Shown here: piece after piece, positions 1-64,000 of the stretch | Layout of the letters: each line of letters starts with the position of its first letter | Numbering within the stretch: position 1 is the stretch's first letter | Assembly (NCBI GenBank): GCA_016234485.1 | Contig: JACRBL010000049.1 | Coordinates: 17,095 to 81,094, forward strand | Source: Chloroflexota bacterium | Lineage (GTDB): Bacteria > Chloroflexota > Anaerolineae > Anaerolineales > Villigracilaceae | Direction of reading: 5' to 3' | Length of the DNA: 64,000 bases | Translations under genes and position numbers: made by a program | The notes under the pieces: model-generated | Database searches by the model: none | The model's input: the letters and a program-made list of their open reading frames with translations, nothing else | Told to the model about the DNA's origin: nothing

Positions 1-735
1 AGCGCAGGCGCCGGCGCCGACACAAATGTGGAAGACGGCTTCTTCCTATCCACGCGCAGCGCCAGCACTACCGGCACTGCCAACACCGCGGATAATGCTC
101 CCCTGCTGGCAGGCGGTTTCGCGTTCTACAAGACTGTCGCAGTCACCTCCAGCCACAACATGACCGGCGCCGGCAACACCAACCTGGCCTGGGGTAACGG
201 CGCCACCAACCGTGGCGTGCAGGTCGCGATCACAGATGCGACTTTTACCTGCGCGTCCTGCCATGATCCGCATGGGTCGCCCAACTACCGCATCCTCAAA
301 GCCGCCGTCAACGGCGCCGCGGTTTCGGTTACTCAAGTGGATGAGGCCGCCAAGGACTATGACACAGAACAGTGGGGCGCGGGTCAGAGCAACATCTGCG
401 CGGCCTGCCACGGCGCGTACCACAAGACTGCGGTTGGTCAGGGTAGCACGCTTGACGGCACGACCTACACCCATCGCATTGACATGTCGTATGCCTACGG
501 CGCGAATGCCAACCCCGAAACTGTTGGTTTTGGCGGCTACTTCCTGCCATTGGCAGGGGGCAATGTGGCCTGCCAGACCTGCCACCTGCCGCACGGCTCT
601 TCAGCGGCTATGAGCGGGTTTGCTAACGGCGGTCCGACCGGTTCCGGCTCCCTGCCGGGTAACACCACAGCCACCGATAGCGCGTTGCTCCGCCTGGACA
701 ACCGCGCTGTCTGCGAGGTTTGCCACCAGAAATAA
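1..735 (+). CDS. Multiheme c-type cytochrome (doubled CXXCH type), 5' end cut by window edge
   Basis: Frame is open from base 1 (SAGAGADTNVEDG..., matching ATGADTNVTDG in the paralog at 2767); CASCH, CAACH, CQTCH, CEVCH motifs; same ending as neighbours (LLRLDNRAVCEVCHQK). Confidence 0.9.
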   Translation, partial: SAGAGADTNVEDGFFLSTRSASTTGTANTADNAPLLAGGFAFYKTVAVTSSHNMTGAGNTNLAWGNGATNRGVQVAITDATFTCASCHDPHGSPNYRILKAAVNGAAVSVTQVDEAAKDYDTEQWGAGQSNICAACHGAYHKTAVGQGSTLDGTTYTHRIDMSYAYGANANPETVGFGGYFLPLAGGNVACQTCHLPHGSSAAMSGFANGGPTGSGSLPGNTTATDSALLRLDNRAVCEVCHQK

Positions 736-739
736 GCGA

Positions 740-789
740 GTAGAGGGGTGAGGGGATTTGGCTGGGCCGCCTTCCCTCACTCCCCCTAC
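740..789. repeat. GC-rich element with imperfect terminal inverted repeats (GTAGAGGGGTGAGGGGA ... TCCCTCACTCCCCCTAC)
   Basis: Ends are approximate reverse complements; intergenic; resembles elements at 43934, 47857 and 63643. Confidence 0.55.
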
Positions 790-861
790 CCAATCGGATT
801 GTACCAGAGTGGGATGGGGCCTTCACCGGCCCGTCCCCCTGGTATGACCGAGGAGGGCGCT

Positions 862-1884
862 GTGAAACAAACCTTGCTTGTTGCTATCGGCGCGCTCTTG
901 TTCGTTCTGCTGTCGGCGACTGTTTCGCCTGTCCATGCGGATAACGGTCCTCATGGTGGGTATACGGCCACAACAGACGCCTGCGCAGAATGTCATCGCG
1001 CACATACCGCAGCGGCTCACAGTTTGCTGGTCTCCGATACTACTTCACTGTGCCTCTCTTGTCACGGAGCCGCGGCTACCGGAGCCAGGACGAACGTGGA
1101 GGATGGGTTGGATACCACTGCAAACCGTTCCCTGCGAGGCGGCGGATTCGTGAATGTGACCATGAACCCGGCTGAGAATCTCCCGGGTAGCTCTGTCCAA
1201 ATCCTGCCGGTCACTTCCAGCCACGATGTCAGCGGCGATTCGAGCACAGTCTGGGGTTATGGCAGTATTGACTCCAACCCGAACCCCGGCGCGACTTCCA
1301 TTTCGCTGACCTGTGCTAGTTGCCATAACCCGCACGGCCGTGCTGGGGCCGGGAATGCAGCAACCTATCGCGTTCTCAAGGGCAACAATGCCTCCAACAC
1401 GCCGCTCTTCGGCGCGCAGAACGCCAGCGTGAACCTGCCCGACGAGGTTGTGAAGACCTACTACACCGGCGTGAACGGCGATTACTTCGGCGATCACGGC
1501 GCGATGGTGGGAGGCGTTGCCATCAATGCCGCCATGACAGCCTGGTGCGCCCAATGTCACACGCGCTACCATGGTCCCTACCCCGCAACGCCCGGTTCTA
1601 CTGATTCCGGTGACGCCGTGTTCAAGTTTCGGCACGTGACAAACGACACGACCACAACCAGTTGTATGAGTTGCCACCCGGGGTTTGTGAGCTACTACCC
1701 GGGCTGTGTAAGTTGCCACATGCCTCATGGAACGGGCGTTCGCATGAGTTCGAACTCGGGTTCGGTCCCGTGGCCGGACGGCGGCCTAATCCCCAGCGGA
1801 GACAATCGCAGTTCGTTGTTGCGAATTGATAACCGCGGAGTCTGCTGGCAGTGCCATGTTGATCGGGGCATTTCTTTCCCGTAG
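862..1884 (+). CDS. Secreted multiheme c-type cytochrome, 7 CXXCH
   Basis: GTG start after GAGGAGGG; signal peptide VKQTLLVAIGALLFVLLSATVSPVHA; CAECH, CLSCH, CASCH, CAQCH, CMSCH, CVSCH, CWQCH. Confidence 0.9.
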   Translation: MKQTLLVAIGALLFVLLSATVSPVHADNGPHGGYTATTDACAECHRAHTAAAHSLLVSDTTSLCLSCHGAAATGARTNVEDGLDTTANRSLRGGGFVNVTMNPAENLPGSSVQILPVTSSHDVSGDSSTVWGYGSIDSNPNPGATSISLTCASCHNPHGRAGAGNAATYRVLKGNNASNTPLFGAQNASVNLPDEVVKTYYTGVNGDYFGDHGAMVGGVAINAAMTAWCAQCHTRYHGPYPATPGSTDSGDAVFKFRHVTNDTTTTSCMSCHPGFVSYYPGCVSCHMPHGTGVRMSSNSGSVPWPDGGLIPSGDNRSSLLRIDNRGVCWQCHVDRGISFP

Positions 1885-1913
1885 CGTATCCAGACCGCTG
1901 CTTGTGCAAGTTC

Positions 1914-1950
1914 GCAGGCAGGGCCGATAAAAAATGTCTGCCCTGCCTGC
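1914..1950. repeat. Intergenic hairpin, perfect 11-bp stem GCAGGCAGGGC/GCCCTGCCTGC
   Basis: Inverted repeat read directly; no clear T-run follows. Confidence 0.6.
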
Positions 1951-1974
1951 TCCATCTTCAAAAGGAGAAACATC

Positions 1975-2388
1975 ATGCCTCACGTTGAAAAATCCGGCGA
2001 AGTTGAATTCCCGGTGGAGAAGATCTACCAGACTGTCGCCGACGTTGAAAAATACCCGGAGTTCCTGCCCGGCATCAAGAGCGTCGAAGTGAATGGCGAA
2101 CTAGTCAAGATGACGGTGAACATGGGTCCCGCAACCGTTTCTTGGACATCGAAGGCCGCCTACGAACCCAACAAGTCCATAAGTTTCAATCTTGTAGAAG
2201 GTCCGTTCAAGCGATTGGATGGCAAATGGGAATTTACCGCCGAAGGTTCCAAGACCAAGATCAAGTATTCCACTGACTTCGAACTGACCCTGCCGATCCC
2301 CGGCATCAACGAGATCGCCGCCAAGGCCATCGAATCAAATACGAACGCGATCCTGGAAGCCTTCAAAAGACGCCTGGGAATGAACTGA
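1975..2388 (+). CDS. SRPBCC/START-fold protein (CoxG / RatA-COQ10-like)
   Basis: 137 aa, MPHVEKSGEVEFPVEKIYQTVADVEKYPEFLPGIKSVEV...; AAAGGAG RBS; family pattern recognised. Confidence 0.7.
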   Translation: MPHVEKSGEVEFPVEKIYQTVADVEKYPEFLPGIKSVEVNGELVKMTVNMGPATVSWTSKAAYEPNKSISFNLVEGPFKRLDGKWEFTAEGSKTKIKYSTDFELTLPIPGINEIAAKAIESNTNAILEAFKRRLGMN

Positions 2389-2475
2389 GCGCCTGGAGAT
2401 GTGGAGAGAGAGCCGCTGTGCAGAGGTTTTCTTCTTTTGCGGCGGCTCCCCGAAGGTTACGCTTCGAGAGTGATG

Positions 2476-2497
2476 GTAGGTTACAAACCTGACCTAC
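2476..2497. repeat. Short palindrome GTAGGTTACAAACCTGACCTAC
   Basis: GTAGGT/ACCTAC arms with nested GGTT/AACC. Confidence 0.4.
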
Positions 2498-2573
2498 TCC
2501 ATTCCTTGCGAGGAGAATAATGGAGCCGCGCATTAGGGATTGGATCCATCTCGATCAAAAAGAGAAGTGTGTT

Positions 2574-2696
2574 GTGAAGCAAACATTGTTTTTTTATCAT
2601 GGATGCACTTTTTTTGTAGGAATGTTAATAGCTGCCACGCCTGCCCGCGCCGACAACGGTCCGCCTGGCGGATGCACCGCCGCCAGCACGGGATAA
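2574..2696 (+). pseudogene. Remnant of the 5' end of a multiheme cytochrome gene (signal peptide plus first residues)
   Basis: GTG-initiated frame VKQTLFFYHGCTFFVGMLIAATPARADNGPPGGCTAASTG* aligns with VKQTLLVAIGALLFVLLSATVSPVHADNGPHGGYTATTDA of the gene at 862. Confidence 0.75.
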
Positions 2697-2766
2697 ACCA
2701 GCCCAGCGGCGCGCCTCGTTAGAATCCGTCGCGCCACCTTTCCATGCTCACCCCGGAGAAACGCTC

Positions 2767-3813
2767 ATGTTTCAGAGAATGCCATCCATCATAAGATATG
2801 CGATTGCGACCGGCCTTGCGCTCGTCCTGCTCGCCATCCCGGTCGTCTCGGCCCGCGCCAATGGCGGCCCGCACGGCGGGTACTCGGCCACTACTGCCGC
2901 TTGCGCGGGTTGTCACCGCGCCCACACGGCCGCGGCGGAAAGCCTGTTGATTGAAGCCGTGCCAAACCTGTGTTTCACCTGCCACGGCAGCGCCGCAACA
3001 GGCGCTGATACCAACGTCACCGACGGCGTGTATGAGGGCACGGGCGGCGGTAATCTGCTGGCAGGCGGGTTCAGTTTCTATAACGGCGCGGCTGTCACTT
3101 CCACGCACAGCGTCGACGGTACCTATCAAAATGCGTGGGGTAGCGGCGTCAACTGGGTCAGCACTTACGACTGCGCCGGTTGCCACAACCCCGAATCGGG
3201 GTTGGTGTGGCCTGGCGCTCCCGAATGGGGAATCAGCCCGAACGCCTGGCCCACGTTTCCGGGCCGCGGGCAGAATGTGACCATGCCTCTCACCTGTACC
3301 TCCTGCCACGACCCGCATGGCGGTAGGAATTACCGCCTGCTTCAACAGCGGATGCACCCGCCCTACACCCAGCAGGAAGACCCGCCTGGTTATGTTCTAG
3401 TGACCTCCAATGAGGTTGGCGGCCAAAATCCCAATCAGCCTGGTTATGTGCCGAACTATACCAATTCGAACTACCGCTTAGGCATGGGCGATTGGTGCAC
3501 CGGCTGTCACTCTACTTATCACGATTCTCCATCGGTCAATCCGTTCAATGCGGAAGACGGTAGGGGACTCGTCACTCGTTATCGCCATAGCATGAACGTC
3601 ACGTTGGGCGCGCTCACAACCAACCTACCGTTGGAAGATCCAAGCGGCAACGGCGCAAGCGGGGATGATCAGTTATTCTGCCTTTCCTGCCACTTTGCCC
3701 ACGGCTCTACGGTTATGACCATCGGTTGGGCTGCAAACGTGGCTCCCGCGAACGATAGCGTCCTTCTGCGCTTGGACAACCGGGGCGTATGCGAGGATTG
3801 CCACAAAAAGTGA
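2767..3813 (+). CDS. Secreted multiheme c-type cytochrome, 7 CXXCH
   Basis: Signal peptide; NGGPHGGYSATTAACAGCHRAHTA; CAGCH, CFTCH, CAGCH, CTSCH, CTGCH, CLSCH, CEDCH. Confidence 0.9.
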   Translation: MFQRMPSIIRYAIATGLALVLLAIPVVSARANGGPHGGYSATTAACAGCHRAHTAAAESLLIEAVPNLCFTCHGSAATGADTNVTDGVYEGTGGGNLLAGGFSFYNGAAVTSTHSVDGTYQNAWGSGVNWVSTYDCAGCHNPESGLVWPGAPEWGISPNAWPTFPGRGQNVTMPLTCTSCHDPHGGRNYRLLQQRMHPPYTQQEDPPGYVLVTSNEVGGQNPNQPGYVPNYTNSNYRLGMGDWCTGCHSTYHDSPSVNPFNAEDGRGLVTRYRHSMNVTLGALTTNLPLEDPSGNGASGDDQLFCLSCHFAHGSTVMTIGWAANVAPANDSVLLRLDNRGVCEDCHKK

Positions 3814-4154
3814 AACGCATTTCGTACAGATTGCTCGCTGGCGGCTTGATCGTCGCCATCCTGATTTTGGCGCTCGTGGCCGCATGGCTGACCGTCTCCC
3901 TGATTGACCGGGAGATGGTTCTGCGTGTCACGGAAGTCGCTTGGCCGACTACCACTCTCGAGCCTTCGACCCAGCCCCTGCCGTTTTTTGTGACGCCTTC
4001 AGGGACGGCCCTGCCGTTTACTCCTAACGTGCGACCCACCCTGCCTATAGATGTCACACTCACCGCGCCGGCCCTGCCTCCGCTTCATCCCACCTACGAA
4101 CCAAACCAGGATTGTTCCTCTTGCCACCAGGTGATTCACGGAGGCGGTGGATGA
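3810..4154 (+). CDS. Small membrane-anchored single-heme (CSSCH) protein
   Basis: GTG start overlaps the upstream TGA (GTGA); N-terminal TM segment LLAGGLIVAILILALVAAWL; Pro/Thr-rich linker; one CXXCH near the C-terminus; ATGA overlap with the next gene. Confidence 0.7.
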   Translation: MKRISYRLLAGGLIVAILILALVAAWLTVSLIDREMVLRVTEVAWPTTTLEPSTQPLPFFVTPSGTALPFTPNVRPTLPIDVTLTAPALPPLHPTYEPNQDCSSCHQVIHGGGG

Positions 4155-7100
4155 GGCGAGGCTCCATTCATTTGGCGCGGCGGATCTTTCTGTTGGGAGT
4201 AGTTCTTTTATTGCTGACTTCCACTGGCACGGGCATTCCAGCGCGCGCCTCTTCCCTTTATACCTGGTGGCTGGTGCGGTGGGAAAACAGGTCAGTGGCT
4301 TGCGTCATCGTGATTTCCCACCAGGGACCTCCCACCGCCGATGAGATCGAGGCTCAATGCGGATCGGCTTTAAAGACGGAGTGGGAGAACACGCCTCCCT
4401 GTTTGGATGAAAGCAGCAGGAACTGTCGCGGATTGGCGCTTCTCCCCGCTTCATTTCCAGGACTGAAAACGGCGACACCAACAAAGGTCCACACTAAAAT
4501 TGCCACCTCATCAATCGCTCCCACTACTGCTGCAAATGGACGACGCGTCAACTGGCTTTCCCGTCCTGAAACAGTTGAGCAACTGGCGTCCAACCGCCCA
4601 CTCTACCTGCTCGCCGGGCGACTGATCCTGAACGGCATCGCGGACGCGAGCGCTTGTCCCAATACTGGTTTGCTACCCAATGGCGCGGCCAACGCCTGCG
4701 GAATGGAGAAGGCAAAATACGAGGTTTATCTCTGGCAGAATCGTTTCGATAAGAGCATTTTCCATGCCTCCCAGAAAACAAAGGTTCCTGCCTACTTGCT
4801 CAAGGGCATGTTCGCGCTCGAAAGCCAGTTCTGGCCGCTGACGTTGCATAACAACGCCTGGGATTTCGGGGAATTCGGCCTCGGTCAATTAAACGAACTA
4901 GGCGCGGATACCCTCCTCAACTGGAATCCAACATATTATAAAAACCTATGCCTCACGGCTCTGAGCCGCGAGGCGTGCGAGAAGGAATACTTCGAACTCT
5001 CACCCGATCTGCGCGCCCTCCTGAGAGGCACAGCCATTAATCAGGTGCGTGCCGATTGCTCAACCTGCTCTTATGGCCTGGATTTTGCGAAAGCGGATGC
5101 CAGCGTATTGGTGTTTGCCGAAACGCTGGATGCCAACCGCGAGCAGGTGAGCCAGGTGATTCAAAACGCCGCCGGTCCATACGCCTTCATCGGGATAAGG
5201 CGGGAAGACCTGTGGAAATTTACACTTATAAATTATCATGCCGGGCCGGGATGCCTGTATTCCGCTATCGCTGCCGCTCGACGTGAAAACGCGATATTGA
5301 ACTGGGAACAGGTGTCGAGCCGTCTTGAACCTGCTTGTGAAGACGCGGTGAATTATGTGGAGGCCATCAGCTCCGTCTACTATGCGGCCGATGCTCCTCC
5401 CGCGCCGACTCCCACCCGCCTGCCCGCCACAGCCACCTTGAAGTCAACGGCAACCAGCCTTCCGACTGAGACGCTCGCGATTGGGACTCCCACCGTGACA
5501 GAAACCCTATCCGTTGACCCTACGGCAACTGTCTCACCCACACTGGGAGTTTCGTCAACGCCTGGGGCGCCCACCGAAGGCGCGCCGACCGCCAGCCTTA
5601 TCCCAACGGCCACCGATCTTTCAACCAACACGCCCGCAGCGGAAACTCCCACACCGAGCGAGACCTTATCCATTGACGCGACGGCGACAGCCTCGCCCAC
5701 ACTGGAATCTTCGTCAACGCCCGGCGCGCCAACCGAAGGCACGCCCGCATTGGAGACTCCCACGCCGACGGGAACTTTATCTGTTGACGAGACGCCGACC
5801 GCCTCGCCCACATCGGAATTCTCGCCAACGCCCAGCGCCACTCCCGAAGGCACGCCCGCATTGGAGACTCCCACACCGACGGAAACCTTATCCGTTGACG
5901 AGACGCCGACCGCCTCGCCCACATCGGAATCTTCGCCAACGCCCAGCGCCACCCCAGAAGGAACGCCGACCGGAACCTCAACCGTTGACGAAACGGCGAC
6001 CGCAACCGACTATCCAATCGGAACTTCCACCGTTACTCCGACTCCGACGACAACCGCCTCACCGACGATGGGAGTGTCACCAACGCCTGGCACGCCAACT
6101 GCTACTGCCTTTCCAACGCCTATTCCAACCTTGACGCCTACCCTTGTTCCGATTGACTTTGTGAGTCCGCACGAAGCGGGGGAGATCGTCATTCAGATGG
6201 TGACCGGCGCGAGGTCCGAGTTGGACGCGATCCTGGAATCGCTCCCGGTTCCGGCGCAAGTCAAATGGGATGCATCCGTCCCTGAATTACGTATGGCAGT
6301 TATTGAAGTCGCCCCAAAAGATCTGAGGCGGGCTCTTTATGCGTTGCAGGGAAATCCCGACGTTGTATCGGCCGAACCGAATTTTCTAGCATCCGCGGCT
6401 GATGTTCCGAATGATCTCTACTATGGCCTGCAAACTAACCTACCGATCATTCAAGCGCCAATGGCCTGGAATTGGATCACGAGTTCGCAGGAAGTGATCG
6501 TAGCGGTCATTGACACTGGCGTGGACACGGCGCATCCCGATCTGACCGCGAACCTTTGGCAGAATCCCGCCGAGACAGACGGCTTGCCTAATGTGGACGA
6601 TGATGGAAATGGTTACGTGGACGATGTGTGGGGCTGGAACATGGTGGGCGGCAATAACGACGTGAGCGACGATAACGGTCACGGGACGCACCTTTCCGGT
6701 GTCATTGCGGCAGTGGGTAACAACGGGCTTGGCGTCGTTGGGGTCGCGCCGAACGCGCGTATCCTGACCGTCAAGGCGCTGGACGCGAACGGAGTCGGCG
6801 CGTACGGACAGGTGGCCGACGCGATCGTTTACGCCACTGAGCAAGGCGCGCGCGTCATCAACCTCAGTTTCGGCGGCGCGGGTCAAAGCCAGGTCCTTCA
6901 GGACGCTATTGATTTCGCGTTGCAGCGGGGGGTGATCATTGTGGCAGCAGCCGGAAACACCGGCAAGAGCGCGCCCATTTATCCCGCCGCTTATCCGGGC
7001 GTGCTGGCTGTCAGCGCGGTGGACGACGGTCTCACCTGGGCTACATTCTCATCTTCCGGGAGCGGTACTGCTTTAACTGCCCCAGGCATTGACGTTTATT

Positions 7101-9127
7101 CGACCTGGCCTGGCGGACGGTACATCCGGATGTCCGGCACATCCGTCGCTTCGGCTGAGGCGGCCGGTGTGGCCGCCCTTTTGGCGGGACAATCCCAATT
7201 CACGAATGCCGTTTACATTCGGGATGCGCTTATTAAAACAGCGTACGATTTGGGGGCCGCCGGCTGGGATCCATATTACGGGTTCGGCCTGCTCCATGCC
7301 GAAGAGGCTTTGAAATTCACTGAGACTGGGATGCCGCCCGTCATCTGGCCCACGCCCGGGCCTTCGCCCACGCCCGGCTTCGGTTCCGGGGGCGTGGGCG
7401 CGATGGCGGTTCAAAACCTATGGGGAACCGCGCAATCTGTGGCGAACTGTACGCTTTCTAATTCCGCCAACAGCATTGACCTGGCTTTCAACAACTCGGT
7501 AACCTCTTGTGCCGGAAATTTCGGTACCGGCAACTGGACGTATACGGCGGTGCAAAATACCACCCTCACAACCATCGCCTCCGCGATGGTTGTGTACCGT
7601 TTTTACATTACCGGCTGGGTGGACGACCACATTGACTTGGAAGTCAATAACGGCGGAGGCTGGGCGCGCATCGCGCGCTTCGAGGCGGGTTCGCCCCCGC
7701 CGGCGACGCTGACCACTCTCTCGTATAACACCACGACAATATTTACAACGGTGATGCAAACCAACAACGCGACCTTCCGATTACGCGGCACGCAGGTCAA
7801 CGGCGAGACGGACAACCTCACGATCTATCTTGACGAGGCGCGGCTGCTTGTTTCGGATACCCTGCCCACACCCACGCCTCTCCCACCCCTGCCCACGCCG
7901 ACCCTGCCAGCCCGCGCCAGCACCGCGGTCCCTAACGCGAGCGACCCACACGTTCATTACACCGCCTCCGCCGACGATTGCGCCGCCTGTCATCGCTCAC
8001 ATACCGCCAACGGGATCGTCATGCGAAGCGCCTGGCCCGAAGAGAGCATCTGCTTCACCTGCCATACCTCCGGCGGCACAGGGACGAACGTCCAGCCGGC
8101 TTTCACCGGTTATACCAATACCGCGACACGTTTTTTCAAGCACGACATTTCCGCTGCCAACGGCGTCCATCGCATAGGACAGATCCTGGGCGCGAATTTC
8201 GGCGGCCCCAATCGGCATATTGAATGCGAAGATTGCCACGAGTCTCACGAAGCCACCCGCGATGCCGTGAGCGGAACCACGCGTGCCCCGATGATCCAGC
8301 CAGTTATGGTTTCCATGAGCGGCGTGGATCCGGTCTGGAGCGGGCCGGGTGCGCCAAGCGGCTATACCTGGATCGCGCAGGCGCAGCGCGAGTACCAGGT
8401 TTGCTTCAAATGTCATTCCAGTTTCACAACCCTCCCGAGCTATTCACCGGACGGCTGGCAGTTGACTGCCAGCGGGATAGGCGTGTATGTCGCCAATGGA
8501 TTGAACAAGTTGATCACCACAGACTCCCTTCAGGTGCTGGACAACCGTGACTTGGCGCAGGAATTCAATCCCAACAATGCCAGCTTCCACCCCGTGGTGG
8601 CCAAGGGACGCAACACGGGTATCCCAGCCGGCGCTTTCGTGAACGGCTGGTCTACCAACAGCATGACGTATTGCACCGACTGTCACACGAATGCCAACGC
8701 AGCCGTAAGCGGGAATGGACCGCACGGTTCGCCCCGCCTGCACATTCTCGATGGGACCGCCAACTATTGGACCGTCCTGCCGGCTGGAAACGTGCAATAT
8801 CTTCCGAACACCGGCGAGATTTGCTTCAAGTGTCACAACTATTCGGTGTATGTCAACGGCGCGGCGGGATCGGCATTCGAATTCCACGGTTTCCATGTGG
8901 GCGGAGTGGGATCGTTCGGCGTTTCATGCTACTCCTGCCACGATACGCACGGAAGCGAACAGGAGCATCTCATCAACTTCGACACTTCAGTTGTATCCCC
9001 CTACCCCGGATACAACAGCCAGACGGCTTGGGCGATTAATGGCGGGACGGGTACCTGTTATCTCCTCTGCCACGTTTCCGGCGGAGAGAGCGTTACCCAC
9101 GGCTCGGGTAAGTCTTACACCCCATGA
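4151..9127 (+). CDS. Multidomain exported protein: lytic-transglycosylase-like region, Pro/Thr-rich repeats, subtilisin-family (S8) protease, beta-rich domain, C-terminal multiheme cytochrome (7 CXXCH + 1 CX3CH)
   Basis: ATG overlaps upstream TGA; signal peptide; FALESQFWPLTLHNNAWDFGEFGLGQLN (SLT-like); VIDTGVD, NGHGTHLSG, MSGTSVASAEAAG (Asp/His/Ser triad); CAACH, CFTCH, CEDCH, CFKCH, CTDCH, CFKCH, CYSCH, CYLLCH. Confidence 0.88.
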   Translation: MRRGSIHLARRIFLLGVVLLLLTSTGTGIPARASSLYTWWLVRWENRSVACVIVISHQGPPTADEIEAQCGSALKTEWENTPPCLDESSRNCRGLALLPASFPGLKTATPTKVHTKIATSSIAPTTAANGRRVNWLSRPETVEQLASNRPLYLLAGRLILNGIADASACPNTGLLPNGAANACGMEKAKYEVYLWQNRFDKSIFHASQKTKVPAYLLKGMFALESQFWPLTLHNNAWDFGEFGLGQLNELGADTLLNWNPTYYKNLCLTALSREACEKEYFELSPDLRALLRGTAINQVRADCSTCSYGLDFAKADASVLVFAETLDANREQVSQVIQNAAGPYAFIGIRREDLWKFTLINYHAGPGCLYSAIAAARRENAILNWEQVSSRLEPACEDAVNYVEAISSVYYAADAPPAPTPTRLPATATLKSTATSLPTETLAIGTPTVTETLSVDPTATVSPTLGVSSTPGAPTEGAPTASLIPTATDLSTNTPAAETPTPSETLSIDATATASPTLESSSTPGAPTEGTPALETPTPTGTLSVDETPTASPTSEFSPTPSATPEGTPALETPTPTETLSVDETPTASPTSESSPTPSATPEGTPTGTSTVDETATATDYPIGTSTVTPTPTTTASPTMGVSPTPGTPTATAFPTPIPTLTPTLVPIDFVSPHEAGEIVIQMVTGARSELDAILESLPVPAQVKWDASVPELRMAVIEVAPKDLRRALYALQGNPDVVSAEPNFLASAADVPNDLYYGLQTNLPIIQAPMAWNWITSSQEVIVAVIDTGVDTAHPDLTANLWQNPAETDGLPNVDDDGNGYVDDVWGWNMVGGNNDVSDDNGHGTHLSGVIAAVGNNGLGVVGVAPNARILTVKALDANGVGAYGQVADAIVYATEQGARVINLSFGGAGQSQVLQDAIDFALQRGVIIVAAAGNTGKSAPIYPAAYPGVLAVSAVDDGLTWATFSSSGSGTALTAPGIDVYSTWPGGRYIRMSGTSVASAEAAGVAALLAGQSQFTNAVYIRDALIKTAYDLGAAGWDPYYGFGLLHAEEALKFTETGMPPVIWPTPGPSPTPGFGSGGVGAMAVQNLWGTAQSVANCTLSNSANSIDLAFNNSVTSCAGNFGTGNWTYTAVQNTTLTTIASAMVVYRFYITGWVDDHIDLEVNNGGGWARIARFEAGSPPPATLTTLSYNTTTIFTTVMQTNNATFRLRGTQVNGETDNLTIYLDEARLLVSDTLPTPTPLPPLPTPTLPARASTAVPNASDPHVHYTASADDCAACHRSHTANGIVMRSAWPEESICFTCHTSGGTGTNVQPAFTGYTNTATRFFKHDISAANGVHRIGQILGANFGGPNRHIECEDCHESHEATRDAVSGTTRAPMIQPVMVSMSGVDPVWSGPGAPSGYTWIAQAQREYQVCFKCHSSFTTLPSYSPDGWQLTASGIGVYVANGLNKLITTDSLQVLDNRDLAQEFNPNNASFHPVVAKGRNTGIPAGAFVNGWSTNSMTYCTDCHTNANAAVSGNGPHGSPRLHILDGTANYWTVLPAGNVQYLPNTGEICFKCHNYSVYVNGAAGSAFEFHGFHVGGVGSFGVSCYSCHDTHGSEQEHLINFDTSVVSPYPGYNSQTAWAINGGTGTCYLLCHVSGGESVTHGSGKSYTP
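5470..6150 (+). repeat. In-frame tandem repeat encoding a Pro/Thr/Ser-rich linker; best units 111 bp (37 aa)
   Basis: GAAGGCACGCCCGCATTGGAGACTCCCAC recurs at 5735 and 5846 (period 111); more diverged units upstream. Confidence 0.85.
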
Positions 9128-9193
9128 CCTTCCGGGAAGTTTCGGTAAGTCATTCCGGTAGGGTCTCGTGAAGCTACGATTATCGAGGAAATC

Positions 9194-10168
9194 ATGAAGA
9201 CAAATTTGTTTCGTTCGTTTTTCTTCGTCGCGGCGGCCGCATTTCTCACGCTTGTCGCCGCGCAATCCACCCAGACCCGCGTCGCGGCGCAGGAATTGGT
9301 CTCCACCCCCACCCCCGAAGGAGGCGGGGGACCCGACTGCCGCGAATGTCACTGGGACATCTTCGTGGACTGGGAAGGGAGCAAACATGGGCAGGGGCTC
9401 TCTTGCGGACAATGCCACCTCGCTAACCAGGAGGGCGGCCACGCGCGGCTCGGCCACGGCGCGCAAGGCGGACCGCAGCAGTGCATGGGTTGTCACACCA
9501 CCGGTTACGATCCTGCCACCGACACGTGGAACGAGGACGACGTGCATTGCTCCGCCTGCCATTCCCCGATCGAAGCGGGACATCCAGAGAAACCGATGCC
9601 AATCAATCGTTCCGTGGAATTGTGCGGCAGGTGCCATATCCAGGCGCGTTTCGAGTGGGAGATTAGCAAGCACGGACAGGCCGGCGTGGCGTGCGTCAAT
9701 TGCCATAATCAGCATAAGACAACCTTGAAGTCCGGCGCAGATCACCTCTCCGAACAATGCGCCGTATGCCATGAGAATCGCGTCAAGGGTTTTTCGGAAT
9801 CAGTTCATGCAGAACAAGGCGTCTCGTGTGGGGATTGTCACCTCGCGAATCTTGAAGGGCCGGTCGGCGAAGGAAGCGCAAAACGCAATCACACCTTCGA
9901 AGTGGACGTGAAGACTTGTACCGCCTGCCATGCCAAGACCTTGCACAATGCTAAGCAGGCAGGCATCGCACAACCGGTCGGGCTGATCATGCCCCTGGAG
10001 CCTTCCGATGCCATGTCTTCGGCGGTTACAAACGAGGTAAGCGAAACCCCTCCCCGCCCCGGTTCCTTGAGTTCCGCTGCGCTTTCAGGAATCATTGGAA
10101 TCGGCATCGGCATGGCGGTCTTGCCCGTGGTGGGAAATTGGCGCAAACGCAGACAAGATAAGAAGTGA
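9194..10168 (+). CDS. Membrane-anchored multiheme c-type cytochrome, 9 CXXCH
   Basis: Signal peptide; CRECH, CGQCH, CMGCH, CSACH, CGRCH, CVNCH, CAVCH, CGDCH, CTACH; C-terminal TM followed by basic tail NWRKRRQDKK. Confidence 0.88.
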   Translation: MKTNLFRSFFFVAAAAFLTLVAAQSTQTRVAAQELVSTPTPEGGGGPDCRECHWDIFVDWEGSKHGQGLSCGQCHLANQEGGHARLGHGAQGGPQQCMGCHTTGYDPATDTWNEDDVHCSACHSPIEAGHPEKPMPINRSVELCGRCHIQARFEWEISKHGQAGVACVNCHNQHKTTLKSGADHLSEQCAVCHENRVKGFSESVHAEQGVSCGDCHLANLEGPVGEGSAKRNHTFEVDVKTCTACHAKTLHNAKQAGIAQPVGLIMPLEPSDAMSSAVTNEVSETPPRPGSLSSAALSGIIGIGIGMAVLPVVGNWRKRRQDKK

Positions 10169-10175
10169 GGCAATC

Positions 10176-10943
10176 GTGAACGAAAAAAAGCGGATCGGAC
10201 GCCGCGATTTCCTGAAAATCATCGGCGTGGGAATCGCGGCGGCCATCGGCCTGCGCGCGAAGGTCCAAGCCGACGCATCCAAAGGCCCAAAGGGCGAGCA
10301 TCAATGGGTGATGGTCGTTGACCAGGGTAAATGCGTTGGCTGCGGCTATTGCACGCTGGCGTGCCAGGCTCACAATGATGCCCCTCCGGAGATTCAATGG
10401 AACCGCGTCATCAAAGCCGGAAAACTGGGAGATCGCGAAATCTTCCTGGCAAGGCCCTGTATGCACTGCGGCCATGCGCCGTGCGTCAGCGTTTGCCCGG
10501 TCAAGGCCAGTTATTACCGCGACGATGGCATCGTGATGATGAACTACGACCGCTGCATCGGCTGCCGCTATTGCGAGGTTGCCTGTCCCTTTGGGGCGCG
10601 AGCCTTCAATTGGGAGGAATTCACGGGCGAGAATCCCGCCGTCCCGGAATGGGGCAAGCCAGAGGTCCCGCGGCGACCGCGCGGGGTGGTCGAGAAATGC
10701 TCATTCTGCTACCACCGAATTGACCGCGGCCTGGCGCAGGGACTCAAGCCGGGCGTGGATACGTTCGCATCCCCGGCCTGCGTGGTAGCCTGCCCTGTGG
10801 AAGCGCGGGTTTTCGGCGACTTGAACGATTCCGAATCGAACGTGAACGAGATATTGTCCACCCATACGCATTTGCGGCTGAGGGAAGGCCTCGGGACGAA
10901 CCCGAAGGTCTACTTCCTGCCCGCCCAAATTCAGGAAACATGA
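10176..10943 (+). CDS. 4Fe-4S ferredoxin subunit (DmsB/NrfC/HybA-like) with Tat-like signal
   Basis: GTG start; GRRDFLKIIGVG; CVGCGYCTLAC, CMHCGHAPCVSVCP, CIGCRYCEVACP, CSFCYHRI clusters. Confidence 0.88.
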   Translation: MNEKKRIGRRDFLKIIGVGIAAAIGLRAKVQADASKGPKGEHQWVMVVDQGKCVGCGYCTLACQAHNDAPPEIQWNRVIKAGKLGDREIFLARPCMHCGHAPCVSVCPVKASYYRDDGIVMMNYDRCIGCRYCEVACPFGARAFNWEEFTGENPAVPEWGKPEVPRRPRGVVEKCSFCYHRIDRGLAQGLKPGVDTFASPACVVACPVEARVFGDLNDSESNVNEILSTHTHLRLREGLGTNPKVYFLPAQIQET

Positions 10944-10970
10944 AAAAACAATTTCGAGGATGAGCCGCTT

Positions 10971-12257
10971 ATGAGAGCAAACCCAGGTAGTTTTCCTAGT
11001 CCTAGGCCCTTGTTGACGTTCGCTTGGTACGCCGGGCTTTCGCTGGTCACGCTGGCGGGAGTGGTTGCCGGTGTGATGGTCTTTGTGCGGGGCTTGGCGA
11101 TCACAAACCTGACGGACCTCGTCCCGTGGGGATTGTGGATCACGATGGACCTCTCGGCCATCGCCGTCAGCGCGGGCGCATTTTCGTTGTGCGCAGTTGT
11201 CCATTTGATCGGATTGAAGCAATACGAACCAATGGCGCGGACGGCCACTTTCATCGGCATCGTCGGCTACAGCATGGCCATGCTTTGCCTGCTCATGGAC
11301 GTGGGCCGTCCCGATCGTTTCTGGCACGGATTTGTTTTTTGGAATCCCCACTCCGTGTTGTGGGAAGTGACGATGTGTGTGGGGCTTTATTTCAGCGTTC
11401 TGATAGTGGAAAACATCCCGCTCATCGGCGAGATCGAATGGGTGCGCCGGGGATTTCCCGCGCTAGTTCAGCGCACAGAAAAAATTCACCATCTCGCGCC
11501 GGTGCTTGCCTTTCTGGGTCTTGCGTTCTCACTTCTGCATCAATCCTCGCTCGGCGCTACCTATGGCGTGCTACAAGCCCGCCCGGCCTGGTATCGGCCA
11601 TCACTTTCGATCTTATTCATCTACTCGGCTGTGCTGGGCGGAATCTCGCTGACTTTGTTTGCTTCAATGCTCTCTGCCCGCTTGACCTCCCGGGCCAGCG
11701 TGGACGACAATCTGGTCGAAAAACTCTCCCATTTCATTGGATGGGGGCTGGCCGGATACTTATACTTCCGTTTCTGGGACAACTTCTCGATGACCTACAA
11801 CTATCAGCCGGGACGCTCCGAAGCGCTCCACATCCTGACCAAGGGATCGCTGGCATTCAATTTCTGGATCGTCGAGATGCTGCTCGGATGCGTCGTACCG
11901 ATCTTCATCTTGCTGAAAGCGCACTGGCGCCGCAATCCGTCCCTGCGGATAACCGCGTTGGGATTGATCGCCCTCGGCGCCGTAATGTATCGCTGGGACA
12001 CCAACTTGGTCGGACAAATGATCGTCCTGACGTATCTCCCCCAGGAAATCGTAGCGCGTTACACAACGTACACGCCTTCGCTCGTGGAACTGGTCAGCGG
12101 CGCGGGCGTGCTTGCTTACGGATTGCTGGCGTTCACCATCGGTGTCCGCTTTTTGCGGGTGGTGGATAAACGCCTCAGGCAAGGTCATGACGAACATGTC
12201 GAACAGGCGATAACGATCCCGTCAACCGCCCTTTCGGTGGCGGAGACTGTTGAGTAG
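10971..12257 (+). CDS. NrfD/PsrC-family integral membrane quinone-interacting subunit
   Basis: 428 aa polytopic protein directly after the 4Fe-4S subunit; DLVPWGLWITMDLSAIAVSAGAF and LMDVGRPDRFWH segments. Confidence 0.85.
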   Translation: MRANPGSFPSPRPLLTFAWYAGLSLVTLAGVVAGVMVFVRGLAITNLTDLVPWGLWITMDLSAIAVSAGAFSLCAVVHLIGLKQYEPMARTATFIGIVGYSMAMLCLLMDVGRPDRFWHGFVFWNPHSVLWEVTMCVGLYFSVLIVENIPLIGEIEWVRRGFPALVQRTEKIHHLAPVLAFLGLAFSLLHQSSLGATYGVLQARPAWYRPSLSILFIYSAVLGGISLTLFASMLSARLTSRASVDDNLVEKLSHFIGWGLAGYLYFRFWDNFSMTYNYQPGRSEALHILTKGSLAFNFWIVEMLLGCVVPIFILLKAHWRRNPSLRITALGLIALGAVMYRWDTNLVGQMIVLTYLPQEIVARYTTYTPSLVELVSGAGVLAYGLLAFTIGVRFLRVVDKRLRQGHDEHVEQAITIPSTALSVAETVE

Positions 12258-12945
12258 TCCGCCTATGGAATTGATCCGACTCATGCTTGTGGACGATCAT
12301 GAACTCGTCCGAACAGGCTTGAAATCTTTTCTGGAGTTGCATGATCGCTTCAAAGTGATCGGTGAAGCGGCCAATGGCTTGGACGCCGTCGCTCTCGCGC
12401 TGGAGATGCGCCCAGATATTATTCTCATGGATGTCGCCATGCCTATCTTGGGCGGGTTGGAGACCATGCGCATTTTAAAGTCGCGTTGGCGGGAAGCGGC
12501 TGTGCTGGCATTGGCGGAACAGGAGGACAAATATTACTGCATGGAGTTGTTTGCCGCGGGAGCCTCGGGGTACCTCACTAAACATTCCACGTCGGATGAA
12601 CTGGTGTGGGCAATTCATTCGATCATGGAAAGGCAAATATATCTTCAACCGGCGTTGGCGCGTTGGCTGTTGGATGATTACCAGTTGTTAAGCGAACAAC
12701 GGCGCGAGGATCCTCCCAAACTTGAAAGTTTGATGGTGGAATTGGAAATCTTGAGCCTACGGGAGCGCACTGTCCTGAAGCTTGTGGCAGACGGGTTGAC
12801 CAATCGGCAAATTGGACAGAGTCTGGGGCTCAGCCCAAAAACGATCGCGCGCCATCGCGAACGAATTATGGGCAAATTGAAGATACACTCACGCACAGAA
12901 CTGGTTCGATTCGCCATAAGAACAGGAGTCGTGAGTTTGACATAA
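12250..12945 (+). CDS. NarL/LuxR-family response regulator
   Basis: Receiver domain (MLVDDHELVRTGL, ILMDVAMP) plus LuxR HTH (LSLRERTVLKLVADGLTNRQIGQSLGLSPKTIARH). Confidence 0.9.
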   Translation: MSSPPMELIRLMLVDDHELVRTGLKSFLELHDRFKVIGEAANGLDAVALALEMRPDIILMDVAMPILGGLETMRILKSRWREAAVLALAEQEDKYYCMELFAAGASGYLTKHSTSDELVWAIHSIMERQIYLQPALARWLLDDYQLLSEQRREDPPKLESLMVELEILSLRERTVLKLVADGLTNRQIGQSLGLSPKTIARHRERIMGKLKIHSRTELVRFAIRTGVVSLT

Positions 12946-13032
12946 GCGGTATCTGGCCTCGCAGGTTGGATCGGAATTGAGACTTGCAACTATTAATACC
13001 CCTCACCTCTCATCGTTCACAGAAACCATGTC

Positions 13033-13526
13033 CGATTGTGTTTACCCCTGTTTCATGTGGCAATTTCGGTAATACGCAAAAAAACTGTACGTGTGCGCCT
13101 GCTGTCCTTACCAAGTACCAGAAGCGCATCTCTGGCCCTATTCTCGATCGTAACGATATCCACATCGAATTTCCTAGCCTGGATTACGAAATGTTGAGTA
13201 GTGACCGACTCGGAGAATCGTCAGCGGAGATTCGGCAGAGGGTGGAGAATGCACGCCAAGTCCAGCGCGAACGATTTGTAGAGTCGTCCTCCATCGCCTG
13301 CAATGCAGACATGCGCATCGCGGGGATCCGCAAGTCTTACAAACTGGATAAAACCAGCCAATCGCCCATGCGCTCGGCCATGAACCAGATAAATCTATCG
13401 GCGCGGGCGTATCATCGTTTGTTGAAACTGGCGCGTATGATTGCAGATCTGGCGGAGAGCAACTCGATCCAGAAAGTACATATCGCCGAGACGCTGCAAT
13501 ATAGGCCAAAGATCATGCTGGGGTAA
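13033..13526 (+). pseudogene. comM/YifB (Mg-chelatase-like ATPase) 3' fragment, copy 1
   Basis: CTCAPAVLTKYQKRISGPILDRNDIHIEF...SSDRLGESSAEIRQRVENARQVQRERF; ComM C-terminal half only; N-terminal Walker region absent. Confidence 0.8.
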
Positions 13527-13599
13527 TTCAATCTATATTGAAAGAATCGCGCCAATAATTTTCAAAAATCGGGTAATATAATGTTGTCGGCACACCTCT

Positions 13600-15843
13600 A
13601 TGCTTGAGGTATTGATGACCTCACCTCTTATCGCAACCAAACTTTACATTCCAAAGCCCCGCCAGGGACTGATTTCCCGGCTTGCTTTGCTCGATCGTTT
13701 AAGCGAAGGTCTTGCAGGAAGGCTCACTTTAATTTCCGCTTCTTCGGGGTATGGTAAAACGACCCTGATGGCAGAGTGGTGTGCAGAACGGGGACAGAAT
13801 TACCCTATGGCCTGTGTCTCACTGGATGAAGGGGATAACGATCCAGTCCGTTTCCTGTCTTACTTGATCGCCGCTTTTCAAAATGTTCAGGAGGGACTCG
13901 GTCAAGATGTCATTGCGATTTTACAAGGATCGCAAAATCCGCTCGACGCAGCGATCTTGGGGTTGTTGATCAATGAACTTTCCGCTGTTCCAAATGACTT
14001 TGTCCTTGCATTGGAGGACTACCATGTCATTGAGACGCGTGAAATCCACCAGATGATGATATTTATACTTGAACACCTGCCTCCCAACATGCATCTGGTG
14101 ATTTTGACACGAGCAGATCCGCCTTTCCCACTGGCACGGTTACGGGCGCGCGGCGAGTTATCCGAAATTCGCGCAAAGGATTTGCGATTTTCCCTGGACG
14201 ACACGACCGCATATTTGCAAGACATGGTGGGATTGAACTTGTCGGAGGAGAACGTTCAGAAATTGTTGGATCGTACCGAAGGCTGGATCACTGGATTGCA
14301 ATTGGCGGCGCTTTCCATTCAGGGTCAGGAGAATCCATCTGAATCGATCTCCGCTTTTGGCAGTGGTCAGGGATACATTGTGGATTATCTCATCGAAGAA
14401 GTTCTCAATCGTCAAACCGAGTCGCTAAAGTTGTTTCTTCTGAAAACTTCCATTTTGAACAGGTTGAATGGATCATTATGTGACGCGCTTACGGGGCAAA
14501 ACGACGGAGAATCTACACTGGAACACCTCGATAAGGCCAATTTGTTTGTCTCTCCGTTAGGGGGTGAATATCGCTGGTATCGCTACCACCATCTTTTTGC
14601 GGATGTGATCTTCAACCGATTGCAGCGCCTATACCCTGAGCGAATTCCTGATTTGCACCTTCGAGCTGCAAAATGGTTTGAGCAGCATAACCACTATCAC
14701 GAGGCAATTGAACATGCGCTTTCTGCCGATGAATTTCAATACGCCGCTGATCTACTGCAAAGCGACGCGTTGGATTTCCTTGCAACAGGGAATATCTCCA
14801 CCCTTCTGGCTTGGTTTAAGAGACTCCCTGATGATGCTATCAAAGAACACCCGCGTTTGAGCGTTCATTGCGCTTGGGCTTTAATGCTGGCTGGCAGGCT
14901 GGACAATATTGAGAAATTTATATCATCGGCTGAAGATGTAGCGAGAGCCCGTAATGAGTTGGACAGGCTTCAGGGGGATATTGCGGCAGTGCGTGCGTAC
15001 GCCGCATCGAGGCAAGGCAATATGGAGCGGGCCAGGGATCAAGCCCATAAGGCGCTCGAATGGCTTGCCGAAGATAACCTCACAGTCCGTTCTGTCATGT
15101 CCTTCATCCTCGGTGGGATTTATTACATGCGACAGGATTTTCCAAATGCATTTGCAGCCATGGAAGAAGCCAGCCGGGTCGGAGAACTCGCGGGAAACAT
15201 CAATGTCGCGGTCTCTGCGTTAAGTGCAATGGGAAGTGTCCTAGTCGAACAGGGCAATTTTGACGAAGCAAAAAGATCTTTTGAAAGAGCGCTAAAGTTG
15301 AGTACAGGCCGCAGGGGGCAACCCCTGCCTATTGCATCGAGTACCTATGCAGGATTAGCGAGGCTTCATTTGGCTCGGAAGGACTTACAAAGCGCCCGTC
15401 ACTTTGCACAAACCGGCATCGCTTTGGGAGAACAATGGGAAAATGCTGATAGTCAGGTGGGAAGTTATCTCGCATTGGCCCAAGCAGAACACCTGGATGG
15501 AAATATTGCAGAGGCACAATCAGCCTTGGATCAGGCAAAACGATTGGCGGCAACTCATAACCTTTGGGCAGGCGTCGAAAACGATATCGCTAATTGCGAA
15601 GCTATACTTAAAACAAAGCCAGCCAGCGGCGCTGCCAAGACTTCCTTGCTAGACCCGCTCAGCGGGCGGGAAGTGGAAGTTCTGCGGCTATTTGCCGAGG
15701 GATTTTCCAATCAGGAAATCGCCGAAAAATTGATCATCAGTTTGGGGACGGTGAAAGCGCACTCATCCAACATCTACCGTAAACTGGATGTGCGTAATCG
15801 CGCGCAGGCCGTCATTGCCGCCCGTGAGATGGATTTGCTTTAA
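13600..15843 (+). CDS. MalT-like ATP-dependent LuxR-family regulator
   Basis: 747 aa; [15 protein letters not shown], Walker [14 protein letters not shown]-like middle, C-terminal LuxR HTH ([35 protein letters not shown]). Confidence 0.9.
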
Positions 15844-16025
15844 ACTTCCATGTGAGATATGCCAATTGGCAACCCGCGGTCGTTTTCCAACCTTAGTTAC
15901 AGGGAACGGAGAGCAATATCAAACAAAAGTTTCTTTGGACGGAATTTGGTGTTATAAACGGGAAAAGTAGTGTCGGAGCGCCCGATCATAGAAAGAACCG
16001 CCTTGTCATTACCTGGAACTTCATT

Positions 16026-16670
16026 ATGACTCACAGTAAAACTGATGAAAGCCGGATTCGGGTGATCCTCGTTGACGATCATATTCAAGTCCACAAGGTT
16101 GTTGAAATACTCCTTCGATCAACTCCTGATATTGAATTGGTTGCCACGGGAGCAAATGGCAGGGAGGCGCTTTGTCTTTGTGAGCAATTCCAACCCGACA
16201 TTGTGTTGATGGACGTTATGATGCCCGTAATGGATGGAATAAAGGCAACAAAGGAATTGTTTGAACGCTTTCCTGAAATCAAGGTTTTGGTGCTGTCCAG
16301 TTTTCATGATCATGAAAGCGTATATGCTATGCTTCGCAATGGCGCTGTGGGATATCTTACCAAGAGTTCCTTATCGAAAGACCTGGCGGCTACCATCCGG
16401 GACACGTTTCATGGAAAGATGGTTTTTTCGAGCGAAGTCGGAGTCCACCTTGTAACGCCACCCCAACCAGCCGTGAATTTTCACCTGACGGACCGTGAAC
16501 TGCAGGTGTTGGTTTTAATGGCGGAAGGCTTGAATATGCCGGAAATTGCGGCTAAACTGATTGTCAGCCCGACTACCGTCAAATTCCACATGGAAAACAT
16601 TTGTAAAAAACTGGGGATTCGCACACGATCCGAGGCATTGGTGATCGCGGCAAAGAATAACCTGGTGTAA
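16026..16670 (+). CDS. NarL/LuxR-family response regulator
   Basis: Receiver VILVDDHIQVHKVVEILL / IVLMDVMMP plus LuxR HTH LTDRELQVLVLMAEGLNMPEIAAKL. Confidence 0.9.
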   Translation: MTHSKTDESRIRVILVDDHIQVHKVVEILLRSTPDIELVATGANGREALCLCEQFQPDIVLMDVMMPVMDGIKATKELFERFPEIKVLVLSSFHDHESVYAMLRNGAVGYLTKSSLSKDLAATIRDTFHGKMVFSSEVGVHLVTPPQPAVNFHLTDRELQVLVLMAEGLNMPEIAAKLIVSPTTVKFHMENICKKLGIRTRSEALVIAAKNNLV

Positions 16671-16694
16671 GACAAGCAAACTTTGCGGTTTTGT

Positions 16695-16726
16695 AAGAGC
16701 CTATCCAATTGGATAGGCTCTTTTTT
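16695..16726 (+). terminator. Rho-independent terminator
   Basis: AAGAGCCTATCC-AATT-GGATAGGCTCTTTTTT. Confidence 0.88.
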
Positions 16727-16857
16727 GAAAATACTCTCGCTTTTGAGAGTAGATAAATTGGCGGGAACTTCCTATAATATAGCAAAATGAAAAGCAAACA
16801 AACCAGGTCGAATACCCTACAGAAAATCCCTGTCAGAAGAAATATAAAACTTGTATC

Positions 16858-16920
16858 ACTTACTGGTTTTTGTGAAAAGAAAGTCTCATTTTTAGCCCAA
16901 AATACGAGAGAAAATGAGCA
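16858..16920. repeat. Dispersed ~60 bp AT-rich repeat, copy 1
   Basis: TTACTGGTTTTTGTGAAAAGAAAGTCTCATTTTTAGCCCAAAATACGAGAGAAAATGA resembles 38137-38200. Confidence 0.5.
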
Positions 16921-17013
16921 AATTTTGTGACTTACATTATGCAAAAATCAGTAGATGTCGAGCAGCATCAATAGGTGTGGGATTGTAGTTGTGAATTTGT
17001 CGAAGGAGAGACG

Positions 17014-18855
17014 ATGAATAAGTTTTTTGAAAAACAAACCATTGAAGAGCAAAAAGCCAGAAAAACCATCATGGAAGTGGCGTATCTCAGCTTGTCCGCT
17101 TTCTTGTTCCTTACAATGATCCTGGCGGGGCTTCCAAATTCCTTTGCCACCACAGCCGAACGAGTTGGCTATCTTATTCAGGGTTTTATTGCATTGGTAT
17201 CTTTAATTTGTTATGTGCTTTCCAGGTTAGGCAACCCCACGATCGGCGCTTATTTCATTCCATCCGGTTTGTTGTTGATGGCCGTTTATTTTATTTATCA
17301 TTCAGGAATTGGCACCCCCAATGATCTGTTCTTCATTACGATTATAGTGATTGCCAGCATTACGGTCGGAATTCGCGGCACGGCATTGTTTACCGCGCTT
17401 TCAATCGTTGCCGTGGTCGGCCTCTACTTCGCTCAACGGAACGGGCTATTGCTGATAAAAACCGAAATTTCTTTTCTGATGATTGTGATTATTCTTGCCC
17501 ATGTTCTGGGGAACTCATTCATCCTCATTTTTCTCATTCGCACCTTTAATAAGAACCTGTATCGCGCGCAGGAAGCAAATCAGGAATTGCGGCAACTCCA
17601 GGCTAGCCTGGAACAGCGCGTAGCGGATCGCACTCGTGATCTAGGCATTGCCTCGGATGTTTCGCGGCAGATCACGCGCGTGCTGGATTTGGATATTCTC
17701 CTGCCAGAATTGGTGGAGAGAACGCGGCAGGGATTCAATTTATACTCCGTTTCTTTGTTTCTATACGATCAGCAGAAAGAAGAACTTTTGCTGGTGGCCG
17801 GCACCGGCCGGGAAGGCGCTCGGATGAAGTCGGAAGCGAAATCTTTTCACATTAGCGCCCGCCCGAGCCTTGTGGCGCAGGCGGCGCGCGAACGCTCGAA
17901 TGTGGTCATCAACGATGTGGAGAAGTCGGACTCGTACTTCCATAATCCGCACCTGCCCGAGACGAAATCTGAGGCGGTCTTTTCGATGCTGGTGGGCGAG
18001 CGCCTGGTTGGAACGCTCGACTTGCAGTCAAAGGAAAAGAACTTTTTCGGCGGAGAGGAAATTCAAATCTTCGTCACCCTTGCGGAACAGATCGCCATCG
18101 CGGTGCGCAATGCGGATCTGTACGGATTACAAACAAAGGCGGCCGAGGAATTGCGCCGTTCCGATTTGATGAAGAGCCAGTTCCTTTCGAGCATGAGCCA
18201 TGAGTTGCGCACGCCCTTGAATGCGATCATCAACTTTACAGAACTAGTGGCCTTGGGCATGGTAGGCCCAGTTAACGAAGAGCAAAAGGAATTACTGGAT
18301 AACTCGCTGAAGAGCTCGTTGCATCTCCTGCATTTGATCAACGATGTGCTGGACATCAGCAAGATCCAGGCGGGCAAGCTGACGTTGTTCATTGAACAGG
18401 ATGTGGATTTGTACGCCGAACTGAAAACCGTGACGGAGATGGTGCTACCGATGTTCAGGGATAAGCCGGTGGAATTGGTTCAGGACATTGACGATCACCT
18501 GCCGGTGATCACAGGCGACAAACGCCGTATCCGCCAGGTGTTATTGAACCTGTTGTCGAACGCCATCAAATTCACCGATAAAGGCACGGTAACGATGAGC
18601 GCCAAACTCCAGGATGATGAGATTGTGTTTGCCGTGATTGACACCGGGCTGGGAATTTCGCCGGAAGCACAGTCGGTGATCTTCGAGCCATTCGTGCAGA
18701 CCGTAGATGGGATCAAAATGGAGCAGGGTACCGGGTTGGGTTTGCCAATCTCCCGCAGTCTTGTGAAGGCGCATGGCGGGGAATTGTGGATGGAGAGCCA
18801 GCGTGGCGATGGCTCTGCCTTCTATTTCACCCTGCCGGCCAATCGAAAATCATGA
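17014..18855 (+). CDS. Membrane sensor histidine kinase with GAF domain
   Basis: N-terminal TM helices, coiled coil (LRQLQASLEQRVADRTRDL), GAF-like region, HisKA (FLSSMSHELRTPLNAI), HATPase (GTGLGLPISRSLVKAHGG). Confidence 0.92.
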   Translation: MNKFFEKQTIEEQKARKTIMEVAYLSLSAFLFLTMILAGLPNSFATTAERVGYLIQGFIALVSLICYVLSRLGNPTIGAYFIPSGLLLMAVYFIYHSGIGTPNDLFFITIIVIASITVGIRGTALFTALSIVAVVGLYFAQRNGLLLIKTEISFLMIVIILAHVLGNSFILIFLIRTFNKNLYRAQEANQELRQLQASLEQRVADRTRDLGIASDVSRQITRVLDLDILLPELVERTRQGFNLYSVSLFLYDQQKEELLLVAGTGREGARMKSEAKSFHISARPSLVAQAARERSNVVINDVEKSDSYFHNPHLPETKSEAVFSMLVGERLVGTLDLQSKEKNFFGGEEIQIFVTLAEQIAIAVRNADLYGLQTKAAEELRRSDLMKSQFLSSMSHELRTPLNAIINFTELVALGMVGPVNEEQKELLDNSLKSSLHLLHLINDVLDISKIQAGKLTLFIEQDVDLYAELKTVTEMVLPMFRDKPVELVQDIDDHLPVITGDKRRIRQVLLNLLSNAIKFTDKGTVTMSAKLQDDEIVFAVIDTGLGISPEAQSVIFEPFVQTVDGIKMEQGTGLGLPISRSLVKAHGGELWMESQRGDGSAFYFTLPANRKS

Positions 18856-18872
18856 AAATAGGAGATTCAAAT

Positions 18873-19292
18873 ATGGAAAAGAAATCAATCCAACAAGCCT
18901 CTTTCCTGTACGTTGAAGACGACGCATCCAACCGCCAGGTGATGCAACTGCTCATGCAGAAAGTCATGCGTGCGCAAGCGCTAATCATCTTTGAAGACAG
19001 CGTTGATTTTATGACGAGGGTCAAAGCATTGTCCCCGCGCCCGGATGTCGCCCTGCTAGATATCCACGTTCGCCCTCATAATGGATTTGAGATGCTCGAC
19101 ATGCTACGCGCAGACCCGCAGTTTCACCATATTACAGTCATTGCCTTGACTGCCAGTGTGACGAATGAGGAAGTGGAACAACTGCGTTCGAGTGGTTTTG
19201 ACGGCGCAATCGGCAAGCCCCTTCGAGCATCCATCTTCCCTGGTTTGTTGGAGCGGATATTAAAAGGTGAATCCGTTTGGTATGTTTCATGA
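18873..19292 (+). CDS. Stand-alone response-regulator receiver protein
   Basis: YVEDDASNRQVMQLL...VALLDIHVRPHNGFEML...VIALTASVT; AGGAG upstream. Confidence 0.85.
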   Translation: MEKKSIQQASFLYVEDDASNRQVMQLLMQKVMRAQALIIFEDSVDFMTRVKALSPRPDVALLDIHVRPHNGFEMLDMLRADPQFHHITVIALTASVTNEEVEQLRSSGFDGAIGKPLRASIFPGLLERILKGESVWYVS

Positions 19293-19337
19293 ACCGGTCA
19301 AAAGGATTTTGCAACCCTCGCAAAGAAGGAGTCTCGT

Positions 19338-19763
19338 ATGTCGAACATATTGGAAGGAAAACGGATTTTTATAATCGAAGATGATGTTCTAAACCTGGCA
19401 ATATTCAGCGCCTGCTTACGCAAGAGCGGCGCAATCATAGTGGAGGATGTTTTTGGCTATGGCTTTGCTCACGGCGTTGCCGCCCACATAAGCGAACGCC
19501 TGCCGGTTGACCTTATTGTGCTCGACATCATGTTGCGCAGAGGGTTGAACGGGTATGATGTTTACAATGAAATCCGAAAAACCCCTCAGATGGCGGATAT
19601 TCCAATTGTTGTGGTTACGTCCCTGGATTCTGAAACTGAAATTCCGAAGGCAAAAGCCAGGGGACTGAATGGCTTTATCAGCAAACCCATCAACGCCTCG
19701 GAATTTCCCGGACAATTGGCCTCGATCATTAGCGGTAAAAGCGTTTGGATTAACAGCCGATAG
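19338..19763 (+). CDS. Stand-alone response-regulator receiver protein
   Basis: IFIIEDDVLNLAIFSACLR...LIVLDIMLRRGLNGYDVY...VVTSLDSE; AAGGAG upstream. Confidence 0.85.
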   Translation: MSNILEGKRIFIIEDDVLNLAIFSACLRKSGAIIVEDVFGYGFAHGVAAHISERLPVDLIVLDIMLRRGLNGYDVYNEIRKTPQMADIPIVVVTSLDSETEIPKAKARGLNGFISKPINASEFPGQLASIISGKSVWINSR

Positions 19764-19798
19764 CGTTTAGCAATGGCCCTGGCGTCTCTCTGCTTCAA

Positions 19799-19831
19799 AA
19801 TAAACCTTGAAATAAACTTTTGCCCGATGTC
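19799..19831 (+). promoter_or_regulatory. Shared upstream motif, copy A
   Basis: AATAAACCTTGAAATAAACTTTTGCCCGATGTC; near-identical at 20597 and 28912. Confidence 0.65.
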
Positions 19832-19927
19832 AAAGAAGGCAAGTTGGGCTATATAGCATTCACTGCCGATGGATAATGGCTAGCCTTATCTCATATAAAA
19901 TTTGTTTGATATTTTTGAGGAAACAAA

Positions 19928-20572
19928 TTGAACCTGGACCAAATTTACGATCTGCATGTTGAAAGCCTCGTGCGCATGCTTGCTTTACGCGATATCGAGA
20001 CAGAAACGCATACCCAGCGTGTTGCGGCCGCGGTCCAGGGTCTGGCGTATATCTGGGAGTTTCCATCGAACCAAATTGTTCACCTCCGCCGCGGCGCGTT
20101 ATTGCATGACATCGGAAAGATTGGCGTGCCTGACCATATCCTGCGCAAAAACGTCCCGCTCACGGCGGAAGAGCGCGCCATAATTTCTAGGCATCCTGCT
20201 GTTGCGTATGAATTATTGTCCCCATTATCCTATCTTCGCCCGGCATTGGATATCCCTTATTGCCACCATGAGAAATGGGATGGGACGGGTTATCCGCGCG
20301 GCCTGAAAGGAAGGCAAATTCCCTTTGCCGCGCGGCTTTTTGCCGTCGTGGACACCTGGGATGCCCTGCTTTCCGATCGCCCCTATCGCCTTGCCTGGTC
20401 GGTAGACCAAACCAGGGATTATATGCGGGCTCAATCCGGTAAATCCTTTGAACCGAATATCGTGGAAACCTTCCTAAGCGCTCTGGATGCCTCAAATAAG
20501 ATTGCCTTTTGCCCATCGGCATCGAAATCGCCTTCTCTCCGTTTCGCTGATTTAAGTGGGATATCGGCTTAA
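19928..20572 (+). CDS. HD-GYP domain phosphohydrolase
   Basis: LLHDIGKIGVPDHIL ... HHEKWDGTGYPRGLKG. Confidence 0.9.
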   Translation: MNLDQIYDLHVESLVRMLALRDIETETHTQRVAAAVQGLAYIWEFPSNQIVHLRRGALLHDIGKIGVPDHILRKNVPLTAEERAIISRHPAVAYELLSPLSYLRPALDIPYCHHEKWDGTGYPRGLKGRQIPFAARLFAVVDTWDALLSDRPYRLAWSVDQTRDYMRAQSGKSFEPNIVETFLSALDASNKIAFCPSASKSPSLRFADLSGISA

Positions 20573-20596
20573 GTTCAGCAATTTCGGAGGCCCGGA

Positions 20597-20629
20597 AATA
20601 AACCTCGAAATAAACTTTCGCCCGATGAC
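20597..20629 (+). promoter_or_regulatory. Shared upstream motif, copy B
   Basis: AATAAACCTCGAAATAAACTTTCGCCCGATGAC, then GGCTAAACTACATTCACAAACA. Confidence 0.65.
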
Positions 20630-20692
20630 AGGGGGAATATGGAAGGCTAAACTACATTCACAAACAATCCGTGAATCAATTGGAGACCTTCC

Positions 20693-21664
20693 ATGTCAAA
20701 CACACAAAGACTCAAAAACGATTTCAATTTCAAAAAAATGACCGTCCCACTGGTGGTCATGCTCGCCTTTCTGACCCTGGGATTCGTGATGTGGCGTTCC
20801 TCGGGCGCGATTATGGCGCTGTTTTTCTTTGGTTACATCGGCATTTCTGTTGGCATTGGCTTGGGGTTATATGCCGCCCTGCCCAAAAAGAAAAAACCGC
20901 TTGGCCGTAAACTGTCGCTCTTCCTGGTTGGCTCGTTCCTGGTCGGGTTTGCCGCGATTTACGGCGGCGAGAATATGCAGATCGAAGGCATGTTCTTCGG
21001 ATTGCTGAGCGGAGTCTTTCAGGCGGCAGTTGTCCACTACCTGATCGCCAAAGTTTTCGGTCCGATGTTGTTCGGACGCATCTGGTGTGGGTGGGCTTGC
21101 TGGACGGTGATGATATTGGATCTGCTACCTTTTCAGCGCCCGGCGGGTCGTTTGTCCGGACGTTGGGGCTGGTTCCGTTACCTGCACTTTATCCTTAGCC
21201 TCGGGCTGGTCGCGGCGGCCTGGTACGGATTTGGCTTCCGCGAAGGCGCAATGGGACAAGCCGCTCTGGTCTGGTACATCGTCGGCAACCTGTTCTATTA
21301 CCTGATCGGGATCGCGCTGGCTTATGCCTTGAAAGATAACCGCGCGTTTTGCAAATACATTTGTCCGGTGACTGTGCCGCTGAAAATCACCTCCCGCTTT
21401 GCCCTGCTCAAAATTGGCGGTGAAGCCGAGAAGTGCAATGACTGCCAGGCCTGCGTGAAGATGTGCCCGATGGATATCCGCGTGCCCGAATATATTCTCA
21501 ACAACCAGCGCGTGCTTTCCACGGAATGCAGTCTATGCCAAACCTGCATCACGGTCTGCGCCAAGGATGCGTTGAAACTATCCTTTGGCTTCGACTTGGG
21601 CGGCAAGGATTTACTCCGCGAGCGCGCCCCCAAGTTGCCCGCTGAGGCTGTGGCAGCGGATTAA
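20693..21664 (+). CDS. NapH/NosR-like membrane 4Fe-4S ferredoxin protein
   Basis: Several TM segments; FCKYICPVTVPLK; CNDCQACVKMCPMDIRVPEY and CSLCQTCITVCAKDAL. Confidence 0.85.
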   Translation: MSNTQRLKNDFNFKKMTVPLVVMLAFLTLGFVMWRSSGAIMALFFFGYIGISVGIGLGLYAALPKKKKPLGRKLSLFLVGSFLVGFAAIYGGENMQIEGMFFGLLSGVFQAAVVHYLIAKVFGPMLFGRIWCGWACWTVMILDLLPFQRPAGRLSGRWGWFRYLHFILSLGLVAAAWYGFGFREGAMGQAALVWYIVGNLFYYLIGIALAYALKDNRAFCKYICPVTVPLKITSRFALLKIGGEAEKCNDCQACVKMCPMDIRVPEYILNNQRVLSTECSLCQTCITVCAKDALKLSFGFDLGGKDLLRERAPKLPAEAVAAD

Positions 21665-21672
21665 TCAGACAA

Positions 21673-21701
21673 ACCCTAAAGGTCTCTGAGACCTTTAGGG
21701 T
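21673..21701. repeat. Perfect palindromic hairpin ACCCTAAAGGTCTCTGAGACCTTTAGGGT
   Basis: 13-14 bp stem; same layout as 40978 and 56545. Confidence 0.75.
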
Positions 21702-21724
21702 CTCAACAACAGGAGAATCTTCAA

Positions 21725-22351
21725 ATGAAACGAAAACCCTTCACCCTCGCTGTGACATACTGGATCGCGATCATCGTCATTGCCCATTTCTTTGCGCCGC
21801 CAGGATACGTTTGGACGCAAAATACGATCAGTGAACTGGCCTCCCAGGGCCACACATACAAGTGGATCATGCAGGCCGGCCTGTCGGGTTTCGGCGCCCT
21901 GGTAATGCTGGCCGTTGGAATGTCCATCTTTAGAACGAAAAAGGCGCTCATTCCCGTGCTCCCCGTGATGCTGTATGGTCTGGGCGTATTCTTATCTGGC
22001 ATCTATTGCGCCGCGCCGATCGATCCTTCGATTGAGTACTCAGTTGCGGAAGCTAGGTTACATTCTACCTTTGCAACAGCAGCGGGTTTGAGTCTGAGTG
22101 CGGGCATTTTGTGGCACATTTTCGCATCTTCCAATGGAAGTGAAAAACTGGCGCACACCATCTTTCTCGCCGCCGTGGTTGGTTTTTCGATGCTCTTTGG
22201 CTTGGTTGAGAACGGCACGATTGATGCCGGATTAGGGATTGTGCAACGATGCGTCTATTTGAGCGGTTTTGCCTGGCTTATCTATCAAGAACACACATTT
22301 GTGAATAAACGACAAACCCAAGCGAGTTTTCAGAAAGAGTTTGCTGCATGA
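21725..22351 (+). CDS. DUF998-like integral membrane protein
   Basis: 208 aa hydrophobic; TQNTISELASQGHTYKWIMQAGL resembles the DUF998 N-terminal pattern. Confidence 0.6.
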   Translation: MKRKPFTLAVTYWIAIIVIAHFFAPPGYVWTQNTISELASQGHTYKWIMQAGLSGFGALVMLAVGMSIFRTKKALIPVLPVMLYGLGVFLSGIYCAAPIDPSIEYSVAEARLHSTFATAAGLSLSAGILWHIFASSNGSEKLAHTIFLAAVVGFSMLFGLVENGTIDAGLGIVQRCVYLSGFAWLIYQEHTFVNKRQTQASFQKEFAA

Positions 22352-23838
22352 AAATTACACTTTATTACCTCCTTGTCGGAATCCTGTTTTTGGCAGGCGT
22401 GGGATTGTTCACACTCTTCAACCAGGGTATTCTCGACTTCAACCAGCCATACGCCCGCAATCTCCCGCAAAGGCTTGGGGATCACAATCCGGTTGTGGCG
22501 TTTGTGAACGTCAACGTTGTCCCGATGGACAGTGAACGGATTTTGGATGACCAGACTGTCGTCGTGCGCGACGGGGCGATTGAGTCGATTGGGTCCAGCG
22601 GCCAGATCGAAGTCCCGGCTGAGGCGTTGATCGTAGATGGGCGCGGAAAATATCTCATGCCCGGTCTGGTTGACATGCACGTCCATGTGACCAATGAAAA
22701 CGAGTTATTTCTCTTCGTCGCCCATGGCGTGACCTCAGTGCGTAACCTATGGGGCGGGCTGAACGGCGCCGACCATTTAGGGTGGCGCGCTAAAATCGAG
22801 GCTGGCGAAATGTTTGGGCCGACTCTCTACACCGCCGGTCCGATCATGGAAGGTCCCCCCAAGACCGTGCCGTGGATGCAGGTCTACGAAGACCCGGAAA
22901 GTGCGGCAGAAGCGGTCAATCAGCAGATTGACCAAGGCTACGATTTCATCAAGGTCTACGACTACATCAGCCTGCCGGTGTATGAGGCTGTCATCGAGAC
23001 GGCTCAGGCCCGGGGCGTGATGGTGGTGGGTCACACTCCCAGGAAGGTCGGGCTGGAACGGGTTTTGAACAGCGGGCAGGTTACCATCGAGCATATCTCG
23101 GGGTTTATTGACGCAGACGCCGGGGAGTACGGCGTCCCGGAGAGCGAGTTGCCGACATACGCAAAGATGGCCGCGGCTGACGGCGTCTACATCTGCCCGA
23201 CGATTGCCGTGTACCAGTTGTATGTTCCCGATGAAGATTTGCACCTGTTGGTAGAACGCCCGGAAATGGACTTGGTCTCTCCCAGGACGAAATTCATGTG
23301 GAAATATCTCCAGCGCCCCGGTTCGATGGGCAATGTCACTTATCAGGGTGATTACCCGGCCCGCATCAACGAGATGTTCTTGAACGTCACCCGTATCCTG
23401 CACGAACACGGCGTGAAGTTCATCCTGGGAACCGACACCAACAATCCCTACCTGGTTCCCGGCGCATCCCTGTTCGATGAGTTGGATTACCTGGTCGAGG
23501 CTGGGTTTAGTCCCTACGAAGCCCTCGAAACTGGCACTCGCAACGCCGCTGAAGCGATGGGCAAGTCCGATGAGTTCGGCACCATCGAAGTTGGCAAACG
23601 CGCGGACTTGATCCTGCTGGAAAATAATCCTTTATTGGATGTGAGCAATATCCAAAACCGATCGGGCGTGATGGTGCGCGGTCGCTGGCTGACCAACGAA
23701 CAATTGCAGTCCATGTTGGATGGGTTGGTTGAATCCTACAAGCCCAATTTGGTGGAGCGTCTTTGGCCGCTCGGTTTGATGGCGCTCTCAATTTACATGA
23801 TCGTTCGAAAGGCGCGACGGACTTCACGGGAGCAATAA
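22348..23838 (+). CDS. Membrane-anchored metal-dependent amidohydrolase
   Basis: LMPGLVDMHVHVT, MVVGHTPRK, TIEHISGF, FILGTDTN, GTIEVGKRADLILLENNPL; ATGA overlap with upstream gene. Confidence 0.88.
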   Translation: MKITLYYLLVGILFLAGVGLFTLFNQGILDFNQPYARNLPQRLGDHNPVVAFVNVNVVPMDSERILDDQTVVVRDGAIESIGSSGQIEVPAEALIVDGRGKYLMPGLVDMHVHVTNENELFLFVAHGVTSVRNLWGGLNGADHLGWRAKIEAGEMFGPTLYTAGPIMEGPPKTVPWMQVYEDPESAAEAVNQQIDQGYDFIKVYDYISLPVYEAVIETAQARGVMVVGHTPRKVGLERVLNSGQVTIEHISGFIDADAGEYGVPESELPTYAKMAAADGVYICPTIAVYQLYVPDEDLHLLVERPEMDLVSPRTKFMWKYLQRPGSMGNVTYQGDYPARINEMFLNVTRILHEHGVKFILGTDTNNPYLVPGASLFDELDYLVEAGFSPYEALETGTRNAAEAMGKSDEFGTIEVGKRADLILLENNPLLDVSNIQNRSGVMVRGRWLTNEQLQSMLDGLVESYKPNLVERLWPLGLMALSIYMIVRKARRTSREQ

Positions 23839-23839
23839 G

Positions 23840-24685
23840 ATGGATGATAAAAAACCTACTCTGCCCTCGGAGGATGAAAAAGGGATTCATTATGAAATCA
23901 AAGTCAAAGGTCAGTTGGAAGAACATTGGGCTGATTGGTTGGGCGGTCTAAGCATCACGCACGACGCACATGGAAATTCGCTCCTGACCGGCGTCGTCCC
24001 CGACCAGGCCGCGTTGCATGGAATTCTGGCGCAGATCCGCGATTTGGGATTGACTCTGATCTCGCTGACGCCTCAAGACGTGGAAAAAATGGAAGACACT
24101 GATGAAAACTCAATGGAAACACCACCCGAAGTTCCGAATAACATCCATTATGCAGGTTTTGCCAAACGGCTGACAGCCTTTGCATTCGACTACCTCATCA
24201 TCTGCGGTTATATCGCCCTGCTGATCGCAGCAACCTTGGCGGTATTCAAGATCGCCGAGTTCATGGGACTGTCTTTAGGCTGGCCAGAGAATCCTCTCCT
24301 GGCTGACCTGATGGCCTTTGTTACATTGATCCTGCCCGTCATTCTGTATTTCACCCTGCAAGAGAGTTCTCCCAGGCAGGCGACCTGGGGCAAGAGAAAA
24401 GCGGGCATTCGCGCGGTCAACGCCAATGGTGAGACATTGACCAGGCTGCAAGCCTTTGTACGTTCCCTGGTTAAGTTCCTGCCCTGGCAAATCGCCCACA
24501 CCAGTATTTATCACATTGAAGGATTACCGTTTGCACCTGTGGAGCCATCCCCTATGGTGATAACCGGGTTCGTACTGGTTTACCTGTTAGTCGGGATTTA
24601 TGTCGCTTCGGCGCTGATCTCGAAAAAACACCGCACGCCCTATGACTGGGCATCCGGTTCGTATGTAATCGTTGAAAAAGGATAA
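23840..24685 (+). CDS. RDD-family membrane protein
   Basis: YAGFAKRLTAFAFDYLIICGYIALL ... RQATWGKRKAGIRAVNANGETLTRLQAFVRSLVK. Confidence 0.8.
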   Translation: MDDKKPTLPSEDEKGIHYEIKVKGQLEEHWADWLGGLSITHDAHGNSLLTGVVPDQAALHGILAQIRDLGLTLISLTPQDVEKMEDTDENSMETPPEVPNNIHYAGFAKRLTAFAFDYLIICGYIALLIAATLAVFKIAEFMGLSLGWPENPLLADLMAFVTLILPVILYFTLQESSPRQATWGKRKAGIRAVNANGETLTRLQAFVRSLVKFLPWQIAHTSIYHIEGLPFAPVEPSPMVITGFVLVYLLVGIYVASALISKKHRTPYDWASGSYVIVEKG

Positions 24686-24732
24686 CGGTTGCAATTAACA
24701 GATTCTTCTAAATTTGGAAAAGGAAATTTGAA

Positions 24733-26652
24733 ATGAAAAAAATCAACAAAAAAACGATCATCATGGGAATGATCTCAATTCTGATAGCGGTTGCCGGAAC
24801 CTTCCCCGCAGCCTGGGCCCTGCCCGTTGTGGCGGGACCCGCCCACAGTCCCGCGGAACCGACCGATCCCATTGAGGTGGGGGCCTTCCTGGATGGCGTG
24901 ATGGCGTCCGAAATGACCAAGAATCAAGTCCCGGGCGCGGTTGTGGTGGTCGTCAAGGACGGTGAAGTCCTGTACGCCAGGGGTTATGGTTACGCCGACC
25001 TGGAAACGCGGAAACCTGTGGATCCCGCGACCACGCTGTTCCGCCCTGGTTCGGTCTCGAAGTTGTTCGTGTGGACTTCGGTGATGCAGCTCGTCGAGCA
25101 AGGCCGGCTCTCGCTGGACGCGGATGTGAACGGGTATTTGGATTTCAAAATCCCCGCCACTTATCCCGAACCGATCACGCTCAAGATGCTGATGTCCCAC
25201 ACGCCCGGCTTCGAAGAAAACGACGCGGAATTGTTCAAAAATAACGCAGACGGGATGCTGCCACTGGATGCATATCTCAAGAACCACATTCCTGCGCGCG
25301 TCTTTGCGCCCGGAACGGTCAGCGCATACTCCAATTATGGAACGGCGCTGGCGGGATATATCGTGGAGCGCGTTTCGGGCATGCCGTTTTACGAGTATGT
25401 GGAAAAGAATATTTTCGAGCCGCTGGGGATGACGCACGCCACCCTCCACCAGCCCCTGCCTGAAAACCTGGCAACGGACATGTCGGGCGGATACAACTAT
25501 GTGAACGGCGACTATTTGAAAACCGGGTTCGAATATGTGGTTGGTTACCCGGCAGGCGGGGCGAGCGCTTCCGGGCTGGACATGGCAAAGTTCATGATTG
25601 CCCATCTGCAAAACGGGCGTTATGGTGAAACGCGCATCCTGGAAGAGGAAACCGCCATCCAGATGCACAGTCAGTTGTTCACGTCCGATCCGCGCCTGAC
25701 GGGCATGGCTTATGGTTTCGGCGAGAAGTTCATCAACGGACAGCGCGTTATCGGGCATGGCGGCGACACGATGGTTTTCCACTCGAGACTCTTTCTCATC
25801 CCCGAGCAAAGCCTGGGAGTCTTCATCTCCACCAACGCTGCTGGCGGGGCAGATGCGGGGGAGGCAGTAGAGCGGGCTTTTGTCGAACGTTATTTCCCGG
25901 CCGAGCCTGCAGTCAAGCCGATCCCTGCAGCGGATTCCGAGGCGCGCATTGCCGCGTATACGGGCGAATACTACCTCTCACGCGGTAATTTCTCCGGGTT
26001 CTATAAAGCCTTCGGGTTACTAGCCCCAACCTCGGTCAGTGTGGATGAGAATCAACGCGTGCTCGCCATGGGGGCGCAATTTGTGGAGACAGAACCCGGA
26101 TTGCTGGTCAAAGTGGATCAACCGGATTTCAAACTGGTCATGAAAGAGGAAAATGGCCGGGTGATGATTTCTTCCTCGTCACCGGCCGCCTGGATCAAAG
26201 CCCGTTGGTATGAGAGGGTTTCCCTGCACCGGTTCATTCTCATCGGCGGTTTGATCCTGTTCCTGGTAGCGATGTTCAACTGGATCAAAGCCTTCTTCGC
26301 TGGCCTGTTCAAGCGCGAGCCGCGCCCGTTCCTGTCCCGTCTTGCGCGCCTGGCTGGCGGTCTGTTTGGATTGTCTTACCTGGTATTCCTTGTAATGCTG
26401 GTAACGCTGATATCGGAAGTAGACCCGGCGTTCGGTATTCCCAGCATGAACTTTGGGAGGCCCTCCTGGTTTGGGATGATGATGACCTTGCCGGTCGCGA
26501 TGGCAATTTTCGGGTTGTTGATGACGCCGTTTTCCGTTTTGGCTTGGGCGAAGCGCTACTGGACGGTCGGCGCACGCCTCTCGTATACCCTCCTGACCAT
26601 CTGGGGTCTGGCTGTGATCTGGTCCCTGTATTTCTGGAACCTTCTACTCTAG
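24733..26652 (+). CDS. Serine beta-lactamase/transpeptidase-like hydrolase with C-terminal TM region
   Basis: Signal peptide; SVSK (SxxK), YSNYG (YxN), GHGGDTMVFHS; several C-terminal TM helices. Confidence 0.88.
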   Translation: MKKINKKTIIMGMISILIAVAGTFPAAWALPVVAGPAHSPAEPTDPIEVGAFLDGVMASEMTKNQVPGAVVVVVKDGEVLYARGYGYADLETRKPVDPATTLFRPGSVSKLFVWTSVMQLVEQGRLSLDADVNGYLDFKIPATYPEPITLKMLMSHTPGFEENDAELFKNNADGMLPLDAYLKNHIPARVFAPGTVSAYSNYGTALAGYIVERVSGMPFYEYVEKNIFEPLGMTHATLHQPLPENLATDMSGGYNYVNGDYLKTGFEYVVGYPAGGASASGLDMAKFMIAHLQNGRYGETRILEEETAIQMHSQLFTSDPRLTGMAYGFGEKFINGQRVIGHGGDTMVFHSRLFLIPEQSLGVFISTNAAGGADAGEAVERAFVERYFPAEPAVKPIPAADSEARIAAYTGEYYLSRGNFSGFYKAFGLLAPTSVSVDENQRVLAMGAQFVETEPGLLVKVDQPDFKLVMKEENGRVMISSSSPAAWIKARWYERVSLHRFILIGGLILFLVAMFNWIKAFFAGLFKREPRPFLSRLARLAGGLFGLSYLVFLVMLVTLISEVDPAFGIPSMNFGRPSWFGMMMTLPVAMAIFGLLMTPFSVLAWAKRYWTVGARLSYTLLTIWGLAVIWSLYFWNLLL

Positions 26653-26718
26653 GTTCTTCGGTTGAGTTTTTTAAAGTTGACACTTGTAACACTTTGGTTG
26701 CAAACAAGGAGATTTGAA

Positions 26719-27762
26719 ATGAAAAGAATCAATAAAAAAGCAGGCTGCCTAACCCTCGTAGCCATTCTGCTCATCGCGGTCGGAATCCTAGCTTATCGGT
26801 TCGACCAGCCGGGAGAAGTTCCCGCAGTCATTTTCCAGGCGTCACCCGATTGGGAAACGTCTGTAGACCGTCCCGATATCCAACGAGAGCATGTATTAAT
26901 TCAGAGTGGCAAGGTCCAACTCGAAGCAGACCTGCTGATTCCCGTTGGCGGAAAAGAGAAAAAAGGCGCAGTCATCTTCATTGCAGGTTCAGGCCCTGTG
27001 ACTTATCAAGCCTATTTTGGCATCACCCAAAAATATGTACAGGATGTTTTTCTTCCGCGGGATATGGCGGTTCTGTATGTCAACAAACGCGGGATGGGCG
27101 AGTCGCAGGGAAATTGGAAACATCAGGATTTTCAAGACAGAGCGGATGATTTGTATGCTACGGTGCAGTTCCTAAAAGAACATGAAGAGATTGACCCTGA
27201 CCGCATCGGGATCATTGGGCATAGCCAGGGCGGTTGGATCGTCCCATTAACCGCTTCCCAACATGAGGATGTGGCCTTCTTCGTGAGCCTGGTTGGTCCA
27301 ACCACGGTTGTTTGGGAACAGATGGAAGATGACTATGAAAATGGGTTCCGTTGCCAGGGATATGAAGGCGCCGAGTTGGAGGAAAAGGTTGAGTCGATTT
27401 TGAAATGGGATCGAATTGGCGCCAAAATTGGAAAAATAATTCCTCTGGGTGAGATAGGTTTTCAGGCTGGTATTTTTGATTATGACCCGCGCCAGGCGTT
27501 GCAGACGGTCAAAAGCCCCGGCTTGCTGGTCTTCGCAGAAAATGATCCCACTGTGCCTGCCGATCAAAACCTGGCGCGCTTCGATGAAATTTTCAATGGC
27601 AACCCGCCGGACAACCTGCAAACCGTCACGATCTCAGGCGCGTATCACACGTTCCACTTGATGGATAAGTGTCTAAATTCCATTGATCAGATCTTATCCG
27701 CGCCGCTTTCTGATGAACTGGTTCAAGTGTTACAGGATTGGCTCACAAAGCAGGGATATTAG
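26719..27762 (+). CDS. Secreted/anchored alpha/beta hydrolase
   Basis: MKRINKKAG N-terminus after AAGGAG; nucleophile elbow GHSQGG; C-terminal AYHTFH. Confidence 0.8.
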   Translation: MKRINKKAGCLTLVAILLIAVGILAYRFDQPGEVPAVIFQASPDWETSVDRPDIQREHVLIQSGKVQLEADLLIPVGGKEKKGAVIFIAGSGPVTYQAYFGITQKYVQDVFLPRDMAVLYVNKRGMGESQGNWKHQDFQDRADDLYATVQFLKEHEEIDPDRIGIIGHSQGGWIVPLTASQHEDVAFFVSLVGPTTVVWEQMEDDYENGFRCQGYEGAELEEKVESILKWDRIGAKIGKIIPLGEIGFQAGIFDYDPRQALQTVKSPGLLVFAENDPTVPADQNLARFDEIFNGNPPDNLQTVTISGAYHTFHLMDKCLNSIDQILSAPLSDELVQVLQDWLTKQGY

Positions 27763-27792
27763 TAGAAGATGACAAATCAAAAAGGATAAACC

Positions 27793-28812
27793 ATGAGCGA
27801 CCAGAAACAAATCCTTGAGCGATACCTGAAGGCGAAGTTCAGCGACAAGACCGCGCTGTCCATTACCCGTGTCAACAAACTTGCCGACGGATGGGAAAGC
27901 GACAATCACTTTCTCACCGTTGAATATGGCGACATGCCTCGAACGCGCGAGGATTGGGTCTGGCGCATTTATTCCGGCGCGGGCAGTCAGGAAAAGGCGG
28001 CGCGCGAATTCCAAAGTATGAAAAAATTGCATGACGCTGGCTATCCCGTTCCGAGCGTTTTCCTTTTGGAGACTGGGCATTCACTGTTTGACAGACCCTT
28101 CATTATCATGGAATTCATCCCGGGCGAAATGATGTGGAACCTGCTCGACAACGCTTCCGTGGATGAGCAGGAGCGTCTCATTGATCAATTCTGCAGGTTA
28201 TTTGTTCGATTGCATAGTTTGGATTGGAAACAATTCGATGACAGCCTGCCGGACGACGATCCGTTCTTCTTTATTGACCGATGGCTGGCCGAGGCGCGCG
28301 GGGGGCTTCAAAATTTTCCCGAGGTGGACGTCTCCCCGTTTTTGGAATGGGTGGAGGCGCGGCGCGACTTGTTTGCCTGCGCGCGCCCATCGCCCGTTCA
28401 TCAGGATTTTCATCCCTTGAATATTCTGGTCAAAGCGGATGGCAGCGCGGCTGTCATAGATTGGACTGGTTATAACGTCACCGATCCGCGCTTCGACCTC
28501 GCCTGGACGCTTGTATTGGCGCATGCGCACGGCTCGCCCGCATGGCGCGGCCAGATTTTCAACGGCTATCAACGTCATGCGGAAAAGCCGGTGGAACACA
28601 TCGAAGCGTTCGAAGCCCTGGCCTGCGCGCGGCGTTTGTTCGACCTGACCATATCGCTCACGTATGGAGCAGAGCGTTTGGGAATGAACGATAAGGCTGT
28701 CGAATCAATGCGCTCTTATATGGACGGTCACAAGCGGGTTCATCGCCTTTTTGTCGAGCGCACCCGGTTACAGATCGATATATTCGATAAGTTGTTTGGG
28801 GAAAGCGGGTGA
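27793..28812 (+). CDS. APH-family phosphotransferase
   Basis: PFIIMEFIPG; catalytic-loop-like PVHQDFHPLNILVKADGSAAVIDWTGYNVTDPRFDLAW. Confidence 0.85.
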   Translation: MSDQKQILERYLKAKFSDKTALSITRVNKLADGWESDNHFLTVEYGDMPRTREDWVWRIYSGAGSQEKAAREFQSMKKLHDAGYPVPSVFLLETGHSLFDRPFIIMEFIPGEMMWNLLDNASVDEQERLIDQFCRLFVRLHSLDWKQFDDSLPDDDPFFFIDRWLAEARGGLQNFPEVDVSPFLEWVEARRDLFACARPSPVHQDFHPLNILVKADGSAAVIDWTGYNVTDPRFDLAWTLVLAHAHGSPAWRGQIFNGYQRHAEKPVEHIEAFEALACARRLFDLTISLTYGAERLGMNDKAVESMRSYMDGHKRVHRLFVERTRLQIDIFDKLFGESG

Positions 28813-28911
28813 TCGCAAAAGATGTGTCAAGGTTATTCAGAAAGAAGGAATACAAAATGAAAACCGCCTTTTCATTTTTGTTTTTTGTCATTCTGGGATA
28901 GCCACACCAAA

Positions 28912-28944
28912 GATAAACCTTTAAATAAACTTTCGCCCGATGAC
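28912..28944 (+). promoter_or_regulatory. Shared upstream motif, copy C
   Basis: GATAAACCTTTAAATAAACTTTCGCCCGATGAC, then GGCTACACTGGGTTTACAAACA. Confidence 0.65.
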
Positions 28945-29037
28945 TCTGACGGCATGGATGGCTACACTGGGTTTACAAACACAATGAAAACCAATATCGT
29001 TCGAACTAAAAAAGTTGATGAATCAAAGGAGTACAAA

Positions 29038-30048
29038 ATGAAAAACATTACCGCATCACGTAAGCGTATCGGCTGTCTGGGATGGGGATTGCGCATCCTG
29101 TTGACGGGCATGATCGTATTAATGATCCTGCTGTCTGTTGGTTACACCAGCCAACTCAAAACCACCGCAGCCGATTTTCAGCAGTTCCCGGCTCCGGGTC
29201 AATTGGTGGATGTGGGCGGTTATCGCATGCACATCTTCTGTCAAGGCGAAGGCAGTCCCACAGTTATAGTGGATAGCGGCCTGGGCGACTTTTCCCTTAG
29301 TTGGAGTCAGGTACAGCCAGAAGTGGCGCAGTTCTCCCGCATCTGCTCATATGATCGCGCCGGGTACGGTTGGAGTGACCCGCATCCCGTCTCCCGCACC
29401 GCGCAGCAGATCGCTCTCGAGTTGCATACCCTCCTGGATAAAGCCAATATCGAGGGTCCTTATGTCATGGTTGGGCATTCTTTGGGAGGCGCGCATGTGC
29501 GCATGTTTGCCAGTCTCTATCCGCAAGAAGTTGTCGGCATGGTTCTCGTAGATGCTATGCACGAAGACCTACAGACGCGGGATCCCCAACGGGTCCAGGA
29601 TCAACAACAGCTAACCGCGCAATGGGGCGTCATGAAATTTATGGCACAGTTTGGCATCCTGCGGATGATGGGCAAGTCCGCTGGCGAACAGTCCCTGCCT
29701 GCCCACGTCAAACAATTGCCGGCCGACAAACAAGAGGCGTATATGATTCTAATGTCTCATCCCGCTTTTTTTGAAACGGCGCTGGGCGAATGGCAAGTTG
29801 TGGACGAATCCTGTAAACAGCTCCGTGAGCTCGGGAAGTTGGGCGATCTTCCCCTTGTCGTGTTGACGGCGGGGAATAACCTGGAAAGCGTTTGGCAATC
29901 GCTTCAGGATGAATTAGCCTCACTGTCCACAAACAGCGCGCATGTGATAGCCGAAGGCAGTGGTCACTTTATTCACCTGGATCGTCCAGATTTGGTCATC
30001 ACGGCTATTCAACAGGTGGTAGATCAAAGCCGCGCTCGGACACCCTAG
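29038..30048 (+). CDS. Alpha/beta hydrolase with N-terminal membrane segment
   Basis: IVDSGLGDFSLSW; SYDRAGYGWSD; GHSLGGAHVR; GSGHFIHLDRPD. Confidence 0.88.
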   Translation: MKNITASRKRIGCLGWGLRILLTGMIVLMILLSVGYTSQLKTTAADFQQFPAPGQLVDVGGYRMHIFCQGEGSPTVIVDSGLGDFSLSWSQVQPEVAQFSRICSYDRAGYGWSDPHPVSRTAQQIALELHTLLDKANIEGPYVMVGHSLGGAHVRMFASLYPQEVVGMVLVDAMHEDLQTRDPQRVQDQQQLTAQWGVMKFMAQFGILRMMGKSAGEQSLPAHVKQLPADKQEAYMILMSHPAFFETALGEWQVVDESCKQLRELGKLGDLPLVVLTAGNNLESVWQSLQDELASLSTNSAHVIAEGSGHFIHLDRPDLVITAIQQVVDQSRARTP

Positions 30049-30064
30049 ACTTTTGGAATACAAA

Positions 30065-32014
30065 ATGAAAACTAAAATCGTTCAAATCATTTCAGTGTTG
30101 ATGCTGGCGACAGTTCTCATTGGCGCCGCACCTCAAACGGCGTTTGCATCGGCCTCAGGGCAGGTCTCGCTCCAATCGTCAGGTCCGACCGACCCGCAGG
30201 AGATGGAAGCGTTCATGGACGAATTCATCCCTGCCCAGTTGGAAGAGAATCATATTCCAGGCGGGACAGTTTCCGTGGTCAAGGATGGCAAGTTGTTTTT
30301 TGCCAAAGGCTATGGCTACGCAGACCTGGAAACAAAGCGACCCGTGATCGCCGACCAAACTCTCTTTCGCCCGGGTTCAACCTCCAAACTCTTCACATGG
30401 ACCGCGGTGATGCAGTTGGCGGAGCAGGGCAAAGTGGATCTGAATGCAGACGTCAACATTTATCTCAAGGGTTTTCAGATCCCCGCGACTTACCCAGAGC
30501 CGATTACGCTGGCGCATCTGCTGACGCACACTGCCGGCTTTGAGGAGTTTGGCGAAGGTCTGTTCATTCTGGATGGAGAGCGCATGATGCCCCTGACCGA
30601 ACTGATGTCTCTTGGCATGCCGGCGCGCATCTACGCCCCCGGAGAAGTTGTGGCTTATTCCAACTACGGGACTTCGCTGGCAGGTTATATCGTCGAGCAG
30701 GTTTCGGGGCTGTCCTTTGAAGAATACATCGAAGAGAACATCTTCAACCCACTGGGGATGACTCACAGCGCTTTCCGCCAGCCGTTGCCCCCGGAATTGG
30801 CAGGCGACCTGGCTGTTGGCTATCAATACGTTCAGGGCGTTTACAAACCACTGACGGAATGGTGCCAGGGGCGTCCGGCAGGGGGCTCGTCTGTCACCGC
30901 CACCGACATGGCAAAGTTCATGATCGCCCACTTGCAGGACGGGCGCTATGAGAACGTCCGCATTCTGCAAGAATCCACCGCGCAGGAAATGCACCGTTTA
31001 CACTTCACCTCGGATCCTCGCGCCAGCAGCGGCATGGCTTACGGTTTTCTCGTCACACAAATGAATGGACAGCAACTCACCTGGCACGCCGGTGGAACTG
31101 CCGTCTTCCATACGAATTTTGTCCTGCTGCCCGAACACAACGTAGGCTTGTTTGTCTCTTTCAACAGCGATCAAGGACGGATCGCCCACCATAACCTTTT
31201 GCAGGCGTTTATGGATCGCTACTATCCCGCCGTCCCGGCGCTGGTTCCGCAACCGAAGCCGGACTTTGCTTCGCGGGCAACGCGTTTCCTTGGCAGTTAT
31301 CAGACAACCCGCCACAACGAAACCTCGCCGGAAAAACTGCAATCACTTTCCACCGATGTTTCCATCACGCTCACGCCGGAGGACATGCTCCAAACCAGCG
31401 TCAGCGAATACGCGCCTGTTCATAAGTGGATGGAAACGGAAGATCCTCTCGTTTTCATCAGGGATGACGGACACGATACCTTGATCTTTCAGGAAGACGA
31501 AGCCGGGAATATCGTTGGCTTTCTGTTTGGAAACCTGCCAATGTGGACGTACCTGAAGAAGAGTTGGTTTGATACAGCCCCGATCACGATGCTATGGGGC
31601 TTGATAAGCCTGCTGTTCCTGCTGGTCACTGTATTGATGTGGCCGCTGAAATTCGTCATCAACTTGCTCAGGCGCAAACTTGCAAGCGGTGATGCCGTTC
31701 CTCTCCCATCCCGCATTGCGCGCTGGGTTGCCTGGATTTTCAGCGCCGCGAGCTTGTACTTCGTGGTGGCATTCGTCGGAAAGATGCTGGGACCCATGGC
31801 CAACTATGCCGATCGAAATGAGCTGGCAGGCTTGTTCCAAATCCCACCGCTGACGGCGGCGCTGGCAGTCGGCATGATCGTTTTCGCCGTCCTTGCCTGG
31901 GCGCGCGGCTATTGGACCCGTTCCGGGCGGATGTATTACACACTGCTCACAATCGTGGCGCTGGCGTTCCTCGGCTGGCTCAACTATTGGAACCTGATCT
32001 ATCTTCCTTTTTAG
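30065..32014 (+). CDS. Serine beta-lactamase/transpeptidase-like hydrolase with C-terminal TM region
   Basis: STSK, YSNYG, WHAGGTAVFHT; clear paralog of 24733. Confidence 0.88.
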   Translation: MKTKIVQIISVLMLATVLIGAAPQTAFASASGQVSLQSSGPTDPQEMEAFMDEFIPAQLEENHIPGGTVSVVKDGKLFFAKGYGYADLETKRPVIADQTLFRPGSTSKLFTWTAVMQLAEQGKVDLNADVNIYLKGFQIPATYPEPITLAHLLTHTAGFEEFGEGLFILDGERMMPLTELMSLGMPARIYAPGEVVAYSNYGTSLAGYIVEQVSGLSFEEYIEENIFNPLGMTHSAFRQPLPPELAGDLAVGYQYVQGVYKPLTEWCQGRPAGGSSVTATDMAKFMIAHLQDGRYENVRILQESTAQEMHRLHFTSDPRASSGMAYGFLVTQMNGQQLTWHAGGTAVFHTNFVLLPEHNVGLFVSFNSDQGRIAHHNLLQAFMDRYYPAVPALVPQPKPDFASRATRFLGSYQTTRHNETSPEKLQSLSTDVSITLTPEDMLQTSVSEYAPVHKWMETEDPLVFIRDDGHDTLIFQEDEAGNIVGFLFGNLPMWTYLKKSWFDTAPITMLWGLISLLFLLVTVLMWPLKFVINLLRRKLASGDAVPLPSRIARWVAWIFSAASLYFVVAFVGKMLGPMANYADRNELAGLFQIPPLTAALAVGMIVFAVLAWARGYWTRSGRMYYTLLTIVALAFLGWLNYWNLIYLPF

Positions 32015-32082
32015 GCATAACAATTTGAGGGCTTTCCAGAAAAGGGAAGTCCTTGAGACATTCTTCTCCGATGGAGCGAATC

Positions 32083-34107
32083 ATGAATATGAAATCCTTC
32101 CGAATCTTCTCTTTCTTGATGCTTGCAATCATGCTGATGATGGCAATAGTCCAACCCGCTTTCGCCTCGAACGCTGGTTATCGAAATACTCAGGCGCAAG
32201 CCCCGATGTCGCCATCGGGTCCCGCCGACCCGGCCGAATTCGAAGCCTTCCTCGACGCCTACCTGGCCGAACAGACGCAGACCCACCACATCCCCGGCGT
32301 AGTCTTTACGATGGTGAAAGACGGTGAAGTCTTCTTCTCCAAAGGCTACGGCTATGCCGACCTCGAAAAGCAGACACCCTTCGACCCCGAACAAACCGTG
32401 CTTATCACAGCTTCCCTGGCAAAGGCTTTTGCCGCTGTAGGCGTTCTCCAACTCAACGAACGCGGACAGATTGACATGCACGAAGATGTCCGCCCCTATT
32501 TCAAGGACTTCCCACTCAAAACCAATTTCGACGAACCGCTGACCTTCGCCAACCTGCTGACCCATACCGACGGATTTGAAGCGCGCATGATCGGAATTGC
32601 GGCTTTGAATGAAGACGACCTGCTTCCACTTGGTGATCTGCTCGAAACGTACGCGCCAACCCAAATCTATCCGCCTGGTCAATATATGACCTACGGCGAC
32701 TACGCCGCAAATTTGGGAGGCTACCTGACCCAGGAAATCAGCGGAATGCCGTTTGAGCAATACATGGCTGAAAATATTTTTGTCCCACTCGGTATGACAA
32801 GTAGTTCCTTTGTTCAGCCGCCATCGGAAGAACTGTTCAGCCGTCAGGCTGTTGGGTACGAATACCAGAACGAACATCAAGAACCCGTGCTGAACTTTTA
32901 CCCCCGCTATGCTCCTTCGGGCGGACTGCGGACAACCGCCGCGGATATGAACCGCTTCATGCTGGCGCTCTTGAACGGCGGCGAATATGCTGGCGCGCAA
33001 ATTCTGAATGAATCCACAGTCGAGATGATGTTCACGCAACAATTCGCGCCCCATCCCAAAACGAGCGGGATCTCTTATGGACTATTCGAACACCTGGAGA
33101 ACGGACAGCAACTCTTCCTGCGCGACGGCGACGGCGTTGGAACCCGCAGCCGCATGGTCTTGTTCCCCGAGCAGGATTTGGGATTCTTCATCAGTTACAA
33201 CTCTGGCGACAGCAACCTGCGCCTGGACATCGTCAGCGCCTTCCTCGATCACTACTACCCCGAGGCGGGTTCGAACGTTCCCGTGCCGCTAACAGGTTAT
33301 CAGGACCGCGCCCCTCAGTTTGCTGGAACCTACCGTCCCCTGCAAGCCGACGCGACCACCTTTGGCAAGTCCATGTATTTCTTCTCGCAACTGGTTGAAG
33401 TAACGACCACGAAAGAAGGTTACCTGTCCATTACGACGGCAGGAATGGGCGGCGATCAAAGCAGCGCCATGGGCGGGTTTGAGGGAACCAGTCTGTGGGT
33501 GGAGGTTGAACCGCTGTACTTCGAGCGCGTGGACGGCAAAGGTCAACTCGCTTTCGTCGAGGATGAATCAGGGAAGATCATCCAGATGATTTCGGGGCAG
33601 GGTTATCACAGCACGTTCGCAAAATTGCCCTGGTATGAAGCCCAGTCCTTCCAGATGGTCCTCATCGAACTGGTGGCTGTCCTGCTGATCTCGATGCTAG
33701 TTTCCACCTGTATCGCCTGGCCGCTCAGCGCGCTCATCCGCAAATTGCGCAAACAACCCAATCAGAAAGTTTCATGGGGCGCGGTGGTTGCCCGTTTGTG
33801 GATCACGCTGGTTGGCAGTATGTTGGTATTGTTCCTCCTGCGAGCTGTCGGCGTTTTATATGCCATTGGCTCTATTGGTGGAATGCCCAACTTTGTCTGG
33901 GGTATCAACAACGACATCATTGAATCCCTGGACAGTCTCACACTGCCTGTCATGCTGGCATTAGCCTTGCCTGTCTTCACCGTCCTGGCATGGGTCAAAG
34001 GCTGGTGGAAAATCTCCACACGGGTGCATTACACGCTCGTCGCCCTGGCTGTCTTTGCAGGCATCTGGTGGGCGCATTACTGGAATCTGCTTGGATTTCG
34101 GACGTAA
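32083..34107 (+). CDS. Serine beta-lactamase/transpeptidase-like hydrolase with C-terminal TM region
   Basis: SLAK, YGDYA in the YxN position; paralog of 24733 and 30065. Confidence 0.85.
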   Translation: MNMKSFRIFSFLMLAIMLMMAIVQPAFASNAGYRNTQAQAPMSPSGPADPAEFEAFLDAYLAEQTQTHHIPGVVFTMVKDGEVFFSKGYGYADLEKQTPFDPEQTVLITASLAKAFAAVGVLQLNERGQIDMHEDVRPYFKDFPLKTNFDEPLTFANLLTHTDGFEARMIGIAALNEDDLLPLGDLLETYAPTQIYPPGQYMTYGDYAANLGGYLTQEISGMPFEQYMAENIFVPLGMTSSSFVQPPSEELFSRQAVGYEYQNEHQEPVLNFYPRYAPSGGLRTTAADMNRFMLALLNGGEYAGAQILNESTVEMMFTQQFAPHPKTSGISYGLFEHLENGQQLFLRDGDGVGTRSRMVLFPEQDLGFFISYNSGDSNLRLDIVSAFLDHYYPEAGSNVPVPLTGYQDRAPQFAGTYRPLQADATTFGKSMYFFSQLVEVTTTKEGYLSITTAGMGGDQSSAMGGFEGTSLWVEVEPLYFERVDGKGQLAFVEDESGKIIQMISGQGYHSTFAKLPWYEAQSFQMVLIELVAVLLISMLVSTCIAWPLSALIRKLRKQPNQKVSWGAVVARLWITLVGSMLVLFLLRAVGVLYAIGSIGGMPNFVWGINNDIIESLDSLTLPVMLALALPVFTVLAWVKGWWKISTRVHYTLVALAVFAGIWWAHYWNLLGFRT

Positions 34108-34206
34108 CGTTTTCCGATCTCAGGGGCTTCTATTATCAGGAAGCCCCTGAGAAGATCCGGCAACAAAAGTTTTCAGTCGGACCTGTAATCACGAAATCAG
34201 GCAAGT

Positions 34207-34701
34207 ATGAATGACATCCAAATAGGATTCCCCACAGAGTCTGACTGGCCCTGGATCATCGAGCGCCATGCCGAAACCGCCTGGGCCAGCCTGATCCCCG
34301 AACTGCAAGCCGCGGTATCCATCCAGATGGTGCGCGATAGCCTAGTTGAGCAAACTGCGAAGTTCCGCGCGGACCATGGAGCGACCAATCAAGTCTTTGT
34401 CGCCCGAAGCGTTGACGGCAAAGAAGTCGGCTATGTTTGGGTGGGACAAGCCAGGAGCGCGTTTACAGGAGCGATGCAGGCTCATATTCTCAATATCTAT
34501 GTTGCAGATGAATTCCGCGGCCAGGGAATTGGAGCAAAATTGATGGCAAAGGCGGAAGACTGGGCGTGCCAACAAAAGTTGGAGAGGATAGGATTGAGCG
34601 TAGCCGCGCACAATAAACCAGCCGCCGCTTTGTATGAAAACCTTTCCTACAAAATTGAAACCCTGCGGATGTTCAAGAACCTCGATCAGAGTTCCTCATG
34701 A
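34207..34701 (+). CDS. GNAT-family N-acetyltransferase
   Basis: ILNIYVADEFRGQGIGAKLMAKAEDWACQQKLERIGLSVAAHNKPAAALYENL. Confidence 0.88.
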   Translation: MNDIQIGFPTESDWPWIIERHAETAWASLIPELQAAVSIQMVRDSLVEQTAKFRADHGATNQVFVARSVDGKEVGYVWVGQARSAFTGAMQAHILNIYVADEFRGQGIGAKLMAKAEDWACQQKLERIGLSVAAHNKPAAALYENLSYKIETLRMFKNLDQSSS

Positions 34702-35531
34702 ACACTAAAAATCAAATTCACAAACTAGGCTTTCTTTCGTTGCTCGTATTGGCGATGCTCGTCAACATATTGGGGCAAGCCATCCACGAGGGAGGCCATC
34801 TTATGGTTTATCAACTCATGGGCCGCGGGCCTGTTTGGGCATTCACCAGTTTGATCCAACTTTGGGATGCAACCCCCATTCATCCGGATGAATGGGTTGA
34901 AACCAGTTGGGATGGCGAGCGCGGTTGGCTGAAATTGAATTCTCCCGTATCGAGCAAAACGGAACGTGTGATCTCCACCGCGGCCGGTCCTCTCGCAGGG
35001 TTAGTGGGCGCCGTCCTGGGTCTCGCAATCGCGCGGCGGGGCAAGGGACTCCCATTAAAACAGCTTGGACTTGTTTTGGCGCTGAACGCTTCGCTTGTGG
35101 CGGCGCTTTATTATCTCCGCAGCCCCTTACGAACAGGGGGGGATGAATACGAGATTGCCATGCAATTGGGCGTTGCAAGATCTGCAATTGATATTCCTCT
35201 GGGATTGGCATTTACTTTATGTCTCTTCCTGGCTTTGCGCGAATTTCCGTCATGGCGTACAAGACTAAAATGGTTTGGAACTGTTTTACTTGGCAGTGTA
35301 GCCACCGGGCTTCTGATGGTAGGCGCTGATCCTTTCATAATTGCCCAGGTAGATGCAGGCAATCCCTGGTTTCAACCCATGTTGGGATACTCGTTCCCGG
35401 TTTTTCTGGTGAATGGGATGACGCTCCTTTGGATCTGGATTTGGTGTTATTGGCAGAAAAAGCAACAGATGCCGCTTGAACATCATCAAATCGAGGAGCA
35501 ATCCAAATCAGAGGAGTTGATACAAAGCTAA
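34698..35531 (+). CDS. Integral membrane protein with HExxH (HEGGH), putative membrane metalloprotease
   Basis: QAIHEGGHLMVYQL in the first TM region; several TM helices; ATGA overlap with upstream gene. Confidence 0.55.
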   Translation: MNTKNQIHKLGFLSLLVLAMLVNILGQAIHEGGHLMVYQLMGRGPVWAFTSLIQLWDATPIHPDEWVETSWDGERGWLKLNSPVSSKTERVISTAAGPLAGLVGAVLGLAIARRGKGLPLKQLGLVLALNASLVAALYYLRSPLRTGGDEYEIAMQLGVARSAIDIPLGLAFTLCLFLALREFPSWRTRLKWFGTVLLGSVATGLLMVGADPFIIAQVDAGNPWFQPMLGYSFPVFLVNGMTLLWIWIWCYWQKKQQMPLEHHQIEEQSKSEELIQS

Positions 35532-36256
35532 TGAAACGACCGCTTTGGCTTGATATCGCGTTGATGATTCTGATCCCTATTATGGGAATGGCTCTTGGCG
35601 TTGCAGTCACTGTTTTGCTGAATTTTGACCAGGAAAATTACAACAGCAACCTCGTCATCAACCTGTTCTTCCTCACGGCTTGTATCGGCTTGCTGTGCGT
35701 CTTTAAATTCTCGCGCGGAGAGTTGGGATTGAAGATCGTCAAGGAAAAGATACGCTGGCATGTGATCGCCTCGCTGGCAGTTTTCAGCCTATACATGCTG
35801 TTTTATGTCTTTGTGATTCGCATCTCAAGCCTCAAACCGATTTCTGCAAACACAGTTTGGGGACTTCTGACCTATCTCGTGGTGGTCATCGCCGAGGAAC
35901 TTTATTTCCGCGGCATGGTGTATGGTTTCTTCAAGAAGCGTTTTTCTGGAAAGACGGCGTTAATCGTTTCGTCGCTTTTGTTTGGGATATTTCACGCCAG
36001 CCAGGGTTTGGAAGGCATCCTATCGAGAACCATTACTGGCTGGCTGTGGGGTAGTGTGCGCTATTCCTCGAAGATGATTTTTCTGCTCATTTTCCCAATC
36101 CATTTTGCTTACAACGTAATCTGGTTATTGTTCGAAGGCAACTGGAGCGACCCGCCTGTCTGGGTAATCTACGGTCTGCCCGCCATCGAATTTTTACTCG
36201 GCCTGGCAATCGTGATTTTACATGACCACCGTTCGGCAGGGAAACCACAGTCATGA
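35531..36256 (+). CDS. CPBP-family intramembrane endopeptidase
   Basis: AEELYFRGMVYGFF (EExxxR), FGIFHAS, HFAYNVIW; TAATG overlap with upstream gene. Confidence 0.88.
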   Translation: MKRPLWLDIALMILIPIMGMALGVAVTVLLNFDQENYNSNLVINLFFLTACIGLLCVFKFSRGELGLKIVKEKIRWHVIASLAVFSLYMLFYVFVIRISSLKPISANTVWGLLTYLVVVIAEELYFRGMVYGFFKKRFSGKTALIVSSLLFGIFHASQGLEGILSRTITGWLWGSVRYSSKMIFLLIFPIHFAYNVIWLLFEGNWSDPPVWVIYGLPAIEFLLGLAIVILHDHRSAGKPQS

Positions 36257-37452
36257 AAAGAACTGCAAAACAAATCTTGTTAGGCTTGCTTGCCATCATC
36301 AGCTTGCTTCTGCTCTATGCCTACCTCACTTACCCGGCGGAATACGTCAACCGCGTCCTGCGTTGGCGTGATTCGGATGTCTACGACTACCAGAAATTAC
36401 CCGAACACCCGCTTGCGATTTCAGGCTCACCCTTTGAGCTCTCTCTCAATTTGGATGAAGAACACGTTCGGACTCAGTTTGGGCTTGCTTCCGGCATGGA
36501 CGATTTTGACTCCTTCCTGGAGAAGAACCGCACCCAGGCATTTATCGTGATCCATGACGACACTATCCTGTACGAAAGATATTTCAACGGCGCCAGCCGC
36601 GACTCGATTGTCACTTCGTTTTCGATAGCAAAATCGTTTACCTCCGCCCTGATCGGGGTCGCCATCTCCGAAGGTCACATCCACAGCGTGGACGATCCCA
36701 TCACCGATTACCTGCCCGAATTAGAAGACCGCGATCCAGCCTTTGCAAACATCACCATCCGCAACTTATTGATGATGTCGTCGGGAATCAAATACGCCGA
36801 ATTTCCCTTCGTCAACGGCGATGACGCCAAAACCTACTACTATCCCGACCTGCGTCAACTGGCGTTGAATGATACAAAAATCGTTGGTGCGCCGGGTGAA
36901 AAATTCCTTTACAACAATTATCATCCCTTGCTGTTGGGAATGATTCTCGAACGCGCCACAGGTACATCTGTGGCAAACTATTTGCAGGAAAAAATCTGGA
37001 AGCCCATTGGCATGGAATATCCCGGCTCGTGGAGTTTGGATGAAGCCGAGTTTGAAAAAATGGAAAGCGGCATCAACGCCCGCGCCATTGACTTCGCCAA
37101 ATTTGGGCGCTTGTTCCTGAATAACGGAAACTGGAACGGTGATCAGGTGGTTCCAGCGGAATGGGTGGTCGAGTCAACGCAGGCAGATACCTCCGTTGAT
37201 TACACTCATTACTACCCCGATGATTTCATCTTCGCCAACGGACAAGGCTACTACAAATACATGTGGTGGGGCATCCAGCGCGACGAACAGAATCATGATT
37301 TCATGGCGCTCGGCAATCACGGACAATTCATCTACATCTCGCCCCAAAAGAACCTGATCATCCTGCGCTTCGGCGAATCGTACGGAGAAATTACAGGTGC
37401 CGATGGCTGGGTGGATGCGTTCTATAAATTCGCAACCAGTTTTGATGAATAA
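36253..37452 (+). CDS. Serine beta-lactamase-like hydrolase (fourth paralog)
   Basis: SIAKSFTSALIG; YNNYH; GNHGQFIYISP; ATGA overlap with upstream gene. Confidence 0.88.
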   Translation: MKRTAKQILLGLLAIISLLLLYAYLTYPAEYVNRVLRWRDSDVYDYQKLPEHPLAISGSPFELSLNLDEEHVRTQFGLASGMDDFDSFLEKNRTQAFIVIHDDTILYERYFNGASRDSIVTSFSIAKSFTSALIGVAISEGHIHSVDDPITDYLPELEDRDPAFANITIRNLLMMSSGIKYAEFPFVNGDDAKTYYYPDLRQLALNDTKIVGAPGEKFLYNNYHPLLLGMILERATGTSVANYLQEKIWKPIGMEYPGSWSLDEAEFEKMESGINARAIDFAKFGRLFLNNGNWNGDQVVPAEWVVESTQADTSVDYTHYYPDDFIFANGQGYYKYMWWGIQRDEQNHDFMALGNHGQFIYISPQKNLIILRFGESYGEITGADGWVDAFYKFATSFDE

Positions 37453-37470
37453 AGACAACGGAGGATTTCA

Positions 37471-38082
37471 ATGGAATCACACGCATTGAGCAGATGGCAA
37501 CAGTTTTATCTGGATAATTCAAAGTTGGGTTCCATTCCTCACTCTGCTTGCGCCAATCAAGCCGCAAAGATATTCGCCGAGAGCAACTGCCAGATCATAT
37601 TGGATCTGGGATGCGGCGCTGGTAGGGATTCGATCTGCCTGGCAAACGGCGGGGTAAAAGTTATTGGGTTGGATGCCGCTCGCTCGGGATTAGCGCTTGC
37701 CCAAAAGCGTGTCACGCCCTCCCAAGTCAGGCTATCCTGGGTCGAGTCTGATTCTCGTTTCCTGCCTTTTCCCGATGCCTTGTTCGATGGCGTTTACTGC
37801 TTTGGATTGTTGCATGAATTTGTGAGTCAATCCGCCAGGTCAGACGTGCGCCTGACAATGGATGAAATCAACCGCGTTCTGAAGCCATCGGGAACAGCGA
37901 TTGTAGCGACAGTGGCAGGGGATCCTCAAAAGGGATTGCCGCATGTGCAAAACTTTTCAGAGGAAATGTTTGATACCGTCATTGCCGAATTCCGCTGTGT
38001 CGAGAAGAAGGTGTATGACGATTTAGGCTGCACGGGCAGGCCGGATTATAGGGTATGGTTTGGGCATTTGGCCAAGAAATAA
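37471..38082 (+). CDS. Class I SAM-dependent methyltransferase
   Basis: IILDLGCGAGRDSICLANGGVKVIGLDAA; DALFDGVYCFGLLHEF. Confidence 0.85.
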   Translation: MESHALSRWQQFYLDNSKLGSIPHSACANQAAKIFAESNCQIILDLGCGAGRDSICLANGGVKVIGLDAARSGLALAQKRVTPSQVRLSWVESDSRFLPFPDALFDGVYCFGLLHEFVSQSARSDVRLTMDEINRVLKPSGTAIVATVAGDPQKGLPHVQNFSEEMFDTVIAEFRCVEKKVYDDLGCTGRPDYRVWFGHLAKK

Positions 38083-38136
38083 GCAGGGAGAAATATTCTT
38101 GATTACTTTAGATATAATCGCTTTCGATGCCGACGA

Positions 38137-38200
38137 TTTACTTATTGAATTTTGAGAAAAGAAAGTTACATTTTAGCCAAAATTATGAATGAAAACGACA
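38137..38200. repeat. Dispersed ~60 bp AT-rich repeat, copy 2
   Basis: TTACTTATTGAATTTTGAGAAAAGAAAGTTACATTTTAGCCAAAATTATGAATGAAAACGA resembles 16858-16920. Confidence 0.5.
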
Positions 38201-38361
38201 CGTAGCAAATCTACCGATAACAAAGGCACAAAACAGCCAATTCTCGGCGTCTTTAAGTTGCAAGTTGATAACCAGTCAGATTTTGACAAATTCCTCGAGC
38301 TGTCTTGAAATAAGCCTTCAAAATCATCCTTTTCCTGGACATAGAACACGAAAAATAAGTA

Positions 38362-38854
38362 CGATTGTGTCCATCCCTGTCCCTGCGGCTATTACGGCGA
38401 CACGATGAAGCCCTGCACCTGCGCGCCCGCCGTGGTGACGAAATATCAAAAAAGAATCTCAGGCCCGTTGCTGGATCGCATTGACATCCACATCGAAGTC
38501 CCGCGCGTGGATTATCAAAAACTTAGCAGTGACCGACTCGGAGAATCGTCGGCGGAGATTCGGCAGAGGGTGGAGAATGCCCGCCAGGTTCAGCGTGAAC
38601 GATTTGCGGAGTCGTCTGCCATCGCCTGCAACGCGGACATGCGAATCGCGGAAGTCCGCAAGTTTTGCAAATTGGACGAGACCAGCGAGTCGCTCATGCG
38701 CTCGGCCATGAATCAGATGAATTTATCGGCGCGGGCGTATCATCGCATTTTGAAACTGGCGCGCACGATCGCAGATTTGGGCGGAAGCGAAACCATCCAG
38801 CCGCCGCATTTGGCGGATGCGTTGCAGTACAGGCCGAAGTTGATGGTGAGTTGA
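38362..38854 (+). pseudogene. comM/YifB 3' fragment, copy 2
   Basis: PCPCGYYGDTMKPCTCAPAVVTKYQKRISGPLLDRIDIHIEVPRVDYQKLSSDRLGESSAEIRQRV...; no ATPase N-terminal half. Confidence 0.85.
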
Positions 38855-38866
38855 GAACGCCAGGCG

Positions 38867-40555
38867 TTATGGGTGATTTTTTACCATCAAGCGAATGACG
38901 CTGTTTCTGCGCGGGGAGATTTCAATAAAAAACGGAATTTTCTTGCGCAGGAATTGGCTCCTCCATCTCGCTAAACAATCCGCATCTTTCCGCGCGGACG
39001 ATGGGCAGGATACTCGCCTCAATCGTTGCCATCTGGGACTCATCGCTGGCATTGAAGAGAGTGAGAAGAATCGCTTCGGATTCCGCACGCAAGTTGAGGG
39101 TGAGGATGGGCGGCTGTGGGAGGCGAAGTAATTCCCCGGAAGCAGGGAGGTGTTCTGTAGCGGCAGGCTCGCCGAGATGTTGCACGAGCGGACGCGCGTG
39201 CTCGGTTTCGGAAGCAAACCGATAGGCGCGTGATTCGTCGAAGTCGCCCACGTAGGGCAGGATGGCATACCGTGCGGTGACTGTCCCAGGCTGTGCTCCA
39301 GGGAAGTTCGTCTCCCAATAATTGTTCGTGACCCAACCGAGGAACATGGCGCGTTCGAGCGTGATGTCTTGTTGATTATGGGCGAAGTGGAAGTCGCCGA
39401 GTTGCGCCATCGGGTTTTCGGGCGTGGCGATGGTGACGCCGCGCTCGCCGTTGTTGAAGTCCACCCAGCCTTGCACGGTGAAATAATCTCGGCAGGAACC
39501 CGCGAGTTGATCGAGGTGCGGGAGGACGGGCATTCCGCCGATGTCGAAGCGCGCTTGTGCGTTGGGAGTGTTGAACGGGAAGAGCAGGTACGTGGCTTCG
39601 GGATGAATCGTGGCGCCCATCTGCCACTCGGATTGGAATTCAATCGCGTCGCCGTTATCGGGGATGAAGGTGCGCTGGTAAATCTTGCCGATGTGCGCGT
39701 GTTCAAGCGTTTGCTCGACGATGACAGTGAATGGCAGGCGATAGACTTTATGCAAAAGGACTTTATTTGGAGCAGTGCGATTGGCTTGCCAGTCTGGATG
39801 CCAGCCGCGCGGCGTGGCGGTGTCCGCGATCCAGTTGACCAGGCAGAGTTGCTTGCGCGGTTCGGGCGCGTCGTGGTCGGCGACTTCCTCGTGGACAAAT
39901 CCGTGCAGGGAATGTTCCGCCGATGAGTCAATCCATTCATGGTTGAGTTGTTTATCGAATAATGATGTTGCGCCGTCTTTTTGTGTATCGAAGGTAATGC
40001 GATGGCGCCCGTTCTAGATGATGGTGTCATCGCTCTCGATGGCTTCACTCATGCTGGTCAGCGACTCCCAGTTGACGACCGCGTATCCAAACGCAGGGAC
40101 GGTCATCGGTTTGAGTTGCCAACCCATCCCGCCGTGGAAGCCCGTTTCGGCGCGCCCCGCCCAGAAGTCGGTGGGATGCGCCATGCGTCCGATGAAGTGG
40201 CGGCTGGAGGAGGAGTCGTCGGGCAGGCCGCGCGGGATGAGGACATTTTTCGGGATGGATCCGCTGATGACGCGTTCCCACGGAAGCGGGTTGAAGATCA
40301 GCAGATTGCTCGGATCGTCCGCGAGACGAGGCGCGCGAAATCCGCGAGGGCGTCGCGTTCGAGCAGGAGACTCAACGAACGCGCCGTGTAGGCGAGATTC
40401 TTTTTGTGATTGTCCATCGCCAGCGAGAGCGCGGTCTTGACCCCACCGTCCGCGCCCGCGTAAAAAACGTCGCGCTGAACTAAGTCCGCGCTTTGGGCGG
40501 GCGCGCAAGCAGAGATCAATAGCAAGATGACGAGCAGAGGCAGAATTTTTTTCAT
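38867..40555 (-). pseudogene. Decayed lipoprotein-signal GH38 alpha-mannosidase-like gene; catalytic region largely absent
   Basis: MKKILPLLVILLLISACAPAQ..., then GH38-like C-terminal segments spread over frames (NLLIFNPLPWERV; RITFDTQKDGATSLFDKQLNHEW; EISPRRNSVIRL). Disrupted by a frameshift ~40322-40331, in-frame TAG at 40014-40016 and a frameshift ~38940. Confidence 0.75.
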
Positions 40556-40604
40556 GTTGTCTCCAATCACAGGCAGAGGCGTATCAACGCTTTTCTCAGG
40601 TAAT

Positions 40605-40964
40605 TTACGCAACGCTATCGCTAATATCAAACTTGATCTTCCCAATGTCGCTCGTCGTCGCGGTGACGGTGATCTTCTGAGCGCCAGCCGCGAGTTGGTC
40701 TCCCGCGACCGCGACTTTCAGCGGTACGCCCATCCGCACAGGGACGGGGTTGTTTCGCGAAAGTTCCGGGCCGTTGACAGTTCGGTCGGCAGTGATCAGG
40801 GCGACAGATTCTCCTTCGTAGTTCATCGCGCCCGCCGTGATGGGACCAATCCCGATTAGCATGGTTGAGTCGATAATGTTTTTCAGTGAGAACTCAAATC
40901 CCGAATCGGTATTCTTGAGCGAGCCTTTGACGTAGAGTTTGGCAAGCAGGAAAGAGGGAATCAT
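40605..40964 (-). CDS. Hypothetical protein
   Basis: 119 aa frame MIPSFLLAKLYVKGSLKNTDSGFEFSLKNIID...; plausible composition; family not recognised. Confidence 0.5.
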   Translation of the reverse strand: MIPSFLLAKLYVKGSLKNTDSGFEFSLKNIIDSTMLIGIGPITAGAMNYEGESVALITADRTVNGPELSRNNPVPVRMGVPLKVAVAGDQLAAGAQKITVTATTSDIGKIKFDISDSVA

Positions 40965-40977
40965 TGGTCTCCTTGAG

Positions 40978-41010
40978 AGCCCTCACAGGTCTTGGAGACC
41001 TGTGAGGGCT
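40978..41010. repeat. Palindromic hairpin AGCCCTCACAGGTCT-TGG-AGACCTGTGAGGGCT
   Basis: Perfect 15-bp stem. Confidence 0.8.
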
Positions 41011-41076
41011 GATGTTTAAATCTTGAACTGCTACCCCCCGCGCCGATGAAAGCAATTTTTGTCATGGAGGCTCTTT

Positions 41077-41706
41077 TTAGCCGAGCATTTTTTTGTGGAT
41101 GGGAACGCGCACAAATTGTTGAAGCGCGGCGATCAACATATCTTTTGCTGGAGTCGTTTGCATCAATCGGCTGGGAAGTTGCCCCTGAATCATCAGCAGA
41201 ACCAATCCGTGAAGTAGACCCCAAATGCTGACCGCCTGTAATTCGGAGTTGACGTCTTCACCGCTTAACACGCCCGCGCTTCGACAGCGCTCGATGATAT
41301 TCCTCAGCGCCTGCATGTTGCGCTGTGAATATTCGAGAAATTCTGGATGACTATGTTCATCCTGAATCGCGCCCGAGAACGTGATTTTGTAATGGTCGGG
41401 CGACTCCAATCCGAACTGCATGTACGCCCACGCGCCGATGAGGAATTGGCGCAAGGGATCGTCGGCATGGCGCGCTCGGATCGCTTCGAATTGTTCGAAG
41501 ATTTTTTTATGCCCATCCGAAGCGATGGCGGCGATTAAATTCTGTTTATCCGCAAAATGAGCATAGGGCGCGGCATGACTGACCCCTGCCTTGCGCGCCG
41601 CCTTGCGCAGACTCAAACCGCTGACGCCCTCCTCCGCCAGAATCTCGATCCCCGCCTGAATGAGCGCGTTCTTCAAATCTCCGTGATGGTAGGTTTTTCG
41701 TGGCAT
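41077..41706 (-). CDS. TetR/AcrR-family transcriptional regulator
   Basis: MPRKTYHHGDLKNALIQAGIEILAEEGVSGLSLRKAARKAGVSHAAPYAHFADKQNLIAAI. Confidence 0.9.
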   Translation of the reverse strand: MPRKTYHHGDLKNALIQAGIEILAEEGVSGLSLRKAARKAGVSHAAPYAHFADKQNLIAAIASDGHKKIFEQFEAIRARHADDPLRQFLIGAWAYMQFGLESPDHYKITFSGAIQDEHSHPEFLEYSQRNMQALRNIIERCRSAGVLSGEDVNSELQAVSIWGLLHGLVLLMIQGQLPSRLMQTTPAKDMLIAALQQFVRVPIHKKMLG

Positions 41707-41724
41707 GTCGAATTTCTTGGCACA

Positions 41725-41757
41725 AATCTTGACGACGTCAAGATTCTAGCATACAAT
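41725..41757 (+). promoter_or_regulatory. Sigma70-like promoter with overlapping palindromic operator
   Basis: AATCTTGACG-A-CGTCAAGATT (10-bp arms, 41725-41745) overlaps -35 TTGACG (41729-41734); 17 bp to TACAAT (41752-41757); between tetR (-) and aldolase (+). Confidence 0.75.
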
Positions 41758-41787
41758 CTTTACAGTGTCTAGTTAGAAGAGGCTTTC

Positions 41788-42474
41788 ATGGAAACTTTCG
41801 ACGCATACAAAAAACAGGTTGTGGATACAGCCCAAAGTTTGACCCGCAAGGGATACCTGATGGCGACGGGAGGCAATCTCTCCGTGCGATTGCCGGGAGG
41901 AAATGCATTCGCCATCACCCCCTCCAACTTCGATTACTTCAAAATGACCCTGCAGGATGTCTGCGTTCTCGACTTCAACTTGAACGTGCTCGAAGGCGCG
42001 CTCAAACCGTCAGTGGAGAGCGCCATGCACGCGGCCATTTACCAAGCGCGCGCGGACGTGAACGCGGTGGTGCATACCCATCAGGTTTACGCCTCCGCGC
42101 TGGCGCTGATTAACTCCCCCATCCCGACTCTGTTCGATGAGCAGGCGCGCTTCCTCGGGCGGGCAGTGGACATCATCCCCTACGCACCCTCTGGGACAAA
42201 TTTTCTAGCGAAGACCATCGCGAAGCACGTCAAGAATCACAACAACGCCTTCATCATGAAAAACCACGGGGCGCTGATTTTCGGTCACGATATGGAACGC
42301 GCCGAGCACAACGTGGAAATTCTGGAGAAGAGCTCGCTGGCCTATCTGCTGGCATTGTGCAGTGACAAGCCCATCAGTAAAATTCCGTTGGCCGTGAGAG
42401 AGATCGCGTTTGCGAAACTCCGCAAGGATCAAAAGAAAGTGGAGCAGGGGATTATGGAGACGGGAGGAGAGTAA
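41788..42474 (+). CDS. Class II aldolase/adducin-family protein
   Basis: GYLMATGGNLSVRLPGGNAFAITPS; AVVHTHQVYASALA; FIMKNHGALIFG. Confidence 0.85.
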   Translation: METFDAYKKQVVDTAQSLTRKGYLMATGGNLSVRLPGGNAFAITPSNFDYFKMTLQDVCVLDFNLNVLEGALKPSVESAMHAAIYQARADVNAVVHTHQVYASALALINSPIPTLFDEQARFLGRAVDIIPYAPSGTNFLAKTIAKHVKNHNNAFIMKNHGALIFGHDMERAEHNVEILEKSSLAYLLALCSDKPISKIPLAVREIAFAKLRKDQKKVEQGIMETGGE

Positions 42475-42476
42475 AC

Positions 42477-43922
42477 ATGACCGCGCAACAATATGCCATT
42501 TCCGAATACCCAAACGTGGACGAGGTCTACGCCAAACTCAACACGCTGGTTAGCCAGCCCATGCGTCCCGTGCGGCGCGACAAAATGCAGGAATACCTCA
42601 ACTACTTCGACACGCGCTGTGTCCGCTCAAAGGAATTGACCGACGAGGCGAAGAAAATCATCCCCGGCGGCGTTCAGCATAACCTGGCGTTCAACTATCC
42701 CTTTCCCATCGCCATCGAAAAAGCAGACGGCGCGCACCTTTGGGACGCGGACGGTAATCGTTACATTGACTTCCTCCAGGCTGGAGGTCCCACCGTGCTG
42801 GGAAGCAACTACGCGCCCGTGCGCGAAAAAGTGATGGAGATGTTGCAGACCTGCGGCCCGGTGACGGGTCTCTTTCACGAATACGAATTGAAACTGGCGC
42901 AACTCATCCAGCGCTTCATGCCCTCGATTGAAATGTTCCGCATGTTGGGCTCGGGGACGGAGGGCGTGATGGCCGCGATCCGCGCGGCGCGCGCCTTCAC
43001 GAAGAAAAAGCGCGTCATCAAGGTGGGTGGCGCGTATCACGGCTGGAGCGACCAGATGGTCTACGGACTGCACATCCCAGGCACAGGTCGGCTCGAAGCA
43101 AAAGGGATTCCGCGTGGCGCGAATCGGACGACCGAGGAGTTCTACCCAAATAGCCTCGCGGCGCTGAAACGCCATTTGGCAGTCAACCGCCTCAGGGGTG
43201 GAACCGCCGCGGTCATCGTCGAGCCGCTCGGACCCGAGTCGGGGACGCGGCCAGTCCCGTTTGACTTCAATCGAAAAGTCCGCGAGTTGTGCGACGAGTT
43301 TGGTGCGCTACTCATATTCGATGAAGTCGTCACTGGATTTCGCGTTGGGTTGGGCGGCGCGCAGGGATACTTTGGAGTCAAGCCCGACCTGACCGTGTTT
43401 GGCAAATGCGTGACGGGCGGATACCCCATGGCGGGCGGAGTCGGCGGGCGGCGCGACGTAATCCTGACCTTCGCGGCGGGACTCGGCGGCACGGGCGAAC
43501 GCGCCTACATTGGGGGGACGCTCTCGGCCAATCCGCTTTCGTGCGCGGCGGGTTATCATGCCCTGCTCGAAATGGAGCGGACAAACGCGCCTGTCATCGC
43601 GGGGCGCGCGGGCGATAGGCTCACAAAAGGTTTACAAGCCATCATCGAAAAATATGGTTTATCCTTCGTGGCATACAATCAAGGTTCGATTGTTCATCTC
43701 GAAACCTCGGGAACGATGTTGCTCGATTTCAAAAATCCGTTGCGCCTGCTGAAGGAACTCAAACCGCGCAAGCACATGATGGAAGAAATGGGCGCGGCCT
43801 ACATGGCGATTGGACTGGTCACGTTGGCTGGCTCGCGCATGTACACGTCCATGGCGGATACGGACGAGGTCATTGACGAGGCGTTGGCTAAATTCGAAAC
43901 CGTTTTGTCAGCCTGTGTTTAA
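42477..43922 (+). CDS. Class III aminotransferase (glutamate-1-semialdehyde aminomutase-like)
   Basis: GVQHNLAFNYPFPIAIEKADGAHLWDADGNRYIDF; ALLIFDEVVTGFRVGLGGAQGYFGVKPDLTVFGKCVTGGYPMAGGVGGR. Confidence 0.88.
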   Translation: MTAQQYAISEYPNVDEVYAKLNTLVSQPMRPVRRDKMQEYLNYFDTRCVRSKELTDEAKKIIPGGVQHNLAFNYPFPIAIEKADGAHLWDADGNRYIDFLQAGGPTVLGSNYAPVREKVMEMLQTCGPVTGLFHEYELKLAQLIQRFMPSIEMFRMLGSGTEGVMAAIRAARAFTKKKRVIKVGGAYHGWSDQMVYGLHIPGTGRLEAKGIPRGANRTTEEFYPNSLAALKRHLAVNRLRGGTAAVIVEPLGPESGTRPVPFDFNRKVRELCDEFGALLIFDEVVTGFRVGLGGAQGYFGVKPDLTVFGKCVTGGYPMAGGVGGRRDVILTFAAGLGGTGERAYIGGTLSANPLSCAAGYHALLEMERTNAPVIAGRAGDRLTKGLQAIIEKYGLSFVAYNQGSIVHLETSGTMLLDFKNPLRLLKELKPRKHMMEEMGAAYMAIGLVTLAGSRMYTSMADTDEVIDEALAKFETVLSACV

Positions 43923-43933
43923 GCAGGTGATTG

Positions 43934-43999
43934 ACCTAACCCCCGCCGCCTGCGGCGTCACCCCCTTCCCTACTAGGGAAGGGGGACGGGGGGATAGGT
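43934..43999. repeat. GC-rich element with terminal inverted repeats ACCTAACCCCC ... GGGGGATAGGT
   Basis: 11-bp ends with one mismatch plus internal hairpin CCCCCTTCCCTACTAGGGAAGGGGG. Confidence 0.75.
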
Positions 44000-44011
44000 A
44001 AGTGGAGCGCC

Positions 44012-45211
44012 ATGACAAACAACTACAAACTCTACGGGTATCGCTGGGTGGTATTGGCTGTATTCATGTTCATCAACCTGACCATCCAGATGTTGTGGAT
44101 CACTTACGCGCCCATCACGGGAGTCGCCGCGGCATTTTATGGAGTGACCGATTTGAAAATCGGTTTCCTGGCGATGTCGTTCATGATCGCGTTCATTCCG
44201 CTCTCCATTCCTGTTTCGTGGGTGATTGACACCTACGGATTCAGGCTGGCCGTCAGCATCGGCGCGGTGTTGATGGGAATCTTCGGTCTCCTGCGCGGGT
44301 TTGCAGGCGCAAACTATTCCCTCGTTTTGTGGAGCACGATCGGGATCGCGGCCGCGCAACCTTTCCTGCTTAACGCGTGGACAAAAGTTCCCGCGAACTG
44401 GTTCGCGGTCGAAGAACGCGCCACCGCGGTTGGATTGGTGACGCTCGCGAATTTGGTCGGCACCGCGCTCGGCATGGTGTTAACTCCCATCCTGACCGAG
44501 ACGCTTCCCATCCCGACCGTGCAGTTGATCTACGGCGGACTCGCGGCATTCTCGTCCGTTTTGTTCCTTGCATTCGCGCGCGAGACGCCGCCTACGCCTC
44601 CTTGCCCTCCTGGCGAGGAGGCCCGCGCGCTGATGTTGGACGGTCTCAAACACGCCCTCACCGTGAAATCGTTTTGGCTGTATTTATTCGTCTCGTTCAT
44701 CGGGCTGGGAATCTTCAACGGCATCACCACCTGGGTCGAGAATATCATCCGTCCGCGCGGCTTCACCCCCACCGACGCGGGCGCTCTCGGCGCGCTGATG
44801 TTGGTCGGCGGTGTGTTGGGCGCGGTGATCATCCCGCCGTTTTCGGACAAACAACGAAAGCGACAACCTTATATTCTTGTTGGAATTTTGCTGACAATCC
44901 CCGGACTGATCGGTCTGGCATTTGCCACCAGCAGTTGGTTGTTGTTCATCTCGGCCTTCGCGATGGGATTCTTCCTCGTCAGCACGAGTCCGATTGGAAT
45001 GCAATACGCGGCCGAGGTGACGCGTCCCACGCCCGAAGGGACATCGAACGGATTGATTCAACTTTTCGGTCAGGCTTCGGTGGTGTTCGTCTACATCATG
45101 GAAGCGTTGAAGGCGCAAGATGGTTCATTCACGCCCGCATTGCTTCTGGCGATTGGGTTGCTGGTTGTCAGCGCGGCGCTCGTCACGCAGATGAAAGACC
45201 CGCAAAAATAA
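44012..45211 (+). CDS. MFS transporter
   Basis: 399 aa with repeated TM segments; FLVCR/NarK-like pattern, PPTPPCPPGEEARALMLDGL central loop. Confidence 0.85.
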   Translation: MTNNYKLYGYRWVVLAVFMFINLTIQMLWITYAPITGVAAAFYGVTDLKIGFLAMSFMIAFIPLSIPVSWVIDTYGFRLAVSIGAVLMGIFGLLRGFAGANYSLVLWSTIGIAAAQPFLLNAWTKVPANWFAVEERATAVGLVTLANLVGTALGMVLTPILTETLPIPTVQLIYGGLAAFSSVLFLAFARETPPTPPCPPGEEARALMLDGLKHALTVKSFWLYLFVSFIGLGIFNGITTWVENIIRPRGFTPTDAGALGALMLVGGVLGAVIIPPFSDKQRKRQPYILVGILLTIPGLIGLAFATSSWLLFISAFAMGFFLVSTSPIGMQYAAEVTRPTPEGTSNGLIQLFGQASVVFVYIMEALKAQDGSFTPALLLAIGLLVVSAALVTQMKDPQK

Positions 45212-45214
45212 ACA

Positions 45215-46798
45215 ATGACAAACGAAAACATCATCCTCGCCGTTGACCTCGGCACATCGAGCATGAAGGTCGCGCTGATCACTGTCAGCGGGAAAATGAT
45301 CGGCTGGGAAACCGAACCCCTGCGCCTCATCCTCACGCCCGATGGCGGGGCGGAGCAATCGCCCGCGGAGTGGTGGGACGCGTTCCTTTCGGCGGCGAAG
45401 CGGCTCGTGGCGAGGAGCCCGCGCGAGGTCCGCGCGATCCGTGCGGTTTGTTGTTCCACTCAAGGCGAGGGGACAGTCCCCGTTGACCGAGATGGCAACG
45501 CCTTGATGAACTGCGTCCTGTGGATGGACATGCGCGGCGCGTCGTATTTGAAAAGGCAGTTGCGCGGATGGATCAACGTGGATGGCGCGGACGTTTTGAA
45601 AATCCTGCGCTTCGTTCACCTGACGGGCGGCATGCCTTCCCCCACAGGCAAAGACCCCGCCGCCCACATGTTGCTGGTGCGCGAACGTTTCCCTGAAATT
45701 TACGCGCGCACGTATAAATTTTTGAACGTGCTCGATTACATGAACCTGCGGCTGACGGGGGAATTCGTGGCGAGTTTCGATTCGATCCTGACATCGTGGG
45801 TGACCGACAATCGTGACCCCGATTCGATTCGTTATGACGATTCGCTGATTCGCACGCTTGGCGTCGAGCGCGAAAAACTTCCCGATATCGTGCCATGCAC
45901 AAAAGTGATCGGAACTCTGCGCCGCGAGGTCGCGGAGACGCTTGGGCTTTCGTCGGACGTGAAGGTGGTGGCAGGCGCGATTGACAATACCGCCGCGGCC
46001 ATAGGCGCAGGTGCAGTGCAGGATTTCGCGACGCACCTTTACATCGGGACTTCTTCGTGGATGGCCGCGCACGTGCCATTCAAGAAAACCGACGCGGTCG
46101 CCTCGCTGGCCTCCGTCCCATGTGCCGTGTCCGGGCGTTACCTGCTGACCGCGTTGCAGGCGACCGCAGGCGGCAACCTCACCTTTCTACGCGACAATAT
46201 CCTTTATCACAAGGACGAGTTATTGCAGGAAGCGGAAGCGCCAGATATTTTCAAAGCGCTGGACAGAATCGCGGCGCGCGTCCCTGCGGGGGGCAACGGC
46301 GTCATATACACCCCCTGGATTTGGGGCGAGCGCGCGCCTGTGGATGACCATCATCTGCGCGCGGGCTTGTACAACCTTTCCCTGCACAACACGCGTGAAG
46401 ATGTCATCCGCGCGTTTCTGGAAGGCGTGGCTCTCAACACGCGCTGGTTGTTGAACCCTGTGGAAAAATTCATGCGCCGCAAAGTGGACACGATCAACAT
46501 CGTTGGCGGCGGCGCGCAATCGGATATCTGGTGTCAGATCTTCGCGGACGTGCTGAACGTGGAGATCAAACAGGCGAGCGACCCGATCTACGCCAACGCG
46601 CGCGGCGCGGCATGGATTGCGGCGGTGGGTTTGGGCGAAATTTCATTTGCCGACCTGCCGAACCTGATCGAAATCAAAAAGACCTACACGCCTACGCACA
46701 ACAACCGCGCGTTATATGATGAGCGTTTTGGGGTCTTCGTGCAAATCTACAAGCAAATGAAGAGTGTATATCAGCGCCTCAATTCAGTCCCACTATGA
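45215..46798 (+). CDS. FGGY-family carbohydrate kinase (xylulokinase-like)
   Basis: ILAVDLGTSSMKVALI; HLYIGTSSWMAAHVPF; NIVGGGAQSDIWCQIFADVLNVEI. Confidence 0.9.
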   Translation: MTNENIILAVDLGTSSMKVALITVSGKMIGWETEPLRLILTPDGGAEQSPAEWWDAFLSAAKRLVARSPREVRAIRAVCCSTQGEGTVPVDRDGNALMNCVLWMDMRGASYLKRQLRGWINVDGADVLKILRFVHLTGGMPSPTGKDPAAHMLLVRERFPEIYARTYKFLNVLDYMNLRLTGEFVASFDSILTSWVTDNRDPDSIRYDDSLIRTLGVEREKLPDIVPCTKVIGTLRREVAETLGLSSDVKVVAGAIDNTAAAIGAGAVQDFATHLYIGTSSWMAAHVPFKKTDAVASLASVPCAVSGRYLLTALQATAGGNLTFLRDNILYHKDELLQEAEAPDIFKALDRIAARVPAGGNGVIYTPWIWGERAPVDDHHLRAGLYNLSLHNTREDVIRAFLEGVALNTRWLLNPVEKFMRRKVDTINIVGGGAQSDIWCQIFADVLNVEIKQASDPIYANARGAAWIAAVGLGEISFADLPNLIEIKKTYTPTHNNRALYDERFGVFVQIYKQMKSVYQRLNSVPL

Positions 46799-46810
46799 AA
46801 CGGATTCACA

Positions 46811-49078
46811 ATGTCGCTTCCTCCCATTCCTACCTTCCGACCCATTGCCCAAGCGGACGCGACTGTCGCGACTGCAAACGTCCGCTTCACCGTCCTCACC
46901 GACCGCCTCCTCCGCCTCGAGTTCAGCGCGGACGGACGCTTTGAAGACCGTCCCTCGCAGGCCTTCTGGTTCCGTGAGCAACCCGTCCCAAAGTTCAGCA
47001 AGACCGTGACCGATTCGCTCATCGAGATCGAGACCGATTTCCTGCATCTGAAATATCAAATCACGCCGAAGGGCTTCACCGCCAAAACACTCTCGATCAA
47101 ACTCAAGCAGACAGGCGTCACATGGACATTTGGCGCGAAACAAAAAGACAACCTGCTCGGCACAGCCCGCACCCTTGACATGGCTGGCAGGGAGATCAAA
47201 CTCGAAACTGGGTTGCTCTCGCGTTCTGGTTGGGCAATTGTTGACGATTCCGAATCCCTCATCTTCAATGAAAACGGCTGGCTAACTCCACGCACTCGAT
47301 CCTCCAGCCGTTACGCAATACGCAGTATCGCGAAGCATCCCCGTGGGACGCAATATGATTTATATTTCTTCGGCTACGGCGCTGACTACACATCCTGTCT
47401 GCGCGACTTCACCGCCATCGCGGGCAAGATTCCCATGATCCCCCGTTACATCCTCGGCAACTGGTGGAGTCGCTATTGGGCGTACACACAGGATGAGTTG
47501 AAAGCGCTGATGGAAGATTTCCGCGCCCACGAAGTCCCGCTCTCGGTCTGCATCATAGACATGGACTGGCACATCACGAAAACGGGCAACGCCTCCAGCG
47601 GCTGGACGGGCTACACCTGGAACCGCACCCTCTTCCCCGACCCGCAGGGATTCATCCGCTGGTTGCATGAGCAGGGATTGCGTACCGCGCTCAACCTGCA
47701 TCCCGCCAAGGGCGTCTACTCGCACGAAGAACAATATGAAGACATGGCAAAGTGGATGGGCAAAGACCCCGCCACAAAAAAGCCCATCCCCTTCGACATC
47801 GCCGACCCGCGCTTCATGGAAGGGTATTTTGAAATTTTGCATCATCCGTATGAAAACGCCCTCCCCTCCGACCCCTTCGCGAAGCGCCCCTCTGGGGCTC
47901 CCGAAAACGGAAGAGGGGAGCATCAGCCCCCTTCTCTCTCCCAAAATTTGGAGAGAGAAGGGACGGGGATGAGTGAGGGCCTCGGTGTTGATTTCTGGTG
48001 GCTCGACTGGCAACAAGGCAACAAGAGCAAAGTCGCAGGCCTCGACCCGCTCTGGTTCCTCAACCACCTTCATTACCACGACCTTGGCCGCGACGGACAC
48101 AAACGTCCCTTCGTGTTCTCGCGCTGGGGCGGTCTCGGCAATCATCGTTATCCCATCGGCTTCAGCGGCGACACCCTCGTACGTTGGAGCGCGCTCGCCT
48201 TCCAGCCCCGCTTCACCGCCACGGCGGCCAACGTCGCGTACGGTTGGTGGAGTCACGACATCGGCGGCCACATGTTCAAAGACCAGACTCCCGAACTCTA
48301 TCTGCGCTGGGTGCAGTTCGGCGTCTTCAGTCCCATCATGCGGCTGCACAGCACCAAACTGCCCACGCTCGAACGCCGTCCATGGGCGAAGCCTGAACGC
48401 ATCCACCACGCCGCCCGTGACGCGATGCAACTCCGTCACGCGCTTATCCCGTATATTTACAGCATGGCCTGGCGCGCGCATCAGACCGCCATCAGCCTCG
48501 TCACGCCCATGTATTACGGAGACACGACCGACGCCGCGGCCTTCGACGCGCCCGACCAATATTACTTTGGCTCGGAGTTAATCGCCGCCCCCGTCACGCA
48601 TCCCGCGGACGCTCGAAGCGGGGTCGCGGCAAAACGAGTCTGGTTGCCAACTGGAACGTGGTTTCACTTCTTCACGGGCGAGCCGTTCGCTGGCGGCAAG
48701 TGGATCGAAGTGAAAGCCGCGCTCGAAGACATCCCCGTCTTCGCCAAGGCAGGAGCCATCGTCCCGCTCGCGCCCCGCGTCGGTTGGGGCGGACTCGACA
48801 ACCCGACCGAGTTGCACATCCACCTCTTCCCAGGCGCCGACAACACCTTCGACCTCTACGAAGATGACGGCGAGACCACCGATTACCAACGCGGCAAATA
48901 CGCCATCACGCGCTTTGAATTGAAGGGCGATACTTTCACCGTCCATCCCGCGCAAGGCGACCTCTCGGTCATTCCCGCGCAACGCACTTACCGTATCCAT
49001 GTCAATCGAAAGATTGAGATGGAATCTTTCACCATCGCTCCTCACGAGCAACACTCCATCACAATCTCCAATCTCTAA
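46811..49078 (+). CDS. Glycoside hydrolase family 31
   Basis: WWSRYWAYTQDELKALMEDFRAHEVPLSVCIIDMDWH; GVDFWWLDWQQG; FSRWGGLGNHRYPIGFSGDT; SHDIGGHM. Confidence 0.92.
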   Translation: MSLPPIPTFRPIAQADATVATANVRFTVLTDRLLRLEFSADGRFEDRPSQAFWFREQPVPKFSKTVTDSLIEIETDFLHLKYQITPKGFTAKTLSIKLKQTGVTWTFGAKQKDNLLGTARTLDMAGREIKLETGLLSRSGWAIVDDSESLIFNENGWLTPRTRSSSRYAIRSIAKHPRGTQYDLYFFGYGADYTSCLRDFTAIAGKIPMIPRYILGNWWSRYWAYTQDELKALMEDFRAHEVPLSVCIIDMDWHITKTGNASSGWTGYTWNRTLFPDPQGFIRWLHEQGLRTALNLHPAKGVYSHEEQYEDMAKWMGKDPATKKPIPFDIADPRFMEGYFEILHHPYENALPSDPFAKRPSGAPENGRGEHQPPSLSQNLEREGTGMSEGLGVDFWWLDWQQGNKSKVAGLDPLWFLNHLHYHDLGRDGHKRPFVFSRWGGLGNHRYPIGFSGDTLVRWSALAFQPRFTATAANVAYGWWSHDIGGHMFKDQTPELYLRWVQFGVFSPIMRLHSTKLPTLERRPWAKPERIHHAARDAMQLRHALIPYIYSMAWRAHQTAISLVTPMYYGDTTDAAAFDAPDQYYFGSELIAAPVTHPADARSGVAAKRVWLPTGTWFHFFTGEPFAGGKWIEVKAALEDIPVFAKAGAIVPLAPRVGWGGLDNPTELHIHLFPGADNTFDLYEDDGETTDYQRGKYAITRFELKGDTFTVHPAQGDLSVIPAQRTYRIHVNRKIEMESFTIAPHEQHSITISNL
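47857..47980 (+). repeat. ~120 bp repeat-like element inserted in frame in the GH31 gene
   Basis: GCCCTC...GAGGGC ends, internal inverted repeats (CCCTTCTCTCTCC AAAATTT GGAGAGAGAAGGG); encodes ALPSDPFAKRPSGAPENGRGEHQPPSLSQNLEREGTGMSEG. Confidence 0.7.
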
Positions 49079-49098
49079 TTTCCAATCCCCAATTTCCC

Positions 49099-50478
49099 AT
49101 GCCCTACCCTCAATTTCCCTCCAACTTCCTCTTCGGCGCTGCCACCGCCGCGTTTCAAATCGAAGGCAGTCCAACTGCCGATGGCAAAGGCAAATCCATC
49201 TGGGATGTGTATTCGCACACACGCGGAAAAATCCGCACGGGCGAAAATGCCGACATCACGTGCGAGACCTACCGCAATCCCGAACGCGACCTCGCGCTGA
49301 TGACCGAACTCGGCCTCAACGCCTATCGCTTCTCTATCTCATGGAGCCGCGTCCTCCCCAACGGACGCGGACAGGTCAACCAAAAGGGATTGGACTACTA
49401 CTGTCGCCTCGTTGACCTTCTGCTCGAGCGCGGCATCACTCCCTTCATCACGCTTTTCCACTGGGATACGCCGCAAGCCCTGCAAGAGTTGTGCGGCGGT
49501 TTCGCAGGACGCGACACAGCCTATTATTTTGCCGATTACGCCGAGGTCGTCGTCAAGGCCTTGGGTGACCGCGCCAAGAATTGGATCACCCTCAACGAAC
49601 CTCTGGAACATTGCGCGTTCGGTTATCTCTTGGGCGACCTCGCTCCTGGACATCACAATCCGTGGGAATATATCCGCGCCGCGCACCATCAATTGCTCGG
49701 ACACGGACTCGCCCTCGAGCGGATTCACGCCGCCTCCCCCGATTCCCGCGTCGGACTCACCCTAAGCCTGACTCCCATTTTCCCAGCCACCTCCCAACCG
49801 AAGGATATCGCGGCCGCGCATGTGGCGAATCAATTCTTTAACGATTTCTTCCTCGACGGCGTTTTCAAAGGCTCCTACCCCGACCCATTCTGGAGCAAAA
49901 TCCGCCTCGTCCGTCCCTCCGTCAAAACGGACGATATGAAAATCATCTCACAGCCAATGGACTTCCTCGGCGTCAATTACTACAGCCGCGAGTTTGCGCG
50001 CGCCGCGTGGAATGTTCCCCTCCTCGGCTTCTGGGTGGACGAAACACAGGTCAACCATCGCGAGCAAGTCGTCAACGGACGGCAGTACACCAACTTCGGA
50101 CGCGAGATTTACGCCCCTACGTTTTACGATACGCTGATGCGCCTGAAGAACGAATACGGTAATCCGACCATGTACATCACCGAGAACGGCGCGTCCTTCA
50201 CGGATGTCGTCGAAAACGGGGAAGTTCACGACCCATTGCGCATCGCCTTTCTCGAAAGTTACATGGAGGCCGCCGCGCAAGCCATCCGCGATGGAGTCAA
50301 CCTTCACGGCTACTTCATCTGGTCGCTGATGGATAACTTCGAGTGGCAACAGGGTTTCTCAAAACGATTCGGCCTGGTCTACGTGGATCACGCGACCCAG
50401 CAGAGAATCATCAAAGACAGTGGACGTTGGGTGGCGAAGATGATCCGGGGACAGGGATTACCAAAATCTGGGCAGTGA
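49099..50478 (+). CDS. Glycoside hydrolase family 1 (beta-glucosidase-like)
   Basis: FLFGAATAAFQIEGSPTADGKGKSIWDVY; WITLNEP; MYITENGASF; WSLMDNFEWQQGFSKRFGLVYVD. Confidence 0.93.
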   Translation: MPYPQFPSNFLFGAATAAFQIEGSPTADGKGKSIWDVYSHTRGKIRTGENADITCETYRNPERDLALMTELGLNAYRFSISWSRVLPNGRGQVNQKGLDYYCRLVDLLLERGITPFITLFHWDTPQALQELCGGFAGRDTAYYFADYAEVVVKALGDRAKNWITLNEPLEHCAFGYLLGDLAPGHHNPWEYIRAAHHQLLGHGLALERIHAASPDSRVGLTLSLTPIFPATSQPKDIAAAHVANQFFNDFFLDGVFKGSYPDPFWSKIRLVRPSVKTDDMKIISQPMDFLGVNYYSREFARAAWNVPLLGFWVDETQVNHREQVVNGRQYTNFGREIYAPTFYDTLMRLKNEYGNPTMYITENGASFTDVVENGEVHDPLRIAFLESYMEAAAQAIRDGVNLHGYFIWSLMDNFEWQQGFSKRFGLVYVDHATQQRIIKDSGRWVAKMIRGQGLPKSGQ

Positions 50479-50575
50479 CCGTCTCGGAGAATCGTCGGCG
50501 AAGATTCGGTTGAGGGTGGAGAACGCGGACGAGGTTCAGCGCGAACGATTTGTGGATGTGTCCAACGCGGATGGC
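50455..50575 (+). pseudogene. comM/YifB fragment, copy 3 (short, degenerate)
   Basis: GGATTACCAAAATCTGGGCAGTGACCGTCTCGGAGAATCGTCGGCGAAGATTCGGTTGAGGGTGGAGAA... aligns with 38509 onward. Confidence 0.75.
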
Positions 50576-50600
50576 GTCATGAACACTCCCTCCTTAAACA

Positions 50601-50630
50601 AACTCGCCTTGTCATTCAACAGGGCGAGTT
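50601..50630. terminator. Hairpin between convergent GH1 and ilvE; possible bidirectional terminator
   Basis: AACTCGCC ... GGCGAGTT, partly A/T-rich flanks. Confidence 0.55.
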
Positions 50631-50642
50631 CGTTTCATTGAC

Positions 50643-51572
50643 CTACGCGCCATCCTCCACGTAATCGCACCATAACTGATACTGATGCACTCGTCCGCGG
50701 ATCGCGTCATGGTAGACCTTTTGGATTTGTCGCGTCACCACGCCGGTCTTGCCTTCGCCGATGGTGCGGAAATCAATTTCGCTCAGGCCGATGACTTCGG
50801 CCGCGGTGCCGCAGACGAAGACCTCGTCGGCCAGGTCGAGTTGGTCGCGCGAGATGGGCTGTTCGAGGATGCGGTAGCCCAGGTCTTTGGCGATGGTGTG
50901 GATGGAGTGACGCGTCACGCCCTCCAGCACGGGCGCGGTGACGGGCGTGGCGATCTTGCCGTGGCGCACGATGAAGAGATTCTCACCCGTGCATTCGGCC
51001 ACATAGCCCTGCGGGTCGAGCATGATGGCTTCCTCGAATCCCAGCCGCACTGATTCGGTCTTGGCGAGGAAACTGTTGGCGTAGTTGCCGGCGATCTTGG
51101 CCTTGGTCATCAACACGTTCGGGTGGTGACGCGTGAACGATGAGATGTTGGCGCGAATGCCCTTTTCCAGCGCTTCCTCGCCGAGGTAGTTGCTCCACTC
51201 CCACACCGCGATTGCCAGCGAGGGCTTGCCGCCGTCCACGTTTAGGTTCCAGCCGCCGTCGTCGAGGTAGATCACGGGGCGGATGTAGCAATCCTTAAAG
51301 CCGTTGACCTTCACGGTCTGCTTGATGGCCTCGATCACCTGCGCGGTCGTCCACGGCAGGGTGCGGAAGCCGAAGACGCGCGCCGAATCGAGCAGGCGCT
51401 CGGCGTGGTCGGCGAGGCGGAAGACGGCGGGACCCTTATCCGTGTTGTAGGCGCGAATGCCCTCGAACACGGCCGCGCCGTAGTGAAGCGCGGGAGTCAA
51501 AAAGTGGATCGTCGCTTTTTCGAACGGCACAAGTTCGCCGTTCATCCAAATGAATTTGGATTCCATGCCCAT
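50643..51572 (-). CDS. ilvE: Branched-chain amino acid aminotransferase
   Basis: FIWMNGELVPFEKATIHFLTPALHYGAAVFEGIRAY; EAIMLDPQGYVAECTGENLFIV. Confidence 0.93.
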   Translation of the reverse strand: MGMESKFIWMNGELVPFEKATIHFLTPALHYGAAVFEGIRAYNTDKGPAVFRLADHAERLLDSARVFGFRTLPWTTAQVIEAIKQTVKVNGFKDCYIRPVIYLDDGGWNLNVDGGKPSLAIAVWEWSNYLGEEALEKGIRANISSFTRHHPNVLMTKAKIAGNYANSFLAKTESVRLGFEEAIMLDPQGYVAECTGENLFIVRHGKIATPVTAPVLEGVTRHSIHTIAKDLGYRILEQPISRDQLDLADEVFVCGTAAEVIGLSEIDFRTIGEGKTGVVTRQIQKVYHDAIRGRVHQYQLWCDYVEDGA

Positions 51573-51584
51573 GGTGTTCTCTCC

Positions 51585-52643
51585 TTACATCCTTGAAATA
51601 ATTTCGTCCGTCATCTGACGGGTTGACAGTGGTCCGCCAAGGTCTGCCGTGCGACAGCCCGCGGTGATGGTCGCGTCCACGGCGTTTTCGATGGACGCGG
51701 CCTCAACTTCCAATTTGAACGAATGACGTAACATCATCGCCGCCGAAAGGATCGTGCCGATCGGGTTGGCGATTCCCTTCCCCGCGATATCGGGCGCGGA
51801 CCCGTGGATCGGTTCATACAACCCCGAAGCGGATTCTGACAAACTGGCCGAGGGCAACATCCCCATCGACCCCGCCAACACCGACGCCTCGTCTGTCAGG
51901 ATGTCGCCGAACATGTTCTCGGTGACGACCACATCCATCCACGCGGGGCCGGTGATGAGGCGCATGGAGGCGGTGTCCACCAGCATATGCTCCAACTCCA
52001 CGTCGGGATTCTCCTTGCCGATCTTCGTGGCGATCTGTCGCCAGAGCCGCGACGATTCCAACACATTGGCCTTGTCCACCGACGTGACTTTTTTCTTCCG
52101 TCCTTTCGCCAGCGTGAAGGCCAACTCCATCACGCGCTTGACTTCGTAATCGTAATACTCCAACGTATCCACCGCGCGCTCGCGTCCATCCTTAAAGTCG
52201 CGCCCTTTCGGCCACCCGAAGTAGAGTCCGCCCGTGAGTTCGCGCACGACCAGGATGTCCACGCCTTCGAGTTTCTCTGGCTTGAGCGGAGACGAGTCGA
52301 TCAGCGCGGGGTGGACTTTGACAGGACGCAGGTTGGCGAACACGCCCAGCCCTTTGCGGAGGGCGAGCAGGCCTCGCTCGGGACGGTCCTTCGCGGCGGG
52401 GTCGTCCCACTTTGGGCCGCCCACTGCGCCGAGCAACACCGCGTCCGCGGATTTGCAATCGGCGAGCGTCTCGTCGGTGAGGGAGGAACCGAATTTGTCA
52501 ATCGAGCAACCGCCCATCAGTCGTTCGGCGAACGCGAAGGCGTGGTTGTATTTACTGGCGATGATTTCCAAAACGCGCACGGCTTCGGTCACAACTTCGG
52601 GGCCAATGCCGTCGCCGGGGAGGAGGGTGATGTTGAAGTTCAT
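51585..52643 (-). CDS. leuB: 3-isopropylmalate dehydrogenase
   Basis: [66 protein letters not shown]. Confidence 0.95.
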
Positions 52644-52656
52644 GTATCTCCTTGTT

Positions 52657-52752
52657 CCGTCATTGCGAGGAGCCGTTCTTGGGCGACGAAGCAATCCCCA
52701 ACAATGCGAGGAGATTGCTGCGGGCGGAAGAACACCGCCCTCGCAATGACGG
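52657..52752. repeat. CCGTCATTGCGAGG...TCGCAATGACGG inverted-repeat element
   Basis: Ends are inverted copies; internal GCGACGAAGCAATC(C/T)CC / GAGATTGCTGCGGGCGG; second copy at 60061. Confidence 0.85.
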
Positions 52753-52760
52753 AAAATGTA

Positions 52761-54317
<1,557 letters not shown>

Positions 54318-54332
54318 ATTGGTCTCTTGGGA

Positions 54333-54439
54333 CATTGGTAAATTGGGGATTGGTAAATTGGGACATTGGTAAATTGGGAATTGATTTCCCAATTTACCGA
54401 TTTACCAACCTACCGACTTCCCAATTTACCAACCTACCG
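54333..54439. repeat. (A)TTGGTAAATTGGG tandem units facing CCCAATTTACC units
   Basis: Three units one way then several inverted; overlaps the leuD stop; related array at 58230. Confidence 0.85.
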
Positions 54440-55012
54440 CTTTTCAAACTCCGCAATTTCTTTTTCGAAGCCGAGAATATAGCCGAGTTCATCTACGCCG
54501 TTGAGCAGGCAAGTTTTGTTGAAGGGATCAATGGGAAAGGGGAAGGAGCCGTGCGGGGTGACGAGGGTTTGTGCGGCGAGGTCAACAGTGAGTTCGGTGG
54601 AGGGGACTTCAGCGAGCAGATCAAATAACATTTTGTGAGTCGCTTCGTCCACGATGATGGGGATGAGGCCGTTCTTGAGGGCGTTGTTGCGGAAGATGTC
54701 GGCGAAGGAGGTGGAGATGACCGCGCGGAATCCGTAACTGGTCAGCGCCCAGGGAGCGTGCTCACGGCTCGACCCGCACCCGAAGTTGTCGCCTGCCAAC
54801 AGAATCTGCGCGCCGCCCGACGCGGGTTGGTTGAGGATGAAATCGGCTTTAGGAGAGCCGCCGTCGTGGTAGCGCCAGTTAAAGAAGAGCGCGTCGGCGA
54901 GACCGTTCTTGTCGGTGACTTTCAAAAATCTTGCTGGAATGATTTGGTCGGTGTCAATATCATTCACAGGTAAAGGAATGGCACGGGAGGTGATAGAGGT
55001 GAATTGGGGCAT
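54434..55012 (-). CDS. leuD: 3-isopropylmalate dehydratase small subunit
   Basis: [48 protein letters not shown]. Confidence 0.95.
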
Positions 55013-55040
55013 GTTTTTTAGGTGGAAAGTTGAAGGTTGA

Positions 55041-55102
55041 AAGTCGATAGTCGGAATTCGATATTCGATACTCGATATTCGATTATCGAATATCGAGTAT
55101 CG
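55041..55102. repeat. AT-rich inverted/tandem repeat of ATTCGATA-type units
   Basis: GTCGATAGTCGGAATTCGATATTCGATACTCGATATTCGATTATCGAATATCGAGTATCG; overlaps the leuC 3' end. Confidence 0.8.
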
Positions 55103-56492
55103 TGCGTGGGTCGGTGACCTTTCCATGGATGGCGGTCGCGGCGGCGGTGATGGGGCTTGCCAAAAATGTACGCGAGCCTTTGCCTTGTCGTCCTTCAAAA
55201 TTGCGGTTGCTGGTGGAGACGGCATATTGACCAACAGGCACTTCATCGCCATTCATAGCGATACAGAGTGAGCAGCCCGCTTCTCTCCATTCCGCGCCTG
55301 CTTCTTTGAAGATCGTGTCGAGACCTTCCTGCTCGGCTTGCTTCTTAACTTCCTGCGAGCCAGGGACGACCATGACGCGTGTGGACGGCGAAACTTTGCG
55401 GCCTTTCAACATCGACGCGGCCAGGCGCAGGTCGGAGATGCGCGAGTTGGTGCAACTGCCGATGAAGACCACGTCCACGTTTTGGCCGAGCAGGGACTGA
55501 CCAGGTTGGAGTCCCATGTAGGTCATGGCTTTTTCGAAGGCGGCTTTTTGCGAAGCGTCGCCGAACGATTCGGCGGTGGGGATGCGGTCGGTGATGCGCA
55601 TGCCCATGCCAGGGTTGGTGCCGTAGGTGATCATCGGTTCCAGCGCGGAGGCGTCGAGCGTGATGGACTTGTCGTAGGTCGCGCCCGCGTCGGAGGGGAG
55701 GGAACGCCACTTGGCGAGAGCCGCCTCCCAGTCTGCGCCGCGCGGGGCGAACTCGCGTCCCGCCAGATATTCGAAGGTCGCGTCGTCGGGAGCGATCATG
55801 CCCGCACGCGCGCCGCCCTCGATGGACATGTTGCAGACGGTCATGCGCTGTTCCATCGTCAGGGCGCGGATGGCGGAACCCGTGTACTCGAAGACGTGTC
55901 CCGTCCCGCCGCCGACGCCGATTTTGGCGATGAGCGCCAGGATGATGTCCTTGGCCGAGACGCCCGCCGCGAGCATCCCTTCGATGCGGACTTCGCAGGT
56001 CTTGGGTTTTTTCTGCAAGAGGCATTGCGTGGCGAGGACGTGTTCCACTTCGGATGTGCCGATGCCGAAGGCCAGCGCGCCGAACGCGCCGTGCGTGGCG
56101 GTGTGACTATCGCCGCAGACGATGGTCATGCCTGGCTGGGTGCGCCCGAGTTCGGGGCCGATCACGTGGACGATGCCGCGATGCGGACTGTCCATGCCGT
56201 GCAGGGTGAGACCGAATTCCGCGGCGTTGACTTCCATTTGCTTGATCTGCGCGGCGGCCAGCGCGTCCGCGATCGGGACGTTTGGCGGCGTGGTCGGGAT
56301 GGAGTGATCCATCGTGGCGAGGGTCTTTTCGGGGCGGCGGACTTTCAGTCCGCGCTGGCGCAGACCTGTGAAGGCCTGCGGCGAAGTGACCTCGTGGACG
56401 AGGTGCAGGTCAATGTAGAGGACGGCGGGGGAATCGGGGCGCTCGGCCACGATGTGCGAGTCCCAGATTTTAGAGAAGAGGGTTTTGGGCAT
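55083..56492 (-). CDS. leuC: 3-isopropylmalate dehydratase large subunit
   Basis: [62 protein letters not shown]. Confidence 0.95.
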
Positions 56493-56544
56493 AATATTTT
56501 TTCAACCGCAAAGCACGCGAAGGGCGCGAAGAAAAACCTTTTAT

Positions 56545-56577
56545 AGACCTCACAGGTTTCCAAAACCTGTGAGGTCT
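56545..56577. repeat. Palindromic hairpin AGACCTCACAGGTTT-CC(A)-AAACCTGTGAGGTCT
   Basis: 15-bp stem; same family as 40978 and 21673. Confidence 0.8.
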
Positions 56578-56584
56578 GGGTTGA

Positions 56585-58219
56585 TTATCCAAGCATGACT
56601 CCAAAATTATTCGCCACAGGCTGTGCGCCTTCGGTCTTGGCGATGATGAGTTTGTTGAGCGCGTTGATGTAGGCCTTCGCGCTCGCGACGATGATGTCGG
56701 TGTCCGCGCCGTGGCCGCCGAAGACGCGCGAGAAAACGCCTTCGGATTGCGCGTCCATTGTGTGCAGTCCGTTCTCGCTTTGGATGCGGACGGTCACTTC
56801 ACCCAGCGCGTCGATGCCTTCGGTGATGGCGTGGATATTGAACTCGAGCAATTTGCACGGCGTTCCGACGATCGCGTCAATGGCTTTGTAGGTCGCGTCC
56901 ACGGGTCCCGTGCCCATCGAAGCGAAGTTGTGGATGACGCGGTCGGGTCCGCGCAGACGGACGGTGGCGGTGGGCATCCCCAACGTGCCGCACGAGACCT
57001 GCAAACCTTCGAGATAGAAAACATCGCGCGGGCGATAGAACTCGTCGGCGATGATCGCTTCGAGATCCGCGTCGGCGATGACCTTCTTGCGGTCGGCCAA
57101 TTCCTTAAAGCGGGCAAAGGCAAGATCAAGTTCGGCCTCGTCGAGCGAGTGTCCCATTTCCGCCAGTCGGTTGCGAAGCGCGTGTCGTCCCGAATGTTTA
57201 CCCAGCACCAGTTTGGTCTGGTTCACGCCCACGTCTTCGGGACGCATGATCTCGTAAGTGGTCTGGTGCTTCAACATGCCGTCTTGATGAATGCCCGCCT
57301 CGTGCGCGAACGCGTTCGCGCCGACGATGGCCTTGTTTGGTTGGACGACCATGCCTGTGTAGTTACTCACCAGTTTGCTGACGCGCGCGATCTGCTTCGT
57401 TTCGATTCCCGTTTCGAGGCCGAAGATCGGATGGCGCGTCTTCAGCGTCATCACCACTTCCTCCAACGACGTGTTGCCGGCGCGTTCGCCGATGCCATTG
57501 ATGGTCACCTCGGCCTGACGCGCGCCCGCGCTGATTCCAGCCAGCGTGTTGGCGGTGGCGAGTCCCAGGTCATCATGGCAATGCACCGAAACCGTGATGC
57601 CCTCGTGCATGCCAGGCGTGTGCTTGATGATGCCGTCAATCAATTTGTAAAATTCATCGGGCGTGGTGTAGCCCACCGTGTCGGGGATGTTGAGCGTGGT
57701 CGCGCCCGACTTGATGGCCTCGCCCAAAACGACGTACAAAAATTCGGGCTCCGAGCGGCCCGCGTCTTCGGGGCTGAACTCCACGTCCGCGCACAACGTC
57801 CGCGCGTAGGCGACCATCTCGGAAACGCGTTGCACCACTTCCTCGGGATCCATCTTCAACTTGTGCTTCATGTGGATCGGCGATGTGGCAAGGAAGGTGT
57901 GGATGCGCGGCTTCTGTGCGCCCTGGATGGCTTCCCACGCCTTGTCAATGTCGGACTTATTCGCGCGCGCCAACCCAGTGATGACGGGAACCCTCGCCTC
58001 ATCCTGACCGCTGGCCGGATTGCCCACCTCAGCCGCGATCCTGCGGACGGCTTCCAGATCGTCGGGCGAAGCGGCCGGGAATCCCGCCTCGATGATGTCC
58101 ACGCCCATGCGCGCCAACGACCGCGCTACTTCCAGCTTCTCGGCGGATGTCATCGTCGCGCCAGGCGATTGCTCGCCGTCGCGCAAAGTTGTGTCGAAAA
58201 TTTTGACGTAATTGCTCAT
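56585..58219 (-). CDS. leuA: 2-isopropylmalate synthase
   Basis: [71 protein letters not shown]-terminal regulatory domain. Confidence 0.95.
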
Positions 58220-58229
58220 GTAGGTCTCC

Positions 58230-58324
58230 AGTAGGTTGGTAGATTGGTAGGTTGGTAAATTGGTGATAGACAATCTACTAATTTACCAATTTACCGATTC
58301 GCAATTTACCGATGCCCAATTTAC
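58230..58324. repeat. GTAGGTTGGTAGATTGGTAGGTTGGTAAATTGG facing AATTTACCAATTTACCG array
   Basis: Same unit family as 54333; covers the ilvC stop codon. Confidence 0.8.
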
Positions 58325-59373
58325 TTCTTCCAATTCTCCGGCCTCAACGACCTCACCGCCGCGCCCGCCTGCCACATTTCGGAATCACGGAAATAGCCGA
58401 GTTCCTTTTCGAGTTGTTCGCGATAATCTGCGCGGCTGTTGGTTTCGAGCGTGATGCGGGCTTCGTTGCCTGTCTTGACCGACTCGTACAGGTCATCGAA
58501 CACGGGCGCGACCGCGTCGCGAAAACGCGCGTGCCAGTCCAATGCGCCGCGTTGGGCGGTGGTGGAGCAGTTGGCGTACATGAAGTCCATGCCGTTCTCG
58601 CCGACGAGACGGATGAGCGACTGCGTGAGTTCTTCCACGGTTTCGTTGAAGGCCTCGGAGGGGGAGTGACCGTTCTGCCGCAACACGTTGTACTGCGCTT
58701 CCATCACGCCCGAGAGCGCGCCGATCAAAATGCCGCGCTCGCCCGTCAGGTCGCTGTAAACTTCGTTTTTGAACGTGGTCGGGAAGAGGTAGCCCGCGCC
58801 GATGGCGATGCCGAGCGCAATGGCGCGTTCGTCCGCCTTGCCAGTGAAATCCTGATGCACCGCGTAACTGGCGTTGATTCCACTGCCCGCCAAAAAGTTG
58901 CGACGCACGCTCGTCCCCGATCCCTTCGGCGCGACCAGAGCCACGTCCACATTCGGCGGTGGGACGACTCCTGTGTCATCCTTAAACGTGACCGAGAAGC
59001 CGTGCGAGAAGTAGAGCATGTCGCCCTCGTTCAGGCACTCGATGATCTTCGGCCATTGCGAGCGCTGACCCGCGTCCGAGAGCAGGTATTGGATGACCGT
59101 GCCGCGCTCGGCGGCCTCTTCGATGGAGAAAAGCGTCTTGCCCGGCTCCCAGCCATCCGCGACGGCGCGATCCCAGTTCTTCGTCCCCGCCCGCTGACCG
59201 ACGATGACGTTGATGCCGTTCTCGCGCATGTTCATCGCCTGCGCAGGTCCCTGCACGCCGTAGCCGATCACCGCCACGACTTCGTTCTTCAACACTTCAC
59301 GCGCCTTCTCAAGCGAAAATTCCTCGCGGGTGACGACATCCTCTTCCACGCCGCCGAAATTGATTTTTGCCAT
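58321..59373 (-). CDS. ilvC: Ketol-acid reductoisomerase
   Basis: VVAVIGYGVQGPAQAMNMRENGINVIVGQR; ALVAPKGSGTSVRRNF. Confidence 0.95.
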   Translation of the reverse strand: MAKINFGGVEEDVVTREEFSLEKAREVLKNEVVAVIGYGVQGPAQAMNMRENGINVIVGQRAGTKNWDRAVADGWEPGKTLFSIEEAAERGTVIQYLLSDAGQRSQWPKIIECLNEGDMLYFSHGFSVTFKDDTGVVPPPNVDVALVAPKGSGTSVRRNFLAGSGINASYAVHQDFTGKADERAIALGIAIGAGYLFPTTFKNEVYSDLTGERGILIGALSGVMEAQYNVLRQNGHSPSEAFNETVEELTQSLIRLVGENGMDFMYANCSTTAQRGALDWHARFRDAVAPVFDDLYESVKTGNEARITLETNSRADYREQLEKELGYFRDSEMWQAGAAVRSLRPENWKK

Positions 59374-59393
59374 AATCAGTTCTCCTTTTTGTT

Positions 59394-59480
59394 GTCATTG
59401 CGAGCGAAGCGAAGCAACCTCCTCGCACATGACAGTATTATTTGATCCTAGGGGATTGCTTCAGGCTGTCGCCCTCGCAG
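59394..59480. repeat. Degenerate copy of the TCATTGCGAGG/CGAAGCAATC element
   Basis: GTCATTGCGAGCGAAGCGAAGCAACCTCCTCGC...GGGGATTGCTTCAGGCTGTCGCCCTCGCAGAGACG. Confidence 0.65.
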
Positions 59481-59492
59481 AGACGATGGAGG

Positions 59493-60047
59493 TTACAACG
59501 CCAACTCCGCGACCTCATACTCGTTCAAACGATTCGCGCTCATCGGGATGCGGCGCACGCCGTCGTTGACGCCGCGCGTCATCGAGACCTGTCCCGTCCG
59601 CACCATTTCCACGATGCCGATGGGACGAAGCAACTCGATCATGCCTTCGATCTTGTCCTCGGTGCCGGTGATCTCCACGATGACCGAGTCCACCGCCACG
59701 TCCACGATGTGGGCGCGGAAGATCTCGGCCAGGTTGTTGACCTCGGCGCGCTTCTCGGGCGCGACCATCACTTTGATCAGCGCCAGGTCGCGCGTCACCG
59801 AAGGCTGGTGCGTCACGTCCTGCACGTCAATCACGTTGACCAGTTTGTACAAGTTGGCTTCGATCTTGTGCGCGTCCACGTCGCCATTGGGACAGCCCAC
59901 CACCACGGTCATGCGCGAGACCTCGGGTTTTTCCGTTCGTCCCACCGCGAGGGACTCAATGTTGAAATTGCGGCGGCGAAACAGCGAAGCCACGCGGTTC
60001 AACACGCCCGGTTTGTTTTCTACTAATGCGATGAAGGTGTAGTTCAT
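59493..60047 (-). CDS. ilvN: Acetolactate synthase small regulatory subunit
   Basis: MNYTFIALVENKPGVLNRVASLFRRRNFNIESLAVGRTEKPEVSRMTVVV (ACT domain). Confidence 0.95.
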   Translation of the reverse strand: MNYTFIALVENKPGVLNRVASLFRRRNFNIESLAVGRTEKPEVSRMTVVVGCPNGDVDAHKIEANLYKLVNVIDVQDVTHQPSVTRDLALIKVMVAPEKRAEVNNLAEIFRAHIVDVAVDSVIVEITGTEDKIEGMIELLRPIGIVEMVRTGQVSMTRGVNDGVRRIPMSANRLNEYEVAELAL

Positions 60048-60060
60048 TCTTTTCTCCTTT

Positions 60061-60144
60061 GTCATTGCGAGGAGCGCAGCGACGAAGCAATCTCCTGTTA
60101 CGAGGGGATTGCTTCGGGCGGGAGAGCGCCGCCCTCGCAATGAC
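60061..60144. repeat. GTCATTGCGAGG...CCTCGCAATGAC inverted-repeat element
   Basis: Near copy of 52657-52752 with GCGACGAAGCAATCTCC and GGGATTGCTTCGGGCGG. Confidence 0.85.
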
Positions 60145-60154
60145 GAAACAACTC

Positions 60155-61840
60155 TTACGCTCTCACAGGTCTCTGCAACATCTGATCCAACGCCGCGCCG
60201 GCAGGCACCATCGGATAGACCGCGTCTTCCTTTTCCACGCGGAACTCCAGCACGGCGGAGCCATCCACCGCGCGCGCCCAGGCGATGGCCTTGTCCACCT
60301 CGGCGCGGGCGCTGACGCGGCGGCCAGGAATGCCGTGCGCGTCGGCGATCTTGATGAAGTCGGGCGCTGTCATGTGGACGCCCGAGTAGCGTTTGTCGAA
60401 GAAGAACTCCTGCCACTGACGCACCATGCCGAGGAAGTTGTTGTTCATAATGGCGATCTTCACGTTCGCGCCTTCCTGTATCACCGTAGCCAGTTCGGCC
60501 TGCGTCATCTGGAATCCGCCGTCGCCCGCCACCACCCAGATCTCCTCGTCCTTGTGCGCGAACCACGCGCCCAGGGCGGCGGGCAGACCAAAGCCCATCG
60601 TCCCCGCGCCGCCCGAAGACAGCCAGCGATTCGGTTTTTCGAGCGCATAATATTGCGCCGTCCACATCTGGTGTTGACCGACGTCCGTCGCGACGATGGC
60701 GTTTCCGCCCGTGGCCTTCCAAATGTCCGCGATGAGATGCGCCACGTAAAGTTTGTCATCGTTCGCCCAATTCATGATCGAGCGCGCGTCCGCTTCGGCT
60801 TTCCACTCGGCGATGGCGTGCAACCATTCCTCATGGTCATGTTCGTCCACCATCGGGATCAGGTCGTTCAGCACGGTTTTCAAATCGCCGATCAGAGGCA
60901 CATCCACCGCCACGTTCTTGTGGACTTCGGACGGGTCAATCTCGATGTGAATTTTCTTCGCCCGCGGCGCGTACGTCTTGAGCGTGCCCGTCACGCGGTC
61001 ATCGAAGCGCATGCCAAAGGCCAGGATCAGGTCCGAGTTTTGGATCGCCAGGTTGGTGTGGACTTCGCCGTGCATGCCCATCATGCCGAGCGCCAGCGGA
61101 TGCGAGGCAGGGAACGCGCCCAGCCCGAGTAACGTGCTAGCCACGGGCGTCTGCGTCTTGACCGCGAAGTGCATCAGCGCCTCTTCCGCGCCCGACATCA
61201 ACACGCCATGTCCGCACAAAATGATCGGCTTCTGCGCGCGCTCGATCAAATGGACGGCGCGCTCCAACGCGTCCGCGGAGGCGTGATCCATCGGCTGATA
61301 GCCAGGCAGTTTCACGTTTTCGGGATAGACGAACTCCGCCTGCTCCACCTGCGCGTTCTTGCAGATGTCAATCAGAACGGGGCCAGGCCGTCCACTGCGG
61401 GCGATGTAAAAGGCCTCGCGCACCACCTCGGCGATCTCGTCGGCACGCGTCACGAGGTAATTATGTTTCGTGATCGGCAAGGTGATGCCCGTTACGTCAG
61501 TTTCCTGAAAGGCGTCGCCGCCGATCAAGTGCGCGGCAACCTGTCCCGTTACAAAAATCACGGGGACAGAATCCATCATCGCGGTGGCAATGCCCGTCAC
61601 GAGATTCGTCGCGCCCGGTCCCGATGTCGCCATCGCCATGCCCACTTTACTCGAGGCGCGCGCGTATCCGTCCGCCATGTGCGCCGCGCCCTGTTCATGG
61701 CGCACCAGCACGTGATGGATCGGGTAGTTCAGCATGGCGTCGTAGATCGGCATGTTCGCGCCGCCCGGATACCCGAACACCACCTCCACGCCCTCGCGCA
61801 CCACGCACTCCCACAAAATCTCTGCTCCTGTTTTTTTCAT
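60155..61840 (-). CDS. ilvB: Acetolactate synthase large catalytic subunit
   Basis: [82 protein letters not shown]. Confidence 0.95.
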
Positions 61841-61911
61841 TCTCTTCTCCTTTGGATCTGTGCAAAAACAACTTCCCATTTTCAAAGTTCGCGAGCAGTT
61901 GCACTGCGAGC

Positions 61912-61934
61912 CGTCAGCAGTCCAACTGCTGACG
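61912..61934. repeat. Hairpin CGTCAGCAGT-CCA-ACTGCTGACG
   Basis: Perfect 10-bp stem between ilvD stop and ilvB start. Confidence 0.7.
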
Positions 61935-61963
61935 AAACACGAAACTTATTTTTGCACGAGTAC

Positions 61964-63631
61964 TTATGATTGCAACACCGCGCCCGTATCCGCGCTGGTT
62001 ACGAAATGTGAATAACGCCTGAGCCACTTGCTTTGGATATTCAACTGGAACGGAGTCAGCGCCGCCAGCCGACTCTTCATCTCCGCCTCGCTCAATCGGA
62101 CCTCGAGGCGGCGCGCGGCCAAATCAATCTCGATCACGTCCCCGGGCCTCAGCGCGGCGATCGGACCTCCCGCGGCCGCCTCCGGCGAGATGTGACCGAT
62201 GCACGCGCCGCGCGTCCCGCCGCTGAATCGCCCGTCGGTGATCAGCGCCACCTTGTCGCCCAGTCCCTGCCCCATGATGGCGGAGGTGGGGGAGAGCATC
62301 TCCTGCATCCCCGGCCCGCCCTTCGGCCCCTCGTAGCGGACGACGACCACGTCCCCCGCCTTGACCTCGTTCGCGAGAATCCCCGCCAACGCCGCGTCCT
62401 GCGACTCGTAGATGCGCGCCGGCCCGCTGAACTTCATCATGCTCGCGCTCACGCCGCCGACCTTAACCACCGCGCCTTTCGGGGCGAGATTGCCAAACAG
62501 GATGGACAAACCACCGCGCCTGGAATGTGCATTTTCGTAGCGACGAATCACCTCGTCATCTTGAATCTCGCAACCTTGAATCGATTCCCCCAACGTTGTG
62601 CCGCTCACCGTGGGACGCTCCATGTGCAACATACTCGTGCCGCGCTGCACTTCGTTCAAAATGGCGGGAATGCCTCCCGCGCGATGAACATCTTCCATGT
62701 GCCATTTGCCCGCCGGCGACACTTTGCAAATGTGCGGCGCTTTATCGGCGACTGAATTAATTCGATCCAGCGGATAATCCACGCCCGCTTCGTTCGCCAG
62801 CGCCAGCGTGTGCAACACCGTGTTCGACGAGCCGCCCATCGCCATGTCCAGCGCGAAGGCGTCGTCAATCGCGTCGGCAGTCACGATGTCGCGCGGCTTG
62901 AGGTCGCGTTCGATCAGCGTCATAATCTGCGCCGCGGCCTTCTTTGCCAGCGCTTCACGTTCAGGGGTCTTCGCCAGCGCTGAGCCGTTGAACGGCAATG
63001 CCAGCCCGATCACTTCCATCAGGCAGTTCATCGAATTGGCCGTGAACATGCCCGAACACGAGCCGCACGAGGGACAGGCAAATTTTTCCAAAATGGATAA
63101 TCGCTTCTCGTCAATCTTCCCCGCTGAAAATGCCCCCACGCCTTCAAATACCGAGATCAAATCAATCGCTTCGCCGTCGGGAGTCTTGCCCGCGGCCATC
63201 GGCCCGCCAGAGACGAAGATGGTCGGGATGTTCACGCGCATGGCGGCCAACAACATGCCCGGCACGATCTTGTCGCAGTTGGGGATGCAGACCATCGCGT
63301 CGAAACGGTGCGCCTCGATCATCGTCTCGACGCAGTCCGCGATCAGTTCACGCGAAGGAAGCGAGTACTTCATCCCCATGTGGCCCATCGCGATGCCATC
63401 GTCCACGCCGATGGTGTTGAACTCAAACGGCGCTCCGCCCGCGGCGCGCACTGCGTCTTTCACCAGTTTGCCGAACTCCTGCAAATGGACGTGGCCCGGC
63501 ACAACGTCAATGTATGAATTAACGATCGCAACGAACGGTTTCTCAAAGTCGGTTTCCTGTACCCCCGTGGCGCGCAACAGCGCGCGATGCGGCGCTTTGT
63601 CGTATCCTTTCTTGACGGTGTCAGATCTCAT
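61964..63631 (-). CDS. ilvD: Dihydroxy-acid dehydratase
   Basis: [95 protein letters not shown]. Confidence 0.95.
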
Positions 63632-63642
63632 GCGGCTCCTTT

Positions 63643-63692
63643 GTTGCTCCCTCTCCATGACGAAGTCATGGGGAGGCCGGGGGTGGGGTAAC
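63643..63692. repeat. GC-rich inverted-repeat-ended element between the terminator and ilvD
   Basis: GTTGCTCCCTCTCCATGACGAAGTCATGGGGAGGCCGGGGGTGGGGTAAC; GTTGCTCC/GGGGTAAC ends; internal ATGAC-GAA-GTCAT. Confidence 0.55.
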
Positions 63693-63724
63693 AAAAAAGC
63701 CGCTCCGACGTGGTCGGAGCGGCT
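63693..63724 (-). terminator. Rho-independent terminator in the ilv leader (putative attenuator)
   Basis: Minus strand AGCCGCTCCGAC-CAC-GTCGGAGCGGCTTTTTT: perfect 12-bp stem, 3-nt loop, T-run; upstream of ilvD, downstream of the BCAA-rich peptide. Confidence 0.92.
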
Positions 63725-63751
63725 CTGTGTTTCCAGATTTGGTGTGCGAGT

Positions 63752-63853
63752 TTATTTTGCTCTCACCGTTGCCAGTCCAACCACAAACAGGTCCTTAATA
63801 ATAAGGACCGCAAGAAGGACGACAATAACGGAGAGGGAGAAAATTGGATTCAT
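63752..63853 (-). CDS. Branched-chain-amino-acid-rich leader peptide (ilv attenuation leader)
   Basis: ATG frame MNPIFSLSVIVVLLAVLIIKDLFVVGLATVRAK* with 17 of 33 residues I/L/V; stop is 27 nt before the terminator stem; absent from the supplied ORF track. Confidence 0.82.
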   Translation of the reverse strand: MNPIFSLSVIVVLLAVLIIKDLFVVGLATVRAK

Positions 63854-63881
63854 ACTGGCTCTAAGTAGTCAGTCGAAATAG

Positions 63882-63909
63882 ATTATAAGGCATGATACAC
63901 TTTCGTCAT
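63882..63909 (-). promoter_or_regulatory. Candidate sigma70-like promoter for the ilv leader
   Basis: Minus strand ATGACG-N16-TATAAT; -10 about 30 nt upstream of the leader ATG. Confidence 0.6.
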
Positions 63910-64000
63910 GAGAACCGTATACCAACTCAAGCCAAAAGAGTTAGCCGAAATAGAAAAAGCCATTCGGCAAGACAAACGAGCAGAAGTCAAACAGCGTGCA
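63908..64000 (+). CDS. 5' end of a putative IS630-like transposase/HTH protein, cut by window edge
   Basis: ATG frame MRTVYQLKPKELAEIEKAIRQDKRAEVKQRA open to the window end; resembles N-termini of IS630-type ORFs from memory only. Confidence 0.45.
   Translation, partial: MRTVYQLKPKELAEIEKAIRQDKRAEVKQRA

Follow-up and report, generated by a model that had tools for sequence, protein, structure and literature searches.

The window, a stretch of 64,000 nucleotides that ends with contig C33 of an assembly of 68 contigs, carries on its minus strand a short open reading frame (ORF), an intrinsic terminator and ten genes for branched-chain amino acid (BCAA) synthesis. The Pfam and NCBIfam assignments gave the gene order ilvD, ilvB, ilvN, ilvC, leuA, leuC, leuD, cimA, leuB and ilvE, so that the ten genes from ilvD to ilvE do lie behind the leader on one strand, as the earlier note on this DNA had stated. 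The nine genes after ilvD are closely spaced and share its strand, the terminator scan found no strong minus-strand terminator between the ten, and we infer a single transcript spanning all of them. The citramalate synthase gene cimA (TIGR00977) is located at 52761-54392, inside the ilv-leu cluster, which suggests an isoleucine route independent of threonine. The features of the locus are as follows, with the evidence for each in brackets.

50643..61885, minus strand: ilvB, ilvN, ilvC, leuA, leuC, leuD, cimA, leuB and ilvE, the presumed remainder of the operon (Pfam, NCBIfam, strand, spacing)
61964..63631, minus strand: ilvD, the first structural gene (PF00920/TIGR00110)
63693..63725, minus strand: intrinsic terminator (3:4), stem 12-13 bp, loop 3 nt, U6 (scan, fold, conservation, covariation)
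63710..63723, minus strand: segment 3 (GCCGCUCCGACCAC), common to the antiterminator and the 5' arm of the terminator (folding, covariation)
63752..63853, minus strand: leader ORF, 33 codons, 17 of them Ile/Leu/Val (kept upstream of ilvD in relatives)
63754..63844, minus strand: 1:2 hairpin (protector), long and imperfect, nearly the whole leader ORF (fold; partner-swap test)
63771..63784, minus strand: segment 2 (GUGGUUGGACUGGC), 5' arm of the antiterminator, within the leader ORF (pairing with segment 3; covariation)
63788..63829, minus strand: control-codon window, codons 9-22 (VIVVLLAVLIIKDL) (stall scan of the window and 129 leaders)
63790..63809, minus strand: apical 8-bp stem GGUCCUUA-UUAU-UAAGGACC of the 1:2 hairpin, covarying (covariation; swap test)
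63862..63863, no strand: TA target-site duplication flanking an insertion sequence (IS) (TA at both IS junctions)
63864..64000, plus strand: left end of the multi-copy IS (same sequence at 11 other sites in the genome)
63882..63909, minus strand: outward promoter-like ATGACG-N16-TATAAT inside the IS end, non-native (scan; within the repeat)

The leader ORF (63853-63752) encodes the peptide MNPIFSLSVIVVLLAVLIIKDLFVVGLATVRAK, in which 17 of the 33 residues are Ile, Leu or Val, and its frame is kept in relatives. It is followed by a perfect 12-bp stem, AGCCGCTCCGAC-CAC-GTCGGAGCGGCT, at 63724-63698, a run of six T residues at 63698-63693 and the ilvD start at 63631. Everything that the earlier note had said of the sequence itself is correct on the minus strand. 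Its use of the plus-strand ORF translation as independent proof of the reading register is invalid; it is the conservation of the frame in relatives that supports the register instead. Local scans returned more signals than shuffled sequences did, both for promoters (2 against 0.4) and for terminators (4 against 0.9). A clear Shine-Dalgarno sequence before the leader ATG was seen neither in the window nor in most relatives, and translation of the leader would presumably begin without an evident one.

Conservation across related genomes shows which parts of a leader have been retained. The leader ORF and terminator recur upstream of ilvD, ilvB, ilvE or leuC in more than 100 Anaerolineae genomes, and the same leader and terminator were present in almost all close relatives that have this ilvD, for example MNTIFTLSLIVVLLAVLIIKDLFLVRMATVRVQK at locus L010. 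Where records carrying the leader are named, they are Chloroflexi or Anaerolineae metagenome-assembled genomes, such as JACPYX010000001, whose ilvD is 85% identical. A covariance model (R1) built from the leaders of 18 relatives matched 106 of 251 genomes of the order, the window's own match being so by construction and most others not. It also matched 108 of 298 genomes drawn from the class (93 of them outside the order), many class genomes having no detected match under strict filters. Among 301 genomes drawn from the phylum, only three outside the class were matched, and the match at L174, outside the class, is doubtful. The L222 match, which runs into the end of a longer ORF, is probably spurious. 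The 164 aligned matches, which include some loci fetched twice, stand before ilvD in 104 cases, ilvB in 32, ilvE in three and leuC in two. Loss of the peptide or hairpin in relatives had been named beforehand as evidence against an attenuator; peptide, terminator and position are kept across the class. A search for further copies of the switch in the window genome gave no better than weak matches (E 0.29 and 0.62), and neither of its two LivJ-like genes showed a leader of this type upstream.

Folding of the leader RNA was performed to identify alternative helices. The RNA upstream of segment 3 has a minimum free energy of -34.0 kcal/mol (z -3.0 against dinucleotide shuffles), in a computed fold that includes a minor downstream stem besides the 1:2 hairpin, and the full-length leader RNA folds as 1:2 plus terminator. 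A mutually exclusive antiterminator, which had been proposed as a check, was found: segment 2 (63784-63771) pairs with segment 3 (63723-63710) at 13 of 14 positions, and this pairing covaries. The palindrome GGTCCTTA-TTAT-TAAGGACC at 63809-63790 on the minus strand is present as previously described; it is the tip of the 1:2 hairpin and not the separate pause or competing hairpin that had been suggested, and may also cause pausing.

The covariation analysis highlighted pairs that change in concert. In alignment A1, double changes were observed in seven of the 13 antiterminator pairs, with 16 double-change cells against 4.7 in shuffles, and 85.9% of the antiterminator cells were paired against 28-55% when the arms were slid. 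The terminator and apical stem together gave 20 double-change cells against 5.6 in shuffles, with 91% paired. For 1:2 in a fixed 7-bp register, 78.6% of cells were paired against 26-68% when slid; in this register the covariation showed no excess over shuffles, and support for 1:2 therefore rests on a freer partner-swap test. That test covered 24 representative leaders of less than 65% identity with 20,000 permutations, and pairing with the own partner was better than in every permutation for 1:2, 2:3 and 3:4. The z values were -8.9 for 2:3 and -5.9 for 1:2, with 0.0 for the negative control 1:3, these three being free of bias from the choice of arms; the values for 3:4 (-12.9) and the apical stem (-11.0) are partly so by construction, because their arms were chosen as the best self-pairing stretches. 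The predicted four-segment switch is thus supported by covariation.

On ilv-leu operons, T-box leaders resemble the present one in that amino acid supply controls the same genes through a terminator and an antiterminator; they sense tRNA directly and need no translation to do so. A ligand- or tRNA-sensing leader (T-box, ppGpp or another riboswitch), in which the ORF would be incidental, accounts for a structured RNA with a terminator, and T-boxes and ppGpp riboswitches are generally known to serve ilv genes elsewhere (PMC10272879). In the window and 16 related loci, however, no Rfam family (T-box, Leu_leader, ykkC/ppGpp and others) matched at the gathering threshold, the only sub-threshold match in the window region being an unrelated sRNA (E 0.16), and it is the coding region itself that is structured. 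The T-box, riboswitch and other Rfam families were rejected as the identity of the leader, and a sensor of this kind has next to no likelihood here.

Stalling of the ribosome was simulated by masking the RNA beneath it codon by codon, followed by folding. With a ribosome stalled in codons 9-22, the 1:2 stem was broken and segment 2 was largely free. In the nascent window RNA, the antiterminator formed at ∼0.99 for stalls through codon 19, partially to codon 23 and at 0 from codon 24, while in the full window RNA 1:2 was broken from about codon 8; stalls at codons ∼8-22 should therefore antiterminate. At least seven antiterminator pairs formed in 125 of the 129 leaders, and the fraction of Ile, Leu and Val across these leaders was 0.64 in the permissive codons, 0.35 before them and 0.26 after them. 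The leader control codons are skewed toward low-use synonyms: CTT makes up three of the six Leu codons in the leader against 5% of those in the operon, and ATT four of the four Ile codons against 23%. In equilibrium folding without a ribosome, nascent RNA ending at segment 3 favoured 2:3 and the full-length RNA favoured the terminator in every case. Since equilibrium folding alone gives no switch, the order of synthesis must decide, as it does in other attenuators; on this model, 1:2 must win kinetically, by earlier formation, and antitermination likewise needs kinetic order.

A conserved hydrophobic ORF may also encode a functional small (membrane) protein, with a terminator that merely separates it from ilvD. 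The peptide does have the look of one transmembrane helix carrying a basic tail, and its hydrophobicity has been conserved. A protein alone would not, however, require the RNA to covary within the ORF and with the terminator; the Ile, Leu and Val codons cluster in the stall window, and the peptide tracks the pathway, being Met-rich before a Cys/Met gene and rich in aromatic residues and Met before liv transporters. We consider a small protein very improbable as the reason for this conservation.

The locus shows the features of trp/his/ilv-type attenuators: a leader ORF rich in Ile, Leu and Val, an intrinsic terminator, an exclusive antiterminator, a 1:2 helix that holds the control codons, and a stall that blocks segment 1 and spares segment 2. 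We therefore interpret it as a ribosome-mediated transcription attenuator of the ilv-leu operon, with a probability of about 0.93; the conserved peptide, terminator and position and the covarying antiterminator support this reading, which the earlier note had put forward. Sequence and comparison together carry the ORF, the covarying alternative helices, the codon placement, the gene context and the disruption by the IS described below. Translation of the leader, ribosome stalling and termination would presumably follow in vivo.

In the proposed mechanism, a ribosome would translate the leader ORF while RNA polymerase transcribes the leader. With charged Ile, Leu and Val tRNAs plentiful, the ribosome would reach the stop codon and depart, the 1:2 hairpin (63844-63754) would close and hide segment 2, and the 3:4 terminator would end transcription ahead of ilvD. 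If one or more of the three amino acids ran short, the ribosome would stall at codons ∼9-22 and cover segment 1, segment 2 would pair with segment 3, and the blocked terminator would allow the ten genes to be transcribed.

The region upstream of the leader is interrupted in this strain. The 137 bp from 63864 onward belong to an IS that runs off the end of contig C33; this IS end (138-143 bp) occurs at 11 further sites in the genome, which lie at the ends of contigs wherever the contig's length is known, and the copies read terminate in GACTACT followed by TA. A transposase ORF starts at 63908 on the plus strand and also runs off the contig. TA is present at both junctions, at 63863-63862 in the window and beside AGTAGTCGTTC on contig C41. 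The AGTAGTC inverted-repeat ends, the TA on both sides and the multiple copies are those of IS630-type elements, and the TA target with the short inverted repeat suggests an IS630-like family; the Pfam search of the assembled transposase ORF ends (31 and 41 aa only) gave no match above cut-off. The right end occurs in 18 exact copies, nearly all near contig ends, and the expansion of the IS is probably recent and likely to have fragmented the assembly.

A search with the promoter of relatives identified TTGACGGATCTCCCGTTCTGCCTATAATCTGGCGAAATC at C41:54005-54043; TA and the other IS end come immediately after it, 137 bp from the contig end. This is the native promoter, TTGACG-N16-TATAAT, in a position syntenic with relatives. 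The C41 DNA upstream, which holds an aspartate-kinase-like ORF (named by eye) on the opposite strand, aligns with the region before ilvD in two relatives (∼71-72% across 0.9-1.1 kb). The joined flanks, ...TATAATCTGGCGAAATC-TA-GAGCCAGTATGAATCC, agree with the uninterrupted promoter-leader junction of relatives, which places the insertion of the IS at a TA that lay between the promoter and the leader. The ATGACG-N16-TATAAT reported earlier is indeed present at 63909-63882, where it matches 10 of 12 consensus positions; it was rejected as the native promoter, because it belongs to the repeated IS end, from which it may act as a promoter.

As the native promoter is now cut off from the leader by the IS, initiation in this strain would be altered, and may proceed from the IS-end promoter, by read-through or at a reduced level. 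The operon may then have become constitutive or silent and the attenuator irrelevant in this strain, which is compatible with attenuation in the relatives; the separation from the native promoter and the promoter-like site at the IS end speak for it. We regard such decoupling as unlikely. With no damage to leader, antiterminator or terminator, transcription begun at the IS end would still run through the switch; and the insertion is possibly recent, since the 18 right ends searched are identical. As judged from its sequence, the attenuator itself is intact in this strain despite the IS, and the insertion represents a natural promoter-replacement experiment on it.

The enterobacterial ilvGMEDA, ilvBN and leuABCD operons are controlled by leader attenuators with a BCAA-rich ORF and alternative helices (cited in PMC5794164). 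The present leader shares with them the BCAA-rich ORF, the 1:2, 2:3 and 3:4 helices and the intrinsic terminator before BCAA genes. It differs in that the leader ORF contains segment 2 and is almost wholly taken up by 1:2, and in that ilvD comes first, leuACDB and cimA are part of the operon and the phylum is another. The Staphylococcus aureus ilvD leader has an Ile/Leu-rich peptide and a terminator before an ilv-leu operon that likewise begins with ilvD (PMC5794164); its antiterminator was proposed to pair with the poly-U tail while the terminator stem stays whole (PMC5794164), whereas here the antiterminator takes the 5' arm of the terminator. The Corynebacterium ilvB-II, ilvB-OMG and Leptospira ilvB motifs, found comparatively, have upstream ORFs (uORFs) rich in BCAA codons (PMC10272879), and actinobacterial ilvB leaders combine such a uORF with a terminator (PMC1262725), which is also present in ilvB-II (PMC10272879). 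The Corynebacterium ilvB uORFs are short, usually 15-17 aa against 33 aa here, and belong to another structure and lineage. Caution is due for the attenuator reading, because a similar-looking leader of Streptomyces coelicolor ilvB failed a codon-mutation test (PMC1262725).

This is a textbook kind of switch, and its lineage-wide version in Anaerolineae is apparently undescribed; no leader-peptide attenuator in Chloroflexota was found in the literature covered, which takes in little of the subscription literature. The leader adds a covariation-supported family of translation-coupled attenuators in Chloroflexota that has no matching Rfam model. In this mostly uncultured group, leader codons can provide a direct, testable readout of the signal to which each enzyme or transporter downstream responds.

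The same scaffold was located before other genes. Six loci (L152, L191, L201, L206, L214, L218) carry it before liv-type transporter genes, which at the one locus tested with Pfam are Peripla_BP_6 followed by BPD_transp_2. The leaders of these loci are rich in Ile, Met, Phe, Tyr and Trp codons, for example MLNISLAIIIIMLYWFLHIIMEDQIQVGRAEKIKTK, hinting at broad hydrophobic amino acid uptake. At two loci (L215:2001-2162 and L219:201-366), the scaffold precedes a gene resembling the S-component of an ECF-type transporter, the Pfam match being below cut-off; one such leader is LFILIAYYLISFIIM. A Met-rich leader on the same scaffold, MNPTTLVILGIFAMMMSMLMPRSRAWVVASRRRRH (FAMMMSMLM), stands before a Cys_Met_Meta_PP (Cys/Met PLP) gene at L253:201-362, and a similar leader is present at L216:3540-3702; these are candidate ribosome-mediated methionine attenuators. 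The chances seem about even that the Anaerolineae inherited one scaffold, a long leader-ORF hairpin with a GGUUGGG/CCCAACC-type antiterminator, as a modular sensor retargeted by control-codon swaps, whose promoter was replaced by an IS in the present strain with the sensor left intact. The codon sets would be Ile, Leu and Val before ilv/leu genes; Ile, Phe, Met, Trp and Tyr before liv-type transporters; aromatic residues and Ile before the ECF-type gene; and Met (MMMSMLM) before the Cys/Met gene. If retargeting is true, transporter substrates would be predictable from leader codons.

Variants were also observed upstream of ilvD. Tandem units of leader ORF and terminator are present at L017, L048, L198, L202, L248 and L251, which would steepen the response or sense multiple amino acids. 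A short ORF lies between terminator and ilvD at L020 and L022 (∼42 aa) and, longer and with a similar end, at L032; the L020 ORF, which ends in ..EAAQWVSDAMFDAYNG, had no Pfam match. Unrelated short ORFs rich in Ile, Leu and Val precede ilvD in other phyla, at L042 (Ignavibacteriae), L046 (Calditrichia) and L049 (CSSED10-310), and these are possibly independent attenuators.
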